A stretch of 64,000 bases of DNA from Parasphingopyxis sp. CP4 (lineage in GTDB: Bacteria; Pseudomonadota; Alphaproteobacteria; Sphingomonadales; Sphingomonadaceae): assembly GCF_013378055.1 (NCBI RefSeq), contig NZ_CP051130.1:2854001-2918000 (forward strand), read 5' to 3'. A model generated the notes under the pieces. The model was not told the DNA's origin. It saw only the letters and a list, made by a program, of their open reading frames with translations, and ran no database searches. Numbering within the stretch: position 1 is the stretch's first letter; each line of letters opens with the position of its first letter. A program made the translations under genes and the position numbers. This document shows positions 1 through 64,000 of this stretch, one piece after another.

Positions 1-117
1 GCTGCGCAACTCCGGCGCATAGGCGGTGAGCAGCAGGAAAACCATGAAACCGACTATCCCGGCAATGGCGAGCAGGATGACCGTTCGTCCGGAAAAGGGA
101 GAGGGATTGTCGCTCAT
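1..117 (-). CDS. DUF4350-type membrane protein, N-terminal fragment
   Basis: The first 39 codons are present and the rest lies beyond the left edge. The peptide begins MSDNPSPFSGRTVILL and runs straight into one hydrophobic segment (about residues 12-31), as in DUF4350 proteins. Its ATG (115-117) overlaps the stop of the upstream DUF4129 gene as ATGA, so the two are translationally coupled. In many proteobacteria DUF4350 and DUF4129 genes sit with MoxR ATPase and DUF58 genes. That neighbourhood would continue to the left but cannot be seen here. The family assignment rests on this context and on the short N-terminus. Confidence 0.6.
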   Translation of the reverse strand, partial: MSDNPSPFSGRTVILLAIAGIVGFMVFLLLTAYAPELRS

Positions 118-755
118 TGCCAGCTCTTCCCAAAGGCGAATTCTTCATAGGCCGAGCGCGCTTCGCTCCATCCCTGTTCGTCCACTGGCCGGGTGGCAAA
201 GATGCCCCGTTCGACGACGGTGGCAATCGATGTGAAGGCCGACCGCGCAGGGCTGGGCAAGGTCTCGGCGCGCGATATATCCCGACTTGTGAGGGCAGGG
301 CGCAGGAAATCGGGCAGCCTTTCCTCAATATCGGCGACACTGCGATGGAGGAGGAGATGGACCGCTTCTGCATAGCGCCCCTGCTGGGCTAACGCATCCG
401 CATCGCCGAGCAAGCCGATGGCGGCTTTGGCTTCGGGCCGCCAAATCTCGTCTTCTTCCTCTTCTTCGATGGCAGGTTGTCGATCTGAAAAATAGCGAAC
501 CAGGCTTCGGCCAATGCTGAAAAGGATCAGTCCGCCAATGCCCACAGCTGCAATCCAGAACAAGGCTTCCCAAAAGGGGCCCAGCGTTCCCAGCCATTCG
601 AGGAAATTTGCAAGCCAGGCGGGCGGCGGATCGGGTTCGGGCACTTCGAACGGGCTCATCTCGGTCTGAAACCGTTCGCTCTCGATCAGACGGTCATAGG
701 CCTGATCGAAATCCTGTTTGTTTTCATTCCCGATCGGCGGTGCCGCAGCCGTCAT
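114..755 (-). CDS. DUF4129 domain-containing membrane protein
   Basis: A 213-residue protein with an N-terminal soluble part, a single transmembrane helix near the middle (ALFWIAAVGIGGLILFSIG), an acidic linker (EEEEEDE) and a C-terminal DUF4129 domain. The domain contains the characteristic YAEAVHLLLHRSVADIEERL and LTSRDI stretches. I chose ATG 755 because an AGGAG motif lies 12 bases upstream; in-frame starts further upstream would read into the divergent promoter region. The stop overlaps the next gene by four bases. The role of the family is unknown. Its usual MoxR/DUF58 association suggests a membrane-linked chaperone-like process, but nothing in this sequence proves that. Confidence 0.75.
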   Translation of the reverse strand: MTAAAPPIGNENKQDFDQAYDRLIESERFQTEMSPFEVPEPDPPPAWLANFLEWLGTLGPFWEALFWIAAVGIGGLILFSIGRSLVRYFSDRQPAIEEEEEDEIWRPEAKAAIGLLGDADALAQQGRYAEAVHLLLHRSVADIEERLPDFLRPALTSRDISRAETLPSPARSAFTSIATVVERGIFATRPVDEQGWSEARSAYEEFAFGKSWQ

Positions 756-886
756 ATATTGCCCATTCTCCTGGCGACTTATCCCAGCATAACCGGCTCT
801 AAGGATCATGGCGAGGGTGGACTTTTGGGTCCGTATGGGAAAGGTTTGCATCTGGCGTGGCCCAGAAGAGCCGCCAGGGAGGCAAC

Positions 887-1774
887 ATGGCAACCGAAGC
901 ATCAGGGTTTCCAAGATTCAGTTTCGGTTCGACGGTTAGCGATATATTCGGCGTAATTGGCCGAAATTTCCTGCTGTTATGCGGTCTGGCGCTCCTGCTT
1001 TACGGCGTGCCATCGGCCCTGTTCACGGTCTACCTGATGAACAGCATCATGTCCCTTGCCTCGGATTCAACCTTTTCAAGCGGCGGAAATCCTTTTGATA
1101 TTTTCGGAATGCTCGGCACTGGCTTTATCCTGGGCATTATTGGATCGATCTTCATCTCTATCTATACCCAGGGTGCAATGATCTGGTCTGTGCTGCATGA
1201 CCTTGATGGCGGGAAGCCGACATTTGGCGGCGCATTGAGTGCAGGATTGCGTTTCTTCCTTCCGATCCTAGCGATCACCATCATTTTCTATGTTGCAATC
1301 GCGGCCATTGCGACAATTCCCGCTCTGCTCGTGTTCGGCATCGGCGTCATCAGCATTGCGGTCCTGTTGTTCTTTTTTATCATCATACCACTCCTGGTTT
1401 TTGCGACAGTGTTGCTGATGTGGGCGGTACCGGCTGCTATCAACGAGAGGATTGGTCCGATCGATGCGTTAAGTCGTAGCATCTATTTGAGCTCCGGCAA
1501 TCGCTGGAAATTGGTCGCAATGCTAGTGATTTACCTGTTAACGGCCGTGATTGTCTCGAGCGCAATCAGCGGCGCCGCCATGCCTTTTACGATGGCCGGC
1601 GATCTGGATCCCGCCTCGCCGTTCGACGGGCTGATGCCGATCATGGCGATCCAGTCTCTGCTTAACTCGTTGATCCTGGTGCTGGGCTATCCGGCCATTG
1701 CGGCGACCTATCATAATCTGCGGATATCCAAGGAAGGCGCTTCGCCGGAAGGGGTCACCGATATTTTCGAATAG
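887..1774 (+). CDS. Multi-pass membrane protein of unknown function
   Basis: A 295-residue, very hydrophobic protein with about six transmembrane segments spread from residue 25 to 270. A short soluble N-terminus (MATEASGFPRFSFGSTVSDIFGVIGRNF) resembles membrane proteins often labelled glycerophosphodiester phosphodiesterase membrane-domain-like. No catalytic domain is present. I chose ATG 887, which follows AGGGAGG at five bases; a GTG at 857 is in frame but lacks such a site. The gene is divergent from DUF4129 across about 130 bases. It may be a membrane-organising protein, but I do not recognise a function. Confidence 0.65.
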   Translation: MATEASGFPRFSFGSTVSDIFGVIGRNFLLLCGLALLLYGVPSALFTVYLMNSIMSLASDSTFSSGGNPFDIFGMLGTGFILGIIGSIFISIYTQGAMIWSVLHDLDGGKPTFGGALSAGLRFFLPILAITIIFYVAIAAIATIPALLVFGIGVISIAVLLFFFIIIPLLVFATVLLMWAVPAAINERIGPIDALSRSIYLSSGNRWKLVAMLVIYLLTAVIVSSAISGAAMPFTMAGDLDPASPFDGLMPIMAIQSLLNSLILVLGYPAIAATYHNLRISKEGASPEGVTDIFE

Positions 1775-1843
1775 GCTGTATCCGCCTTCGGACAGCGCTA
1801 TAGGGGGCGCCATGTCCGGTATCGGAATTTTCAGGAGACTCAG

Positions 1844-2848
1844 ATGAAATTGGGATCACTCAAAGGCGGGCGCGACGGCAAGCTCGTTGTTGTCAGCCAT
1901 GATCTCGCCTGGTGCGCAGATGCATCGCATATCGCACCGACCCTGCAGGCCGCGCTCGATGATTGGGATGCGATCGCACCGCAACTCGAAAATCTGGCCA
2001 CCGATCTGGCCCATGATGTAATCCCGAAGGAACGCTTTCATGAGCGCGAAGCCGCTTCTCCGCTGCCGCGCGCCTATCAATGGGCGGATGGCTCGGCCTA
2101 TGTGAACCATGTGGTTCTGGTCCGGCAGGCGCGTGGCGCCGAGATTCCCGACAGTTTCTGGGAAGACCCGCTGATGTATCAGGGCGGATCCGATGGATTT
2201 ATTGGCCCGCGCGATCCCATTCCCTTGCCCGATGAGGCCTGGGGTTGTGATCTTGAAGCCGAAATCGTGGTTGTCACGGGCGATGTTGCCCAGGGTTCCA
2301 GTCGCGATGAAGCGCTTGCGGGAATTCGCCTTGTCGGTCTCGTCAATGATGTCAGCCTGCGCAACCTGATCCCGGCGGAGCTCGGCAAGGGTTTTGGTTT
2401 TGTCCAATCCAAGCCTGCCAGCGCCTTCTCACCGGTTTTCGTGACGCCGGATGAGCTGCCCAACTGGAAAGAAGGCAAGCTCCATGGCGCGCTGATGGTC
2501 GATCTCAACGAGAAGCCCTTTGGCCGGGCCGATGCGGGCGAGGATATGACCTTCGATTTTGGAACTTTGGTGTCGCATCTCGCCAAGACGCGTAATCTTG
2601 TGGCCGGGTCGATTATCGGCTCAGGCACGGTGTCCAATCGCGATGAAGATGGCGGACCGGGCAAACCGATCGACCAGGGTGGCCGCGGCTATAGCTGCCT
2701 TGCCGAAGTCCGGATGGTCGAGAAGATCCTCGATGGCGAGATGAAAACACCCTTCCTGTCGCATGGCGATACCGTGCGGATCTGGATGGAAGACGAACAT
2801 GGCCATGCCACATTCGGAACGATCGACCAGGAAGTGGTGAAGGCCTAG
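1844..2848 (+). CDS. Fumarylacetoacetate hydrolase family protein
   Basis: A 334-residue protein with the fumarylacetoacetase C-terminal fold, covering roughly residues 80-330. The acidic metal-ligand stretch (CDLEAEIVVVTGDV) and the GSGTVSNRDEDGG region fit hydrolases or hydratases that cleave acylpyruvates, as in homogentisate and meta-cleavage pathways. The N-terminal MKLGSLKGGRDGKLVVVS is typical of the bacterial FahA-like group. No other tyrosine-degradation gene is adjacent, so the exact substrate is open. A Shine-Dalgarno-like AGGAGA precedes the ATG. The stop codon shares a CTAG with the stop of the convergent DUF2147 gene. Confidence 0.85.
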   Translation: MKLGSLKGGRDGKLVVVSHDLAWCADASHIAPTLQAALDDWDAIAPQLENLATDLAHDVIPKERFHEREAASPLPRAYQWADGSAYVNHVVLVRQARGAEIPDSFWEDPLMYQGGSDGFIGPRDPIPLPDEAWGCDLEAEIVVVTGDVAQGSSRDEALAGIRLVGLVNDVSLRNLIPAELGKGFGFVQSKPASAFSPVFVTPDELPNWKEGKLHGALMVDLNEKPFGRADAGEDMTFDFGTLVSHLAKTRNLVAGSIIGSGTVSNRDEDGGPGKPIDQGGRGYSCLAEVRMVEKILDGEMKTPFLSHGDTVRIWMEDEHGHATFGTIDQEVVKA

Positions 2849-3273
2849 CGCCGCGTCCAGTTTTGCGACTGGCAGATCAATCCACCCAACACGCATCCGG
2901 TTACCCGCAGTGATCCGTCGCGGTTGAGGCGCAGCCGCGCATTATAGTTGCGGCCGTTTTCCGGGTCATAGACCTGGCCATGGCGATACTGGCCCCGGTC
3001 AAAGCGGAAACCGCTCAGGATGCGCGATCCCTGGATCGTGCGGTTGCGCAGGTTCGGATCGGGATTGTTGATATCGCGCTGCCCGGCTTCGGCTTCGACC
3101 AGAATGCGCGCGATCCGGCCGCAGACCGTTTCGCCACACCGGCTGATCGCGATGACGGCCCGATTATCCTCGGTCAGCCAATTGCCGAAAATATTGGATT
3201 GCGCCGTCGCCGGCGTTGCTTGCACGGCCAGAATGGCCAGGCTGGCCATGGCCAGTCGCAGAAACATTGTCAT
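2845..3273 (-). CDS. DUF2147 secreted protein
   Basis: A 142-residue protein with a clear signal peptide (MTMFLRLAMASLAILAVQATPATAQ). A DUF2147 domain follows: GNWLTEDNRAVIAISRCGETVCGRI near the start, and paired cysteines at the C-terminus in GCVLGGLICQS. DUF2147 proteins are periplasmic, about this size, and of unknown function. The ATG at 3273 follows GGAGAGG; the ATG two codons later is an alternative. It ends tail to tail with the fumarylacetoacetase-family gene, sharing four bases. Confidence 0.8.
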   Translation of the reverse strand: MTMFLRLAMASLAILAVQATPATAQSNIFGNWLTEDNRAVIAISRCGETVCGRIARILVEAEAGQRDINNPDPNLRNRTIQGSRILSGFRFDRGQYRHGQVYDPENGRNYNARLRLNRDGSLRVTGCVLGGLICQSQNWTRR

Positions 3274-3380
3274 CAACCTCTCCGTAGATGGACCCCTGAG
3301 GCGGAATATCGCGCCTAGCGCGATTCCCTTTCCTGCACTAGACCCCGGCATCTGCATTCGAGATGAACGGAGCAACACGG

Positions 3381-4265
3381 ATGAGCGATACGGATTGGGT
3401 GATCGGTGTAGTCGGCGGTTCGGGGCTTTACGCAATCGACGCGCTGGAAAATGCCCAGTCGATCCGCGTCGACACGCCATGGGGCGATGCCTCCGACGAA
3501 CTGGTGCTGGGCGAGATTGCCGGCAAGCGCTTCGTGTTCCTGCCCCGCCATGGCAAAGGCCATCGCATTCCGCCGAGCGAGCTGAACTTCCGCGCCAATA
3601 TCGACGCGCTGAAACGCGCGGGTTGTACCGACATGATCTCGCTCTCCGCGGTGGGCTCGCTGCGCGAAGATCTGCCGCCCGGCAAATTCGTGATCGTCGA
3701 CCAGTTTATCGATCGTACCTTTGCGCGCGAGAAGAGCTTTTTCGGTACCGGGCTGGTGGCCCATGTTTCCGTTGCCGATCCGGTATGCCCGAGCCTGTCT
3801 GACCATGCCGAAGCGGCGGCCAAGGCGGCCGGCGCCGATGTCCATCGCGGCGCGACCTATCTCGCCATGGAAGGCCCGCAATTCTCCTCGCGCGCGGAAA
3901 GCGAACTCTATCGCCACTGGGGTTGCGATGTGATTGGCATGACCGCGATGCCCGAAGCCAAACTCGCCCGTGAGGCGGAGCTTCCCTATGCGCTGGTTGC
4001 GATGGTCACCGACTATGATTGCTGGCGCGACGATACGGCGGACGTTGAAGTGCATGACATTTTGGCGACGCTATCGGCCAATGCAGACAAGGCCGCGCAA
4101 ACGGTTGTTGAACTGGCCAAATCGCTCCCCGACACACGCCCTGCCAATCCGCTCGATACGGTCCTCGACCATGCCATCATAACAGCGCCTGATGCGATGG
4201 ACCCGGCGATGAAGGCGAGGCTGGATGCAATTGGGAAGCGGGTGTTCGCGGAAACAGCCGGCTAG
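3381..4265 (+). CDS. mtnP: S-methyl-5'-thioadenosine phosphorylase
   Basis: A 294-residue nucleoside phosphorylase. It phosphorolyses 5'-methylthioadenosine to adenine and methylthioribose-1-phosphate in methionine salvage. Visible family signatures are VVGGSGLY at the N-terminus, a phosphate-binding PRHGKGHRIPP loop, the MEGPQFSSRAES segment and GMTAMPEAKLARE. The ATG at 3381 has GGAG eight bases upstream; the in-frame ATG at 3363 has no ribosome site. It converges on the radical SAM gene 12 bases away. Next to a radical SAM protein and ArsM, a role on a 5'-deoxy-5'-arsinoyl-adenosine is conceivable, because that compound resembles methylthioadenosine. That role is inference only. Confidence 0.9.
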   Translation: MSDTDWVIGVVGGSGLYAIDALENAQSIRVDTPWGDASDELVLGEIAGKRFVFLPRHGKGHRIPPSELNFRANIDALKRAGCTDMISLSAVGSLREDLPPGKFVIVDQFIDRTFAREKSFFGTGLVAHVSVADPVCPSLSDHAEAAAKAAGADVHRGATYLAMEGPQFSSRAESELYRHWGCDVIGMTAMPEAKLAREAELPYALVAMVTDYDCWRDDTADVEVHDILATLSANADKAAQTVVELAKSLPDTRPANPLDTVLDHAIITAPDAMDPAMKARLDAIGKRVFAETAG

Positions 4266-4277
4266 GCATTAGAGGAC

Positions 4278-5290
4278 CTACGCCGTGCAGCTCGCGCCGC
4301 CCAGGACGCAGAAGCGGGCGCAATGGGGGTGGTTGAGCGATACGTCGCGGCTCGCTTCATCGAGCGTTTCCCCCATCTGGAAATCATCGCCATAGGGAAG
4401 CAAGGTGCAGGCCGTGACCATCGGCTTGTCCGCGCCCTTATGCTTCACGACCATCCGGCTCGATGAACACATGACCGTGCCCGGATCGACATCGAGAATG
4501 CCCCAGCACGCTGTCGTGATTTCGGGCACGTCGAGTGTCGCATCCATTTCCGGAAACAGGACGAGCCGCATGGGATCGCTCGGATCGATACGGATGTCCG
4601 TGCCGGCGAACAGCGCCGCATAGCCTGTCCGGGCCATCGCATCGTCTTCATGGGCAAGATGGCGTCCGGCAACGGCAATCGAAAAGCCATTGTCTGACAG
4701 CCATTTGAGCCCGGATATGCCCTTGTCCCAGGTATCCGCGCCGCGTTCGGCCTCATGCGCCGCCTGACTGTGATGATCGAGACTGACGCGGAACGTCATC
4801 CGCTTGCCGTAGCGCGCATTGAGATCGAGCAGCGCATCTTCGAAACGGCGCATCGGCCGCATCGCGTTGGTCAGCACCAACACCTCAAATCCGCGCGCGA
4901 GACAGCTTTCGAGCATCGGCACCATGTCGCGGTTCATGAAAGGCTCGCCGCCCGTAAAACCGATCTCGCGCGTGCCCAGCCCGTCGCGTTCGATCTCGTC
5001 GAGATAGGCGTCGACCTCTGCCAGGGTCAGATAGACAAGCGCATCATTGGTTGGTGAGCTCTCAATATAACAGCTCTTGCAGGCGAGATTGCATAATGTG
5101 CCGGTGTTGAACCAGAGTGTCTCCAGCCGATCGAGGCGAACCGTAGCCCGCGGCTCGCCCTTGGCCGTGACCTTGGGATCGCGGAACTTATCCGGATCGA
5201 GCGGTGCAGCATCGGCGATTTCGAAAGGCGAGGGGCCTTCTAGCGGTTGGGTAGCGATGGCGGGATATCCTATCTGATCGATCGGCGCAT
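4278..5290 (-). CDS. Radical SAM protein with a disrupted or non-canonical start
   Basis: The frame is open from directly after the TAA at 5307-5309 down to the TAG at 4278. It encodes about 335 residues with the iron-sulfur motif CNLACKSC (cysteine codons at 5091-5093, 5079-5081 and 5070-5072) and the GFTGGEPF motif, so it is a radical SAM enzyme. The first in-frame ATG, GTG or TTG is ATG 4937, which lies after the cluster motif and would give a dead protein. An ATG at 5288-5290 is one base out of frame. If a single G were restored after it, the product would begin MAPIDQIGYP, 16 bases after the oxidoreductase stop. I therefore place the start there and flag a one-base loss, real or from sequencing. 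The C-terminal half contains several cysteines (TACWGI, MCSSS, TACTLL, HCARFCVLGGASC), possibly for auxiliary clusters. The substrate is unknown. Confidence 0.75.
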
Positions 5291-5306
5291 AGACGGAGCG
5301 TCCCGA

Positions 5307-6722
5307 TTAAAGCAAATATTTGGCGCGGAACCGGGCCCAGCGCTTGGGCAAGCCGCCAAAGATTGTCGGCTCCCAGATCGCAAATCCCGCCTGTTTCGAG
5401 ATATCCGAGCGCGTCGGATAGGGGACAATCGCCCCGCCGATCGCAAAGGCATTGGCCTTGCCACTGATCGCCAGGCTCCAGGGCAGCAGGAACTCACCGG
5501 CATGCGGACCGACCACGGTCGCACCCAGGACTTTCTTGCCCTTGCGGATGATCTTGAGGAACCCTTCGGACTCGTTTTCCGCGCGGGCGCGGTCATTCTC
5601 GGCAAATTCCTGTCGCGTAATTTCGACCTTGTCGCCATATTTCTCGCGCGCCTGGGCTTCGGTCATGCCGACATGGCCAAGCTCGGGATCGCTGTAGGTG
5701 ACCCAGGGCAGGGCCGTGTAATCGGCCTTGCTCGGCAGGCCGAGGGCGATCTGCAGGATCACCAGTGAGCCCTCATAGCCCGATGCATGGGTGAAGCGAG
5801 GGCCGACCCGGCAATCGCCGATCGCAAAGACTTTCTTGTTGGAGGTCCGGCGGCGGGCATCGACCTCGATCCCGCGCGGGCTCCATTTGATCCCGGCATT
5901 TTCCAGGCCGAAGCTTCCAAAATCGCAGGTCCGGCCCGTCGCGACCAGCAGGTGGCTCGCTTCGATCGGCTCGCCTGAATCGGTTTCGACGCGGATCACA
6001 CCATCGATTTCGCTGACGCGCACGACATTGGTGTCCTCGCGGATATCCATGCCTTCGGCGCGGAACCGGTCGACAACGATCTTGGCGGCTTCCGGGTCAT
6101 CCTTGCCCATCAGCTTGTGCCGTTCGATGATCGATACCTTCGCGCCGAGCCGGCGGAAGCTCTGCGCCATTTCACACCCAATCGGACCGCCGCCCATGAT
6201 CGCCAGATGGCGGGGGCGCTCAGTAAGGCCAAAGATCGTCTCATTGGTGAGGTAAGGCACGTCAGCTAGGCCTTCGACCGGCGGAATGAATGGCTTCGAT
6301 CCGATGGCGAGCACGATGCGCGGCGCTATCAAGGTCTGACCGTTAATCTCGATCGTCGATCCGTCGATCATCTTCGCGGTCCCGCGGATCACCTCGACGC
6401 CGAATTCTTCCTCGAACCGTTCCTGCGAATCATCAACCGCAATCGCGTCGATCGCGCTTTGCACATGATCATGGACCGCGCGGAAATCGATATTGGGCTC
6501 GACATCGGCGATGCCATATTTGGCATTCTCGCGCATCTCCTGAGCGCGCCGGGCCGCTGTGATCAAGGCCTTGGAGGGGACACAGCCAGTATTCAGGCAG
6601 TCTCCGCCCATCGGACCTTTCTCGATCAGCGCGACCTTCAAGCCGAACTGCGCGCAACCGCCGGCGGCGGTTAAGCCTGCCGATCCTGCGCCGATTACAA
6701 TTACGTCATGGGTGCGTTTCAT
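5307..6722 (-). CDS. MerA-like pyridine nucleotide-disulfide oxidoreductase
   Basis: A 471-residue flavoprotein of the dihydrolipoamide dehydrogenase/mercuric reductase superfamily. The FAD-binding GAGSAGLTAA lies at residues 11-20, the redox pair is CLNTGC (Cys42, Cys47), the NAD-binding site is GGGPIGCEMAQSF near residue 175, and AIGDCRVGPRFTHAS binds FAD near 300. It has no N-terminal heavy-metal domain and no C-terminal CysCys pair, so it is not a true mercuric reductase. The His-Pro-Thr-x-x-Glu acid-base motif of lipoamide dehydrogenases is replaced by YPTRSD, so lipoamide is unlikely. The ATG follows GAAGAGG. It sits upstream of the radical SAM gene and divergent from arsM. A role in arsenic, thiol or selenium redox chemistry is plausible. 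Confidence 0.8.
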   Translation of the reverse strand: MKRTHDVIVIGAGSAGLTAAGGCAQFGLKVALIEKGPMGGDCLNTGCVPSKALITAARRAQEMRENAKYGIADVEPNIDFRAVHDHVQSAIDAIAVDDSQERFEEEFGVEVIRGTAKMIDGSTIEINGQTLIAPRIVLAIGSKPFIPPVEGLADVPYLTNETIFGLTERPRHLAIMGGGPIGCEMAQSFRRLGAKVSIIERHKLMGKDDPEAAKIVVDRFRAEGMDIREDTNVVRVSEIDGVIRVETDSGEPIEASHLLVATGRTCDFGSFGLENAGIKWSPRGIEVDARRRTSNKKVFAIGDCRVGPRFTHASGYEGSLVILQIALGLPSKADYTALPWVTYSDPELGHVGMTEAQAREKYGDKVEITRQEFAENDRARAENESEGFLKIIRKGKKVLGATVVGPHAGEFLLPWSLAISGKANAFAIGGAIVPYPTRSDISKQAGFAIWEPTIFGGLPKRWARFRAKYLL

Positions 6723-6797
6723 GATGCCTCTTCCCTGTTTCGTCGCGCCCTGTTGCCGCGATGTCTCAACCGGGCTTTTCGGGAAGTCACCGCCAAA

Positions 6798-6826
6798 GGT
6801 TACAATGATGGTGCATTTGTGTAACC
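6798..6826. promoter_or_regulatory. Inverted repeat in the divergent oxidoreductase/arsM promoter
   Basis: GGTTACA at 6798-6804 and TGTAACC at 6820-6826 form a perfect seven-base inverted repeat with a 15-base spacer. A direct repeat TGGTGCAT at 6809-6816 and 6830-6837, spaced 21 bases or two helical turns, overlaps it. The position between two divergent genes suggests a regulator binding site. No regulator gene is adjacent. Confidence 0.4.
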
Positions 6827-6882
6827 GCTTGGTGCATCAATCCGAAGCTCTTCTCAACATTCATGGTAATTGGGGATCCGCA

Positions 6883-7926
6883 GTGAATATCGAGAATAGC
6901 CGCGACTATTATGGTCAGGTGCTGCAAGGCTCAGAAGATCTGAAAACCGACGCCTGCTGTACGATTGGGGCTCCGGCACCGGAAATCCGCGAAGCGCTGG
7001 CCCATGTCCATCCGGATGTGAAAGCGCGCTATTATGGCTGCGGCCTGATTGCACCTGAGGGCGCAGAAGGCATGCGGATCCTGGATCTCGGCAGCGGATC
7101 GGGCCAGGACGCCTATCTGCTGGCACAACTAGCGGGCGAAGATGGATCGGTGGTCGGAGTCGATACGACGCCCGAACAGCTGGCTGTGGCGCGCGAATAT
7201 CTTGATTGGCACGCGGAGCGCTTCGGCTATCGCAATGTCGAATTTGTCGAAGGCGATATCGAGCAGCTCGATACGCTGGGCCTCGAACCCGCGAGCTTTG
7301 ACATCATCGTTTCGAATTGCGTGATCAATCTGGTCGCGGACAAGGCGAAGGTGTTTAGCGATGCCCATGCGTTGCTCAAACCGGGCGGCGAATTCTATTT
7401 CTCTGACGTCTATGCCGAACGACGGGTCCCCGACGCGCTGTTGCATGATCCTGTGCTGCATGGGGAATGCCTGTCCGGCGCGCTCTATTGGGGCGATTTC
7501 GATAGGGTGGCCAAGGACGCCGGATTTCCTGATCCCCGGCTGGTGACTGACAGGCCATTGGTGATTGGCGATCCGGCAGTGGCCCAGAAAGTCGCCGGTA
7601 TCCGCTTTTTCTCCGCCACCTATCGCCTCTTCAAGCTCGACGGTCTGGAACCGCAATGCGAGGATTATGGCCAGGCGGTGCGCTACAAGGGCACGATCGC
7701 CGGGCATGAGCGCGCGTTCATGCTGGACGGTCATCATGTCATCGAAGCGGGCCGGATGTTTGCCGTGTGCGGCAATACTTGGCGTATGTTGGCCGACACG
7801 CGGTTTGCAGACCATTTCGAATTCCATGGTGATTTCTCGACCCATTACGGGATTTTCCCGGGCTGCGGCGACTTGATGCCCTATGAGGCATCGCCAGCCA
7901 GTGATGCTGTATCGGGGTGCTGCTGA
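6883..7926 (+). CDS. arsM: Arsenite methyltransferase ArsM
   Basis: A 347-residue SAM-dependent methyltransferase that methylates As(III). All four functional cysteines of the algal/bacterial ArsM type are visible: LKTDACC (Cys25/26), YYGCGL (Cys53), NCVINL (Cys146) and GECLSGALYW (Cys196). The SAM-binding motif is LDLGSGSGQD near residue 70. The C-terminal domain has FFSATYRLFKL and CEDYGQ. I chose GTG 6883, preceded by GGGGA at six bases, because homologues begin just before the xxDYYG motif; ATG 6805 would lie inside a palindrome and add unlikely sequence. It is followed one base after its stop by an SDR gene, so the two probably form an operon. Confidence 0.9.
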   Translation: MNIENSRDYYGQVLQGSEDLKTDACCTIGAPAPEIREALAHVHPDVKARYYGCGLIAPEGAEGMRILDLGSGSGQDAYLLAQLAGEDGSVVGVDTTPEQLAVAREYLDWHAERFGYRNVEFVEGDIEQLDTLGLEPASFDIIVSNCVINLVADKAKVFSDAHALLKPGGEFYFSDVYAERRVPDALLHDPVLHGECLSGALYWGDFDRVAKDAGFPDPRLVTDRPLVIGDPAVAQKVAGIRFFSATYRLFKLDGLEPQCEDYGQAVRYKGTIAGHERAFMLDGHHVIEAGRMFAVCGNTWRMLADTRFADHFEFHGDFSTHYGIFPGCGDLMPYEASPASDAVSGCC

Positions 7927-7927
7927 A

Positions 7928-9013
7928 TTGACCTGTTATCTGGTTACCGGAGCAGCGGGACTGCTTGGCGGCGAGATATCAGCCGCGTTGGTTGCGCGTG
8001 GCGACAGCGTGATCGGTCTTGTTCGCAAGAACCGGATATTGCGCCACGGCGATGGCCTTGAGGTTTCGACGGCCGAATGGACGGGTGGCGCGCCGCAACC
8101 CGGTGCGGTTCAGCTGGTGACGGGTGATGTTACCGATCCGGCGCTCGGCCTTTCGCCCGACAGCTATCGCGATCTTGCCGATACTGTAGATTGCATCATC
8201 CATTGCGCGGCTCTGGTCGAGTTCGACGCCGATGAAGAGATCTATCACGCGATCAATATCGAGGGGACGAGGCATGTCCTGGCACTAGCTCGAGCCCGGA
8301 CCAAGTCTCCGGCGGCGATGGTTCAGGTCAGTACAGCCTATGTGTGCGGTGAACGCGACGGAGAAATTGCGGAAGATGATGCGCAGCGGCCCGATCGCTT
8401 TGCCAATCCCTATGAAGCGAGCAAATTTGCAAGCGAGGCACTGGTTCGCGAAGCAATGGCCGATGGGATTCCGGCTGCTATTGCCCGCCCCAGCATTGTC
8501 GTGGGCCGTGCCGGAGATGGCGTAATCGCCGGATTCGACACGATTTACATGGCGTTCAAATTGCTAGCAGAAGGGCGAATTCGGACCATTCCATCGACCC
8601 GCGATGCGACACTAAACTTTGTGCCACTCGATCATGCCGTCAATGGAATCGTAACCATCGCCGATCGCATCGAGATTGCTCGCGGACAGACCTTTCATTT
8701 GGTCGCCGGAGCGCCGATGCCGGTCTCAGATTTCTTCTCCCTGGTTCGAGCTTATCCGCAATTCTCCAATCCGGAGCAGGTGGCGCCCGATCAGTTTGAC
8801 CCCGAAATGCTATCTCCAATCGAACGACGGTTCCACCGGCGCGTTGCCACGCTCTACACCAGCTATTTCCAACGCAATCCATTGTTTTTACAAGATAATG
8901 TGATCGGATTGATGGGATCTGGTGGCCCGGATGCGGATCGCGATCTCATGAGCCGCCAGATTGATTTTGCCGTGGGTGCCGGATTTCTTCCTGCCGAATC
9001 GGTGAACGCCTAA
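7928..9013 (+). CDS. Extended SDR / thioester-reductase-like NAD(P)-dependent oxidoreductase
   Basis: A protein of about 361 residues with an N-terminal Rossmann fold (TGAAGLLGG) and the active-site triad in STAYVCGE followed by YEASKFASE. This pattern matches extended SDRs of the male-sterility/thioester reductase (NAD_binding_4) group, which reduce acyl thioesters or modify sugar nucleotides. TTG 7928, with GGGGTG seven bases upstream, places the Rossmann motif correctly; ATG 7904 is an alternative start inside arsM. Coupling to arsM suggests a role in arsenic metabolite processing, perhaps toward an arsenosugar or arsenolipid. The actual substrate is unknown. Confidence 0.75.
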   Translation: MTCYLVTGAAGLLGGEISAALVARGDSVIGLVRKNRILRHGDGLEVSTAEWTGGAPQPGAVQLVTGDVTDPALGLSPDSYRDLADTVDCIIHCAALVEFDADEEIYHAINIEGTRHVLALARARTKSPAAMVQVSTAYVCGERDGEIAEDDAQRPDRFANPYEASKFASEALVREAMADGIPAAIARPSIVVGRAGDGVIAGFDTIYMAFKLLAEGRIRTIPSTRDATLNFVPLDHAVNGIVTIADRIEIARGQTFHLVAGAPMPVSDFFSLVRAYPQFSNPEQVAPDQFDPEMLSPIERRFHRRVATLYTSYFQRNPLFLQDNVIGLMGSGGPDADRDLMSRQIDFAVGAGFLPAESVNA

Positions 9014-9233
9014 AATCGCCCTGCGATGTGACGAGCCAAAAGGCGGACCAATTTGGGACGGGAATTTTGCTTATCCACAGGCGCGGTCAATGCTTATGGT
9101 TAATCTTCACAAGAAATTACCCGCTCGGTCCGATTTAACCTTTTTTTTAGGGTAAACGACCTTTCCAATTTGGAACATGCAGGCCATAAATATCGCTCAC
9201 AGTCGATATTATGCTCCAAAAGGCGGTCTCTTC

Positions 9234-10016
9234 GTGAGTGCACCATTTCGGTTTCCCAGATTTTTTGTGACGGCACCCAGCCCGTGTCCGTACTTGCCGG
9301 GCAAGACGGAACGGAAGGTGTTCACCGAATTGCGTGGGCCTCATGCGGCCGAGCTCAATGAAGCATTGGGCCGTATCGGATTTCGTCGCAGCCAGTCTGT
9401 CGCCTATCGGCCCAGCTGTGCTGGTTGCCAGGCCTGTGTTTCGGTCCGCGTGGTTGCCAATGAATTCAAGCCCAACGCGACACAGCGCCGCTTGCTCCGC
9501 CGCCATGCTGATCTCGAAGTCAGCGCGTGCGAGGCCTGGACCACCGAAGAACAATTCTCTCTGCTGCGTCGCTATCTAAAAGTACGCCATCCCGATGGCG
9601 GCATGCACGACATGGACGAGATGGATTTTGCCGACATGGTCGAGCAGACGCCTGTCGACAGCTATATGATCGAATATCGCGAGCCGAGTGTGAATGGTCA
9701 GCCGGGAAGGCTGGTCGGCGCCTGCCTGACGGATCGCCAGTCCGATGGCCTTTCGATGATCTACAGTTTCTTCGATCCCGATCATGCCGAGCGCAATGGC
9801 TTGGGCAATTTCATCATCCTCGATCACATCGTTCATGCCGCCAAGGCCGGGCTGCCGTATGTCTATCTTGGCTATTGGGTCGAGGGGGCACAGCGGATGC
9901 GGTACAAGATCCGCTATCGCCCGCTGGAGAAGCTCACACCCAAGGGCTGGGAAGTGTTTGACCCGTCAACGCTCGCCGATGCGACCAGCGTAAAACTCCC
10001 TAAAACCGCAAAATAG
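9234..10016 (+). CDS. bpt: Aspartate/glutamate leucyltransferase (Bpt)
   Basis: A 260-residue leucyl/arginyl-tRNA-protein transferase of the N-degron pathway. It adds Leu to proteins with N-terminal Asp or Glu, marking them for ClpS/ClpAP. Family signatures are [15 protein letters not shown] near the start, [27 protein letters not shown] and [18 protein letters not shown] chose GTG 9234 with AGGCGG seven bases upstream, giving the usual N-terminus; ATG 9177 would add 19 atypical residues. The 220 bases before it hold no gene. They contain an AT-rich stretch with a T8 tract at about 9140-9147 but no clear promoter match. Confidence 0.92.
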
Positions 10017-10022
10017 AAGGCC

Positions 10023-10778
10023 TTAATCCCGGTCGACCATGAAGGGCGGCATCGGGATCGCTGCGCGTGCCTCGGCAAGCGCATTCGCCCATTGCGATGA
10101 CAATTTGTTGAAATAATCGTCATCGTCTTCGATCCGGCGAAATTCGTCCGGCTGAGCATCATCGGTAGGAAAGATTGCGAGATCGAGTGGCCGACCGACG
10201 CTCAGATTAGAGCGCATCGTTGAATCGAACGAAACGAGCCCGGTTTTCACTGCGTCATCCAGCGGCGTTTCATATTCGAGCGCACGATCGAGGATCGGCT
10301 TGCCATATTTGGTTTCGCCGATCTGCATGAAGGGGCGATCGGGCTGGCAGCTGATGAAATTGCCTTCCTTGTAGATATGGAAGAGGCGCAGCGGCCGTCC
10401 CTTGAAGCGCCCACCGAGCAGCATCGAGCCGGAAAAGCTGTACTGGCTGTCTTCGCCCGCCGTATCCTTGATATCGTCCCGCGCCGTATGGAGCGCTTCG
10501 CCAACCAGTCCCGCCACCCGGTGCATATTCGGCATGTCGGAAATGAAGCGCCGGCCCTCACTATCCTCATCTTCTTCCAGCCCTTCCCTGAGCAAGGCGA
10601 AAGCATTTTGGGTGACAGAGAGATTGCCCGCTGTGCAGGCGATGATGGTCCGATCTTCGCTTTGTTCAAGAATATGCAGCTTCTTGTAGGACGAGATATT
10701 ATCGACCCCGGCATTGGTGCGGGTATCGGCAATCATGACGAGCCCGTCTTTGAGCAGCATTCCGAGACAATAGGTCAT
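10023..10778 (-). CDS. Anbu, proteasome/HslV-type peptidase
   Basis: A 251-residue Ntn-hydrolase-like protein. It begins MTYCLGMLLKDGLVMIADTRTNAGVDNIS, matching Anbu; after removal of Met, Thr2 would be the N-terminal nucleophile. The sequence keeps the proteasome-subunit SAGN-like element (CTAGNLSVTQ) and the GRPLDLAIFPTD region. Anbu proteins assemble into open helical or ring complexes and are thought to process peptides made by neighbouring enzymes. Here the gene is the last of a minus-strand set with transglutaminase, alpha-E and permuted ATP-grasp genes, the classic Anbu neighbourhood. Its own peptidase activity is poorly established in the family. Confidence 0.88.
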   Translation of the reverse strand: MTYCLGMLLKDGLVMIADTRTNAGVDNISSYKKLHILEQSEDRTIIACTAGNLSVTQNAFALLREGLEEDEDSEGRRFISDMPNMHRVAGLVGEALHTARDDIKDTAGEDSQYSFSGSMLLGGRFKGRPLRLFHIYKEGNFISCQPDRPFMQIGETKYGKPILDRALEYETPLDDAVKTGLVSFDSTMRSNLSVGRPLDLAIFPTDDAQPDEFRRIEDDDDYFNKLSSQWANALAEARAAIPMPPFMVDRD

Positions 10779-10885
10779 GCGAATCCGGTGCAGTTGAACA
10801 AGGGCATAGCGGTTAGCCGGGAAGTCGGGATCAGCAAAGGGCGTATTTTCGCAGACATGTGGATCAGCGCGTGGCGCTTTGGGTT

Positions 10886-11713
10886 CTAATTCTGTGTCTG
10901 CCGTTGTGCCTGGGTGACCCGGACATTCACGGCCAGCGATTCATCGCCGCCGCCAATCCGCCGTCCAGCGACCGGTGCGGCGTCGCGATAATCAAGGCCG
11001 ACCGCGACACGGACATAGGCTTCGTCCGGGCTGATTCCATTGGCCGGATCAAATCCGGTCCAGCCGATTGAGGGCAGATAGGCTTCGGCCCAGGCATGGC
11101 TCGCTTCCTGCTGTTCTGCACCATCATGGCGGAACAGATGGCCCGATATATAGCGTGCCGGAACGCCCATTGCCCGGGCCGCAGCGCAAAAGATATGGGC
11201 ATGGTCCTGGCAAACGCCCTTGCTCGCGGAAAAAGCGGTTGCCGCATCGCGCTCGACAGCATCAAGCGTCGGTTCGAAGCGGATTTCTTCGAGCAGCCGG
11301 CTCATCAGAAGATGCATGCGATCGAGCGGATCGGTTTTGGTGCGGTGAATATCATCAGCAAAATCGCGGATTGCCTGATCGGCTCGGCTGAGTGGTGTGC
11401 TCCGCAAGAAGGCCTCGGCCGGCAAGGGCTCCGGCGCATCCGCGATCACACCGGACTTGTCCTCGGTCAGCACTTCGCCAGACACTTGCAGCGCGACCTT
11501 TTCGACCGGACCGTCAATGTACAGCATCGTCACGTGGTTGCCGAAGCCGTCGCGATGCTGACGCAGCCGAGCGTCGCAATCGACATTGATATGCCAGCGC
11601 ATCACCGTCTGCGCCGCATAGTTAACCGGTGTCATGCGTAGCAATTGGACGAGCCGGCGCTGCGGTTCGCTAAATGCATAGTCTGTACGGTGGTCGACAA
11701 GCAGCCGCATCAA
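10886..11713 (-). CDS. Transglutaminase-like protein of the Anbu cluster
   Basis: A 275-residue protein with the N-terminal bacterial transglutaminase-like domain (residues 1-80) and a papain-like transglutaminase core. The catalytic triad is visible: Cys168 in SKGVCQDHAH, His206 in EASHAWAEAYLP and Asp222 in GFDPANG. Enzymes of this type cleave or form amide bonds. The start overlaps the alpha-E stop by four bases (11710-11713), which shows tight translational coupling. It is probably a peptidase or peptide-bond transferase in the Anbu system. A 107-base gap separates it from the Anbu gene. Confidence 0.88.
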   Translation of the reverse strand: MMRLLVDHRTDYAFSEPQRRLVQLLRMTPVNYAAQTVMRWHINVDCDARLRQHRDGFGNHVTMLYIDGPVEKVALQVSGEVLTEDKSGVIADAPEPLPAEAFLRSTPLSRADQAIRDFADDIHRTKTDPLDRMHLLMSRLLEEIRFEPTLDAVERDAATAFSASKGVCQDHAHIFCAAARAMGVPARYISGHLFRHDGAEQQEASHAWAEAYLPSIGWTGFDPANGISPDEAYVRVAVGLDYRDAAPVAGRRIGGGDESLAVNVRVTQAQRQTQN

Positions 11714-12645
11714 TCGAACCGGAATTGTTTTGTGATGGCTTGGCTAAGCAAGCGATTTTCCTCGATAAAGGCCTGCAGATATTCATGCAGGCCATCGCCA
11801 ATAATGCCACCGATATTCGTCGCGTCGATCCGGCGCAGCCGCAGGCGTGCCATGCGATCGGCTTCACCCTGAAAGCCGGTCAGCCGGCCAAGCTCGGTCA
11901 GCAGTTCGACAACCTCTTCGACGGTTGCCGCGATCGAGCGCGGCAGCTCGCGTCGCAGGATCAGCATCTCGACAACCCGGCGCGGCGACAGGCCATCGCG
12001 GTAGAGCCAGCGAAAGGCCGTATTGGCGGAAACGGTCTGCAATATGGTGCCCCATTGATCGCGATCGACAAGGCCGCCAACCTCTTCGCCTTCGGGAAGG
12101 ATGATGTGATATTTCACGTCGATCAGCCGGGCGGTGTTATCGGCCCGCTCGATATTCTCACCCAGCATCAGGAAGTAGAAGCTTTCCTGGCGCAGCATCC
12201 GGTGCAGCGCGCCCTCAAAGCCCCGGTTCTCTGCGATCAGCGCTTCGAGGAGATTGATCGTCGCCTGGGCGCTGCCAACCGCGCTGCGCCCTTCGATGCC
12301 GAGCCAGGCGCGGTTGATTGCTTCCCATCCTTCGCGGGTCAGCGCCGTGCGGACGGCGCGCGCATTCATCCGGGCGGTGTAGAGACAATTATGGATGGAG
12401 TTGGGATTGTCCTTCGAGAAGGTCAGGAAATTGGCGACATTGCTCGGCGTAATGGTTTCGCCAGTCCGCTCGAAATCATGGCTGGCAGCGGCGACCGATA
12501 GCGCGCTTGCCCAGGCACCTTCACCCGCCGGACGCGCGGACAGCGCATCAAGCCGCACGGTTGCTTCGATCAGGCGCGCGGTGAACTCGGCGCGCTCCAT
12601 ATAGCGGCCGATCCAGTAGAGATAGGAGGCGGTGCGCGCGAGCAT
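11710..12645 (-). CDS. Alpha-E domain-containing protein
   Basis: A 311-residue, largely helical protein. It opens MLARTASYLYWIGRYMERAEFTARL, the defining start of the alpha-E family, and contains FYFLMLGENIERADNTARL, a second copy of the RxxERAxxTAR pattern. Function is unknown, but alpha-E proteins occur almost always with permuted ATP-grasp and transglutaminase genes and are thought to act with them in making a peptide or tag. It overlaps the upstream ATP-grasp stop by one base and the downstream transglutaminase start by four. Confidence 0.9.
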   Translation of the reverse strand: MLARTASYLYWIGRYMERAEFTARLIEATVRLDALSARPAGEGAWASALSVAAASHDFERTGETITPSNVANFLTFSKDNPNSIHNCLYTARMNARAVRTALTREGWEAINRAWLGIEGRSAVGSAQATINLLEALIAENRGFEGALHRMLRQESFYFLMLGENIERADNTARLIDVKYHIILPEGEEVGGLVDRDQWGTILQTVSANTAFRWLYRDGLSPRRVVEMLILRRELPRSIAATVEEVVELLTELGRLTGFQGEADRMARLRLRRIDATNIGGIIGDGLHEYLQAFIEENRLLSQAITKQFRFD

Positions 12646-14099
12646 CAGTCCGGCAGCTCCGGCTGTTCGCTGTCGGGCCGCAGGACCAGGCTGTCCTTCG
12701 TGCCGCCACCCTGGCTTGAATTGACGACCAGCGATCCTTCGCGCAGCGCCACCCGCGTCAGCCCGCCCGGAACCGTTGTGACTTTGTCGCCATCGGACAG
12801 GCAGAAGGGCCGGAAATCGACATGCCGACCGCGCGTGCCCTTGTCGGTCAGGGTTGGCACGGTCGAGAGGGCCAGCGTTGGCTGAGCAATATAGCCGTCC
12901 GGATTGTCCTTCAGCGCGGCGCGGAACTCTTCAATCTCCTCGCTCGTCGAGGTTGGCCCGACCAGCATCCCATAGCCGCCCGATCCATCGACCTTTTTGA
13001 CGACGAGATCAGCGAGATTGTCGAGCGTATATTGGAGCGCATCGGCTTCGCGGCAGCGCCAGGTTTCGACATTGGGCAGCTTGGCGTCCTCGCCCGAATA
13101 ATATTTCACGATCTCAGGCATATAGGAATAGATCGCCTTGTCGTCCGATATGCCGCCGCCCGGCGCATTGATCAGTGTGACATTGCCAGCGAAATAGGCG
13201 GCCATCAGCCCGGGCACGCCAAGCATGGAATCGGGCCGGAAAACCAGTGGATCGAGGAAATCATCATCGATCCGGCGATAGATCACATCGACGCGCTTGC
13301 GTCCCTCGATCGTGCGCATCCAGACAATATCGTCATCGACGACGAGGTCGGCTGCCTCGACCAACTCGATGCCCACATTGTCCGCAAGAAAACTGTGCTC
13401 ATAAAAGGCGCTGTTGAAATGCCCGGGCGTCAGCAGCACGCAACAGGGTTCGCTCGACGCGCCTTCGGGCGCAACCGACTGCATCATCTCGCGCAGTGCA
13501 TCGGGATAACGATCAACCGGTTCGACTTCGAAGATCTCGAACAATTCGGGGCATAGCCGCAACATCGCCTCGCGATTTTCGAGCATATAGGACACCCCCG
13601 ATGGGGTGCGCGCATTATCCTCGAGTACGAGGAATTCATCCGGCCCGGTGCGCACCATGTCGATCCCGCAAATATGCGCATAAACGCCATGCGGTGGGCG
13701 GTGGCCATTGACGACCGGGGTGAAACCGGGATTGCCCAGGACAAGATCGGTTGGAACGATGCCATCGGCCAGGATCTTCCGATCGCCATAGACATCCTCA
13801 AGGAACATATTCAGCGCCGTCACCCGTTGAGCTAGCCCTTCGGACAGGGTTTCCCACTCATTGGCCGTGAACACCCGCGGCACGATGTCGAACGGGATGA
13901 TCCGTTCGGCCTCTTCCTCATCGCCGTAAACGTTGAAGGTGATGCCGAGTTGCCGAAAGGCGGCTTCGGCAGAGTCCTGCCGACGCTGAAGCTCTTTTTT
14001 CGGGGTCTCGCGGATCCAGCGGGCGATCGATTCAAAGCCAGGGCGCGGTGTCCGCCCCCGGCTATGCCCCCATATCTCGTCAAAGATCCGATCTGCCAT
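12645..14099 (-). CDS. Circularly permuted ATP-grasp protein
   Basis: A 484-residue protein of the circularly permuted ATP-grasp type 2 family. Visible hallmarks are FLEDVYGDRKILADGIVP, GIDMVRTGPDEFLVLEDNARTPSG, VDVIYRRIDDDFLDP, NAPGGGISDDKAIYSYMPEI and KKVDGSGGYGMLVGP, which form the nucleotide-binding parts. ATP-grasp enzymes ligate carboxylates to amines, so this is probably the peptide-forming enzyme of the cluster. I chose ATG 14099 (MADRIFDE); an in-frame TTG at 14114 is possible. Neither has a strong ribosome site. Confidence 0.88.
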   Translation of the reverse strand: MADRIFDEIWGHSRGRTPRPGFESIARWIRETPKKELQRRQDSAEAAFRQLGITFNVYGDEEEAERIIPFDIVPRVFTANEWETLSEGLAQRVTALNMFLEDVYGDRKILADGIVPTDLVLGNPGFTPVVNGHRPPHGVYAHICGIDMVRTGPDEFLVLEDNARTPSGVSYMLENREAMLRLCPELFEIFEVEPVDRYPDALREMMQSVAPEGASSEPCCVLLTPGHFNSAFYEHSFLADNVGIELVEAADLVVDDDIVWMRTIEGRKRVDVIYRRIDDDFLDPLVFRPDSMLGVPGLMAAYFAGNVTLINAPGGGISDDKAIYSYMPEIVKYYSGEDAKLPNVETWRCREADALQYTLDNLADLVVKKVDGSGGYGMLVGPTSTSEEIEEFRAALKDNPDGYIAQPTLALSTVPTLTDKGTRGRHVDFRPFCLSDGDKVTTVPGGLTRVALREGSLVVNSSQGGGTKDSLVLRPDSEQPELPD

Positions 14100-14159
14100 C
14101 TGCAGTTCAATCAATGCACGAGCGTCTGCCGTTGTTCAACCGGTAGCTCGGCTGGCGAT

Positions 14160-14999
14160 CTACCAGCTAAGCGTTTCTCCAACCGCCATGATCCGGACTG
14201 CGATACCAGCGGTTTCGGCAGCGCTGCGCAGCCGCGCTTCGGCATCGTCCTCTTCCAGATACACTGGTGGCATTGGATTGCCGTAATGAATTGGGACAAT
14301 GGTTTCGGCGCGCAATGCCTGGGCTGCGGACACGGCCTGTTCCGGGGTCAGCACGCCGGGTGCGCCGACAATTTCGAACCGACCGAGGTCCTGCTGTGCC
14401 CCGTTGATCGGAAGGAATGCATAATCAAACGGGCCATAGGCCTGGCCGATATCCCAGAAGCGACCATGCCAGAGCGTATCACCGCAATGGATGATGCGCT
14501 TGCCGTTGCACTGGATCACCCAGGACACCTGACTATCGCCGTAACCATCCGAAGCGGGCACCGGGAATGCGACAATATCTGCACCAGATCGCGGCATGAA
14601 GGCCGGCTGCCACATTGCCACGGGGTTCAATCGCAACGGACGCTGGTCGACGACACTGTCTTCATGATGAAACAGGACGCCGCGGTCGCCCATCGTTTCG
14701 AGCAGGAAAGCGGGGTCATAATGATCGCCATGCGCATGGCTGATGAGTGCATATTTTACCCGGCGATCGGAGCTTGCGTCTACGCTTTCTCCCTCGCCCG
14801 GGCGGATTGCATCGATATAGACCACCGCATCGCCATGCTCGATCATGATCCCGGCCCAGTTCAGGCGCCGAAGCGACGCAATGGATGTCGAAGGACTTTG
14901 CGCCAATAGTGAGCGTGCACTGCCCAGCGTCATAACGGTCCCCGCCAGCACCGCACCGGTAAATACCGATCGTCGGCTTGGCCGAAAAAATCTGTCCAT
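14160..14999 (-). CDS. Exported MBL-fold metal-dependent hydrolase
   Basis: A 279-residue protein with a twin-arginine-like signal (PSRRSVFTG) and hydrophobic stretch at residues 1-34, then a metallo-beta-lactamase fold. The metal motif HAHGDH is at residues 88-93, followed by CGDTLWHG and PIHYG, the later His/Asp ligands. This resembles UlaG/YtnP-like hydrolases with an unknown substrate. It lies 60 bases upstream of the ATP-grasp gene on the same strand, so it may be the first gene of the Anbu-type operon, although MBL proteins are not core members. The region to the divergent dioxygenase gene (15000-15168) contains a short GTACG-TCG-CGTAC palindrome. Confidence 0.8.
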   Translation of the reverse strand: MDRFFRPSRRSVFTGAVLAGTVMTLGSARSLLAQSPSTSIASLRRLNWAGIMIEHGDAVVYIDAIRPGEGESVDASSDRRVKYALISHAHGDHYDPAFLLETMGDRGVLFHHEDSVVDQRPLRLNPVAMWQPAFMPRSGADIVAFPVPASDGYGDSQVSWVIQCNGKRIIHCGDTLWHGRFWDIGQAYGPFDYAFLPINGAQQDLGRFEIVGAPGVLTPEQAVSAAQALRAETIVPIHYGNPMPPVYLEEDDAEARLRSAAETAGIAVRIMAVGETLSW

Positions 15000-15168
15000 G
15001 TCAGGTTCCTCAAAAATCTAAAGTAGTACGTCGCGTACCTTCTGTTCGGTATAGCGGCCATATGCTTTCGATAAAGGGGTATTCTTCTCCGACGCGGGTC
15101 CGGATAATCCCGCTATCGGATTCCGCGATGATTTGGATTAGGGTCGTCTTCTGACAGGGAGGAATGCC

Positions 15169-16071
15169 ATGGTAGAAGTTACCCATGTCGATGCGAATGT
15201 CGCACCGGACGTCATCGCGAAGACGCTGGCAGAAGAGGGCGCGCTGATCATCGACGGGCTGATGCCTGGCGATCAGCTGAAACGGCTGACCGATGAAATC
15301 ATGCCCTATGTCGAGGCGACTGAAACGGGCCGCGATGATTTCACGGGGCGCAAAACGACGCGCACGGGCGCGCTGGTCGCACGGTCCGAAGCCTGCCGCG
15401 AATTGGTAACCAGCCCGACAATCCTGGGCGCGTGCGAGAAGTTTCTCCTGCCGTTCTGCGATCGCTTTCAGCTCCATCTCACCCAGCTGATCAGAATCCG
15501 CGATGGGCAGGCTGTGCAGCCGCTGCACCGCGATCGACTGGCCTGGGGCGGCTATCTCCAGCGGGTGATCGAACCGCAACTCAATACGATCTGGGCGGTC
15601 ACCGATTTCACGTTCGAAAACGGCGCGACACAGGTCGCACCGGGCAGCAATCTTTGGGAAGATGATACGCGGCTGCCGACTGAAGACGAACTCAGCTGGG
15701 CCGAAATGGAAGCCGGATCGGTGCTCGTCTATTCGGGCAGCGTTATCCATGGCGGCGGGGCCAATAATTCGGGCGCCGATCGGATGGGGCTCAACATTAC
15801 CTATGCACTGGGCTGGTTGCGGCAGGAGGAAAATCAATATCTGTCCTGCCCGCCACAAATCGCCAAGGATTTCGATCCTGAGCTCCAGGCGCTGCTTGGC
15901 TATGCCATGGGGAGCTATGCGCTTGGCTATTACACACCGCCGGTGCCGCCCGGAGAAGGACCCGAAGTCGTACCGCCCGATTTCCTGTTCGGTGAAAAAG
16001 CAGCCGGCTGGGGCGATGACCTCTATGACCAGGTAACGGAGCGCTCCCGCGAAGGCACGCTCGGCGGTTAG
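15169..16071 (+). CDS. Phytanoyl-CoA dioxygenase family protein
   Basis: A 300-residue Fe(II)/2-oxoglutarate dioxygenase of the PhyH family. The iron-binding HxD is at His120/Asp122 in PLHRDRLAW and the distal His is His194 in VIHGGGANNSG, followed by the Arg of RMGLN that binds 2-oxoglutarate. The ATG follows GGGAGG. Fourteen bases after its stop a short-chain dehydrogenase follows, so hydroxylation and then oxidation of one substrate is likely. The substrate is unknown; family members act on fatty acyl-CoAs, amino acids or secondary metabolites. Confidence 0.85.
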   Translation: MVEVTHVDANVAPDVIAKTLAEEGALIIDGLMPGDQLKRLTDEIMPYVEATETGRDDFTGRKTTRTGALVARSEACRELVTSPTILGACEKFLLPFCDRFQLHLTQLIRIRDGQAVQPLHRDRLAWGGYLQRVIEPQLNTIWAVTDFTFENGATQVAPGSNLWEDDTRLPTEDELSWAEMEAGSVLVYSGSVIHGGGANNSGADRMGLNITYALGWLRQEENQYLSCPPQIAKDFDPELQALLGYAMGSYALGYYTPPVPPGEGPEVVPPDFLFGEKAAGWGDDLYDQVTERSREGTLGG

Positions 16072-16094
16072 GAAATCAGAAAAGGATGACAGCC

Positions 16095-16880
16095 ATGGAG
16101 CCCTACCAAGCTCTGGATCGATCGATTGCGGGCAAGGTGGCGATTGTCACCGGAGCTGCAAGCGGAATGGGCCGCGCAACCGCCCATCTTTTCGCCGCTC
16201 AGGGCGCCAAGGTAGCCGTCACCGATCTCCGGCAAGAGCCGTGCGATGCGGTGGTCGCGGAGATCGAGGCGGCGGGTGTCCCGGGTGAAGCTAAAGCCTG
16301 GGCGCTCGATGTGTCCGATCAAGACGCAATCAAACAGGTCGTGGGCGAAATCGCCGATTCATTTGGCGGGGTCGATATTCTCGTCAACAATGCGGGCTTC
16401 GCCATTCCCGGCGATGTCGCCGAGGAGAGTTATGAAGATAGCTGGGGGCCGACATTGGAAGTTATGCTCGCCGCGCATCAACGGATGATCCGCGCGGCCT
16501 TGCCGTATCTGCGCAACAGCGATGCCGCGCGTATCGTCAACATCGCTTCGACAGAAGGGCTCGGCGCGACGCCGGGCAACAGCCCCTATGTCGCCGCCAA
16601 GCATGGCGTGATCGGGCTGACGCGCGGCCTCGCCGTCGATCTTGGCCGTGAGGGCATTACCGTAAACTGCATCTGCCCCGGCCCGATCCGCACCGGCATA
16701 ACCGATGGTATTTCTGAAGAGCATAAGACGATCTACGCCAAGCGCCGCGTGCCGATGCGGCGTTATGGAATCCCGGAAGAGGTGGCGAACATGACGCTAT
16801 CCTGCGTGCTTCCGGCAGCAAGCTTCATGACCGGCGCCGTGATCCCGGTCGATGGCGGGCTGACGATCAAGAACGCCTAG
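16095..16880 (+). CDS. Short-chain dehydrogenase/reductase
   Basis: A 261-residue classical SDR. The cofactor motif is TGAASGMG, NNAG follows near residue 95, the catalytic region is NIASTEG then YVAAK, and PGPIRTGI completes the pattern. The C-terminal GAVIPVDGGLTI is typical of the family. I chose ATG 16095 because AAAAGGA lies eight bases upstream; ATG 16086 is immediately adjacent to that motif and so is unlikely. It probably forms an operon with the dioxygenase gene. Confidence 0.87.
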   Translation: MEPYQALDRSIAGKVAIVTGAASGMGRATAHLFAAQGAKVAVTDLRQEPCDAVVAEIEAAGVPGEAKAWALDVSDQDAIKQVVGEIADSFGGVDILVNNAGFAIPGDVAEESYEDSWGPTLEVMLAAHQRMIRAALPYLRNSDAARIVNIASTEGLGATPGNSPYVAAKHGVIGLTRGLAVDLGREGITVNCICPGPIRTGITDGISEEHKTIYAKRRVPMRRYGIPEEVANMTLSCVLPAASFMTGAVIPVDGGLTIKNA

Positions 16881-16913
16881 CAGCGCAGCTCATCCGCCAG
16901 CCCAGTCGATAGC

Positions 16914-17867
16914 CTATTGGCGGAAGGGGTAGCTGCCGTGGAATTCGGCCTGCGCTTCCAGATAGGTCGTGTAGGACGTGCCGAAGGCGAAATCCGAATT
17001 GTCGCCATAAAGGATGAGGACGCCTTCGAGCGGCGCATCGCCTTCGCTGCGTATGACATGTTTCGCATATTGCGGAACAAAGGCACTGACGCCGGGTTCG
17101 AGCGCAATCGTGCCCTGGTCGGTCTCCAGCGTTCCCTGGCCATGGGTGACGATGAAAAGATTGGGAACCTGGCTGAACTCAAGCCGCTCATCGTCATTTG
17201 CCACTTCGCCGCTTGCGATGCTGAAATGCAAGATCCTGACCGCTTTGAGCATATGCAGCGCAGTTGCCTGGACACCATGGGTCTGCAGCGAGTTATCGCG
17301 GCTGAACCGGGTGATTTCGACCGTGCCATGCGTTCCGGGCGTGAAGAAATGCGACAGGGCAATATAGTAGCGGCTCTGCACCGCTGAATCCATTTCGAAC
17401 CCGTCCATCGTGCGGGTTTCAACGCCGACCTGGTCAGACCCGAAACTCTGCATCGCTGCGGTGCCGGCATTGACCTGGCCGGTTGAGATCAGCCGCAACA
17501 CATCGATGCCTGAGATTTCAAAATACCAGGTCGGCTCAGCCGGTGCACCGCGTGTCAGCGTCACCTGGTGTGGGCCAAAGCGATGAAAGGTCAGGTGGGG
17601 CGATGCCTCGGGATGATAGGCTTCTTCTGCGCGCTCGATGGCGATTGTCCACCAGTCGTCGCCCAGTTTGATTCCGAAGGTGTCGCTGATCGCCATCGGA
17701 TCATTGCGATAATCTTCGGCAAAGGCTTCGAGGATTGCATGGGCTTCGTCGGCCTGGCTCATCGAAAGCGTCTCCTCACTGGATTGGACGTCACTTTGTG
17801 CGGTCGCAGTTTGGGGCAGGGCAATCGCCATGGCCGAAGCGGCGCAGAACAGAATGGGCTTGAACAT
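16914..17867 (-). CDS. Secreted cupin-like protein
   Basis: A 317-residue protein with a signal peptide (MFKPILFCAASAMAIALPQTATAQ). An unrecognised middle domain follows. The C-terminal part reads like a cupin barrel: GQGTLETDQGTIALEPGVSA then a Pro-x-His-type turn, PQYAKHVIRSEG. No complete set of cupin metal-binding His/Glu residues is obvious. The ATG follows GGAGAAG. A 16-bp palindrome lies 25 bases upstream and a TetR gene precedes it on the same strand, so TetR control is likely. Function is unknown. Confidence 0.6.
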   Translation of the reverse strand: MFKPILFCAASAMAIALPQTATAQSDVQSSEETLSMSQADEAHAILEAFAEDYRNDPMAISDTFGIKLGDDWWTIAIERAEEAYHPEASPHLTFHRFGPHQVTLTRGAPAEPTWYFEISGIDVLRLISTGQVNAGTAAMQSFGSDQVGVETRTMDGFEMDSAVQSRYYIALSHFFTPGTHGTVEITRFSRDNSLQTHGVQATALHMLKAVRILHFSIASGEVANDDERLEFSQVPNLFIVTHGQGTLETDQGTIALEPGVSAFVPQYAKHVIRSEGDAPLEGVLILYGDNSDFAFGTSYTTYLEAQAEFHGSYPFRQ

Positions 17868-17891
17868 CTTGCTTCTCCAAGTTGGTGTGCT

Positions 17892-17907
17892 GCTGTATTA
17901 ATACAGC
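17892..17907. promoter_or_regulatory. Perfect 16-bp palindrome, candidate TetR operator
   Basis: GCTGTATTAATACAGC is fully self-complementary. It sits in the 62-base gap between the TetR gene and the cupin gene, 25 bases before the cupin ATG. Size and symmetry fit a TetR-family dimer site. Confidence 0.6.
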
Positions 17908-17929
17908 GCATTCCAATTTAAGCAAGTGT

Positions 17930-18607
17930 TTAATTTGATCCCTCGTTCGGCGGACGCAGGGCATGGGACAGCATGTCGCCCAGCGTATCGACAAATTCAT
18001 CGAGCCCGGGCGTCGTCACCGGGCGGGCTACTTTCTGGGCGGCGGCCTCGCGAACTCGCGTGGCGACCAGGAAATGGATGAGCGGGCCGACCACGCACAG
18101 ATGCACGATCTGCGGATCATATTGTCGCGCGCCTTTGCGCAGGGGTATTTGCTCGAGCACGGCTTCGGTCAGCTCCATGAAGCCGAGCATCTTGGTGAGC
18201 GATTTGCGTTCGAGCAGTTGCTCGGGGTCGAGCTGCTCGCGCAGGATCATGGGTGCGAGATGTCGGCGGCTGGCGATTGCGGTGGCAAAGATCCGCACCA
18301 GTTCGCGCTCCGGATAGTCGGCATGGGCCAGGTCTGCAGTTACCGCGAGCTGCGCGGCATGGTCGACAGCTTCGGCCAGGATCTCATGATAGAGCGCGCC
18401 CTTGCCGCCGAAATGATAGGAGACGAGCGCCTGATTGACGCCGGCGGCCGCGGCAATGTCTCGCACCCCGGTCGCCTTGAATCCCTTGTCCGCAAACAGA
18501 GTGGCGGCTGCGTCGAGGATGGTCTGGCGGGTGCGGTTCCCGCGATCGATGCGCTGGGCGGATTGGGGGGAGGGCGACTGGACTGGCACGGCCCACACAT
18601 TAGGCAT
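17930..18607 (-). CDS. TetR/AcrR family transcriptional regulator
   Basis: A 225-residue repressor. The N-terminal DNA-binding domain is TRQTILDAAATLFADKGFKATGVRDIAAAAGVNQALVSYHFGGKGALYHEIL, seen in parts, with the helix-turn-helix at about residues 45-65. A CerR-like (DUF1956-type) ligand domain follows. It lies immediately upstream of the cupin gene, in the same direction, with a palindromic site between them. The start at 18607 is the first ATG; a later start near residue 20 (before RIDRGNRTRQ) is possible. Confidence 0.87.
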   Translation of the reverse strand: MPNVWAVPVQSPSPQSAQRIDRGNRTRQTILDAAATLFADKGFKATGVRDIAAAAGVNQALVSYHFGGKGALYHEILAEAVDHAAQLAVTADLAHADYPERELVRIFATAIASRRHLAPMILREQLDPEQLLERKSLTKMLGFMELTEAVLEQIPLRKGARQYDPQIVHLCVVGPLIHFLVATRVREAAAQKVARPVTTPGLDEFVDTLGDMLSHALRPPNEGSN

Positions 18608-18672
18608 TGCCCGCGCGGCAGGCCAGAGCCCCGTCCCGAGATCTTAACACGGCCGAGGGCTCTAAACGGAAT

Positions 18673-18702
18673 GAGGCCGCAGCATTTTCATGCTGCGGCC
18701 TC
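18673..18702 (-). terminator. Strong hairpin downstream of ctrA
   Basis: GAGGCCGCAGCAT and its exact complement form a 13-bp stem around a four-base loop (TTTC), 50 bases after the ctrA stop. On the minus strand the following bases are only weakly T-rich, so termination may be partial. Confidence 0.55.
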
Positions 18703-18751
18703 GCCCCTAAATTCGGGATTTGGAAAACCCCGCCCCTTAAACCTGGGTCGA

Positions 18752-19453
18752 TTAGGCGACTTGCGCCTGTTCTTCTTCCTCTGGATCGCGCAGCACATAG
18801 CCACGTCCCCAGACGGTTTCGATGTAGTTTTCGCCGCCCGATGCGAGGCTGAGCTTCTTGCGCAGCTTGCAGATAAAGACGTCGATAATCTTGAGTTCCG
18901 GCTCATCCATTCCGCCATAAAGATGGTTGAGGAACATTTCCTTGGTGAGCGTTGTGCCCTTGCGCAGCGAAAGCAGCTCGAGCATCGCATATTCCTTGCC
19001 GGTGAGATGAACGCGATTGCCATCCACTTCGACCGTCTTTGCGTCGAGGTTCACGGCAAGCTTACCGGTCTTGATAACCGACTGGCTGTGACCCTTGGAG
19101 CGGCGCACCACGGCATGAATGCGGGCGACCAGCTCTTCGCGATGGAACGGCTTGGTGACATAGTCATCGGCGCCAAAGCCGAAGCTGCGAACCTTGCTGT
19201 CCATTTCGGCAATGCCGGAAAGAATGAGAACCGGGGTCTGCACCTTGGAGAGACGCAGCTTTTTCAGCACGTCATAGCCGTGCATGTCAGGCAGATTGAG
19301 GTCGAGCAATATGATATCGTAATCATAGAGCTTACCGAGATCGAGGCCTTCTTCGCCAAGATCGGTTGTATATACATTAAAGCCTTCGGTCGTCAGCATC
19401 ATCTCGATGCTCTTTGCCGTGGTAGGCTCGTCTTCGATCAGCAACACACGCAT
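18752..19453 (-). CDS. ctrA: Cell cycle response regulator CtrA
   Basis: A 233-residue OmpR-type response regulator. The receiver domain covers residues 1-115, with acidic pocket EDE at 7-9, phosphoacceptor Asp51 ([11 protein letters not shown]), Thr/Ser and Lys of the switch (KPFHREE). The C-terminal winged helix contains [20 protein letters not shown] and WGRGYVL. The wording [20 protein letters not shown] is diagnostic of CtrA, the master cell-cycle regulator of alphaproteobacteria, which binds TTAA-N7-TTAA. The ATG at 19453 follows AGGGGTG. The promoter carries such a box and two GANTC sites, so autoregulation and methylation control are likely. The last residues are Glu-rich. Confidence 0.96.
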
Positions 19454-19544
19454 CAGGTCACCCCTTAGTTGTGGCACCGAACGAGACGCCGTCTCGAACG
19501 GCTCGGTGCAATTCATTAACCATCGAAGATATGAACGTAAAAGG

Positions 19545-19559
19545 TTAAAGGCCGGTTAA
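19545..19559. promoter_or_regulatory. CtrA box upstream of ctrA
   Basis: TTAA-AGGCCGG-TTAA is an exact TTAA-N7-TTAA site, 92 bases before the ctrA ATG. GANTC methylation sites lie at 19566-19570 (GAGTC) and 19590-19594 (GACTC). This fits the known autoregulated ctrA promoter. Confidence 0.75.
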
Positions 19560-19592
19560 CTCCACGAGTCGCGAACCTGTGACATTTTCGAC

Positions 19593-20573
19593 TCACTCCG
19601 CTTTTGGAGCGGAAATCCGGCTGTCTGCGCACTTTTTTGTGAGTGTTTCGGCAAGATAATCTAACAAAAGCGTTACGCGCGCGGGTCGTTCAGACCCCGG
19701 TGGAGTTACAAGATGCAGCGCAATAGGGGGCGCGGACCAGTCCGTTAGCAAGGGTATTAACTCGCGATCCGGATCATGGTCTGCCAACATGAAATCCGGA
19801 ATTATTGCGATCCCGAGCCCGGCCTTGAGCGTCGACATCATCGCATCGCTATTATTGGCGCGCAGCGGTCCGCTTGGTCGGACATGCACCTCTTCGCCGT
19901 TTTTACCGGTAAAGCGCCAGCTCTCCGGGTTGGGGAGATAGGCATAGCAAAGGCACTCATGATCCTTGAGGTCGGATGGGTGCTTCGGCTCGCCCCAGCG
20001 TTCCAGATAGTCGCGCGATGCCACGAGATGGCGATCGACCGGGCCAAGCCGGCGCGCCTTGAGGCTACTATCTGCCAATGCCCCGATGCGCAGCGCCGCA
20101 TCGAAACCGCCACCCACTATATCGACCAGATCGTCGCTGAGATGGAGATCGATCGCGATATCGGGATAGCGCGCAAGGAAATCGGGCAAGACAGAGCCAA
20201 CATGCGCGATCCCGAAGCTCATCGGCGCAGCCAGTCGCACCAGCCCGCGCGGATTGCTCGCTTCATCGCGCGCTGCATCCTCGGTTTCTTCGCCCAGGCT
20301 CAACAGCTGCTGCGCGCGTCCGGCCAGATCCCGGCCGCTTTCGGTGAGGGAGAGATGCCGCGAGCTGCGGTGGAGCAGCTGTACGCCGAGCGCCTTTTCC
20401 AATCGCGTAACGGCTTTCGAGACGGTGGCCTTGGACACACCGATATCCTCGGCCGCCGCGGTAAAGGATCGCAGCTCTACGACTTTGGCGAAAATCGCCC
20501 AGGCTTCGAGATCGGGAAGATTAGGCATAATATCGAAACAATGAGTTTCCAACGTTTCTATTTTCGCATCCAT
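19593..20573 (-). CDS. LysR family transcriptional regulator
   Basis: A 326-residue LysR protein. The N-terminal winged helix reads LEAWAIFAKVVELRSFTAAAEDIGVSKATVSKAVTRLEK, and LLHRSSRHLSLTESG follows; the effector domain occupies roughly residues 105-310. The start at 20573 has AGGG seven bases upstream; ATG 20528 (MPNLPDLEAW) would give a more usual 311 residues but lacks a ribosome site. It is divergent from pirin by 51 bases and so probably controls the pirin/azoreductase genes, a common arrangement. Confidence 0.9.
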   Translation of the reverse strand: MDAKIETLETHCFDIMPNLPDLEAWAIFAKVVELRSFTAAAEDIGVSKATVSKAVTRLEKALGVQLLHRSSRHLSLTESGRDLAGRAQQLLSLGEETEDAARDEASNPRGLVRLAAPMSFGIAHVGSVLPDFLARYPDIAIDLHLSDDLVDIVGGGFDAALRIGALADSSLKARRLGPVDRHLVASRDYLERWGEPKHPSDLKDHECLCYAYLPNPESWRFTGKNGEEVHVRPSGPLRANNSDAMMSTLKAGLGIAIIPDFMLADHDPDRELIPLLTDWSAPPIALHLVTPPGSERPARVTLLLDYLAETLTKKCADSRISAPKAE

Positions 20574-20624
20574 GCCGCCGCCCTATCTGAGTGTCAACGA
20601 CTGACATGCAGATGGAGACAGACG

Positions 20625-21341
20625 ATGATTGAGAAACGTTCCTTTTCCAGCCTTGGCCACGCCGATCATGGCTGGCTCAACGCCCGGCACCATTTTTCCT
20701 TTTCCAGCTATCAGGATCCGGACCGCATGGGATGGGGCAGCTTGCGCGTCTGGAATGATGACGAGATCGCACCGCAAAGCGGTTTCCCGACCCACCCCCA
20801 TCGCGACATGGAAATCATCACCTATGTCCGCCAAGGGGCGATCACGCACCGCGATTCAGTGGGCAATGAAGGCCATACGCTGGCTGGCGATGTCCAGGTG
20901 ATGAGTGCCGGTACCGGTATCCAGCACAGCGAGTTCAATCTCAGCGATGAGGAAACCCGTCTGTTCCAGATCTGGATCGAACCGACCGAAAAAGGCGGAA
21001 CGCCGCGTTGGGATGCCAAGGAGTTTCCCAGGGGCGACCGGGCCGGTTCGCTCGAGGTGCTGGCCAGTGGCTTCGATGAAGACCTTGAAATTGGTGCGCT
21101 CTGGATCCGGGCCGATGCCCGGCTGTCCGGCGCTACCCTGACCAAGGGTGATGCAATCACGCATGCGCTTGCGGACGGTTATCGCGGCTATCTGGTTGTG
21201 TCCGAAGGTCGGTTGCGCGTGAACGGTGTCGATCTCGATACCCGCGATGCAGCTGCCATCTCTGACATCACAGAACTCAGCATCGAAGCGATAGATGATG
21301 TCGAGTTCCTGCTCGCCGAAGTGCCGGCGGTTGCGCACTGA
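20625..21341 (+). CDS. Pirin family protein
   Basis: A 238-residue bicupin. The N-terminal cupin has the pirin metal motif (GFPTHPHRDMEIITYV, with the second His/Glu set in GDVQVMSAGTGIQHSE). Pirins are iron proteins; some bacterial members have quercetinase activity or redox regulatory roles. The ATG follows GGAG at eight bases. Seventy-one bases downstream is an azoreductase gene, and a divergent LysR gene is upstream, suggesting a small quinone or electrophile-stress unit. Confidence 0.92.
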   Translation: MIEKRSFSSLGHADHGWLNARHHFSFSSYQDPDRMGWGSLRVWNDDEIAPQSGFPTHPHRDMEIITYVRQGAITHRDSVGNEGHTLAGDVQVMSAGTGIQHSEFNLSDEETRLFQIWIEPTEKGGTPRWDAKEFPRGDRAGSLEVLASGFDEDLEIGALWIRADARLSGATLTKGDAITHALADGYRGYLVVSEGRLRVNGVDLDTRDAAAISDITELSIEAIDDVEFLLAEVPAVAH

Positions 21342-21412
21342 AGGGAAGAGGGGCCATTTGGTCCCTCTTTTCTTTACCCTTCTCCCCTCATCCAAACCCA
21401 TTGGAGTGTCTA

Positions 21413-22015
21413 ATGACCGATCTTTCTTCCCCCAATATCCTCCGTATCGATGCCAGCGGTCGCCATGACGGCTCGGCCTCACGTGCGCTTGGCGATCATC
21501 TTGTCGCGCAATTGAAAGCCAAGCACCCGGGCGCCAGTGTGGCGGCGCGCGACCTTGCGCCAGGTGTGCCCTTTGTCGATGCCGACTGGATCGGCGCCAA
21601 TTTCACCCCTGCCGAGGCACGGACGGATGAGCAAAGCGCCAAGCTCGCTGTTTCCGATGCGCTGATCGAAGAAATTGAAACGGCGGATATCCTGGCCATC
21701 GATACCCCGATCTATAATTTCGGCCCGCCGGCCGTTCTGAAAGCCTGGATCGACATGGTCGCCCGGGCCGGCAAAACCTTCCGCTACACTGAAAATGGAC
21801 CTGTCGGACTGCTGGAAGGCAAAAAGGCCTATATCGCGATCGCCAGCGGTGGAACGGAAGTCGGGAGTGATATCGATTTCCTAAGCGGCTATCTGCGCCA
21901 CTTTCTCGGCTTTATCGGCATCAGCGATGTCGAGCTCTTTGCGGCCGATCAGATGATGATGCGCGGCGCGGACCGGATCGATCATGCCAAAGCCGAGATC
22001 GAGGCAGCTATCTGA
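21413..22015 (+). CDS. azoR: FMN-dependent NADH-azoreductase
   Basis: A 200-residue flavodoxin-fold protein. The phosphate-binding loop is in RIDASGRHDGSASRALG and the FMN-binding TPIYNFGPPAVLKAWID motif is typical of AzoR, as is the ASGGT near residue 148. AzoR enzymes reduce azo compounds and quinones with NADH and act against thiol or quinone stress. ATG 21413 has GGAG six bases upstream. It is probably co-transcribed with the pirin gene. Confidence 0.9.
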   Translation: MTDLSSPNILRIDASGRHDGSASRALGDHLVAQLKAKHPGASVAARDLAPGVPFVDADWIGANFTPAEARTDEQSAKLAVSDALIEEIETADILAIDTPIYNFGPPAVLKAWIDMVARAGKTFRYTENGPVGLLEGKKAYIAIASGGTEVGSDIDFLSGYLRHFLGFIGISDVELFAADQMMMRGADRIDHAKAEIEAAI

Positions 22016-22058
22016 GTCCTGCCTTGCGGATCAGGCGGGAGCCTGTCACTGCCGCTCC

Positions 22059-22703
22059 ATGCTCAGTGATCGGATCCTATGTGTCGATGGCGAGGCGATC
22101 GTCATCGACAAGCCTGCCGGGCTGGCGGTCACTCGCCCGAAGCGCGGTGGCGATTGTGTCGAGGATCGGCTTGGCGAATTGCGATTGAACTTCAAACGCG
22201 AACCGATGATTGTCCATCGGCTGGACCAGGATACCAGTGGCTGTTTGCTCCTCGCCCGCAATCCCAAAGCGCTCAAGCGCTTCAATCGTACCTTTGAAGC
22301 CGGGGTCGTCGAGAAAATCTATTGGGCGGTGCTCGATGGCGTGCCGGATGGCGAGACCGGATTGATCGATATGCCACTGGCAAAACGATCGACGAAGGAA
22401 CGGGGCTGGTGGGTCGAAGAAGATCCGCGCGGCAAGGCTGCCCGCACCCACTGGTCGATACTGGCCCAGAAGGCTGGACGGGCGCTGGTCGAGTTCCGAC
22501 CCGAAACCGGGCGGACCCATCAGCTCCGGGTCCATGCGCAACTTGGCCTTGGTATCCCGATCATCGGTGATCCGGTCTATGGGACATCTGCCTCCCACAT
22601 GTTGTTACACGCCCGTGCGCTCACCGTGCCTCGGGACACCAAGCCAGCAATTGAAGCGGTGGCGCCGCTTCCCGATCATTTTGGCGATTGGAAAACCAAC
22701 TAG
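22059..22703 (+). CDS. RluA-type pseudouridine synthase
   Basis: A 214-residue pseudouridine synthase with the catalytic motif HRLDQDTSG (Asp56) and the RPETGRTHQLRVH motif. There is no S4 domain, so it belongs to the short RluA/TruC-like group modifying rRNA or tRNA. ATG 22059 is the first start that leaves the fold intact; the gap to azoR is 43 bases. Its stop shares CTAG with the stop of the convergent gene. The target RNA cannot be told from sequence. Confidence 0.88.
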   Translation: MLSDRILCVDGEAIVIDKPAGLAVTRPKRGGDCVEDRLGELRLNFKREPMIVHRLDQDTSGCLLLARNPKALKRFNRTFEAGVVEKIYWAVLDGVPDGETGLIDMPLAKRSTKERGWWVEEDPRGKAARTHWSILAQKAGRALVEFRPETGRTHQLRVHAQLGLGIPIIGDPVYGTSASHMLLHARALTVPRDTKPAIEAVAPLPDHFGDWKTN

Positions 22704-23488
22704 TCGAACTGGCCGGGCGAAATCCGGAAAGTTTCGATTGGAATATACTCGTTCACCTCGAAATCGGTATAGATGAAGTCATAGGCGCGCACGCCATTGA
22801 GCCAGCTGCGCGTCCGGCCGGGCTGGACCCAGCTAATCCCGTCCTTGGTGAAGAAATTGTCGAAACGCCGTTCGTGAAAGCCGCGCGGGGTTGCAAAGGC
22901 AACGCGCGCCATACGGTAATCATCCTTGCGCAGGGAAAAGACGCCGCGACCACCACTTGGATCTATCACCGTTACAGAAAATACCGGTGCGCCGTCGACA
23001 TGATCATCGGGCTCGCGTTCCAGGCTGTATCCATCGTCCAGTGCAAAACGGAACATGCCAAAGCCCATCGAAGTGCGCCAAAACGGGCTGTCAGCCCCTT
23101 CACCGGTCGGTCCATTCACATCATAGGTTTCGCTGCCGTCAAAGGCGATCTGCAAGCGTGGCTCGCCATCGACAAAGGAGGAAACCCGGATCTGCCCATC
23201 GGCGAGATGGCCATCAGGTTTGGTATCGGGATGGATACGCCACAGGTCATAGGGGTCGTGCCGGATCGGCTCTCCCGGCCCATCGGGATATTCGAGCAGG
23301 TGGCCGTGCAGGTGATAGCTGGTCGGGCGAAGCCATTGATCACCGCCCATTGCGGCCTGCGCGCGGCGGACAATCTCTGCGGCATCCAATGCCTGATCAT
23401 CGCTCGACTGTGCGAGCGCCGCCGTGAGTGGCAATGCGGTGGCGACGCCGGTTGCCCCGCAAATCTGGATGAATGTCCTGCGTTCCAT
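22700..23488 (-). CDS. Exported protein of unknown function, Tat-like signal
   Basis: A 262-residue protein starting MERRTFIQICGATGVATALP, a twin-arginine-like signal, followed by a mature domain rich in Asp and aromatic residues with no recognised motif. Its repeated GxxxY/DxY beta patterns hint at a beta-rich periplasmic protein of the outer-membrane lipoprotein-sorting type, but this is weak. ATG 23488 follows GGGAGAG. It ends tail to tail with the pseudouridine synthase. Confidence 0.55.
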   Translation of the reverse strand: MERRTFIQICGATGVATALPLTAALAQSSDDQALDAAEIVRRAQAAMGGDQWLRPTSYHLHGHLLEYPDGPGEPIRHDPYDLWRIHPDTKPDGHLADGQIRVSSFVDGEPRLQIAFDGSETYDVNGPTGEGADSPFWRTSMGFGMFRFALDDGYSLEREPDDHVDGAPVFSVTVIDPSGGRGVFSLRKDDYRMARVAFATPRGFHERRFDNFFTKDGISWVQPGRTRSWLNGVRAYDFIYTDFEVNEYIPIETFRISPGQFD

Positions 23489-23595
23489 GGCCTGTGTCTC
23501 TCCCTTATCCCCTGTTGCCACACTATCGACTTGATTGACGATGACCAAGCGCCGCTATTTGGACAGTGCGCGCCTCCTTCGGTTAGGAGGGCGAC

Positions 23596-24009
23596 ATGGC
23601 CCGGTTCGACCTATCCTCCATTCCTGCCGATGCGATCGAAGAGCGTCATCTTTCGGGCACCGGCCCGGGCGGGCAGAATGTGAACAAGGTGGCGACGGCG
23701 GTGCAGCTGCGCGTCGACGTGTTCGCGCTCGGCCTCGCGCCCGCTGTCTACCGCCGGCTGAAGGATCTCGCCGGGACCCGGCTTACCGCAGCTGGTGTAT
23801 TGGTGATCACCGCCCGGGCGCATCGCACGCAGGAGGCCAATCGACGCGATGCAATGGCGCGACTATCAGAATTGCTTGGCAAAGCGCATGAGCGGCCAGC
23901 GCGTCGGATCAAGACCAAACCGAGCCGCGCGGCCAAGGCGCGCAGGGTGGACAGCAAAAAGGTTCGCGGGCAGGTCAAGAAAGCGCGATCCAAACCGCGT
24001 CTCGACTGA
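23596..24009 (+). CDS. arfB: Ribosome rescue hydrolase ArfB
   Basis: A 137-residue peptidyl-tRNA hydrolase that frees stalled ribosomes. The release-factor motif GTGPGGQNVNK carries the GGQ at residues 25-27. The C-terminal tail is highly basic (KTKPSRAAKARRVDSKKVRGQVKKA), which in ArfB inserts into the empty mRNA channel. Length matches the family. The ATG follows AGGAGG. Confidence 0.93.
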   Translation: MARFDLSSIPADAIEERHLSGTGPGGQNVNKVATAVQLRVDVFALGLAPAVYRRLKDLAGTRLTAAGVLVITARAHRTQEANRRDAMARLSELLGKAHERPARRIKTKPSRAAKARRVDSKKVRGQVKKARSKPRLD

Positions 24010-24033
24010 GCGGCGACCGACGGAAAGAATTGC

Positions 24034-24522
24034 ATGCATAGCTTCGATATTGCCGGATCAAGCGACAAGCCCGCTCTCTATGCAGATTTGCGCTCAGCGC
24101 TGGATGGGCTGACGGCGGACGAGCCAGATCCAATTGCCAATATGGCCAATATGGCGGCGCTCCTTTGGGAATATCTGCCGGACATCAACTGGGCCGGTTT
24201 TTATCGGGCGATTGATGGCGAACTGGTGCTGGGCCCGTTTCAGGGGAAAACGGCCTGTATTCGCATTGCGATAGGCGCCGGCGTCTGCGGGACGGCGGCG
24301 GCGTCGCGCGAAACACAGCTCGTGGATGATGTCGACGCCTTTCCCGGCCATATTCCCTGCGATGCCGCCTCAGCATCCGAGCTAGTCGTCCCGATCATCG
24401 TCAAGGGCGATCTGATCGGCGTGCTCGATATCGACAGCCCGAACAGGGCTCGCTTCGATGCCGATGATGCGGCCGGGTGCGAAGCGCTGGTCGCACTGAT
24501 CGGTCCTCGGATAGTCGGCTAA
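24034..24522 (+). CDS. msrC: Free methionine-(R)-sulfoxide reductase (GAF domain)
   Basis: A 162-residue single GAF domain. The three cysteines of fRMsr are conserved: Cys75 in GKTACIRI, Cys85 in GAGVCGTAA and Cys109 in GHIPCDAASASELVVPI. The enzyme reduces free Met-R-sulfoxide using thioredoxin. It lies 24 bases after arfB on the same strand. The gap to the next gene, 24523-24673, holds only a possible promoter. Confidence 0.92.
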   Translation: MHSFDIAGSSDKPALYADLRSALDGLTADEPDPIANMANMAALLWEYLPDINWAGFYRAIDGELVLGPFQGKTACIRIAIGAGVCGTAAASRETQLVDDVDAFPGHIPCDAASASELVVPIIVKGDLIGVLDIDSPNRARFDADDAAGCEALVALIGPRIVG

Positions 24523-24673
24523 GCGCCTGATTGCCCCCATTTGCACTGGTTCATTTCGGGACAACATTAACCCTTAGTCGCGTGGAATAGCCGTCTGAAA
24601 ACTGTTAAGAAACTATGAACGCCGGGGGGATTGATAGCCTTCCGACTGATTGTTTCTATGGGAAGGGCATTTC

Positions 24674-25873
24674 ATGCGTAGCTTAGCTTTTCTGGGCCTT
24701 TTGACCTCGGTTGCACTGATTCCGGCGCCTGTTGCGGCGCAAAGCGACTCAGGCGCGGCTGCGCCCAACGCAGCCGTTGCCATGGCGGCCCAAGGCATGC
24801 GCGGGGCGAACCGGATGCGCGGTAATTATCGGATGCGGGGGAATCACGGAATGCGCCGGATGCATCGCGGAAACTTCCGCCGCTTCCATCGCGGCACGCG
24901 TTTTTTTGGATCGGGCGCGCGTTTTTATACCGGGGGCTTTGTTCCGCGCTATTATCTCGCGCCGCGCTATTATGTGATCAACTGGGCGCATTATGGCCTG
25001 GGCCAACCGGGTTACGGCCATCGCTGGGTTCGCCACTACAATGATGCCTATCTGGTCGATCAGTACGGCCGGGTGTCCGACAGCCGCTATGATGTCGGCT
25101 ATGAGGGCGATCGCTATTATGACGACCGCTACAATGACGACCGGCGTGACTATCGCGACGATGACGATCGGCGTGGCGGCAATGCCGGTGACACGGTTGC
25201 CGGTGCGATTGCTGGCGGTGTGATTGGCGGCGTCGCGGGCAATCTGATTGCTGGCGCAGGAGACCGAACCGAAGGCACGATCATCGGTGCAGCTGTCGGC
25301 GCGATCGCAGGTGGTGCGATTGGCAACGCGGCCGGACGCAATGATCGTCGCGGCGGCTATGACGATCGCTACTATAATGATCGCGTGCCCGAATATGTCG
25401 GCGATGGCGATTTCTATCCGCCAGCAGCGCCAGGCTATGGCCAGCAAGGCAATCCATATCTCGGCTATCAACCCGCTTCGACGGTGCAGACAACGGTCAC
25501 CGTAAATGGTGTGACGACGCATGCGTCGCAGACTGTGGGCGGCATCACGCAGAGTTCGACCACCACGGTGGTGACAAGTGGTTGCTGCCGTCCCCGGACG
25601 ACAGTAGTGACAACGCCGCAAACCCATCATGCGCGCCATCAGGGCCATGCACATACGAGCGGCCATCACGCCGAGCATCGACCGCACCATGCCACTAGTC
25701 GGCGCGACGCACATCCGCACACGGCCCAGCATCATGCGCAACATCCGCATCAGCATGGGCCGACGCCAGTTGCCTATGCACCCGATCAGCCATTGCCAGG
25801 ACCGGCACCGCAGCTCGATGTCCCGAACCCGCCGGAGCGGACAATCAACTTTATCGAAGAGGAAGTGCGCTAA
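24674..25873 (+). CDS. RcnB-like / glycine-zipper secreted protein with His-rich tail
   Basis: A 399-residue exported protein. A signal peptide (MRSLAFLGLLTSVALIPAPVAAQ) is followed by Arg/Met/Gly-rich repeats (RMRGN, FRRFHRG). Next comes an RcnB-like segment, PGYGHRWVRHYNDAYLVDQYGRV, then an Asp/Tyr/Arg-rich stretch and a glycine-zipper pair (AGAIAGGVIGGVAGNLIAG, IIGAAVGAIAGGAIGNAAG). The last 100 residues are strikingly His-rich (HHARHQGHAHTSGHHAEH and later clusters), suggesting metal binding. ATG 24674 has GGAAGGG six bases upstream. It probably acts in the envelope; the exact role is unknown. Confidence 0.7.
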   Translation: MRSLAFLGLLTSVALIPAPVAAQSDSGAAAPNAAVAMAAQGMRGANRMRGNYRMRGNHGMRRMHRGNFRRFHRGTRFFGSGARFYTGGFVPRYYLAPRYYVINWAHYGLGQPGYGHRWVRHYNDAYLVDQYGRVSDSRYDVGYEGDRYYDDRYNDDRRDYRDDDDRRGGNAGDTVAGAIAGGVIGGVAGNLIAGAGDRTEGTIIGAAVGAIAGGAIGNAAGRNDRRGGYDDRYYNDRVPEYVGDGDFYPPAAPGYGQQGNPYLGYQPASTVQTTVTVNGVTTHASQTVGGITQSSTTTVVTSGCCRPRTTVVTTPQTHHARHQGHAHTSGHHAEHRPHHATSRRDAHPHTAQHHAQHPHQHGPTPVAYAPDQPLPGPAPQLDVPNPPERTINFIEEEVR

Positions 25874-25908
25874 GCACCGCCACGGCTCTGCGGCACTAAC
25901 CGGCTAGT

Positions 25909-26364
25909 CTAACCGAGGCGTTCCAGCTCCTCGAAGCTCAGCGCGCCTGGCACCACGATAACCGGGCAGGGGAGTTGTCCCGCTACGTTCCCGGCAAAAT
26001 GCGAGACCAGCGGACCCGGCGGGCCCTCGGCTGCTGCGCCGAGCATCAGCCCCGCGATATTCCCGCTCTCGTCAATGGCTTCGCGGACCATTTTCGCAGG
26101 ATCGCCGCGCTTGACGACGATCTTCGGCTGGACACCCGTTGCTTCGACAAGCTCGCCTGCCGCTTGTGCCACGGCCGCCTCAGCGCGCAGCTTGGCTTCG
26201 TCTTCGAACGTCGCTTCGACGGCCGCCCAATTCACAAATTCCTGCGGCGGGATCAGCGCAACAATCTCCACCGTCCGGCCAAGCTTGATCGCGCGCACGG
26301 CTGCATAGTGCAGCGCGGCGCGTGCCTCTGGCGTTTCATCGATAACGACTAAATAGGTCCGCAT
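25909..26364 (-). CDS. Universal stress protein family
   Basis: A 151-residue UspA domain. It starts MRTYLVVIDETPEARAALHYA and contains the segment GDPAKMVREAI. The C-terminal GNVAGQLPCPVIVVPG resembles the usual G-x9-G-S/T ATP motif but lacks a perfect match, so nucleotide binding is uncertain. ATG 26364 has GGGGAG nine bases upstream; the longer frame upstream lacks a ribosome site. It is divergent from the next gene. Confidence 0.85.
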   Translation of the reverse strand: MRTYLVVIDETPEARAALHYAAVRAIKLGRTVEIVALIPPQEFVNWAAVEATFEDEAKLRAEAAVAQAAGELVEATGVQPKIVVKRGDPAKMVREAIDESGNIAGLMLGAAAEGPPGPLVSHFAGNVAGQLPCPVIVVPGALSFEELERLG

Positions 26365-26497
26365 TGCGATCCGCTCCCCTCTTGCCGCCAAGACTGGTCG
26401 AAACTGAGCCTGCTGGCAAGAAGCGGCGGCCAGAGACCCTGTTCGCAGCGCGGTTTCGCGGCTAGGTTGCGGCCAAGCAGAAGGGGAGAGGCATTCT

Positions 26498-26956
26498 ATG
26501 CGCATTGTCGGTTTTTGGCTGGTTTGCATCTTTGCGCTGCTGTTGAGCGCGGTCAGCCTATACGATCTCTATATGACGCTGACGGTCAATCGCGACTATC
26601 TTGCGGAATTTCCACCGGAATTCATGGAGATGATCGAAGCATTTCCGGAATGGCGGCGCTTGCTATGGACAACCAGCGTCTTTCTCGGCGTGATCGGTGC
26701 GGTGTTGCTGACGCTCCGCAAGATCATGGCAGAGCGGGTGTTCTGGGCCACAGCAGTAACGATGGCGGCGGGCTTTGTTGGCCATGACCTGCCGTTCGGC
26801 AACGGGATCGAAGCCTATGGCACCGGCGGCATCATCTTCTCCGTCATTCTGATCGGAATTCAGATACTGTTCGCCCTTTACGCGCGATGGGCAGCGCGGC
26901 ATGGGTTGATCGGACAAACTCGATCGTCGAATTCAGGGACTGGCAATGCCGATTGA
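26498..26956 (+). CDS. Small four-helix membrane protein
   Basis: A 152-residue hydrophobic protein with about four transmembrane helices (residues 4-25, 55-75, 85-100, 112-133). It has no recognised motif. The ATG follows GGGGAG. Its end overlaps the pyruvate dehydrogenase E2 start by 11 bases in another frame, implying translational coupling. It might be an unrelated passenger of the promoter. Function unknown. Confidence 0.65.
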
Positions 26957-28217
26957 ACTCAAAATGCCCGCGCTCTCGCCGACCATGGAGGAAGGCACGC
27001 TTTCCAAATGGCTCGTCAAAGAGGGCGATGAGATCAGCTCTGGCGATATCATGGCCGAGATCGAAACCGACAAGGCGACGATGGAATTCGAAGCCGTGGA
27101 TGAAGGTGTACTCGCCAAGATCCTGGTCGCCGAAGGGACAGACGAAGTTCCCGTCGGCGCGGTAATCGCGATCCTCGCCGAAGAGGATGAAGATGCGAGC
27201 AGCATTGAAGCTCCGGCGGCCGCGCCAGCCAAGCCAGCCGCAGCGCCCGAACCAGCCGCTACACCTGCTCCGCCACCACCGGCACCGGCCACTCCGGCTC
27301 CCGCAGCGCCTGCACCATCCGCTGCGCCAAGTGGAAGCCGCATCAAAGCAAGCCCGCTCGCTCGCCGTCTCGCCGAGCAAAATGGTCTCGACCTTGCCAG
27401 CCTGAGCGGCAGCGGCCCCAAGGGCCGGATCGTCAAAGCCGATATCGATCAGGCGCTGGCCGGTGGCGCGCCCGCCAAGCCAGCCGCTGCAGCTGCTCCT
27501 GCCGCAGCCCCGGTCGATGCTGGCGAAATCCCGCACGAGGTCGAAAAACTCTCCAACATGCGCAAGACGATCGCGCGCCGCCTGACCGAAGCGAAACAAA
27601 CTGTTCCGCATATCTATCTGACAGTCGATATCCGGCTCGATGCGCTGCTGGACCTGCGCAAGGAGCTGAACGCGTCATTGGAGGCGCGCGATATCAAGCT
27701 CTCGGTCAATGACCTGCTGATCAAGGCGCTCGCCCAGGCCCTGATCCAGGTGCCGAATTGCAATGTCGCCTTCGATACCGACACGCTGATCAGATTCAGC
27801 CGCGCCGATATCTCGGTCGCCGTCAGCATTCCGGGCGGGCTGATCACGCCGATCATCACCGGCGCAGACAGCAAATCCGTTTCGGCGATCTCGCAAGAAA
27901 TGAAAGAGCTGGCCGGACGCGCCAAGGACGGCAAGCTGCAGCCGCACGAATATCAGGGCGGAACCGCCAGCATCTCCAATATGGGCATGTTCGGCATCAA
28001 GCAGTTCGACGCGGTCATCAATCCGCCCCAAGGCATGATCATGGCAATCGGCGCTGGCGAAAAGCGGCCCTATGTCATTGATGACAGCCTGCAGATCGCA
28101 ACGATCATGAGCGCCACCGGCAGTTTCGACCATCGCGCCATTGACGGCGCGGATGGCGCCCAGCTGATGCAGGCATTCAAACAGCTGGTCGAAAACCCGC
28201 TGGGGATGCTGGCATAG
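26946..28217 (+). CDS. pdhC: Pyruvate dehydrogenase E2, dihydrolipoyl acetyltransferase
   Basis: A 423-residue E2. One lipoyl domain (residues 1-80) has the lipoylated lysine in ETDKATME (Lys43). A long Ala/Pro linker follows, then the peripheral subunit-binding domain ([18 protein letters not shown]) and the catalytic domain ending with the active-site region [12 protein letters not shown]. It transfers acetyl groups to CoA. The E1 genes are not in this window. A small secreted protein gene lies between it and the E3 gene. It starts inside the preceding membrane gene. Confidence 0.95.
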
Positions 28218-28233
28218 GCCGAAGGGACTTGGG

Positions 28234-28647
28234 ATGATGGGATTTTTAAAAGCGACAATCATCGCTGCTGCCCTCCTCGCGGCGCCCGTGCTCGCGCAGT
28301 CCAACGACCGCCAGCCGGTGATGATCGGGCTCGACGGGCCGGAATTTGATGCCTGTGGTTCGCTGGGGGAAGTCGCCAACCTCAATCCGCGCGGTGACAA
28401 TTATCTCTCGGTCCGTGCGCGGCCGACAACCAGCGGGACCGAACTGGATCGTCTGGGCCCCGGCGCGCGCATCCTGATGTGCGATGCGACCACAGATGGC
28501 TGGATCGGCGTGGTGTACGATCCCAATGCTGATGAAGATTATTTTGATTGCCAGGCGCTTGGCCTTGAGCCCGAACCGCGGCCCTATACAGGGCCATGCC
28601 GGTCTGGCTGGGTCCATGGCGATTATGTGATTGTGATTGCCGGATAG
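28234..28647 (+). CDS. Small secreted SH3-like protein
   Basis: A 137-residue protein with a signal peptide (MMGFLKATIIAAALLAAPVLAQ). The mature part resembles a bacterial SH3 domain: NYLSVRARPTTSGTELDRLGPGARI near the middle, followed by DGWIGVVY. Four cysteines (two near DACGS and LMCD, two near DCQA and GPCR) could form disulfides. It lies between pdhC and lpd; such interposed genes recur in related genomes. Envelope role, function unknown. Confidence 0.6.
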   Translation: MMGFLKATIIAAALLAAPVLAQSNDRQPVMIGLDGPEFDACGSLGEVANLNPRGDNYLSVRARPTTSGTELDRLGPGARILMCDATTDGWIGVVYDPNADEDYFDCQALGLEPEPRPYTGPCRSGWVHGDYVIVIAG

Positions 28648-28660
28648 GAAGGAACGCGGC

Positions 28661-30061
28661 GTGGCCAACCAATATGATCTTATCATCCTGGGCTCGGGTC
28701 CCGGCGGTTATGTTGCCGCAATACGGGCAACTCAGCTGGGCCTGAAGGTCGCGATTGTCGAGCGTGAGCGGTTGGGCGGCATCTGTCTCAACTGGGGCTG
28801 TATCCCGACCAAGGCGCTGCTCCGGACAAGCGAAATCTATCATTATATGAGCCATGCCGAAGCCTATGGGCTGAAGGCCGACAATCCGGGCTATGATCTC
28901 GCCAAGGTGGTCGAGCGTTCGCGCAAAGTTGCCGGCCAGCTCAACCAGGGCGTCACCGGCCTGATGAAGAAGAACAAGGTGGATGTGCATGAAGGGTTCG
29001 GCACGATCACCGGCAAAGGCAAGCTGACGGTGAAGGCCGAAGACGGCAAGGCGACGGAGCTCAGTGCCAAATCGATCATGATCGCCACCGGCGCGCGGGC
29101 GCGGGACCTGCCGTTCGCAAAGGCCGATGGCAAACGCATCTGGACTTATCGCCATGCAATGGTGCCCGAAGAAGTGCCGTCCAAGCTATTGGTCATTGGA
29201 TCGGGCGCGATCGGGGTTGAGTTTGCGAGCTTCTATTCGGATCTCGGTGCCGATGTGACGATCGTCGAGATGCTACCCCGCATCCTGCCGGTCGAAGACG
29301 AAGATGTGTCGAAACATATGCAAAAGGCGCTCAAGAAGCAGGGCATGACAATCATGACCGGCGCGGGCGTCGAAAAGCTCGAAGCCGGTGCGAAATCGGT
29401 CAAGGTCGCGATCAAGGATGCCAAGGGCAAGGTCAGCGAAAGCGAGTTCAGCCATGCGATCGTCGCGATCGGCATTGTTCCCAATACCGAAGATATCGGG
29501 CTCGAAGCACTGGGCGTGAAGACCGCCAAGAACGGCCATATCGAGGTTGACGGTTTTGGGCGCACCAATGTCGATGGCATATTGGCAATCGGCGACGTCA
29601 CCGGCCCGCCCTGGCTCGCGCACAAGGCGAGCCATGAGGGCGTTGTCGCGGTAGAGCAGCTGGCAGGCAAGAATCCGCATCCCTTCACGACTGAAAATAT
29701 TCCGGGCTGCACCTATTCGCGCCCGCAAGTCGCCTCGGTCGGCCTGACCGAAGCACAAGCCAAGGACGCCGGGCACACTGTCCGCGTCGGCAATTTCCCC
29801 TTTATCGGTAATGGCAAGGCAATTGCGCTGGGCGAAGCGGATGGGTTCGTCAAAACCGTGTTTGATGCCAAGAGCGGCGAACTGCTTGGAGCGCATATGA
29901 TTGGCGCGGAGGTCACCGAGCTCATCCAGGGCTATGCCGTGGCGCGCCAGTTGGAAACGACCGAAGCCGAGCTGATGGAAACTGTCTTCCCGCATCCCAC
30001 GCTCAGCGAAATGATGCATGAAAGCGTGCTCGACGCCTATGATCGGGTGCTGCACATCTAA
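28661..30061 (+). CDS. lpdA: Dihydrolipoyl dehydrogenase (E3)
   Basis: A 466-residue flavoprotein that reoxidises dihydrolipoamide. It contains GSGPGGYVAA for FAD, the redox pair GGICLNWGC (Cys42, Cys47), the NAD site GSGAIGVEFASFY and the acid-base motif HPTLSE near the C-terminus. I chose GTG 28661, with AAGGAA six bases upstream; an in-frame TTG at 28637 would read into the previous gene. With pdhC it serves the pyruvate dehydrogenase complex. Confidence 0.95.
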   Translation: MANQYDLIILGSGPGGYVAAIRATQLGLKVAIVERERLGGICLNWGCIPTKALLRTSEIYHYMSHAEAYGLKADNPGYDLAKVVERSRKVAGQLNQGVTGLMKKNKVDVHEGFGTITGKGKLTVKAEDGKATELSAKSIMIATGARARDLPFAKADGKRIWTYRHAMVPEEVPSKLLVIGSGAIGVEFASFYSDLGADVTIVEMLPRILPVEDEDVSKHMQKALKKQGMTIMTGAGVEKLEAGAKSVKVAIKDAKGKVSESEFSHAIVAIGIVPNTEDIGLEALGVKTAKNGHIEVDGFGRTNVDGILAIGDVTGPPWLAHKASHEGVVAVEQLAGKNPHPFTTENIPGCTYSRPQVASVGLTEAQAKDAGHTVRVGNFPFIGNGKAIALGEADGFVKTVFDAKSGELLGAHMIGAEVTELIQGYAVARQLETTEAELMETVFPHPTLSEMMHESVLDAYDRVLHI

Positions 30062-30085
30062 GTCACGCTAATAAGGACATTGCCC

Positions 30086-31366
30086 ATGATTTTCCGGATT
30101 GTCGCCGCGCTATCGCTGTTTCTGGCCCCATTGGCGGCGCAGGCCGAGACGCTCGTGGTCACCGCCGATCGCATGATCGATGTGCTTGAGGGTGAGACTA
30201 TCGACAATCCGGTGGTGGTGGTGACCGATGGCCGGATCACAGCTGTTTCGAGTGGAGCGCTTCCAGCTGATCTGGCCGAGGATGCAGAGCGTCTCGATTT
30301 GCCGGGAATGACCCTGGTTCCGGGCCTCATCGATATGCATGTCCATCTGACGACAACGCCGCGGATCGGCGGCTATCGCCGGCTCGAATATACCGACAGC
30401 TTCTGGCTGACCTTGGGGGTGCCCAATGCGCGGGCGATGCTCGAATCCGGCTTTACGACGATCCGCAATGTCGGAGCGTCGGATTATGCCGATGTCGCCC
30501 TGCGCCAGGGCATCAATAGCGGCTTCTATCCCGGGCCGCGCATCGTCGCCGCCACTCGGTCCTTTGGTGTGACGGGCGGGCATTGCGATATGAATGGCCT
30601 GCCGCCGTCTCTGGTGCTGCGCGATGGCGAGCGCGGTGTGAATGGTCCGGAGGCGGTTCGCCTCCAGGTGCGCCAGAACCGGCGCTATGGTGCGGATGTG
30701 ATCAAGATTTGCGTCACCGGTGGCGTTTTCTCGCGCGGAACCGAAGTCGGCATGCAGCAAATGTCAGCCGAGGAGGTTCGCGCGGCGGTTGAAGAAGCGC
30801 ATATGCTTGGCATGCGGGTCGCCGCCCATGCGCATGGCAATGCGGGTATCCGCACCGCTATTGAGGCTGGTGTCGATACGATCGAACATGCCAGCTATCT
30901 CGACGATGAAACGATCCGCATGGCGATTGCGCGCGGGACATTCTTCTCAATGGATATCTACAACACCGAATATACGCTGAGCGAAGGCGAGGCGAACGGG
31001 GTGCTGGAAGAAAATCTCGCCAAGGAGCGCCAGGTCGGCACGATCCAGCGGCAGAGTTTTCAGCGTGCGGTGGAACTTGGCGCGCGCCATGTCTTTGGTT
31101 CAGATGCCGGCGTCTATCCGCACGGTACCGGCGGGCGACAATTTGCGCGCATGGTGCGCTTCGGGATGACACCGCTCCAGGCTATCCAGGCGGCGACAGC
31201 GAATGCCGCTGAGGCGCTGGACCGCACGGCCGATGTCGGTGCAATCGCACCGGGTCGCTATGGCGATATCATTGCCGTGGATGGTGATCCGCTGACAGAC
31301 ATCACGGCCCTTGAAGACGTGGATGTCGTCATCAAGGGCGGCGATGTGGTGCTGGACAGGCGCTAA
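30086..31366 (+). CDS. Secreted amidohydrolase, Xaa-Pro dipeptidase-like
   Basis: A 426-residue protein with a signal peptide (MIFRIVAALSLFLAPLAAQA). The amidohydrolase metal motif is GLIDMHVHL, the carboxylated lysine region is DVIKICVTGG, and HAHGN and IEHASY supply metal histidines; GSDAGV provides the catalytic Asp. The pattern matches secreted prolidase-like or imidazolonepropionase-like hydrolases. ATG 30086 follows AAGGA. The substrate is probably a peptide or N-acyl compound. Confidence 0.83.
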   Translation: MIFRIVAALSLFLAPLAAQAETLVVTADRMIDVLEGETIDNPVVVVTDGRITAVSSGALPADLAEDAERLDLPGMTLVPGLIDMHVHLTTTPRIGGYRRLEYTDSFWLTLGVPNARAMLESGFTTIRNVGASDYADVALRQGINSGFYPGPRIVAATRSFGVTGGHCDMNGLPPSLVLRDGERGVNGPEAVRLQVRQNRRYGADVIKICVTGGVFSRGTEVGMQQMSAEEVRAAVEEAHMLGMRVAAHAHGNAGIRTAIEAGVDTIEHASYLDDETIRMAIARGTFFSMDIYNTEYTLSEGEANGVLEENLAKERQVGTIQRQSFQRAVELGARHVFGSDAGVYPHGTGGRQFARMVRFGMTPLQAIQAATANAAEALDRTADVGAIAPGRYGDIIAVDGDPLTDITALEDVDVVIKGGDVVLDRR

Positions 31367-31387
31367 AACGCCTGAAGCAATATGTGA

Positions 31388-31873
31388 TTAGAGCGCTGTC
31401 GCCTGAGACGGCTTGGCCGCTGCGTCAGCCGGCTTTTCATCGACCAGTTTCAGCGATGCGTCCTTAGCGGGCTTTGGCTCTTCTTTTTTCAGAGTGCCGG
31501 CGCTTTTGTGCCGGAAGCTGCCTTCGACATGGCCGCCAGCTTCGATGCTGAGCTTTTCATAAGTAACATCGCCAATGACTTTCGCTGATGCTTCAACGAT
31601 CAGTTCCTTGGCCATGATCGACCCTTCAACGCGGCCAGCGACCCGGGCTTGTTCAGCGCTGATTGCGCCTTTCACCGAGCTGTTGGCTGCCTGGACGAGC
31701 GTGGCGCAGCGAATATCGCCTTCGACACGGCCATCGACATGAAGATCGACGGACGCGTCGATATCGCCGGTTACGGTGACGTCCGAGCCGATGACCGAGA
31801 AGGTCGACCGGTTATCAGAGCTCGACGGAATTGCCATTTCTTCGTTCTGCGACGGATTGGATTTCGAGAACAT
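31388..31873 (-). CDS. Bactofilin
   Basis: A 161-residue cytoskeletal polymer protein. Its middle is a regular beta-helix of repeats such as VTVTGDIDASVDLHVDGRVEGDI and ARVAGRVEGSIMA, flanked by unstructured tails (N-terminal FSKSNPSQNE, C-terminal Lys/Ala/Glu-rich). Bactofilins guide local cell-wall synthesis and cell shape. Its first 59 bases overlap the upstream LytM peptidase gene, a pairing known for stalk- or curvature-type morphogenesis modules. Confidence 0.92.
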   Translation of the reverse strand: MFSKSNPSQNEEMAIPSSSDNRSTFSVIGSDVTVTGDIDASVDLHVDGRVEGDIRCATLVQAANSSVKGAISAEQARVAGRVEGSIMAKELIVEASAKVIGDVTYEKLSIEAGGHVEGSFRHKSAGTLKKEEPKPAKDASLKLVDEKPADAAAKPSQATAL

Positions 31874-32966
31874 CGCGATCTGCCTCCAATAGGGGCCGCG
31901 GATTTACCGCACGGCCATTGATGCGCACTTCATAGTGCAGGTGCGTAGCAGTTGAGCGGCCTGAGCTGCCCATTCTGCCAATTCGATCCCCCCGATCGAC
32001 TTGCTCCCCGACTCGAACACTAATAGCAGAAAGATGGGCGTAACGGGTAATTACCCCGGCGCCGTGATCGATTTCGATCGTCCGGCCATAGCCGCCCTTC
32101 CATCCTGCAAAACTCACACGGCCCGGCCCGGTGGCGAGAATGCCTGTGCCGTGGCTGCCGCGAAAATCGATGCCGTTATGCATGGCGCGGCCCCGGGTGA
32201 AGGGATCGCGGCGCAGGCCAAATGGGCTGCTCATCGCGCCATAAGCGGTCGGCTTGGCGGACGGGATTGCACGAAGCGAAAGCTCCATCACCGCGAGCCG
32301 GTTGAGCGCAATTTCAAGATCAGCGATTTCGCTGTCGATCGCACCATCCAAGGTCATCGCCGTGCGGATCGGCTCGAGCGGACCACCCTGTGCCTGGCGG
32401 CTCATCACGCGGGGGTCGAAACCGAATTCGCGAATGGCGGCCGCTGTGCGTGCGGTGCGTTCTTCAACGGCGCCGCGCAGCGCTCGTGCAAAGGCGACTT
32501 GATACTCTTCCAGTTCGCGCAGGGCAGCGGCTTCTGGAATGGCTTCGCCGACTTCGTCCGTTTCTTCGCCGCCTTCGCCTTCGGTCTCATCAATTTCGAG
32601 ATTGCCGAAATGACGGCGGACCAGGGCATCAAGCACTTGCTGGCGGCGTTCGACGCGGGCCACTTGATCTTCGACCGAGCCGCGATATTCGGCGACGCGC
32701 TCGGCGGTTTCGGTGACTTGCTGTTCGCGCTGGTCGAGAGCGATTCGGTCGCTCGCGCCTTTCACCTGCAGTCCGACCATGACCAAGGTGAAGGCCAGCC
32801 AGCCAACCAGGCCAGCGGCCACGATCGAAACGACGCGGATCTGTAATTTACTGGAAATCCTGAAGAAACGGAGCTTGCCGCCGGAGCGGATATGTAGCTC
32901 ATGATCAGGAAAAAGGCCCTTAAACCGAGACCATAGTCCCGGGCCTTCCACTTCGTTTTTCGACAC
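31815..32966 (-). CDS. M23 (LytM) peptidase, membrane anchored
   Basis: A 383-residue protein. One transmembrane segment (residues 45-70) is followed by a coiled-coil region (about 85-200) rich in Glu and Arg. The LytM domain has metal ligands in HNGIDFRG and in HLHYEV near the C-terminus; these suggest an active peptidase. I chose GTG 32966, with AGGG six bases upstream. It overlaps bactofilin and faces a divergent gene. It probably trims peptidoglycan where bactofilin assembles. Confidence 0.9.
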   Translation of the reverse strand: MSKNEVEGPGLWSRFKGLFPDHELHIRSGGKLRFFRISSKLQIRVVSIVAAGLVGWLAFTLVMVGLQVKGASDRIALDQREQQVTETAERVAEYRGSVEDQVARVERRQQVLDALVRRHFGNLEIDETEGEGGEETDEVGEAIPEAAALRELEEYQVAFARALRGAVEERTARTAAAIREFGFDPRVMSRQAQGGPLEPIRTAMTLDGAIDSEIADLEIALNRLAVMELSLRAIPSAKPTAYGAMSSPFGLRRDPFTRGRAMHNGIDFRGSHGTGILATGPGRVSFAGWKGGYGRTIEIDHGAGVITRYAHLSAISVRVGEQVDRGDRIGRMGSSGRSTATHLHYEVRINGRAVNPRPLLEADRDVLEIQSVAERRNGNSVEL

Positions 32967-33025
32967 GTGCAACCCTGCGAATTGTAATTTGTGTAGTCCC
33001 GCTAGCAACAAAGTGTTTAAATCGC

Positions 33026-33075
33026 GAATCTATCGAACGCGACCACGATGAATCGTTGGCGAGTCACGTCGAGTC
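33026..33075. promoter_or_regulatory. Cluster of four GANTC sites upstream of the LytM gene
   Basis: GAATC 33026-33030, GAATC 33050-33054, GAGTC 33061-33065 and GAGTC 33071-33075. GANTC is the CcrM methylation target in alphaproteobacteria. Four in 50 bases is far above chance. They lie 60-110 bases before the LytM start and before the divergent aminotransferase gene. Confidence 0.45.
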
Positions 33076-33154
33076 GACGAAATCGCCAGAACAGGCGGGG
33101 TTTGGGCTTTAGATTTTCCTGTTGAACCGCCGCTGAACGTGCCTATAGCGCGAT

Positions 33155-34078
33155 ATGGCCAAAGGTACGCATGATCATAAAGACGATCCCCGCAATGCGG
33201 TGGTTTTCATCAATATAAATGGCGAGCTGGTGCCGCGCGCCGAGGCGATGGTCTCGGTTTTCGATTCCGGTTTCATGCTTGGCGATGGGGTCTGGGAAGG
33301 CCTGCGCGTACATCAGGGTCGCATCGCCTTTCTCGACCAGCATATGGATCGACTGTTTGAAGGCGCCAAGGCGATCGACATGGACATCGGTATCGATCGG
33401 GCGACACTGGAGCAGCGGCTCTATGATACGCTTGATGCGATGGACGATACCGAAGGCGTCCATATTCGCCTGATGGTAACCCGCGGCATTCGCTCGACAC
33501 CCTATCAGGATCCCCGGGTCATCATCTCCCCGGCAACGATCGTGATCGTCCCGGAATATAAAGAGCCGCTGCCGGAGATTATCGAGCGCGGCATCAGGCT
33601 GTTCACCGTGCATGTCCGGCGCGGCGATCCGGCCGTGCAGGACCCGAAGCTCAATTCGCATTCCAAGCTCAACTGCATCACCGCCTGTATCCAGGCGACC
33701 AAAGCCGGTGCTGACGAAGCACTGATGCTGGATCCGCAGGGCTTTGTTGCGACGTGCAATTCGACCCATTTCTTCATCGTCCGCGGCGGTGAAGTCTGGA
33801 CATCGAGCGGTGATTATTGCCTCGGCGGGATTACCCGCGGCACGGTGATCGACCTGTGCCAACAAGCCGATATCCCGGTGTTTGAAAAGAATTTCTCGCT
33901 CACCGATGTCTATGGTGCAGACGAAGCGTTTGTCACCGGGACTTTCGCTGGCCTTGTGCCCGTTACCGAGATTGACGGGCGCAGCCTGACAGCGGCTCGC
34001 GGGCCGATGGTGGAGCGGCTGCAGCAGCTCTACACCGCGCGGCTTGCGGCAGATACGGCGGCCCGATCCCGCCCATGA
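33155..34078 (+). CDS. Class IV (branched-chain/D-amino acid) aminotransferase
   Basis: A 307-residue PLP enzyme of fold type IV. The PLP lysine is Lys171 in NSHSKLNCI; DSGFMLGDGVWEGLRV and LGGITRGTVIDLC are further signatures. Members act as branched-chain aminotransferases, D-amino acid transaminases or 4-amino-4-deoxychorismate lyases. I cannot tell which from sequence. Its stop overlaps the next gene by four bases (ATGA). Confidence 0.87.
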   Translation: MAKGTHDHKDDPRNAVVFININGELVPRAEAMVSVFDSGFMLGDGVWEGLRVHQGRIAFLDQHMDRLFEGAKAIDMDIGIDRATLEQRLYDTLDAMDDTEGVHIRLMVTRGIRSTPYQDPRVIISPATIVIVPEYKEPLPEIIERGIRLFTVHVRRGDPAVQDPKLNSHSKLNCITACIQATKAGADEALMLDPQGFVATCNSTHFFIVRGGEVWTSSGDYCLGGITRGTVIDLCQQADIPVFEKNFSLTDVYGADEAFVTGTFAGLVPVTEIDGRSLTAARGPMVERLQQLYTARLAADTAARSRP

Positions 34079-34803
34079 CGATCCGGATTTCCATGTGGTC
34101 GGGGCCGCGTAATATCTCAACGGCGATGATGCGCAGTTTTGGCGCCCGCGCCGACACATTTGTCAGCGATGAACCCTATTATGGAGCCTATTTGAAGGAT
34201 ACCGGATTTGCCCATCCGATGGCCGATGAGATCATCGAAGCGATGGATTGCGACTGGGCTTCACTGACGCGTACGCTGAACGGCGATCCGGCGGACGGGA
34301 GCGCCATCTGGTACCAAAAGCATATGCCGTCCGAGATGGTCGGTTCGGTGGGGATCGGCGATCTTGCCGACCATCGCCATGCCTTCCTCATTCGCGATCC
34401 CGCGCGGATGATCGCGAGCTATGACAAGAAGATGGAAGAGGTGACCTTCGAGGATATGGGCGTTGAGCGCCTGCATCTTTTCTTTCGGATGGAAGCCGAT
34501 CGCCTGGGTTATGCGCCGCCGGTGGTGGAGGGCGCCGATATTCTTGATGCACCCGGGCCGATGCTGGAGGCGCTATGCCAGGCGCTCAGCATTCCGTTCG
34601 ATCCGGCGATGCTCCAATGGGAACCGGGTCGGCGCGATACGGACGGCGTGTGGGCACCGCATTGGTATAATCGTGTCGAAGAGAGCACCGGATTTGAAGG
34701 TGATGATCGCGGGCCGGTAGAGATTCCCGCCGGATATGAGGCACTCTATGAGCGTTGCCGCCCGCATTACGAGGCGCTCAAATCCTATAAAATCGAGCTA
34801 TAG
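34075..34803 (+). CDS. Sulfotransferase-like P-loop protein
   Basis: A 242-residue protein starting MTIRISMWSGPRNISTAMMRSF, a modified P-loop seen in sulfotransferase-like proteins that occur next to class IV aminotransferases. IRDPARMIASYDKKM resembles the 3'-phosphate-binding region. It is translationally coupled to the aminotransferase by a four-base overlap. Family members are often mislabelled as HAD hydrolases. Substrate unknown. Confidence 0.75.
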   Translation: MTIRISMWSGPRNISTAMMRSFGARADTFVSDEPYYGAYLKDTGFAHPMADEIIEAMDCDWASLTRTLNGDPADGSAIWYQKHMPSEMVGSVGIGDLADHRHAFLIRDPARMIASYDKKMEEVTFEDMGVERLHLFFRMEADRLGYAPPVVEGADILDAPGPMLEALCQALSIPFDPAMLQWEPGRRDTDGVWAPHWYNRVEESTGFEGDDRGPVEIPAGYEALYERCRPHYEALKSYKIEL

Positions 34804-34821
34804 CGCTTCTAGTCAATCCGT

Positions 34822-35685
34822 TCACTGCGGCGCGCACGCCGCCTTGCTCTCCCAGCTGGCATCTCCTGCAAGGCTCATCTGCGAAACTTGCCCATTCTCC
34901 AGCGCATTTACCCAGCTGGTGATCAGCGGTTGAATCAGCCGGAAGTTGGGACGGTGGCGGACGCCGGTAATGATTGCGAGCGCGGCCGGAGAACAGGTCG
35001 CACGATAGAGCCGTTCCGAATTGTCGGGCTCGACATAATTGTCGTCCGCGCCATGGATGAACAACAGCGGTTCCTCGACCCCAGCCAGCGCGACGATGCT
35101 CTCCCAGCTATCGGGGATCAGTATCTCGCTGAAATAGGGGGCCGCCTCGCCAAGATCACTGAACGTGCCAAGCGTGATCACACCGTCCAGCGCCTCGCGC
35201 GCGGCCAGTTGGATGGCAACGGCGCCCCCCAGCGAATGGCCGAATACATAGATATCGCCATCGGTACCCGTTTGCTGTTCAGCATAGCGGAAAAAGGCTT
35301 GCGCATCGGTGATCAGTCCAGTTTCGTTGGGTGATCCGGGATTATCGTTGAACCCGCGATAGGAGGCGACGAGCACGCCGCGTCCGGCCTCGACCAGGCG
35401 CTGCACATAGCCGGCCATCCGCCCGGCATTATCGCGTCGGCCATGAAGCACGAGAATGATATCCGATTGGCCCTCCGCTGGTGTCCAATAGAGGCCGACA
35501 AGATCCAGGCCATCCTCCGTCGTGACGGAAATCTGGTCTGGAGCTGGGCCATCCCATTCCGGTGTTGCGATTGGGCCAACCGGCGGCGCATATAATTGGG
35601 CACGCGCGAATTGGGCACATCCCGATTGTGCGACAAGCAGCGCAATGGCCACCACGAACAAAAGGGCGAAGTGCAAACGAGTCAT
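34822..35685 (-). CDS. Exported alpha/beta hydrolase
   Basis: A 287-residue protein with an N-terminal signal or lipoprotein-like segment (FALLFVVAIALLVAQSGCAQ). The nucleophile elbow is GHSLGG, and FIHGADDNYVEP plus a late His (GVRHRPNF) complete an alpha/beta-hydrolase pattern of the dienelactone/BAAT type. Lipobox match is imperfect (AQSGC). Probably a periplasmic esterase or peptidase. Confidence 0.8.
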   Translation of the reverse strand: MTRLHFALLFVVAIALLVAQSGCAQFARAQLYAPPVGPIATPEWDGPAPDQISVTTEDGLDLVGLYWTPAEGQSDIILVLHGRRDNAGRMAGYVQRLVEAGRGVLVASYRGFNDNPGSPNETGLITDAQAFFRYAEQQTGTDGDIYVFGHSLGGAVAIQLAAREALDGVITLGTFSDLGEAAPYFSEILIPDSWESIVALAGVEEPLLFIHGADDNYVEPDNSERLYRATCSPAALAIITGVRHRPNFRLIQPLITSWVNALENGQVSQMSLAGDASWESKAACAPQ

Positions 35686-35709
35686 GGAAACCGGCTAAGC
35701 CTTTTTGTC

Positions 35710-36993
35710 TTAACCGGAACTGTCTGGAGCGGGATTGGCCTCGGGATCGATCCAATTCGCATCGGGCAGTTCATAAAGCTGGTCGAATATATCCATCGGA
35801 ATCCCAAATGGTCGTCCATTGCCTGAGTTCCACAAGACGGCCACACCGGTCCGCCGGGCCGGATCAATCATGATCATCGCGCGATATCCACGGACCGCGC
35901 CGCGATGGGTGATCACCGTGCGTCCTGCATAATCGTACACACGCCAGCCAAGCGCATAACGGGTATAGGAAATCCGCTCGGCATAGCGCCGGTTACGACG
36001 ATCCTCGCGCTCGGTGCGGGCCTGCGGTTGGTGGATAGCCGCTAACAGATCGGGCGACAGGACTTCGGGTGCACCATTGACCTGGGCCTGCATCCAGATG
36101 GCGAGGTCGCGGATGGACCCATTTACGCCGCCGGCGGCCGGGATCCGATAATAAGGCTCGACGACTTCGACTTCCTCACCCGCGCCGCGATGGCTGCGCG
36201 CCCAGCTGGCACTCTCAAACAATCCCCGGCGCGAGACGCTTGCCGTGCTCATGCCCAAGGGTCGGAAAAGCCGATCCTCAAGGCTCGCTTCAAAGCTTTG
36301 ACGGGTCAGGTTCTGGACAATCTCGCTGGCCGCATCGAAACCGATATTCTGATAGCGATGGCAGGTGCCCGGCGGGCAGGCGACGCGATGGCTGGCAAGT
36401 GCGGTGCGCAGGATGAAGGGGTCCTCTCCATCCTCGAGCCGATTATCGAGCGCATTGCGTTCAATACCGAGCCGGTGGGAGAGCAGGTCGGCAATGCTGA
36501 TCCGGTTCTGGCCGCGCGCCGGCAGCCGGAGCGACGGCGCATATTCGGCCACGCGATCATCGAAGCTGAGCGCACCATCTTCGACCAGCAGGCCGATCAT
36601 AGAGGCGGTGACGCCCTTTGAGAGCGACGCCCAGCGGAACACCGTATCCGCCGTCACCGGCTCTCCACTGTCGTGGAGCGTCTCGCCATAGCCTTTGGCA
36701 AATGTGATCTCGCCATTTTCCATGACCGCAACGGCAAGGCCGACCATGGTCTCGACCTCCATCAGTGCGGTGATGCGCCGGTCGATCTCATTATAGTCGA
36801 CCAAGCCTGATCGACCGTCGAGCGCCAGGATTTCGGCATTGTCTGTAGTCGCGACATCGTCAGGTGGGCTGAGGCTGATGGTCAGGCCCTTGGGCGCGGC
36901 AACCGAGGGAAGTGGGCCGGATATCAGCGAGGCCATGGCCAGCGTGCCAAGGGCCACAATGATCAGAGTGATGGGGAGGGCGATCCGATCCAT
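35710..36993 (-). CDS. Serine hydrolase, beta-lactamase family
   Basis: A 427-residue protein with one N-terminal membrane segment. The SxxK motif is Ser123-Leu-Ser-Lys126 in WASLSKGV, the second motif is YQN in HRYQNIGF, and the third is HRG in VITHRGAVRGY. This is the class C beta-lactamase/EstB-type esterase fold. No evidence that it inactivates beta-lactams. It follows the hydrolase gene region on the same strand, separated by 24 bases. Confidence 0.87.
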   Translation of the reverse strand: MDRIALPITLIIVALGTLAMASLISGPLPSVAAPKGLTISLSPPDDVATTDNAEILALDGRSGLVDYNEIDRRITALMEVETMVGLAVAVMENGEITFAKGYGETLHDSGEPVTADTVFRWASLSKGVTASMIGLLVEDGALSFDDRVAEYAPSLRLPARGQNRISIADLLSHRLGIERNALDNRLEDGEDPFILRTALASHRVACPPGTCHRYQNIGFDAASEIVQNLTRQSFEASLEDRLFRPLGMSTASVSRRGLFESASWARSHRGAGEEVEVVEPYYRIPAAGGVNGSIRDLAIWMQAQVNGAPEVLSPDLLAAIHQPQARTEREDRRNRRYAERISYTRYALGWRVYDYAGRTVITHRGAVRGYRAMIMIDPARRTGVAVLWNSGNGRPFGIPMDIFDQLYELPDANWIDPEANPAPDSSG

Positions 36994-37076
36994 GATGTGC
37001 TTGACCCTTTGCCCGGTGACAGTGCGCCGGTCCAGATCAAAGATAGGGCGCTATTGTGGTCTCTTTAGAAAGAATT

Positions 37077-37107
37077 GGAGCGCCAGACCCGGTGGGGGCG
37101 GCGCTCC
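37077..37107 (-). terminator. Hairpin downstream of the YciI gene
   Basis: GGAGCGCC and GGCGCTCC form an 8-bp stem around a 15-base loop. On the minus strand it is followed by AATTCTTTCT. It probably ends the ArsR-SRPBCC-YciI operon. Confidence 0.4.
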
Positions 37108-37136
37108 GTATCGCGTTTCCAAAAACAGTCCTGCGC

Positions 37137-37445
37137 TTACATATCCATCGCTTCGGCCACTTCGACCGTGCCATGATCCATGATCGGACAGCCTTTGGCC
37201 ATTTCAATGGCTTGATCGATGGAATCGGCCTGGACGAGCGAATAGCCTGAAATTGGGTTCGCGCCGCCATCATCGGACACGCCGCTGGCCGAGACGGTCT
37301 TTGACGGTCCGGCTGGATTGCCGCCATCGACCACAGCATCCCCCAGGCCGCCCAACCAGGCATTCCATTTGGCCATAACTTCAGCCCCTTCTTCCGGTCT
37401 CTCCGGCGCTTTGCCGCCATGATAAGCGAATATATATTTAGCCAT
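37137..37445 (-). CDS. YciI family protein
   Basis: A 102-residue YciI/DGPF-like domain, opening MAKYIFAYHGG. Typical members have Asp/His at the active cavity and unknown function. ATG 37445 follows AAGGAG. Third gene of an operon with SRPBCC and ArsR genes, a widespread arrangement in proteobacteria and actinobacteria. Confidence 0.82.
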   Translation of the reverse strand: MAKYIFAYHGGKAPERPEEGAEVMAKWNAWLGGLGDAVVDGGNPAGPSKTVSASGVSDDGGANPISGYSLVQADSIDQAIEMAKGCPIMDHGTVEVAEAMDM

Positions 37446-37483
37446 TACATCGTCTCCTTTATGATGTGGGGTTGCGGAAGTTA

Positions 37484-37915
37484 TCAGGCGAAAAGCCGCT
37501 CCAGTTTGACGAAGGTCGACGTCCATCCTTCGCCATGGTTGGTGACGCTTTCTTCGTCCGGCAGGCCGGAATGGATCATCTTGAAGCGGGTGCCGCCTTC
37601 GCCGTCGTCCGCGACTTCGAAGCGAACCAGGCTTTCAAGACCGCGCTCGTCATTCTCGTCATGCCAGGCCCAGCTAAATTCGACGCTGTTCGGCGCATCA
37701 TGGGCAATGACTTCGCCCGACACCTTATAGTTGGCGCCTTCGGCATTGGTCATCGTTGAATGCCAACGGCCCGGTTTCGACAGGTCGAGATTATGCTCTG
37801 AGACAATCAGGCCTTCGGGACCCCACCATTGCAGGATGTAATCGGTGTTCGTCAGATATTCGAAGACCGTATCCGGGGTCGCCGGGAAGGTCCGTTCCAG
37901 TTTCAACTCGCTCAT
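37484..37915 (-). CDS. SRPBCC/AHSA1 domain protein
   Basis: A 143-residue AHSA1-like START-fold protein: ERTFPATPDTVFEYLTN at the start, QWWGPEG, and a C-terminal HGEGWTSTFVKLE. Such proteins bind hydrophobic ligands in a deep pocket. The start overlaps the ArsR stop by four bases (37912-37915), so the pair is coupled. Role unknown, probably ligand sensing or metabolism with the regulator. Confidence 0.88.
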   Translation of the reverse strand: MSELKLERTFPATPDTVFEYLTNTDYILQWWGPEGLIVSEHNLDLSKPGRWHSTMTNAEGANYKVSGEVIAHDAPNSVEFSWAWHDENDERGLESLVRFEVADDGEGGTRFKMIHSGLPDEESVTNHGEGWTSTFVKLERLFA

Positions 37916-38238
37916 TGTTTTTCACTTTCCTGATCAAGCATCGCAGCGAGGCGATCGAAGCTGCCTTGCCAGAATGCCTTGTGGCTCATCGTCCAGGCGC
38001 TGATCGCTTGTACGGTTTCGGGTCGGACCGCGTAGATACGCTGTTGTTTGTCGACCCGCTGGACGACAATGCCGGCGTTGCGCAGGACCTTGAGGTGACG
38101 CGAAATGGCGGGTGCCGAAATCGACACGCCCTGTTGCAGACTGCCGGCGTTCAGTTCGCCTTCGCGCAGCAAGCGTTCGACGATTGCAAAACGGGTAGGT
38201 TCGCCGAGCGCGGCAAAGACACTGGTAAGATTGGACAC
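37912..38238 (-). CDS. ArsR family transcriptional regulator
   Basis: A 108-residue winged helix protein: FAALGEPTRFAIVERLL, then SAPAISRHLKVLRNAGIV as the recognition helix. No Cys metal site is present, so it senses something other than metal. I chose GTG 38238, five bases after GAGG; the GTG at 38244 overlaps that motif. A palindrome TGTTAATTAACA lies just upstream. Confidence 0.88.
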   Translation of the reverse strand: MSNLTSVFAALGEPTRFAIVERLLREGELNAGSLQQGVSISAPAISRHLKVLRNAGIVVQRVDKQQRIYAVRPETVQAISAWTMSHKAFWQGSFDRLAAMLDQESEKQ

Positions 38239-38262
38239 GGGCACCTCATTGATTCGCTATCT

Positions 38263-38274
38263 TGTTAATTAACA
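38263..38274. promoter_or_regulatory. Palindrome TGTTAATTAACA, candidate ArsR operator
   Basis: A perfect 12-bp palindrome 25 bases upstream of the ArsR start. It fits autoregulation of the ArsR-SRPBCC-YciI operon. Distinct in sequence from the TetR palindrome in this window. Confidence 0.5.
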
Positions 38275-38299
38275 TAAACGCGAAATATAATGAGTCAAG

Positions 38300-38878
38300 C
38301 TATCCCGTCAGTGCCTGTGTGACCCTGTGACCCAGTTCCGGCAGGACATCCTCTGCAAACCAGGGATTCCTCGCCATCCAGATATTGTTGCGGGGGCTGG
38401 GATGGGGGAGCGGCAGGATCTCGGGCGCATAGTCGCGCCACTGTTTGACCGTGTCTGTCAGTGTGGCGGGCGTTTCATCCAAGTGCCAGGCCATCGCATA
38501 TTGGCCGATGACCAAAGTGAGCTGGATATTCGTCAGTTCTGCCAATAGCTTTTCCCGCCAATTCTCCGCGCAGCGGGGTGGGGGAGCCAGGTCGCCGGAT
38601 TTTCCGGTACCCGGGTAGCAAAAGGCCATCGGCAGGATCGCAATCTTGGTCGGATCGTAAAATGTATCGCGATCGACGCCCATCCAGTTCCGCAATCGAT
38701 CGCCGCTTGCATCGTCAAAAGGAATGCCGCTGGCCTGCACCTTTCGACCCGGAGCTTGACCCGCGATCAGGATCCTGGCGTCGCGATGCACCTGAACGAC
38801 CGGGCGGATCGGTTCGGGAATGGTGCCCGCGCACAAGCGGCAATAGCGGATTGAAGGGAGCAAGGAGTCCAAAGTCAT
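38300..38878 (-). CDS. Uracil-DNA glycosylase family protein
   Basis: A 192-residue UDG-fold protein. AGQAPGRKVQASGIPFDD is the family 4/5-like motif A region and PHPSPRNN is motif B. Cysteines in YCRLC near the N-terminus, AFCYPG and PRCAENW suggest an iron-sulfur cluster as in family 4/5 enzymes. Removes deaminated bases from DNA. The ATG lacks a strong ribosome site. It is downstream of a hairpin ending the next gene. Confidence 0.82.
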   Translation of the reverse strand: MTLDSLLPSIRYCRLCAGTIPEPIRPVVQVHRDARILIAGQAPGRKVQASGIPFDDASGDRLRNWMGVDRDTFYDPTKIAILPMAFCYPGTGKSGDLAPPPRCAENWREKLLAELTNIQLTLVIGQYAMAWHLDETPATLTDTVKQWRDYAPEILPLPHPSPRNNIWMARNPWFAEDVLPELGHRVTQALTG

Positions 38879-38924
38879 CGGGGTCTTTCTATCCGATCAT
38901 AGGCGACCGGCCAAAGGCGCAGAT

Positions 38925-38962
38925 AAAAAGGCGGCCTTCCTGCCGGGGAACAGGAAGGCCGC
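38925..38962 (-). terminator. Rho-independent terminator
   Basis: A perfect 12-bp stem GCGGCCTTCCTG / CAGGAAGGCCGC with an eight-base loop, followed on the minus strand by CTTTTTAT. It lies 30 bases after the stop of the upstream secreted-protein gene. Confidence 0.8.
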
Positions 38963-38991
38963 GAAGGGACTGTGCTAAGGGGAGCACACAG

Positions 38992-39471
38992 TCAGAAACT
39001 GAAACGAATACCGATTTGGGAGGGTGACGGATCGGTGTGGAACGCATCGACTTCGGAAAATCCGATATTGCCAAAGTCATGATCGTCGCCGACCTGGCCG
39101 GTAAATCCCGCCATGGGGCGCGGGCGGACGATATCTACGCGATCGCCGATCATTATGGCGGCCAGCTCCTCTTCCGCGATGCTGAAGCCATTGAGCATCG
39201 AAAGCCGGACGCTTGGAGAGGCCGAGGCGGTCATATCGGACGCCGCATTTCCTGGAACAACGGTGTGCACTGGGCGATCGGCAAGACCGAACTCGGCGCG
39301 TGTTTCGGCACTGGCCATGGCTTCGCTCATGGAAACGCTGCGCATGGCGCCGGAAAGTTGGACGGTGGCGGAGGCTTCACCGGTCTGGGCGTAAGCGGGC
39401 GACGTTGCGGCGAAGGTTGCGCCGATTGCGACTGTCAGTCCAGCAGAGGCGAACAGGATTTGCTTGATCAT
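38992..39471 (-). CDS. Small secreted protein of unknown function
   Basis: A 159-residue protein with a signal peptide (MIKQILFASAGLTVAIGATFAATSPAYAQ). The mature part is Ala/Ser/Met-rich, then Asp-rich at the end. I recognise no domain. The ATG follows GGAG at eight bases and a strong terminator follows, which supports a real, probably single-gene transcript. Confidence 0.5.
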   Translation of the reverse strand: MIKQILFASAGLTVAIGATFAATSPAYAQTGEASATVQLSGAMRSVSMSEAMASAETRAEFGLADRPVHTVVPGNAASDMTASASPSVRLSMLNGFSIAEEELAAIMIGDRVDIVRPRPMAGFTGQVGDDHDFGNIGFSEVDAFHTDPSPSQIGIRFSF

Positions 39472-39901
39472 TATCTATCTCCAATTTCCGGCCCACCATT
39501 TTCTCAGCGCGGTCACTGGAGAGTTCGCAGGAGTGGTCGGATCGGTTACGGCACCGTCTCGGAAAGGATTCGGTCACAGTTATCGAGTTTCTCGATCACT
39601 GGTATTTGGGGGCGTCGCCGTACCGTTCGGCCCCCCAATTTTCTTGGCTCGGCAGCCATTGACCCTCTGGCGGACCGCCGCTATATCGCCGCCCGTACCG
39701 AGGATCGGTGGTGGGGGTTCATCCCAGACGCGATTCGCTTAAGGTACATGAGCTTGAACATTGCCATTGGCGTGTATGGGGCCTTGCGGAGCCGCTTGCG
39801 GTTACCGGAAGGCCTTTGTGCGTTTCCGGCTTCCGGGAAATCCGGTCGCCGAAAAAACACAGCGTGCCTTCGGCAAAGTAACTAAAAAGGTGAAGGGCTT
39901 C
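39472..39901 (+). other. Non-coding region and long rpsL leader
   Basis: 430 bases without a convincing gene. It holds the str operon promoter (39659-39687). About 210 bases of presumed leader RNA follow, with GC-rich inverted segments around 39780-39870 but no terminator before the gene. The upstream half contains only the divergent secreted-gene promoter region. Confidence 0.5.
39659..39687 (+). promoter_or_regulatory. Sigma-70 type promoter of the str operon
   Basis: TTGACC (39659-39664), a 17-base spacer and TATATC (39682-39687) match the -35 and -10 consensus well, 215 bases before rpsL. Confidence 0.6.
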
Positions 39902-40273
39902 ATGCCAACGATCAATCAGCTGGTCCGCAAGGGCCGCACACCGCAAAAGGTGAAATCGAAAGTACCCGCGATGGAAGCGAACCCGCAAAAGCGGGGCGTT
40001 TGCACGCGCGTATATACCACGACCCCGAAAAAGCCGAACTCGGCATTGCGCAAGGTGGCCAAGGTTCGCCTGACCAACCAGCGCGAAGTCATCAGCTATA
40101 TTCCGGGCGAAGGGCATAATCTGCAGGAGCACTCTGTGGTGCTGATCCGCGGCGGTCGTGTACGCGACCTTCCCGGCGTCCGCTATCATGTGCTGCGCGG
40201 CGTTCTCGACACGCAGGGCGTGAAGGATCGCAGGCAGAGCCGTTCGAAATATGGCGCCAAGCGCCCCAAATAG
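39902..40273 (+). CDS. rpsL: 30S ribosomal protein S12
   Basis: A 123-residue decoding-centre protein with the universal [12 protein letters not shown] and [14 protein letters not shown] motifs. Residue 88 is Arg (codon CGC) where Escherichia coli has Lys88; residue 43 is Lys as usual. Arg at 88 is known to give streptomycin resistance. The ATG follows GAAGGG. First gene of the str operon. Confidence 0.98.
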
Positions 40274-40296
40274 ATTGATCGAAGAGGTCTAACGAT

Positions 40297-40767
40297 ATGT
40301 CTCGTCGTCGCCGTCCCGAAAAGCGGGAAATTTTGCCGGATCCCAAATTTGGGGATGTGGTCCTGTCCAAATTCATGAACAACCTGATGTATGACGGCAA
40401 GAAGTCCGTCGCAGAAGGCATTGTCTATGGCGCGCTCGACCAGGTCGAAGCCAAGTCCAAGGCCGATCCTGTTCAGCTGTTCCATGATGCATTGAACAAC
40501 ATCAAGCCGGGCGTAGAAGTGCGCAGCCGCCGTGTCGGTGGCGCCACCTATCAGGTGCCGGTTGAAGTTCGCCCCGAACGCGCACAGGCGCTGGCCATTC
40601 GCTGGCTGATCGGTGCAGCTCGCGGGCGTGGTGAAAACACCATGGCAGCGCGTCTGTCCGGCGAGCTGATGGATGCAGCCAACAATCGCGGCAATGCGGT
40701 CAAGAAGCGTGAAGACACGCATAAGATGGCCGAAGCCAACCGCGCCTTTTCGCATTACCGCTGGTAA
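40297..40767 (+). CDS. rpsG: 30S ribosomal protein S7
   Basis: A 156-residue 16S rRNA binding protein that starts 3'-domain assembly. Signatures are [19 protein letters not shown] and [20 protein letters not shown]. Twenty-three bases after rpsL; in many bacteria S7 represses its operon by binding this gap, which has not been shown here. Confidence 0.98.
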
Positions 40768-40815
40768 TCACAAAACACTGACTCGCCGGTTCGATACCGG
40801 CAATGGAGCACTACA

Positions 40816-42909
<2,094 letters not shown>

Positions 42910-42958
42910 GCGAGATGAGTTGAGTTTTTAAGAGACGTACAAAGACGAGGAACAAATA

Positions 42959-44134
42959 ATGTCGAAGGAAAAATTTGAGCGGACTAAACCGCACTGCAAC
43001 ATCGGCACGATCGGCCATGTCGACCATGGTAAGACGACGCTGACGGCTGCGATTACCAAGGTGCTGAATGCGGCAGTTGATTTTGCCGACATTGATAAGG
43101 CTCCTGAAGAGCGTGAGCGTGGCATCACGATTTCGACGGCTCACGTCGAATATGAAACCGACGCGCGCCACTATGCACACGTCGATTGCCCGGGCCACGC
43201 TGACTATGTGAAGAACATGATCACCGGTGCTGCCCAGATGGACGGCGCGATCCTGGTTGTGAACGCTGCTGATGGCCCCATGCCGCAGACCCGCGAGCAC
43301 ATCCTTCTCGCCAAGCAGGTCGGCGTGCCGGCCATGGTCGTCTACATGAACAAGGTCGACCAGGTTGACGATGAAGAGCTGCTCGAACTCGTTGAGCTCG
43401 AAATCCGCGAACTTCTCTCGGGCTATGAATTCCCGGGCGACGATATTCCGATCATCAAGGGTTCGGCTCTGGCCGCTCTCGAAGGTCGCGATCCGGAAAT
43501 CGGTGAAAACTCGATCCGCGAGCTGATGGCCGCTGTCGACGAATATATCCCGCAGCCGGATCGTCCGCTGGACAAGCCGTTCCTGATGCCGATCGAAGAC
43601 GTGTTCTCGATCTCGGGTCGCGGTACGGTTGTTACCGGTCGTGTTGAAACCGGAATCGTCAACACGGGCGACGAAGTTGAAATCGTCGGCATCAAAGACA
43701 CGTCGAAAACGACTGTCACCGGTGTTGAAATGTTCCGCAAGCTTCTCGACGAAGGCCGTGCCGGCGACAATATCGGCGCGCTGCTTCGTGGTGTTGAGCG
43801 TGAGGGCGTTGAGCGTGGCCAGGTTCTGGCCAAGCCGGGTTCGATCACTCCGCACACGGAATTCTCTGCAGAGGTTTACGTTCTGTCGAAAGACGAAGGT
43901 GGCCGTCACACGCCATTCTTCGCCAACTATCGTCCGCAGTTCTACTTCCGCACGACGGACGTTACCGGTGAAATCACGTTGCCGGAAGGCACCGAAATGG
44001 TCATGCCGGGCGACAATGTTAAGCTTGGTGTCAAACTGATCGCTCCGATCGCCATGGACCAGGGTCTGCGCTTCGCAATTCGCGAAGGTGGCCGGACGGT
44101 CGGCGCAGGGGTTGTCGGCGACATCACTGCATAG
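42959..44134 (+). CDS. tuf: Elongation factor Tu
   Basis: A 391-residue GTPase delivering aminoacyl-tRNA. Motifs are [17 protein letters not shown] and NKVD. The C-terminus ends GVVGDITA rather than the enterobacterial form. Slightly shorter than the usual 394-397 residues. Followed by a strong terminator, so the str operon ends here. Confidence 0.98.
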
Positions 44135-44146
44135 TATAGGCTCCGC

Positions 44147-44194
44147 AAGCCCGCCCGATTCCCCTCGGGGAGTCGGGCGGCTTGTTTTTGTTTT
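44147..44194 (+). terminator. Rho-independent terminator after tuf
   Basis: A long stem built from CCGCCCGATTCCCC and its near-complement GGGGAGTCGGGCGG around a TC loop, followed by TTGTTTTTGTTTT. It separates the str and S10 operons. Confidence 0.85.
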
Positions 44195-44254
44195 AATTGG
44201 TTTAATGGGCCCGGCTTTGGTCGGGTTCTGGCTCTTTCTTATCGGTAGTTGGAC

Positions 44255-44566
44255 ATGGAAACGCAGAATATTCGTATTCGTCTGAAGGCATTCGATCATC
44301 GTGTGCTCGATCAGGCAACCGGCGACATCGCCGATACGGCTCGCCGCACGGGCGCGCTTATTCGCGGTCCTATTCCGATGCCGACCAAGATTGAAAAGTT
44401 CACGGTGAACCGTGGCCCGCATGTCGACAAGAAGTCGCGCGAGCAGTTTGAGGTTCGTACGTATAAAAGGCTGCTCGATATCGTGCAGCCGACACCGCAG
44501 ACGGTCGATGCGCTGATGAAGCTCGATCTGGCCGCCGGTGTCGATGTTGAGATTAAGCTGGCTTAG
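44255..44566 (+). CDS. rpsJ: 30S ribosomal protein S10 (NusE)
   Basis: A 103-residue protein with [15 protein letters not shown] and [18 protein letters not shown] motifs. It also acts as NusE in antitermination. ATG 44255 gives the standard N-terminus [13 protein letters not shown] 44249 is in frame. No other gene lies between the tuf terminator and this start, so the S10 operon promoter must be in the 60-base gap or upstream. Confidence 0.97.
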
Positions 44567-44759
44567 CTAGCGCGCCGCTCCATCGGGGCGGTTTTAAAAA
44601 TTGGGATACCGCGCAGCAATGCTGTGGTCTGCGTCCCCCGTCAGCTTCGCGGCTTAATGTCGCGCGGCACTCAGCCCGGACGGGGCGATGCATGGAAATT
44701 TGGGTTGATCACGCCCGCTGCATTTGCGCGGTGGGCCTCTGTTGAGGAGACGTACAGTG
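44567..44759 (+). promoter_or_regulatory. Leader-like gap between rpsJ and rplC with hairpin
   Basis: A 193-base gap, unusually long inside an S10 operon. It contains CCGCTCC / GGGGCGG with a three-base loop followed by TTTT (44575-44595), plus GC-rich potential stems near 44605-44650. This could be an attenuator or an internal promoter region. Confidence 0.45.
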
Positions 44760-45614
44760 ATGCGCAGTGGCGTTATCGCGAAGAAGATGGGAATGACACG
44801 CCTGTTCCAGGCGGACGGTCGGCACGTGCCGGTTACCGTTCTGCAGCTGGACAATTGCCAGGTTGTGTCGGTCCGTGAAGCAGAGCGCGACGGCTATACC
44901 GCCGTTCAGCTGGGCGCTGGCGTTGCCAAGCCCAAAAATGTTTCGAAGCCGGTCCGCGGCCATTTCGCGAAAAGTGAAGTCGAGCCCAAGGCTCGCGTCG
45001 TTGAGTTCCGTGTCGATGAGGATGCATTGCTTCCTGTCGGTGCGACGCTGACGGCGGATCATTTCGTTGCCGGCCAGACAGTCGACGTGACCGGGCAGAC
45101 GCAGGGCAAGGGCTTTGCGGGCGCCATGAAACGACACGGTTTCGGCGGTCTGCGTGCAACCCACGGTGTTTCCATCTCTCACCGTTCGCACGGTTCGACG
45201 GGTAACCGCCAGGATCCGGGCAAGGTTTTCAAGAATAAGAAGATGGCCGGCCATATGGGCGACCGTCAGCGCACCCAGCAGAATCTCGAAGTTGTCCGCA
45301 CCGATGCGTCGCGCGGCCTCATCTTCATCAAGGGTTCGGTTCCGGGTCACAAAGGGGCATGGTTGATCGTCAACGATGCCGTCAAGGTTCCGTTGCACGC
45401 CGATGCACCGATCCCAGGCGGCCTGCGCCGCAATGCCGATGAAACGGCTACCGAAGATGCACCGGCCGGCATGATCGAAGAAGGCGCCGTTCAGGAAGCC
45501 GATACCGGTCCGACCGATGCTGAAATCGAAGCAGCAGCTGCTGAAACTCCCGCCGAAACGCCAGCCGAAGACAAGGCTGACGATGCTGGCGATGACGAGC
45601 AGAAGGAGGGCTAA
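44760..45614 (+). CDS. rplC: 50S ribosomal protein L3 with acidic tail
   Basis: A 284-residue L3. The core (about residues 1-224) has [15 protein letters not shown] and [27 protein letters not shown]. The last 60 residues are acidic and Ala-rich (for example [20 protein letters not shown]), absent in Escherichia coli L3. ATG 44760 follows GAGGAG; an upstream in-frame start would be atypical. Confidence 0.97.
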
Positions 45615-45617
45615 GCC

Positions 45618-46244
45618 ATGAAGCTCAAGGTCAAAACCCTCGACGCTAAAGCCAAGGGCGATATCGATCTCAAAGATGAGATTTTCGGTCTCGATCCGCG
45701 CGCCGACATCCTGCATCGCGTAGTCAACTGGCAGCTCGAAAAGCGCCGGCCGACCGCACGTGCCGCTCGGGAGCGTTCGGACGTTAATCGCACCGGCAAG
45801 AAGTACGGCAAGCAGAAGGGCGGCGGTACCGCCCGTCATGGCGATCGTCGTGCCCCGATCTTTATCGGTGGCGGTAAAGCCCACGGTCCACGTAAGCGTG
45901 ATTTCAATCCGTCGCTGAACAAGAAGGTTCGTGCGCTCGGCCTGAAAATGGCGCTGTCCGCCAAAGCCAAGAATGACACTCTGATCGTCGTTGAGAATAT
46001 CGATCTCAAGGATGCGAAGACACAGGCGCTCAAAGGCCATTTCGACAAGCTCGGCATGGGCAAATCGGCGCTGGTTATCGACGGCGAAGGCGTGAACGAC
46101 AATTTCCGCAAGGCTTCGGCCAATATCGTCGGCGTCGATGTGATGCCTGCGATCGGCGCGAATGTTTACGACATCCTCAATCATGAGACGCTGGTTTTGA
46201 CCCGCGCAGCGGTTGAGCAGCTGGAGGCGCGCTTCAATGGCTAA
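45618..46244 (+). CDS. rplD: 50S ribosomal protein L4
   Basis: A 208-residue L4 with [22 protein letters not shown] and the extended loop near the polypeptide tunnel. In Escherichia coli it represses the S10 operon. It overlaps the rplW start by eight bases. Confidence 0.97.
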
Positions 46245-46548
46245 AAAGAAAGAAGCGGTCGCACTCGATCACTACGACGTGATCAAGGGTCCGCACATCA
46301 CCGAGAAATCGACCCTCCTGAGCGAAAACAACGCGGTTGTTTTCCAGGTCAGCAAGGACGCGACGAAACCGGCGATCAAAGCAGCGGTGGAAGCCCTGTT
46401 CGACGTCAAGGTTGAGAAGGTCAACACGCTGATCCAGAAGGGCAAATCGAAGCGCTGGCGGGGTCGCCCCTATCAGCGCAGCGACCTTAAAAAGGCAGTT
46501 GTCACCCTTGCGGATGGCGACTCCATTGACGTGACCACGGGGATCTAG
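46237..46548 (+). CDS. rplW: 50S ribosomal protein L23
   Basis: A 103-residue protein with [15 protein letters not shown] and [19 protein letters not shown]. Docking site at the tunnel exit for trigger factor and SRP. ATG 46237 follows GGAGG and overlaps rplD. Confidence 0.97.
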
Positions 46549-46550
46549 TC

Positions 46551-47390
46551 ATGGCACTTAAATCAGCCAAACCGACGAGTCCTGGCCGGCGCCATCTCGT
46601 CATTGTCGACAAGTCGGGCCTGTATAAGGGCGGACCGGTCAAAGCGCTCGTCGAAGGCAAGCGCAAGACGGGTGGCCGCAACAATATGGGTCATGTCACG
46701 TCGCGTGGCATCGGCGGCGGTCACAAGCAGAAATATCGCAAAGTCGATTTCAAGCGTCGCAAATGGGATATGGAAGCCACGGTTGAACGGATCGAATATG
46801 ATCCCAATCGTTCGGCGTTCATCGCGCTCATCAAATATACCGATGACGAACTTGCCTATATCATTGCACCGCAGCGTCTCGACGTAGGTGACACGGTCAT
46901 CGCTGGCGAAAAGGTCGATACCAAGCCTGGCAATGCCATGCTGCTCGGCCAGATGCCGGTCGGCACGATCTGCCACAATATCGAAATGCGCCCGGGCAAG
47001 GGTGGGCAGATCGCCCGCGCTGCCGGTACTTATGTCCAGGTCGTCGGTCGTGACCGCGGCATGGTCATGGTTCGTCTGAAATCGGGTGAGCAGCGCTACA
47101 TCCCTGCCAATTGCATGGGCACGGTCGGCGCGGTTTCGAACCCGGACAATGCGAACACCTATTTCGCCAAGGCCGGTCGCAATCGCTGGCGTGGCAAGAA
47201 GCCGCTGACCCGCGGTGTCGCAAAGAACCCGGTCGATCACCCGCATGGTGGTGGTGAAGGCAAGACCTCAGGTGGCCGTCATCCGGTTTCACCGACAGGC
47301 AAGCCGACCAAAGGTGCTCGTACTCGTAATCCCAAGGCTGCTTCGAACAAAATGATCATCCGTTCGCGGCACAAGAAGAAGAAGAGGTAG
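46551..47390 (+). CDS. rplB: 50S ribosomal protein L2
   Basis: A 279-residue peptidyl-transferase-centre protein: [21 protein letters not shown] and the [22 protein letters not shown] region with the conserved His. Standard length, two bases after rplW. Confidence 0.98.
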
Positions 47391-47392
47391 TC

Positions 47393-47665
47393 ATGGCCCG
47401 GTCCGTATGGAAAGGTCCGTTTGTAGACCTTCATCTCCTGAAGAAAGCCGAAACGGCGCAGGACGAAAACTCGAACAAGCCGATCAAGACCTGGTCGCGT
47501 CGTTCGACGATCCTGCCGCAGTTCGTTGGCTTGACCTTCAACGTTTACAACGGCCGCAAATTTGTGCCGGTTTCGGTGAATGAGGATATGGTCGGGCACA
47601 AGCTCGGCGAGTTCGCTCCGACCCGTTACTTCCCCGGTCACTTGGCCGATAAGAAGGGACGTTAG
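47393..47665 (+). CDS. rpsS: 30S ribosomal protein S19
   Basis: A 90-residue protein starting [20 protein letters not shown], with [25 protein letters not shown]. Head of the small subunit. Confidence 0.98.
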
Positions 47666-47667
47666 TC

Positions 47668-48045
47668 ATGGGTAAGCAGACTAATCCCCGTCGCGTCGAA
47701 GAGAATGAGGCATTTGCGGTCGGCAGCTCGATCCGCGGTTCCGCTCAAAAGCTCAATCTGGTCGCCGGTCTGATCCGCGGCAAGAAAGCCGAAGATGCGC
47801 TGAACGTGCTGAGCTTCTCGAAGCGCGCCATGGCGGTTGACGTGAAAAAGGTTCTGCAGTCGGCAATCGCCAATGCAGAGAATAACCACAATCTCGATAT
47901 CGATGCGCTGGTCATCAGCGAAGCGAGTGTCGGCAAACATATGACGATGAAGCGCTGGCGTGCCCGTGCTCGTGGCCGCTCGGCCCGGATCGTCAAACCG
48001 TTCAGCCGCATCCGCATTGTCGTTCGTGAAGAGGAAGACGCGTAA
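47668..48045 (+). CDS. rplV: 50S ribosomal protein L22
   Basis: A 125-residue protein lining the exit tunnel: [22 protein letters not shown] and [17 protein letters not shown]. Its stop overlaps rpsC by one base (TAATG). Confidence 0.97.
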
Positions 48046-48743
48046 TGGGTCATAAATCCAACCCGATAGGCATGCGCCTCCAGATCAACCGGACCTGGGA
48101 CAGCCGCTGGTACGCCGAAGGCCATGAATATGGTCGGCTGCTGATGGAAGATCTCAAGATCCGCAAATACATCATGGATACGGTGCCCCAGGCAGCGATC
48201 TCCAAGGTGGTGATCGAGCGTCCGGCCAAATTGTGCCGCATCTCTGTCTATGCTGCTCGTCCCGGTGTGATCATCGGCAAGAAGGGCGCGGACATTGAAA
48301 AGCTGCGCAAGAAGCTCGGTGAGATGACGGACAGCGATGTGTCGCTGAACATCGTCGAAATCCGCAAGCCGGAAGTCGATGCGCGTCTCGTTGCCCAGTC
48401 GGTCGCAGACCAGCTGGAACGCCGGATCGCATTCCGCCGCGCCATGAAGCGCGCCGTTCAGTCGGCGCTGCGTCTCGGTGCAGAAGGTATCAAGATCACT
48501 TGTGGTGGTCGTCTCGGTGGTGCGGAAATCGCCCGGACCGAATGGTATCGCGAAGGCCGTGTGCCGTTGCACACCCTGCGCGCCAATGTCGATTATGCCG
48601 AAGTTTCTGCTCACACGGCCTATGGCGTGTGCGGCGTGAAATGCTGGATCTTCAAGGGTGAAATCATGGCCCATGATCCGACGGCGCAAGACCGGTTGAT
48701 GGTCGAAGCACAGACTTCGGGCGTTCGCCCGGCGCAGCGATAA
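48045..48743 (+). CDS. rpsC: 30S ribosomal protein S3
   Basis: A 232-residue protein with KH domain ([18 protein letters not shown]) and the C-terminal [21 protein letters not shown] region. Part of the mRNA entry channel. Confidence 0.98.
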
Positions 48744-48768
48744 GAGTTTTTGAGGAAGGTACGGCACG

Positions 48769-49191
48769 ATGCTGCAACCCAAACGCACCAAGTTCCGCAA
48801 GGCCTTTAAGGGCCGGATCAAGGGCAACGCCCCTGGCGGTACGGACCTGAATTTCGGCGCTTTCGGCCTGAAGGCCCTGGAGCCGGAGCGGATTACTGCG
48901 CGCCAGATCGAAGCGGCTCGCCGTGCGATCACGCGTCACATTCGCCGTCAGGGCCGATTGTGGATCCGCGTATTCCCGGACGTCCCGGTTTCCAAGAAGC
49001 CGGCCGAGGTCCGTCAGGGTAAGGGTAAGGGTTCGCCTGAATATTGGGCGGCTCGGGTAAAGCCTGGTCGTATCCTGTTTGAACTGGACGGCGTTCCCGG
49101 TCCGCTCGCACGCACGGCGTTTGAGCGCGCAGCCGAGAAACTGCCGATCAAGACCAAGGTGGTCGCCCGCCTTGGCGAGTCGATTTACTAG
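48769..49191 (+). CDS. rplP: 50S ribosomal protein L16
   Basis: A 140-residue protein opening [19 protein letters not shown], with [22 protein letters not shown] near the middle. Close to the A site. Ribosome site TGAGGAAGG upstream. Confidence 0.98.
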
Positions 49192-49203
49192 GAGGCACGA
49201 GCG

Positions 49204-49416
49204 ATGGCACGGCCAATCGAGGACCTTCGGGTCAAGAATGACGATGAGTTGGCAGCGGATCTTGCTGATCTGAAGCGTGAGCAGTTCAACCTGCGCTTCC
49301 AGTCGGCAACCAACCAGCTCGAAAACCCGACTCGGGTTACCGAGGTTCGGCGGACGATCGCCCGTATCAAAACGCTGCAGAGCGAACGCGCTCGCGCGGC
49401 CGCTGAAACGGCTTAA
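49204..49416 (+). CDS. rpmC: 50S ribosomal protein L29
   Basis: A 70-residue helical-hairpin protein: [21 protein letters not shown] and [14 protein letters not shown]. Near the tunnel exit, bound by SRP and trigger factor. Confidence 0.96.
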
Positions 49417-49429
49417 GGAGTTTATTGCA

Positions 49430-49771
49430 ATGCCAAAGCGCGTGCTGACCGGGATGGTTGTGTCGGACAAGACCGACAAGACGGTTGTGGTGAATGTCGA
49501 ACGGAAGGTGAAGCACCCTCTGTATGGCAAGATCATCCGGCGTTCGAAAAAATACCACGCCCATGATGAGAAAAATGAATTCGCCATCGGTGAAACGGTG
49601 CGGATCGAAGAAACGAAGCCGATTTCGAAGCTCAAGACCTGGAAGGTTCTTGATCGCGTCGATGTGAGCAGCGCGCCGAAGCATGTTGAGAAGATCGACA
49701 TTGCCGAAACCGATGCCGTCGATCTTGAAGCGGCTCGTGATCCTGCTGCGGACACCAAGGCCGAAGCATAG
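49430..49771 (+). CDS. rpsQ: 30S ribosomal protein S17 with C-terminal extension
   Basis: A 113-residue S17; the core (about 80 residues) has [27 protein letters not shown]. An acidic C-terminal tail ([23 protein letters not shown]) is extra to the classic 80-85-residue form. ATG 49430 follows AAGGAG. Confidence 0.96.
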
Positions 49772-49825
49772 ATTTTAGAAGGTTTTCCTGCCTGGAGCGG
49801 GAAATGAGGAAGAAGGAACGGATCG

Positions 49826-50194
49826 ATGATCCAGATGCAGTCAGTTCTCGACGTCGCCGATAACAGCGGTGCCAAGCGCGTCCAGTGCATCAAGGTGCTG
49901 GGTGGCTCAAAGCGTCGTACCGCGACCGTAGGCGACATCATTGTTGTCTCGATCAAGGAAGCGGCGCCGCGCGGCAAGGTCAAGAAGGGCGATGTCCATC
50001 GCGCTGTGATCGTGCGTACCCGCAAGGATGTGAAGCGTCCCGACGGCTCGACGATCCGTTTCGACAGCAACGCCGCTGTGCTCGTGAACGCTAATAAAGA
50101 GCCGATCGGTACGCGTATCTTTGGCCCTGTGGTTCGCGAACTGCGCGCCGCACGGCACATGAAAATCGTCAGCCTGGCACCGGAGGTTCTCTAG
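49826..50194 (+). CDS. rplN: 50S ribosomal protein L14
   Basis: A 122-residue protein opening [27 protein letters not shown]. First gene of the spc block after a 54-base gap. Standard size. Confidence 0.98.
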
Positions 50195-50196
50195 TC

Positions 50197-50514
50197 ATGG
50201 CAGCCAAGATCAAAAAGGGCGACAAGGTCGTCATCCTGGCCGGGAAGAACAAAGGCCAGCATGGCACAGTCAGCAAGGTCCTGCCGAAATCGGACAAGGT
50301 GCTCGTCGACGGCGTGAATATCGCCGTGCGTCACCGCAAGCCGACCCAGCAGAACCCGCAAGGCGGCATCGAGCGCAGCGAAGCCCCGCTGCACATCTCG
50401 AATGTCGCACTCGAGGACCCGAAGACCGGCAAGCCGACCCGGGTCCGCATGGAAACCAAGGATGGCAAGAAGGTGCGCGTTGCAACGCGTTCCGGGGAGA
50501 CGATCGATGGCTGA
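50197..50514 (+). CDS. rplX: 50S ribosomal protein L24
   Basis: A 105-residue protein with a KOW motif ([20 protein letters not shown]). Early assembly protein. Its end overlaps the rplE start by eight bases. Confidence 0.97.
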
Positions 50515-51109
50515 TTATACGCCGCGTCTACGCACCGAATATAAAGACCGTATCGTCAAGGCGATGACGGAAAAGTTCGGATACACAAATCACATGCAGG
50601 TCCCGCGGATCGAAAAGATCGTGATCAACATGGGTGTCGGCAAGGCCGTGGACGACAAGAAGCGCGTCCAGAAGGCAGCTGACGAGATGGAGAAGATTGC
50701 TGGCCAGAAGCCGGTAATCACGCTCGCGAAACAGTCGATCGCAAGCTTTAAGCTGCGTGAAGGCATGCCGATTGGCTGCAAGGTCACGCTGCGCGGCGAT
50801 CGTTTGTTCGAATTTGTCGACCGGCTTGTCACTATTGCATTGCCCCGGGTTCGCGACTTTCGCGGCCTGAACCCGAAGAGTTTCGACGGGCGCGGCAACT
50901 TCGCAATGGGTCTCAAGGAACAGATGGTGTTCCCGGAGATCAAATATGACGATGTCGACGAAGTCCGCGGCATGGATGTGATCGTCACGACGACCGCGCG
51001 AACGGATGAGGAAGCACGCGAACTGCTGCGGCTGTTCAACTTCCCCTTCCCGCCGGAAGAAACGTCCGACGACGAAACCGATAACGAAGAGCAGAAGGAA
51101 GCGGCGTAA
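50507..51109 (+). CDS. rplE: 50S ribosomal protein L5 with acidic tail
   Basis: A 200-residue 5S rRNA-binding protein: [28 protein letters not shown] and [22 protein letters not shown]. The tail ([18 protein letters not shown]) is acidic and about 15-20 residues longer than usual. ATG 50507 follows GGGGAG. Confidence 0.97.
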
Positions 51110-51148
51110 GCCCATTCCTTCTCGCAACAAGGAGCGAGAACTTAAGTC

Positions 51149-51454
51149 ATGGCGAAACTGAGTTCCATCGAACGGAATGAAAAGCGTAAGCGGATGGCCA
51201 AGAAATACGCGGCCAAATACGCGAAGCTGAAAGCACAGGCGAACGATAAGTCACTCGACGATAGCGAGCGACTGATTGCACGTCTCAAAATGGCGGAAAT
51301 TCCCCGCAACGCGAACCCGACCCGCATCCGTAACCGGTGCGAGCTGTCTGGTCGTCCGCGCGGCTATTACCGCAAGTTTAAACTCTCGCGCATCGCACTC
51401 CGCGATCTGGCCAATAAAGGCCTGATCCCCGGCGTGACGAAGTCGAGCTGGTAG
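51149..51454 (+). CDS. rpsN: 30S ribosomal protein S14
   Basis: A 101-residue, zinc-free S14: [21 protein letters not shown] with [18 protein letters not shown] at the end. No CxxC pairs, so it is the C-minus form. Confidence 0.97.
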
Positions 51455-51464
51455 GGGTAGCGAT

Positions 51465-51860
51465 ATGTCGATGACTGATCCCCTGGGTGATATGCTCACC
51501 CGTATCCGCAACGGCCAACAGGCGAAGAAGGACTCGGTAACGAGCCCGGCTTCCGGCCTGCGTGCGCGCGTCCTTGAGGTGCTGCAGCGTGAAGGCTTTA
51601 TCCGCGGTTACAGCGAGGAAGAGCTTGGCAAGCATAAAGGCTTGCGGATCGAGCTGAAATATTTCGAAGGCCAGCCGGCCATTCAACATCTGGCGCGCGT
51701 TTCGACCCCGGGTCGCCGCGTGTACAGCGGATCGAAGGATCTGCCGCGGGTGCGTAATGGCCTTGGCATCACCATCGTCTCGACACCTCGCGGCGTGCTT
51801 TCCGATGCGGAAGCGCGTGAGCAGAATGTCGGCGGCGAAGTGCTGGCGGAGGTATTCTAA
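51465..51860 (+). CDS. rpsH: 30S ribosomal protein S8
   Basis: A 131-residue protein: [18 protein letters not shown] and [20 protein letters not shown]. In Escherichia coli S8 represses the spc operon. Confidence 0.97.
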
Positions 51861-51861
51861 G

Positions 51862-52395
51862 ATGAGCCGTATCGGAAAAAGGCCGGTTGCACTTCCCGAT
51901 GGTGTCACCGCAGAAGTTCAGGGCAGTGAGCTCAGCGTCAAAGGGCCCAAGGGCTCCTTGTCGATGACCATGTCCGACGATGTCGAGTGCAAGGTTGCTG
52001 ATGGCGAGATTCAGATCAATCCCGCCAACGACACCCGCCGGGCACGCTCCTATTGGGGCATGCAGCGGACGCTCGCAGCCAATCTCGTCGAAGGTGTGAC
52101 GGAGGGCTTCTCCAAGACGCTCGAAATCACCGGCGTTGGTTATCGCGCTTCGGTTCAGGGCAAGACGCTCAAGCTGCAGCTCGGTTTCAGCCATGACGTG
52201 GATTATGCGATCCCGGAAGGCATCGACATCAAAGCCCCGGATCAGACCACGGTCGAGATCAGCGGCATGGATAAGCAGCAGGTTGGCCAAGTGGCCGCCG
52301 AAATCCGCAAATGGCGGAAACCTGAGCCTTACAAGGGCAAGGGCATCAAATATCGCGGGGAATATGTTTTCCGCAAAGAAGGAAAGAAGAAGTAA
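51862..52395 (+). CDS. rplF: 50S ribosomal protein L6
   Basis: A 177-residue protein: [19 protein letters not shown] and [20 protein letters not shown] 51862 overlaps nothing and lies one base after the rpsH stop. Confidence 0.97.
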
Positions 52396-52398
52396 GCC

Positions 52399-52755
52399 AT
52401 GGCAAAGCGACTTACTCCTTTCGAGAAACGCCGTCAGCGCGTCCGTGTGGCTCTCCGCCGCAAGGCGGGCGATCGTCCGCGGCTGTCGATCCATCGGTCT
52501 GGCCGGCATATCTATGCCCAGGTCATCGACGACAAGGCTGGAGGCACGGTTGCCGCAGCCTCGACGCTGGATGGTGATTATAAGGGCAAGAGCGGCGCGA
52601 ATGTTGAAGCGGCTGCCGATGTTGGCAAGCGGATTGCCGAACGGGCGACCAAAGCTGGCATCAAGCGGGTTGTATTCGATCGTGGTGCCTTTCTGTTTCA
52701 TGGGCGCGTCAAGGCGCTCGCGGATGCCGCTCGTGATGGCGGACTGGAGTTTTAA
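52399..52755 (+). CDS. rplR: 50S ribosomal protein L18
   Basis: A 118-residue 5S rRNA-binding protein: [21 protein letters not shown] and [21 protein letters not shown]. Standard length; its TAA touches the rpsE start region. Confidence 0.97.
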
Positions 52756-52757
52756 TG

Positions 52758-53684
52758 ATGGCCGACGATAAAAAGACGGACGCCGCGCCTGAAGAAGCCC
52801 CGAAAGAGGCTCCTGAAGAAGCGAAGGCTGAAGAAACCGAAGCCAAGGCACCTGCTGCCGAAGCCGCTGCTGAAGAGAAACCGGCCGAAGACGCCGCGCC
52901 TGCTGAAGCTGCTGCCGAAGACAAGCCGGCTGAAGAAGCCGCGCCTGCTGAGGCTGCTGCCGAAGACAAGCCTGCCGAAGCCGCTGCTGAAGAAAAGCCT
53001 GCTGCGAAAAAGCCGGCTGCCGACGCAGCACCAGCTGCAGACGCACAGCCGCGTGGTCGTGGACCGCGGGGCGGACGTGGCGGAAACAATCGTGGTGGCG
53101 GTCGTGGTCGCGGTCGCGGTCGTGACAATCGCCGTGACGATGATGGCGAAGATCTGATCGAGAAGCTCGTTCATATCAACCGCGTCTCGAAAACGGTTAA
53201 GGGTGGTAAGCGTTTCGGCTTTGCCGCTCTGATGATCGTGGGCGACGGCAAAGGCCGCGCCGGTTTCGGTCATGGCAAGGCTCGCGAAGTTCCGGAGGCC
53301 ATTCAAAAGGCAACCGCCGCTGCAAAGAAAAGCATGATGCGTGTGCCGCTGCGGGATGGTCGCACGCTGCACCATGATGGCCAGGGCCGTTTCGGCGCAG
53401 GTAATGTGACCGTGCGGTCGGCGCCTCCGGGTACCGGTATTATCGCCGGTGGTCCGATGCGTGCTGTGTTCGAAAGCCTCGGTGTTGCCGATGTTGTGAC
53501 CAAGTCGGTTGGAACATCCAATCCTTACAACATGATCCGGGCAACCTTTGAGGCGCTCAAGGATCAGTCGAGCCCGAAATCAGTGGCTGCACGGCGCGGT
53601 ATGAAGATTGCCGAACTGGTGCGTCGCCGCGGCGATGTCGGTGCCGAAGAAGCCAAGGCTGAAGCCGAGGCGGTAACGGAGTAG
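52758..53684 (+). CDS. rpsE: 30S ribosomal protein S5 with long acidic and RG-rich N-terminus
   Basis: A 308-residue S5, nearly double the usual 166. The S5 core begins near residue 131 ([42 protein letters not shown]). Residues 1-97 are acidic Ala/Glu/Pro repeats, with a 15-residue unit ([15 protein letters not shown]) in tandem at DNA 52893-52982. Residues 99-125 are RG-rich ([22 protein letters not shown]). ATG 52755 is an alternative start; 52758 has GGAG at eight bases. Confidence 0.96.
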
Positions 53685-53688
53685 AATA

Positions 53689-53883
53689 ATGGCCGCAGCA
53701 AAGAAGAAACTGATCTCGGTAACCCAGACGGGCTCCCCGATCCGCCGCGAGAAGAGCCAGCGCGCAACGCTGGTTGGTCTCGGGCTCGGCAAGATGAGCC
53801 GAACCGTTGAACTGGAAGACACGCCTGCAGTACGCGGCATGATCCATAAGGTTCGCCATATGGTCGAGGTACAGGACAGCTAA
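53689..53883 (+). CDS. rpmD: 50S ribosomal protein L30
   Basis: A 64-residue protein: [26 protein letters not shown]. Standard small ferredoxin-like fold. Five bases after rpsE. Confidence 0.96.
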
Positions 53884-53939
53884 ATCCCGTCTCCATCACG
53901 GAGGCGATAGCGCGAAACAAGCGAAAGCGAGTGCAAGAC

Positions 53940-54428
53940 ATGAAACTCAACGAACTCAACGACAATAAGGGTGCGCGCAAGCTGCGCACACGGGTTGGCC
54001 GGGGTATTGGCTCGGGCAAAGGCAAGACCGGTGGTCGCGGCATGAAAGGCCAGAAGAGCCGTTCAGGCGTCTCGATCAATGGTTTCGAGGGCGGCCAGAT
54101 GCCGCTTCACATGCGTTTGCCGAAGCGTGGTTTCAACAATCCGTTCGGTAAGGACTATGCCATCGTCAATATCGGCGCTGTGCAGAAGGCCATCGACGAG
54201 AAGAAGCTCGACGCCAAGAAGACCGTTGATCAGGCCGCGCTCGAAGCGATTGGCTTGACCCGTGGCGGCAAAGACGGTGTCCGTCTGCTCGGCAAGGGCG
54301 AAATCTCCGCCAAGGTGAATTTTGCGGTTGCCGGTGCCTCGAAAGGCGCTGTGGAAGCCGTTGAAAAGGCTGGTGGCAAGGTCGAAATCTCGGCTGCGCC
54401 TAAAGCAGAAAAAGCCGACAGCGAGTAG
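53940..54428 (+). CDS. rplO: 50S ribosomal protein L15
   Basis: A 162-residue protein: [34 protein letters not shown]. The last residues ([10 protein letters not shown]) form a short acidic tail. ATG 53940 gives the standard N-terminus. Confidence 0.97.
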
Positions 54429-54507
54429 CAATAGCGGGGTAGGGCTTGCCGTTGGCAGGTCGCGCCCCGATATAGCGATCTTCGCGGATACGGGGATTGG
54501 ATAGATA

Positions 54508-55902
54508 ATGGCCAGTAACGCCAATGTTGGAGCAGGACTGAATCTGGGCAAATTCGCCCAGGCCACCGAACTGCGCCAGCGCATCTGGTTTACGCTCGGC
54601 GCGTTGATCATTTTCCGCCTGCTGAGCTTTGTGCCACTGCCCGGAATCGATCCAGTTGCCCTGCAAGATGTCGTCAACCTGACCCAGGACAATACGGGCG
54701 GCGGCGGCATCCTGAATGTCTTCAATACATTTTCCGGTGGTTCGCTGGAGCGGATGAGTATCATCGCGCTCGGCGTGATGCCCTATATTACGGCCTCGAT
54801 CGTCGTGCAGATGGCGGCGGCTCTCTCGCCGACGCTCAATGCGATCAAGAAAGAGGGCGAAAGCGGCCGCAAAAAGCTCAACCAATATACCCGTTATGGT
54901 ACTGTCGGCCTGACCGCCGTTCAGGGCTATTTCCTGGCTGTCGGCCTTGAAACGCTTGCCACTGCGCAGGGGCAACAGGTTATTGTCAGCGATAGTTACA
55001 TGCTGTTCCGTATCGGTGCTGTTGTCAGCCTGGTCGGGGGCACGATGTTCCTGATGTGGCTGGGTGAACAGATCACCTCGCGCGGCGTTGGTAATGGTGT
55101 TTCACTGATCATCATGGCCGGTATCGTTGCGATGATGCCGACCGAGCTGATCCAGCTCTTCGCATCTGGCCAGACTGGCGCGATCCCGACCGGCTATGTC
55201 GTCGGCTTCCTGCTGCTGTTCGTCGGCCTGATCTTCGGCATCTGCTTCATGGAGCGGGCGCAGCGCCGGGTGCTCATTCAATATCCGAAACGCGCACAAC
55301 AGCGCGGCGGCATGACGCAGGAAAAATCGCACCTGCCGCTCAAGATCAACACCGCTGGTGTTATCCCGCCGATCTTCGCTTCGTCGCTGCTGCTGATGCC
55401 GCTGACCGTGGCGCAGTTCATGACAGGCGGTGTTGGCGGCGATACGGCGTCTACCAGTAACGAGCTGATGTTGACGATCACCAACGCGCTGGGCCGCGGC
55501 GGATCGCTGTACCTGATGCTCTATGCCGGCCTCATCATCTTCTTCTGCTTCTTCTACACGGCGGTTGTCTTCAACCCGGAAGAAACGGCGGACAATCTGA
55601 AGCGCTATGGCGGTTTCGTCCCTGGCATTCGCCCCGGCGAACGGACGGCGGAATATCTCGATTATGTGCTGACGCGCATCACCGTGGTCGGCGCAGCCTA
55701 TCTGACATTGATCTGTCTGATACCGGAATTCCTGTCGACCCAGGCGGGCATCCAGGCCTTTGTGTTGGGCGGCACCAGCTTGCTGATTGTGGTCAATGTG
55801 ACGATCGATACCGTCAGCCAGATCCAGAGCCACTTGCTCGCGCACCAATATGGTGATTTGATCAAGAAGGCTAAACTGAAAGGCGGGGGACAGCGCCGGT
55901 GA
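54508..55902 (+). CDS. secY: Protein translocase subunit SecY
   Basis: A 464-residue channel with ten transmembrane helices. The N-terminal half has GIDPVALQDV and PYITASIVVQM; cytosolic loops contain RAQRRVLIQYPKR and FNPEETADNLKRYGGFVPGIRPG. Its stop overlaps the adk GTG by three bases. Confidence 0.98.
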   Translation: MASNANVGAGLNLGKFAQATELRQRIWFTLGALIIFRLLSFVPLPGIDPVALQDVVNLTQDNTGGGGILNVFNTFSGGSLERMSIIALGVMPYITASIVVQMAAALSPTLNAIKKEGESGRKKLNQYTRYGTVGLTAVQGYFLAVGLETLATAQGQQVIVSDSYMLFRIGAVVSLVGGTMFLMWLGEQITSRGVGNGVSLIIMAGIVAMMPTELIQLFASGQTGAIPTGYVVGFLLLFVGLIFGICFMERAQRRVLIQYPKRAQQRGGMTQEKSHLPLKINTAGVIPPIFASSLLLMPLTVAQFMTGGVGGDTASTSNELMLTITNALGRGGSLYLMLYAGLIIFFCFFYTAVVFNPEETADNLKRYGGFVPGIRPGERTAEYLDYVLTRITVVGAAYLTLICLIPEFLSTQAGIQAFVLGGTSLLIVVNVTIDTVSQIQSHLLAHQYGDLIKKAKLKGGGQRR

Positions 55903-56549
55903 ATATCATTCTGTTGGGCCCGCCAGGTGCGGGTAAAGGCACTCAGGCATCGAAGCTTGAGGATGAGCGCGGCATGATCCAGCTTTCTACCGGCGACATG
56001 TTACGCGCGGCCGTAGCAGCAGAAACACCGGTTGGGCTCCAGGCCAAGGATGTGATGGCCCGCGGTGATCTGGTCTCCGACGAAATCGTTACCGGCATTC
56101 TCTCCGATCGTCTCGATGAAGACGATGTGAAGGGTGGCTTCATCCTTGATGGCTATCCGCGCACCGAAGCCCAGGCCCATTCGCTCGACGAGCTGCTCGC
56201 TGCCAAAGGTATGAAGCTTGATCATGTGATCGAACTGGTCGTTGACGAGGACGCGCTTGTTGAGCGGATTACGGGCCGTTTCACCTGCGGCAATTGCGGC
56301 GAAGGCTATCACGACACCTTCAAGCAACCCAAGGTTGAAGGCGTGTGCGATGTGTGCGGCAATAGTGAATTCAAACGCCGCGCCGACGATAATGCGGAAT
56401 CCGTGCGGACCCGGATGAACGAATATCGCACCAAGACAGCCCCAATCATCCCGCATTACGAACCCAAGGGCCTGGTACGCCGGGTCGATGGCATGGCCGA
56501 TATCGAAACGGTCAGCGACGCAATCGGCGCAGTACTCGACCAAGGCTAG
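55899..56549 (+). CDS. adk: Adenylate kinase
   Basis: A 216-residue kinase. The P-loop is GPPGAGKGTQ, the NMP-binding region ends LDGYPRTEAQA, and the LID has a Cys4 zinc site (CGNCGEGYH and CDVCGNSEF). Start codon GTG 55899 overlaps the secY stop. In most relatives rpsM would follow; here it does not. Confidence 0.97.
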   Translation: MNIILLGPPGAGKGTQASKLEDERGMIQLSTGDMLRAAVAAETPVGLQAKDVMARGDLVSDEIVTGILSDRLDEDDVKGGFILDGYPRTEAQAHSLDELLAAKGMKLDHVIELVVDEDALVERITGRFTCGNCGEGYHDTFKQPKVEGVCDVCGNSEFKRRADDNAESVRTRMNEYRTKTAPIIPHYEPKGLVRRVDGMADIETVSDAIGAVLDQG

Positions 56550-56621
56550 GCCTCGCTCGACGAGCGGCTGGCGGGTTTCCCCAAATTTGCTATTCTTCGC
56601 CTGAGGGATCGGGAGGGATAG

Positions 56622-57140
56622 ATGTTTCGAACAATAGCATGTGCATTGGCAATTGCGGTTGCCACGCCGGCGGCTGCCGACGTCACATTGGCCGATCATG
56701 GCTTTGTGACGTCCAACAGCGCCGAGGTGTCTGCAAGCCCGGCTGAGGTCTGGGCGGCGCTGGTCGAACCGGCGCGCTATTGGAGCGGCGATCATAGCTG
56801 GTCGGGCGACGCGGCGAATTTCTCGCTCGATCCGGTTGGCGGCGGGTGTTTCTGCGAAAATTGGGGCGAGGGCAATTCGGTTGAGCATATGCGCGTCGTG
56901 ATGGTGCGGCCCAATGCCATGCTGCGGTTATCAGGCGCGCTGGGTCCGTTGCAGAGCGAAGGGCTGGCCGGAGCTTTGACCTGGCAGCTGGATGCGACCG
57001 ATACCGGAACGCGCATCACCCAGACGATGAGCGTTGGCGGCCATATGCAGTTTGATCGCGAAACCTTTGCGCCGATCGTCGATAGCGTCGTCCGCGAACA
57101 GTTTGATCGCCTCGTGGCTCTATTCCCGGCTTCGGAGTGA
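56622..57140 (+). CDS. Secreted SRPBCC-like protein
   Basis: A 172-residue protein with a signal peptide (MFRTIACALAIAVATPAAA), then an SRPBCC-type fold: VSASPAEVWAALVEPARYWSG and a C-terminal helix VVREQFDRLVALFPA. Two cysteines in GGCFCENWG may form a disulfide. Function unknown. Inserted between adk and gdhA. Confidence 0.75.
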   Translation: MFRTIACALAIAVATPAAADVTLADHGFVTSNSAEVSASPAEVWAALVEPARYWSGDHSWSGDAANFSLDPVGGGCFCENWGEGNSVEHMRVVMVRPNAMLRLSGALGPLQSEGLAGALTWQLDATDTGTRITQTMSVGGHMQFDRETFAPIVDSVVREQFDRLVALFPASE

Positions 57141-57262
57141 GGGTCGGCGAGTAGGCCGCCCGCTTGGCTGTCACCGCTTTCTCCATCTGCTACACAGCCT
57201 TACCGATCGGGCTCGAATCGCCTGAGGGTTGCGCTTCTGGGTTTCTTAAGGGGGGAGATACA

Positions 57263-58621
57263 ATGGCAGTCAGCGATCACGTTAATCTCGAACAATTCAT
57301 GGCCGGTGTTGAAAAACGCAATATGGGCCAGACCGAGTTCATCCAGGCTGTTCGCGAAGTGGCCCAGGACATATTCGATTTTATCGCCGACAAGGAAGAA
57401 TATCACGAAGCCCAGATCCTGCGCCGCATCGCCGAGCCGGATCGCGTCGTTTCGTTCCGCGTTTGCTGGGAAGATGATAATCATAATATCCGCGTTCAGC
57501 GCGGCTGGCGGGTTCAGAACAATAATGCGATCGGCCCTTATAAGGGCGGCATTCGCTTTCATCCGAGCGTCAATGAAAGCATTCTCAAATTCCTCGCTTT
57601 CGAACAGACTTTCAAAAATTCGCTGACCGGGCTTCCAATGGGCGGCGGCAAGGGTGGCTCCAACTTCAATCCCAAGGGCAAGTCGGACAGCGAAGTCATG
57701 CGCTTCTGCCAGTCCTTCATGACCGAACTCTATCGCCATATCGGCCCGGATACAGACGTCCCGGCCGGCGATATCGGCGTTGGCGGGCGTGAGATCGGCT
57801 ATATGTTCGGTCAGTATAAGCGGATCACCAATCGCTGGGAGGGCGTGCTCACTGGCAAGGCGGTCGAATATGGCGGATCGCAGATGCGGCCCGAAGCGAC
57901 CGGCTATGGCGCGGTGTATTTTCTCCAGAATATGCTCAAGCATCAGGGCCAGGATGTCGAAGGCAGAACGACGATCATCTCTGGCTCCGGCAATGTTGCC
58001 ACCCATGCGGCCGAAAAGATCGTAGAGCTGGGCGGCAAGGTGCTCACTCTCTCCGATAGCGGCGGCTTCATCCATGATCCCGACGGCATCGATCAAGAGA
58101 AGATCAACTGGGTGAAGGAACTCAAGACCGAGCGGCGCGGCCGGATCAGCGAATATGCCGATCATTTCACCAACGCGACCTTTCATGAAGGCGCGCGGCC
58201 CTGGCGGGTTGAGGCAGAACTGGCGCTGCCGTGCGCCACGCAGAACGAGCTCAATGGCGATGAAGCGCGGGCCATGGTCAAGAATGGCGTGATTGCGGTT
58301 TCGGAAGGGGCGAATATGCCGACAACCCTGGAAGGCGTGGATGTCTTCCATGACGCCCATATCATGTATGCGCCGGGCAAGGCGGCCAATGCAGGCGGGG
58401 TTGCCGTGTCTGGCCTTGAGATGAGCCAGAATTCAGAACGCGTTTCTTGGCATACCGAGCGCCTCGGCGATCTGCTCCAGGATATCATGAAGGATATTCA
58501 CGAAAAATCGGCCGAATATGGCAGCGACGAAGATGGCGGTTACGTCAACTATGTGAAGGGCGCGAATATCGCCGGCTTCAAAAAGGTTGCCGATGCGATG
58601 CTGGCCTTCGGGGTCGTCTAG
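57263..58621 (+). CDS. gdhA: NADP-specific glutamate dehydrogenase
   Basis: A 452-residue hexameric GDH. Signatures are GPYKGGIRFHPSVN, PMGGGKGGSNFNPKGKSD (catalytic Lys region), and GSGNVATHAAEKI for cofactor. It links ammonium to 2-oxoglutarate. ATG 57263 follows GGGGGAG; the longer upstream frame is not needed. Not part of ribosome biogenesis; an insertion within the ribosomal cluster. Confidence 0.95.
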   Translation: MAVSDHVNLEQFMAGVEKRNMGQTEFIQAVREVAQDIFDFIADKEEYHEAQILRRIAEPDRVVSFRVCWEDDNHNIRVQRGWRVQNNNAIGPYKGGIRFHPSVNESILKFLAFEQTFKNSLTGLPMGGGKGGSNFNPKGKSDSEVMRFCQSFMTELYRHIGPDTDVPAGDIGVGGREIGYMFGQYKRITNRWEGVLTGKAVEYGGSQMRPEATGYGAVYFLQNMLKHQGQDVEGRTTIISGSGNVATHAAEKIVELGGKVLTLSDSGGFIHDPDGIDQEKINWVKELKTERRGRISEYADHFTNATFHEGARPWRVEAELALPCATQNELNGDEARAMVKNGVIAVSEGANMPTTLEGVDVFHDAHIMYAPGKAANAGGVAVSGLEMSQNSERVSWHTERLGDLLQDIMKDIHEKSAEYGSDEDGGYVNYVKGANIAGFKKVADAMLAFGVV

Positions 58622-58660
58622 CGGCAACTGTCAGCCTGGCAAGCCCGTAAATTTGATCTC

Positions 58661-58700
58661 GCTAATGCTATCGACTACAGATGTAGTCGATAGCATTAGC
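58661..58700. promoter_or_regulatory. Perfect 40-bp palindrome with BlaI/MecI-type core
   Basis: GCTAATGCTATCGACTACA (58661-58679), a GA spacer and the exact reverse complement (58682-58700). The core GACTACAGATGTAGTC matches the TACANNTGTA consensus of BlaI/MecI/CopY repressors. A second hairpin, CCGTGC-GTTT-GCACGG, follows at 58701-58716. A TTGATC/TACAGA promoter pair overlaps it (58653-58681). Confidence 0.65.
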
Positions 58701-58729
58701 CCGTGCGTTTGCACGGAACAGGAGACGGG

Positions 58730-60394
58730 ATGAAGACGGGAATTGCGTGGCTGATCGCCGCATCATTGGCTGGAATGTCAGTCGCTGGCGCGACCGCCCA
58801 AGCGCAAGCGCCTGTTCCCGAAGAGACAGCCCAGTTTTTCAGCGGCAACTGGGAAGGCGAAATGGCGCCGCCCCGCTGGCCCGCCTATCTGCATATCAGT
58901 CTCGATCTGTCAGCTGATCCTGTCGGATCGATCTACACATTGGGACAGACGATTGAGCTTGGCGATCCGCGCTATGATGGCGAGACGCTGACCGTGTCAT
59001 TGATCGGCCCCTGGTCGATCACGCCGCGTATCCATCTGCGCCAGACCGATGACGGCCTGGTTGGCGACTGGCAGGAGGAAGATAGCCACTATCCGATGTG
59101 GCTTGGACGGGTGCCGGACTTGCCGACCCCGGATGATCGCACGGCGGCCTGGTTGCAGGATATCGACACGCTCGATACCCGCTTCCTCCGATTTGATCGC
59201 AGCTTTGATGCGGAGGCACGCGCGGAGTTTCGGCGCCGTCTCGCCACGCTGCGCGATCACGTCGCCGATATGAGCGATGGCGAGATCGTGATCGCGCTTT
59301 CGCGCGCGGTGGCGCTGGCCGATAATGCCCATACGCGGCTCTATATGTTGCGAAACCGGACGGTCTTCCGGCGCCTGCCAATTCGTTTCTGGTGGTTCGG
59401 AGACAGCCTCCGCGTGGTCAGCGCGAACGAAGATCATCGGCATCTGCTCGGCTGCCAAGTCGATATGATAGCTAGCACATCGGCATTGCAGGCGCGGGAG
59501 ATTGCCGCGACTGCCGTGTCCGGCAATGCGTCCTGGGCAAATTACAAATCAACTTATCTTCTATCGAGCCCGGAAACATTGCACGGCCTCGGCCTGGCAG
59601 CGCCCGACGCACCGGTAGAGCTGGGCGTGTCGGAATGCGGGGCTGGGCCGATCGTTGCAGTTTCGGCGTTGCCACTAGAACGATCCGACGATCCGGTTGA
59701 AGCGTGGTGGGAGCTGTCTCCCTTTCTTGCTGCCCAGCATGGCCGCGTGCAAGCCTTGGCCGATCGAACCGACAGCTTACCACTCTATCTGAGCCAGCCG
59801 GACAATCTGCATTGGTATCAGCGTCTCGAAGATCAGGGCATATTCTACGTTCAGCTCAATCGCGCCGAAGCGATGGGCGATCAGGATTTCGGCGATTTCT
59901 CTGAAGCCCTGCTCGCCGCCTTTCGCGCGCAGCCAAACCTGGCATTGGTGATTGACCTGCGCTTCAACACCGGCGGCAATGCCAGCCTGCTCGAAGATCT
60001 GATGGAGACATTGCAGGCTGAATCCACCGATATGCGCCGCTACATCATCACGGGCCGGGCAACATTTTCGGCCGGAATACTGGTGGCCGCAGAATGGCGC
60101 GAGGCCGGCCGCGTGACCCTTGTCGGCGAACCGGTGGGCGATGTGTTGGACTATTGGGCGGAAGGCGGGAATATCATTCTGCCCAATTCGCGCGTGAATG
60201 CGCATTTTGCCAATGGCGCGCATCGCTATTCCGGTGCGCCATGCCCGGACAAGAATTACTGCCTGCAGGTCGATATCGACACGCTTGACCCAGATATCCC
60301 GCAAAGTGCGAGCTGGGACGACTATCTGAATGGCCGAGATCCCGCGCTCGAAAGCATCATTGCCGATTTGGCCGGAACCAGCCCAGCTGATTGA
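58730..60394 (+). CDS. Secreted S41-like peptidase
   Basis: A 554-residue protein with a signal peptide (about 29 residues). The C-terminal part has tail-specific protease features: LVIDLRFNTGGNASLLEDL and the Ser447 region GRATFSAGILVA, with GEPVGD later. The N-terminal half is unrecognised. ATG 58730 follows AGGAG. The palindrome upstream suggests repression by a BlaI-type regulator. Function and substrate unknown. Confidence 0.78.
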   Translation: MKTGIAWLIAASLAGMSVAGATAQAQAPVPEETAQFFSGNWEGEMAPPRWPAYLHISLDLSADPVGSIYTLGQTIELGDPRYDGETLTVSLIGPWSITPRIHLRQTDDGLVGDWQEEDSHYPMWLGRVPDLPTPDDRTAAWLQDIDTLDTRFLRFDRSFDAEARAEFRRRLATLRDHVADMSDGEIVIALSRAVALADNAHTRLYMLRNRTVFRRLPIRFWWFGDSLRVVSANEDHRHLLGCQVDMIASTSALQAREIAATAVSGNASWANYKSTYLLSSPETLHGLGLAAPDAPVELGVSECGAGPIVAVSALPLERSDDPVEAWWELSPFLAAQHGRVQALADRTDSLPLYLSQPDNLHWYQRLEDQGIFYVQLNRAEAMGDQDFGDFSEALLAAFRAQPNLALVIDLRFNTGGNASLLEDLMETLQAESTDMRRYIITGRATFSAGILVAAEWREAGRVTLVGEPVGDVLDYWAEGGNIILPNSRVNAHFANGAHRYSGAPCPDKNYCLQVDIDTLDPDIPQSASWDDYLNGRDPALESIIADLAGTSPAD

Positions 60395-60564
60395 TTGCTG
60401 ACGGCAAGCACAGCGAACTCATTGATGCCACAACACATCGCTCTCTGATCAGCGTCAGGGCTGGCCATTAGCGCGAATCTGCGACACGGTTCGCCGGTGT
60501 AACCGCGACGTCCGGTTCAGCGAATAGACTGGCATAGGCAATTTACACTGCCAGGGAGGCAGCA

Positions 60565-60894
60565 ATGTTCGAAGCAATTAATGAATGGTTTTTGAGTTTG
60601 GGCGCGGACTATGGCGTTAATCCTTACATCTTCGGCGGGATCTATGTTGGTGCCGTGCCCTTTTTCCTGGCCACGGTTGGCTGGATGGTCCGCCGGAAGC
60701 GGCGCGGTGAATCGATCACCTTCCAACTCATAATCGCCGGATTTCTAGCCATGTCAGCCTATATTTACCTGATTTTTGCCGGCCAGAACCTCGCTTGGTG
60801 GGTCTATGCGATCATCGCCTTGCTGGTAATTTACAGTATCTGGTCGTTGATCAAGAAAGCGCGCGAACCGGCCCCGGAGCCGAGCGCCGAGTAG
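60565..60894 (+). CDS. Small three-helix membrane protein
   Basis: A 109-residue protein with three transmembrane helices (about 20-40, 53-70, 77-93) and a short acidic/Pro tail (EPAPEPSAE). No recognised motif. The ATG follows GGGAGGCAGCA. Between the S41-like gene and the alpha operon promoter. Confidence 0.6.
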   Translation: MFEAINEWFLSLGADYGVNPYIFGGIYVGAVPFFLATVGWMVRRKRRGESITFQLIIAGFLAMSAYIYLIFAGQNLAWWVYAIIALLVIYSIWSLIKKAREPAPEPSAE

Positions 60895-60941
60895 GCCGTC
60901 CCGGCACTCGATTGAAAACGCCGCAAATCCGGACTGATGGC

Positions 60942-60970
60942 TTGACAGAATAGGGTCGAAATCCTATTTC
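60942..60970 (+). promoter_or_regulatory. Near-consensus promoter of the alpha operon
   Basis: TTGACA (60942-60947), 17 bases, TATTTC (60965-60970), about 130 bases before rpsM. The -35 is perfect. It explains how rpsM-rpsK-rpoA-rplQ are expressed after separation from adk. Confidence 0.7.
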
Positions 60971-61100
60971 ACCCTCACTCCGAAGACACCGGTCTACCCG
61001 GCGGCGCGATTCGTGCGTCCGTCGGGTTCGTTCGTTTTCGGTTCATGAAGCTTTGAGATGGGCGGTAGCCAAACCGTCTGTGGAGCAGGAGACAAACCAC

Positions 61101-61469
61101 GTGGCACGTATCGCTGGGGTCAACATCCCGACCCATAAGCGCGTTGAAATCGCGCTCACCTATATCCATGGCATTGGCCCCACAACGGCCAGAAAGCTGA
61201 CGGAACAGCTCGGAATTCCTTTCGAGCGCCGAGTCCAGGACCTGACCGACGCCGAAGTCGTGCAGATCCGTGAAGCCATTGATGCCGATCATACCGTTGA
61301 AGGCGATCTTCGCCGCGAAACGGCAATGAACATCAAGCGGCTTATGGACCTCGCCTGCTATCGCGGCCTGCGTCATCGCAAAGGCTTGCCGGTTCGTGGC
61401 CAACGCACGCACACCAATGCGCGCACCCGCAAGGGCAAGGCCAAGCCGATCGCTGGTAAGAAGAAATAG
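61101..61469 (+). CDS. rpsM: 30S ribosomal protein S13
   Basis: A 122-residue protein: [26 protein letters not shown] and [29 protein letters not shown] 61101 with CAGGAG upstream gives the standard start. Confidence 0.97.
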
Positions 61470-61540
61470 TCAGCGTTTCCGGGCGCGGTACCGCCGCCGC
61501 CCGAACCGCTTCTCAGGATATCTAGGTAGGAATTGGAACC

Positions 61541-61930
61541 ATGGCTCGCGAACCGCAACGGGTAAAGCGCCGGCAAAAGAAGAACATCACATCGGGCGTC
61601 GCCCATGTGAATGCCACGTTCAACAACACACTCATCACGATCACCGATGCCCAGGGCAACGCGATCAGCTGGTCTTCGGCCGGCATGATGGGCTTCAAGG
61701 GTAGCCGCAAGTCGACCCCATATGCTGCGCAGGTTGCAGCTGAGGATGCCGGCAAGAAGGCTCAGGAACATGGCGTGCGTACGCTGGAAGTCGAAGTGAA
61801 GGGCCCGGGCTCGGGTCGTGAATCGGCGCTCCGCGCATTGCAGGCAGTTGGCTTCACGATCACATCCATCCGCGATGTGACGTCGATCCCGCATAATGGC
61901 GTTCGGCCGGCCAAGCGCCGCCGCGTCTAA
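61541..61930 (+). CDS. rpsK: 30S ribosomal protein S11
   Basis: A 129-residue platform protein: [24 protein letters not shown] and [12 protein letters not shown]. Standard. Confidence 0.97.
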
Positions 61931-62028
61931 ATGCACAACGGGAGGCGGTGGGCTCCGCTCTCTCGCACAAGAATGTTTTTACAGGCAGAGGCCAGCCCCG
62001 CCTCCGCCAAACCGCCAAGGGGAATACC

Positions 62029-63102
62029 GTGTCCGTCAACATGAAAAACTGGCAAGAGCTCAAAAAGCCCAATGGTCTGGAAAAGAAGAGCGGCGGCGAT
62101 GCATCGCGCAAAGCGACCTTCGTTGCTGAACCGCTTGAGCGTGGCTTTGGCCTGACGCTCGGCAATGCGCTGCGCCGCACGTTGCTGTCTTCGCTTCAGG
62201 GTGCGGCCATCACGTCGATCAAGATCGAAAACGTCCTGCACGAATTCTCGTCGCTGGCCGGTGTGCGCGAAGACGTCACCGACATCGTCCTGAACATCAA
62301 GCAGGTTGCCATTGCGATGGAAGCCGAAGGCACCAAGCGCCTCCAGCTTTCCGCCACTGGCCCAGCTGAAGTAAAGGCTGGCGACATCACCACATCGGGC
62401 GATATCGAAATCCGTAACCCGGATCTCGTTATCTGCCATCTCGATGAAGGTGCGACGCTCAACATGGAACTGACCGCCAGTACCGGCAAAGGCTATGTTC
62501 CGGCGGCCCAGAACCGCCCGGCCGATGCGCCGATCGGTCTGATCCCGGTCGACAGCCTCTATTCGCCGGTTCAGCAGGTGGCTTACAAGGTCGAGAACAC
62601 CCGCGTTGGGCAGGAACTCGATTATGACAAGCTGACGCTGACCATCGAAACCGATGGCACGGTGACCCCGGAAGATTCGCTCGCTTATGCCGCGCGCATT
62701 CTTCAGGACCAGCTGCAGCTGTTCGTCCATTTCGACGAAGAACTGCCGGCACCGACCCAGGCTATCGGCGAAGCCGCGACCCCGGGCATGCTCGGCGGCG
62801 CCGCTGCAGAGGGCGATACCAACCAGCTCAACCGTTACCTCCTCAAAAAGGTCGACGAGCTGGAACTGTCGGTCCGGTCTGCCAACTGCCTCAAGAACGA
62901 CAACATCATCTATATCGGCGATCTGGTTCAGAAGACCGAAGCCGAGATGCTGCGCACGCCGAACTTCGGCCGCAAGTCGCTCAATGAGATCAAGGAAGTC
63001 CTCGCCACTATGGGCCTGCGCCTCGGCATGGATATCCCCGGCTGGCCGCCTGAAAATATCGAGGAAATGGCCAAGAAGCTTGAGCAGGAACTGCTCGGCT
63101 AA
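62029..63102 (+). CDS. rpoA: RNA polymerase alpha subunit
   Basis: A 357-residue subunit. The N-terminal dimerisation domain contains [28 protein letters not shown]; the C-terminal domain contains [14 protein letters not shown] and [21 protein letters not shown] 62029, with AAGGGGA five bases upstream, gives [14 protein letters not shown] 62041 is a possible later start. Confidence 0.97.
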
Positions 63103-63111
63103 AGGGAATAT

Positions 63112-63177
63112 GTGCTCCGGCGAAGGCCGGAGCCCAGTTCCTTCCATAGGCCTAGGCTCCGGCCTTCGCCGGAGCAC
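63112..63177. repeat. Double REP-like inverted repeat between rpoA and rplQ
   Basis: Two 23-base arms (63112-63134 and 63155-63177) are exact reverse complements, separated by 20 bases. Each arm contains GCTCCGGC-GAAG-GCCGGAGC (or its complement), itself an 8-bp hairpin. This resembles the paired REP/BIME elements of sphingomonad genomes, though no other copy is in this window. Confidence 0.7.
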
Positions 63178-63261
63178 AATAGGGGAAAGGGCGACACCCC
63201 TGAAACGTCGCCTGGTCTTGGGTACCTGATACGGCCCCTGAACGAACAAAGGATAAGAACC

Positions 63262-63690
63262 ATGCGTCACAAAAAAGCGCACCGTAAACTCAATCGCACG
63301 TCGAGCCATCGCAAGGCGATGCTCCGCAACATGGCGGCTGGCCTCATCAAGCATGAGCAGATCCTGACGACCTTGCCCAAGGCAAAGGAATTGCGGCCCT
63401 ATGTTGAGAAGCTGATCACGCTGGCGAAGAAGGGCGGCCTGTCTAACCGTCGTCTCGCCATGTCCCGCCTGATGGACGAAACCCAGCTCAAAAAGCTGTT
63501 TGACGTATTGGGTGAGCGCTATTCCGATCGCGACGGTGGATACAGCCGGGTGATCAAGGCTGGCTATCGTCAGTCGGACGCCGCGCCGATGGCAGTCATC
63601 GAGCTTGTTGATCGTGACGAAGAGGCGAAAGGCCAGGATTCCGGTCCGGTCGAAGTCGACGAAGTCTTTGCAGACGAGGTCGCCGCCTAA
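63262..63690 (+). CDS. rplQ: 50S ribosomal protein L17
   Basis: A 142-residue protein: [20 protein letters not shown] and [34 protein letters not shown]. An acidic tail follows ([23 protein letters not shown]). ATG 63262 follows AAAGGA. Confidence 0.97.
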
Positions 63691-63724
63691 CGGCAGACTA
63701 TCCGACACCAGTTCGGTATTTTCC

Positions 63725-63766
63725 AAGGGGATCGCGGGTGCTAGGCTCGCGGTCCCCTTTGCTTTT
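63725..63766 (+). terminator. Terminator after rplQ
   Basis: AAGGGGATCGCG pairs with CGCGGTCCCCTT (one GU pair) around an 11-base loop, followed by TGCTTTT. It ends the alpha operon. Confidence 0.7.
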
Positions 63767-63776
63767 GAGGTGTCCG

Positions 63777-64000
63777 ATGACTGCTGCCCGCTTGTTCCTG
63801 CCGCTCATGCTGCTTGCCACCCCGGCGATGATCGCCGCTCAAGGATCTTCATCCATGGAAACGCCGATCACCTACCCTGAAACCGAACGCGGCGATGTTG
63901 TCGAAGAACAGTTCGGCGTGGCGGTCGCTGATCCCTATCGGTGGCTCGAAAATGATGTGCGTGTCGATGAGAATGTTCGCAACTGGGTAACGGCGCAGAA
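63777..64000 (+). CDS. Prolyl oligopeptidase family S9, N-terminal fragment
   Basis: 74 codons before the window ends. A signal peptide (MTAARLFLPLMLLATPAMIAAQ) is followed by ETERGDVVEEQFGVAVADPYRWLEND, the N-terminal signature of S9A prolyl oligopeptidases. The ATG follows GAGG. The catalytic domain lies beyond the right edge. Confidence 0.85.
   Translation, partial: MTAARLFLPLMLLATPAMIAAQGSSSMETPITYPETERGDVVEEQFGVAVADPYRWLENDVRVDENVRNWVTAQ

Follow-up and report, generated by a model that had tools for sequence, protein, structure and literature searches.

The window analyzed here, a stretch of 64,000 nucleotides of the Parasphingopyxis sp. CP4 chromosome (NZ_CP051130.1, positions 2,854,001 to 2,918,000), contains an island of five genes, comprising mtnP, a radical SAM gene, a gene for a MerA-like flavoprotein, a four-cysteine arsM, and an SDR gene. 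A first-pass annotation had read these genes as an arsenosugar- or organoarsenic-forming group, and its description of their arrangement holds at the positions that it gave. The mtnP gene (3387..4265, forward strand, with another in-frame ATG at 3363) points toward the radical SAM gene, whose open frame occupies 4278-5306 on the reverse strand; the reductase gene (5307..6722, reverse strand) and arsM (6883-7926, forward strand) lie head to head, diverging over 160 bp given the chosen starts; and the SDR gene (7928..9013, forward strand) begins with a TTG at 7928, one base past the arsM stop at 7926. The same genes in the same order are found amid the same flanking genes in the Parasphingopyxis-type loci L033-L037, L035 being the sole exception in that arsM was not detected there, and in other genera the radical SAM gene again has the families of the island as neighbors. 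This retention of set and order, together with the recurrence elsewhere, indicates that chance alone does not account for the grouping. The island is incomplete as a set, in that a gene pair encoding TIGR04282 and TIGR04283 proteins sits elsewhere in the chromosome.

The reductase is a 471-residue MerA-like FAD/NAD(P) disulfide reductase that possesses a redox CxxxxC motif and is without the C-terminal cysteine pair. Identity as MerA was rejected (336.4 bits with TIGR02053, cut-off 454.45), its score of 429.5 bits with PRK06370.1-3 is below the cut-off of 620, and its homologs recur at both radical SAM and ArsS loci; our guess is that it keeps arsenic trivalent or reduces a pathway intermediate. 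The divergent intergenic region between the reductase gene and arsM (6723..6882) contains no convincing operator, an inverted-repeat search having given one 9-nt overlapping palindrome. The SDR is an extended oxidoreductase of the NAD_binding_4/thioester-reductase type (PF07993, 166.8 bits).

The start of the radical SAM gene is probably an AUC codon. From the preceding in-frame stop to the first cysteine codon there is no ATG, GTG or TTG, and the ATG at 4937 that appears in the program-made list of open reading frames is internal to the gene, lying 3' of the CxxxCxxC motif that the frame carries. The probable initiation site, judged from its sequence and conservation, occupies 5256..5271 on the reverse strand and consists of AGGA, nine bases, and then ATC, a conserved isoleucine codon at 5258; an isoleucine codon with a Shine-Dalgarno-like site was present at all 13 loci examined. 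Translation of the radical SAM protein by readthrough of the reductase stop was rejected, though the two frames abut in the window: L036 has an in-frame stop further upstream of the radical SAM gene, and in L008-L010 such a stop lies 4-9 codons ahead of the isoleucine codon. From the AUC, the gene (4278..5258, reverse strand) would encode a divergent ArsS-like radical SAM protein of 326 residues with a C-terminal cysteine-rich domain.

This protein scores 62.9 bits with Radical_SAM (PF04055). Structure prediction, proposed in the first-pass annotation, gave a model (pLDDT 93.3) that matched radical SAM structures, but those of other functions (the best being BlsE and SkfB, TMq 0.54). Among 52 relatives, retained after 12 of 64 alignment rows were dropped (one for a stop codon and 11 as a precaution), C56, C60, C63, C264, C284, C313 and C317 are invariant and C324 is nearly so. 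The protein thus has the cysteine layout of ArsS, CxxxCxxC followed by a C-terminal MC...C...HC..C...C, and resembles Synechocystis SsArsS (TIGR04167), reportedly the subject of work by Xue in 2019 and Cheng in 2021, in having a radical SAM core and, C-terminal to it, a cysteine-rich domain whose cysteines come in the same order. It is nevertheless not a classic ArsS, as was first noted: its score with TIGR04167 is 60.7 bits, where the cut-off is 300, and the match covers the radical SAM core only. An alignment of the two family profiles, a comparison of these two alone, extends over 265 columns (E 1.5e-17, 22% identity) with the C-terminal cysteines in register. When single sequences are compared, the highest-scoring of four control radical SAM proteins does at least as well against ArsS, and a tree, in which branches are long and one control protein joins ArsS, places the family away from ArsS.

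The two families also differ in having no genome in common among 398 genomes of the phylum. Canonical ArsS is present in 116 of these (114 above the cut-off and 2 fragments added by hand), the main branch of the radical SAM family in 30, and a low branch in 7. TIGR04283 (E<=1e-28) accompanies each of them, occurring in 30/30 main-branch, 6/7 low-branch and 104/116 ArsS genomes, as against 21 of the 245 genomes with neither. Additionally, the partner families are common to both: at 20 hand-picked canonical ArsS loci we found the reductase at 10, TIGR04282 at 7, TIGR04283 at 5, MtnP at 3 and ArsM at 2. In one canonical ArsS cluster, L136, all five are present.

The arsM product (347 residues, from a chosen GTG start) was assigned as an arsenite SAM methyltransferase by its identity to ArsM proteins encoded beside ArsS. 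It is 62% identical over 343-344 residues to those of L136 and L141, with shared cysteine positions, and 58-59% identical to those beside low-branch radical SAM genes (L170, L171), such that one ArsM subfamily is common to canonical ArsS and to both branches. Its scores fall below the family cut-offs for PRK11873 (164.6 bits, cut-off 263) and for NF038099, AsSugarArsM (89.3 bits, cut-off 400), the ArsS-associated ArsM of L136 likewise missing the latter (92 bits). The remaining identities between L136 and this genome are 51% for MtnP, 39% for TIGR04282, 37% for the reductase and 32% for TIGR04283. L136 differs from the island in its longer reductase frame (714 aa stop to stop) and in holding all of its genes together, whereas the island has its TIGR04282 and TIGR04283 genes at a separate locus and includes an SDR.

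The first-pass annotation had proposed a survey of gene neighborhoods, which shows that the radical SAM family is tied to arsM elsewhere. The sample comprised 80 hand-chosen genomes of the order, out of 396 searched, 55 with the radical SAM gene, drawn from 108 with a match of at least 95 bits, and 25 without it; the genomes are related, and Fisher p-values therefore overstate their independence. An ArsM ortholog is present in 31 of the 55 and in none of the 25, and in 24 of those 31 it is encoded within 10 kb of the radical SAM gene. A TIGR04283-like protein (at least 125 bits) is found in all 55 radical SAM-positive genomes, within 10 kb in 37, and in 0/25 of the others, where the best match is at most 70.9 bits. 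The TIGR04283 cut-off itself (182) is reached in only 10 of the 80 genomes; the protein of this genome scores 171 bits, while its TIGR04282 protein (G000:C1:1707547 onwards) scores 191.6 bits, over a cut-off of 134. Among 66 main-branch loci, 12 have an SDR and 22 lack all five core partners in their vicinity. Outside the order, a core partner was present at only one of 17 radical SAM loci (17 of 22 such genomes being sampled); some named loci outside the order do carry partners (L050, L056, L057, L066, L067, L072 and L098). It is the NCBIfam 'arsenosugar biosynthesis' families TIGR04282 and TIGR04283, beside or co-occurring with the radical SAM gene, that link it specifically to arsenosugars.

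These observations suggest that the island provides the first half of an arsenosugar-type pathway, with a separate and very divergent radical SAM family standing in for ArsS. We regard both this pathway assignment and an ArsS-like role for the protein as likely; adenosyl transfer is suggested by the replacement of ArsS, the shared partner genes, and the cysteine layout. The arsenical interpretation of the first-pass annotation is supported on both points on which it could have failed, the linkage to arsM and the occurrence of mtnP in this context beyond the strain.

For the presence of MtnP there is another explanation, to which we give somewhat less than an even chance: the remaining genes would form an arsenosugar pathway, and MtnP would stand outside it, clearing methylthioadenosine or 5'-deoxyadenosine from SAM enzymes, or would be an old operon accident. 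The 292-residue product of mtnP scores above the equivalog cut-offs for S-methyl-5'-thioadenosine phosphorylase (PRK08931, 453 bits, cut-off 437; TIGR01694, 290.6 bits, cut-off 274.85) and is the only match to its own sequence in the genome at E<=1e-15. A specialized paralog was rejected: in a tree of 29 linked sequences, 10 unlinked sequences from radical SAM-positive genomes and 10 from negative genomes, the linked copies are mixed with the others (6 label changes for 'linked'), and at an 80/80 contrast no residue separates 21 linked sequences from 20 others, a comparison from which eight linked ones of distant type were excluded. The enzyme is thus of the housekeeping type, and in 34 of the 52 sampled radical SAM-positive genomes that have it the gene lies more than 10 kb away or on another contig. 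Furthermore, 5'-deoxyadenosine is described, in a portion of PMC8102628, as a by-product and an inhibitor of radical SAM enzymes. By established chemistry, however, an adenosyl transferase is not expected to yield 5'-deoxyadenosine as its main product. MtnP is also commoner with the radical SAM gene than without it (52/55 versus 12/25 genomes), and no member of the MtnA family (PF01008) was found in the genome, which we count in favor of the proposed pathway. The first-pass annotation had allowed that MtnP might be there by chance. The context is found beyond this strain: mtnP lies within 10 kb in 18 of the 52 genomes, beside a radical SAM branch of 33-36% identity, and at the 3 of 20 canonical ArsS loci, so that three radical SAM branches (main, low and canonical ArsS) have MtnP nearby, including types only 35-51% identical to that of the window.

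A role for MtnP within the pathway has an analogy in HpnH and HpnG, the adenosyl-hopene transferase and hopanoid-associated phosphorylase, where a radical SAM enzyme adds an adenosyl group and a phosphorylase of the PNP family then removes adenine. The likeness is one of operation; membership in these families was rejected (31.7 bits against 225.05 and 26.8 against 187.1).

It is unlikely that the radical SAM protein builds some other organoarsenical, for example by 3-amino-3-carboxypropyl transfer as in arsinothricin or by forming another carbon-arsenic bond, making the cluster arsenical and not arsenosugar-forming. Its sequence is far from ArsS, and ArsL is an arsenic-modifying radical SAM enzyme of different chemistry, encoded in the arsinothricin cluster arsQML, which like the island combines ArsM with a radical SAM enzyme acting on arsenic (PMC8552651, in part). 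The window ArsM is not of the arsinothricin type, though (NF040538, 128 bits against a cut-off of 500), nor does the island contain a gene of the ArsQ type; ArsL is described in PMC8552651 with only three conserved cysteines, whereas the family here has further invariant C-terminal ones. Moreover, this family co-occurs with TIGR04282 and TIGR04283 and excludes ArsS.

Slightly less probable still is that the radical SAM, TIGR04282 and TIGR04283 proteins form a unit acting on a non-arsenic substrate, which arsM joined in part of the lineage only. No ArsM family match was found at E<=1e-25 in 19 of the 55 radical SAM-positive genomes, the clusters L177-L184 keep the radical SAM, TIGR04283, TIGR04282 and SDR genes without ArsM (and the reductase in 7 of 8), and the arsenosugar label of the two TIGR families is NCBI's naming. 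Weighing against it are the single ArsM subfamily common to all three radical SAM groups, the confinement of the ArsM ortholog to radical SAM-positive genomes in the sample, and the presence of ArsM near 4 of 14 more distant relatives; strains lacking ArsM could import dimethylated arsenic. That five unrelated genes are neighbors by chance, a view favored by an SDR without an assigned role and by the housekeeping type of mtnP, is very improbable, contradicted for the radical SAM gene with arsM and TIGR04283 by linkage across many genera and by the correlation of presence and absence.

In the preferred arsenosugar-type route, ArsM would convert As(III) to dimethylarsinite by methylation, the arsenic probably being held trivalent by the MerA-like reductase. 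Like ArsS, the radical SAM protein would give dimethylarsinite a 5'-deoxyadenosyl group. Phosphorolysis of the adenosyl arsenical by MtnP would release adenine and leave 5-deoxy-5-dimethylarsinoyl-alpha-ribose-1-phosphate, the unlinked TIGR04282 protein would activate this arsenical sugar-1-phosphate, and TIGR04283, a family-2 glycosyltransferase, would form the beta-riboside. The MtnP and TIGR04282 steps each have close to an even chance of being right.

The TIGR04282 step is suggested by the fold. Although named a glycosyltransferase, TIGR04282 models as a nucleotidyltransferase: the predicted structure of the L043 member (pLDDT 95.1) matches nucleotidyltransferases of the CofC type, KdsB, IspD and MobA (Foldseek TMq 0.79 for 2i5e, 0.78 for 7p97), and of the 50 structure matches listed the top one alone, 3cgx, is named as a sugar transferase, under the title 'putative nucleotide-diphospho-sugar transferase'. 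With the CofC profile PF01983 (cut-off 22) the L043 member scores 23.9 bits, and the copy in this genome falls below at 15.3. The likeness to the CofC/FbiD phospholactate guanylyltransferase fold is thus one of profile and predicted structure; the substrate here, unlike theirs, would be a pentose-1-phosphate. A TIGR04282 gene has already been called fbiD, in a part of PMC8801600.

We know of no gene assignment for the arsenosugar steps past arsenic adenosylation, and in the arsenic and arsenosugar literature searched, with most subscription journals outside its scope, we found neither this radical SAM family described nor a part for MtnP in making arsenosugars. We tentatively propose that a second radical SAM family fulfills the function of ArsS throughout the Alphaproteobacteria, and that MtnP (an inversion), the TIGR04282 nucleotidyltransferase, and TIGR04283 (a second inversion) carry out the later steps. 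If so, TIGR04282 would yield a nucleotide-arsenoribose, an intermediate that the proposal predicts, and its proteins would need a new name, while TIGR04283 would yield a beta-riboside as in natural arsenosugars. The recurrence of an adenine-releasing phosphorylase beside such genes would then be explained. The synthesis of arsenosugars, which are the main arsenic compounds of seaweeds (PMC5478658, in part), would thereby extend to a large group of bacteria that are without canonical ArsS in this sample.

The five genes of the island were all found as the first-pass annotation had described them: mtnP (3387-4265, + strand), a radical SAM gene (4278-5258, - strand), a MerA-like reductase gene (5307-6722, - strand), arsM (6883-7926, + strand) and an SDR gene (7928-9013, + strand). 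The one-base gap between arsM and the SDR gene is right, given a TTG start of the latter at 7928. The host genome, a single contig of 2.96 Mb, also encodes members of two NCBIfam 'arsenosugar biosynthesis' families, TIGR04282 (191.6 bits, over the cut-off of 134) and TIGR04283 (171 bits, slightly under the cut-off of 182). Their genes overlap each other at G000:C1:1707547-1708868, distant from the window (G000:C1:2854001-2918000).

By sequence, the radical SAM protein (rSAM) is ArsS-like in build and lies outside the ArsS family. It scores 60.7 bits against NCBIfam ArsS (cut-off 300) and 87.5 bits against the Rv1681 family (cut-off 380), both through the radical SAM core. Between a profile of 52 rSAM relatives and one of 13 ArsS sequences, 265 columns aligned (22% identity, E 1.5e-17), with the C-terminal cysteines in register. 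As a single sequence, rSAM matched ArsS at 3.9e-12, no better than the 3.7e-12 of the closest among four radical SAM controls; the remaining controls gave 5e-11 to 1.7e-7. A tree of 58 sequences unites the main branch of rSAM (13) with a low branch (6, sharing 33-36% identity with the window's protein) and distant relatives (9; 31-37%) (87/86), and it sets the 13 ArsS sequences apart (100/96). Of the 17 radical SAM controls in the tree, a single long-branched row groups with ArsS and a second one adjoins both groups, so the deep joins are unsure.

The start of the radical SAM gene had to be revised: the first ATG of the mechanical ORF list (4937) is intragenic, downstream of the CxxxCxxC iron-sulfur motif. 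The frame is open as far as the stop codon of the reductase gene at 5307. Translation apparently begins at a conserved Ile codon (AUC, AUU or AUA) after a good Shine-Dalgarno-like site, the probable initiation site in the window being 5256-5271 (- strand); the observation covers the window and loci L033-L037, L040, L044, L051 and L008-L010. Of 75 rSAM loci analysed (two more had no match), 15 lack any ATG, GTG or TTG 40-75 codons ahead of the first Cys; the Ile codon of an I-A-T motif occupies that region in 10 of these (nine distinct places, since L004 and L034 are one genome) and is missing in five. From the upstream stop to the first Cys there is no such codon at all in the window, L033, L034, L037, L044, L051, L008 or L010, and the sole TTG of L009 is 43 codons downstream of the Ile codon. 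Across 13 loci examined the codon is ATC in seven, ATA in five and ATT in one. An AGGA/GGAG-type site lies a few bases 5' of it in all 13, a descriptive count since these were chosen for the motif, and ahead of 5 of 118 intragenic in-frame Ile codons. A GTG immediately precedes the Ile codon in L096, other candidate starts lie upstream of it in L035, L036 and L040, and several other genera have an ATG near its position.

Near main-branch rSAM genes (66 loci of the named collection, scored with HMMs built here at thresholds that we set) we found TIGR04282 at 30, TIGR04283 at 25, MtnP at 22, the reductase at 20 and ArsM at 17. At least one of these five core partners is present at 44 loci and none at 22, part of which are on short contigs; DUF547 proteins (15), the SDR (12) and acyl-CoA dehydrogenases (8) also recur. 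Named loci outside the window's order also show partners: those of Parvularcula (L050, L056, L057), Hyphomicrobium (L066, L072), a Pseudomonadales MAG (L098) and L067. Canonical ArsS (TIGR04167) has the same company: 13 of 20 hand-picked loci have at least one core partner (reductase 10, TIGR04282 7, TIGR04283 5, MtnP 3, ArsM 2), and the ArsS locus L136 holds the full set. ArsM of the window shares 62% identity with its counterparts at the ArsS loci L136 and L141, and 58-59% with those at the low-branch loci L170 and L171; the cysteines are common to them. What has been swapped is thus the radical SAM protein. Relatives about 30-37% identical occur in Acidobacteria, Gemmatimonadetes, KSB1 and others (L099-L112), beside a calcineurin-like phosphoesterase at 12 of 14 loci, with ArsM at four and another flavoprotein at six; these are perhaps a third arsenic-related setting.

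Within the window's order, 108 of 396 genomes have an rSAM match of at least 95 bits, and 80 were sampled (51 with main-branch rSAM, 4 with low-branch, 25 with none). A TIGR04283-like protein of at least 125 bits is encoded in all 55 rSAM genomes, against a best match of at most 70.9 bits in the other 25, a score gap rather than formal membership because just 10 of the 80 genomes exceed the curated cut-off (182). Canonical ArsS exceeded its cut-off in none of the 80. Within 10 kb of rSAM lie TIGR04283 in 37 of the 55 genomes, ArsM in 24 of the 31 carrying an ortholog and MtnP in 18 of 52. Rival and partner families were also cross-tabulated over 398 genomes of the phylum, in which rSAM, ArsS and TIGR04283 were searched with identical settings. 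Main-branch rSAM occurs in 30, every one in the window's class, low-branch rSAM in seven from other classes, and ArsS in 116 (two of these being fragments added by hand, the other 114 over cut-off), none listed in the window's class; no genome of the 398 carries both rSAM and ArsS. TIGR04283 (E<=1e-28) is present in 30/30 main-branch, 6/7 low-branch and 104/116 ArsS genomes and in 21/245 with neither (Fisher's test in genomes without ArsS, p 5.7e-25, uncorrected for relatedness). Outside the order, partner linkage was seen at 1 of 17 rSAM loci (17 of 22 such genomes were fetched), so the case there is mainly one of co-occurrence. Three genomes of the window's class (G411, G581, G664) have TIGR04283 without rSAM or ArsS, possibly with a further replacement enzyme.

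The window's MtnP is recognisable from family scores as a methylthioadenosine (MTA) phosphorylase. MtnP occurs in 52/55 genomes with rSAM versus 12/25 without, and near main-branch rSAM, low-branch rSAM and ArsS genes. Linked and unlinked copies are intermixed in the tree, and we found no residue distinguishing them. The simplest reading is that an ordinary MtnP takes an adenosyl arsenical, which, as the first-pass annotation observed, is methylthioadenosine-like; a rival reading is that MtnP serves the disposal of SAM by-products. MtnA (PF01008) had no match in the host genome at E<=0.001, so by the known salvage pathways the sugar phosphate from MtnP would not be recycled, and the usual methionine salvage downstream seems absent.

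A route via a sugar-1-phosphate would require a nucleotidyltransferase, a role that TIGR04282 may fill. Phosphorolysis by enzymes of the MtnP class proceeds with inversion, forming the alpha-phosphate, and family-2 glycosyltransferases are inverting. These two inversions would yield a beta-ribofuranoside, the form of natural arsenosugars (title of PMC6656958). TIGR04282, though named an arsenosugar glycosyltransferase, is predicted from modelling to have a nucleotidyltransferase fold of the CofC, MobA and IspD type. Its likeness to guanylyltransferases is already known as annotation, since the NCBI glycosyltransferase model has the short name glyco_like_cofC and PMC8801600 names such a gene fbiD. 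A profile of 16 members matched the CofC-type structures 2i5e (E 0.0004) and 6bwg (E 0.019) and KdsB (E about 0.25); the Pfam CofC cut-off is passed by the L043 member and missed by the host's own. For the L043 member (L043:4427-5011), the structure model (pLDDT 95.1) has as top match 3cgx, titled 'putative nucleotide-diphospho-sugar transferase', followed by CofC-type, Rv2983, KdsB, 3-phosphoglycerate guanylyltransferase, IspD and MobA structures.

Counting against the arsenosugar reading, an ArsM ortholog is absent from 24 of the 55 rSAM genomes of the order; five of these have another ArsM family match and 19 have none (E<=1e-25), in a search that matched four of four positive controls and none of 16 genomes without rSAM. 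Among the 19 are the genomes of L177-L184, clusters without ArsM that keep rSAM, TIGR04283, TIGR04282 and the SDR, and in seven of eight the reductase. Such strains either take up methylated arsenic or have a pathway that is wider than arsenic.
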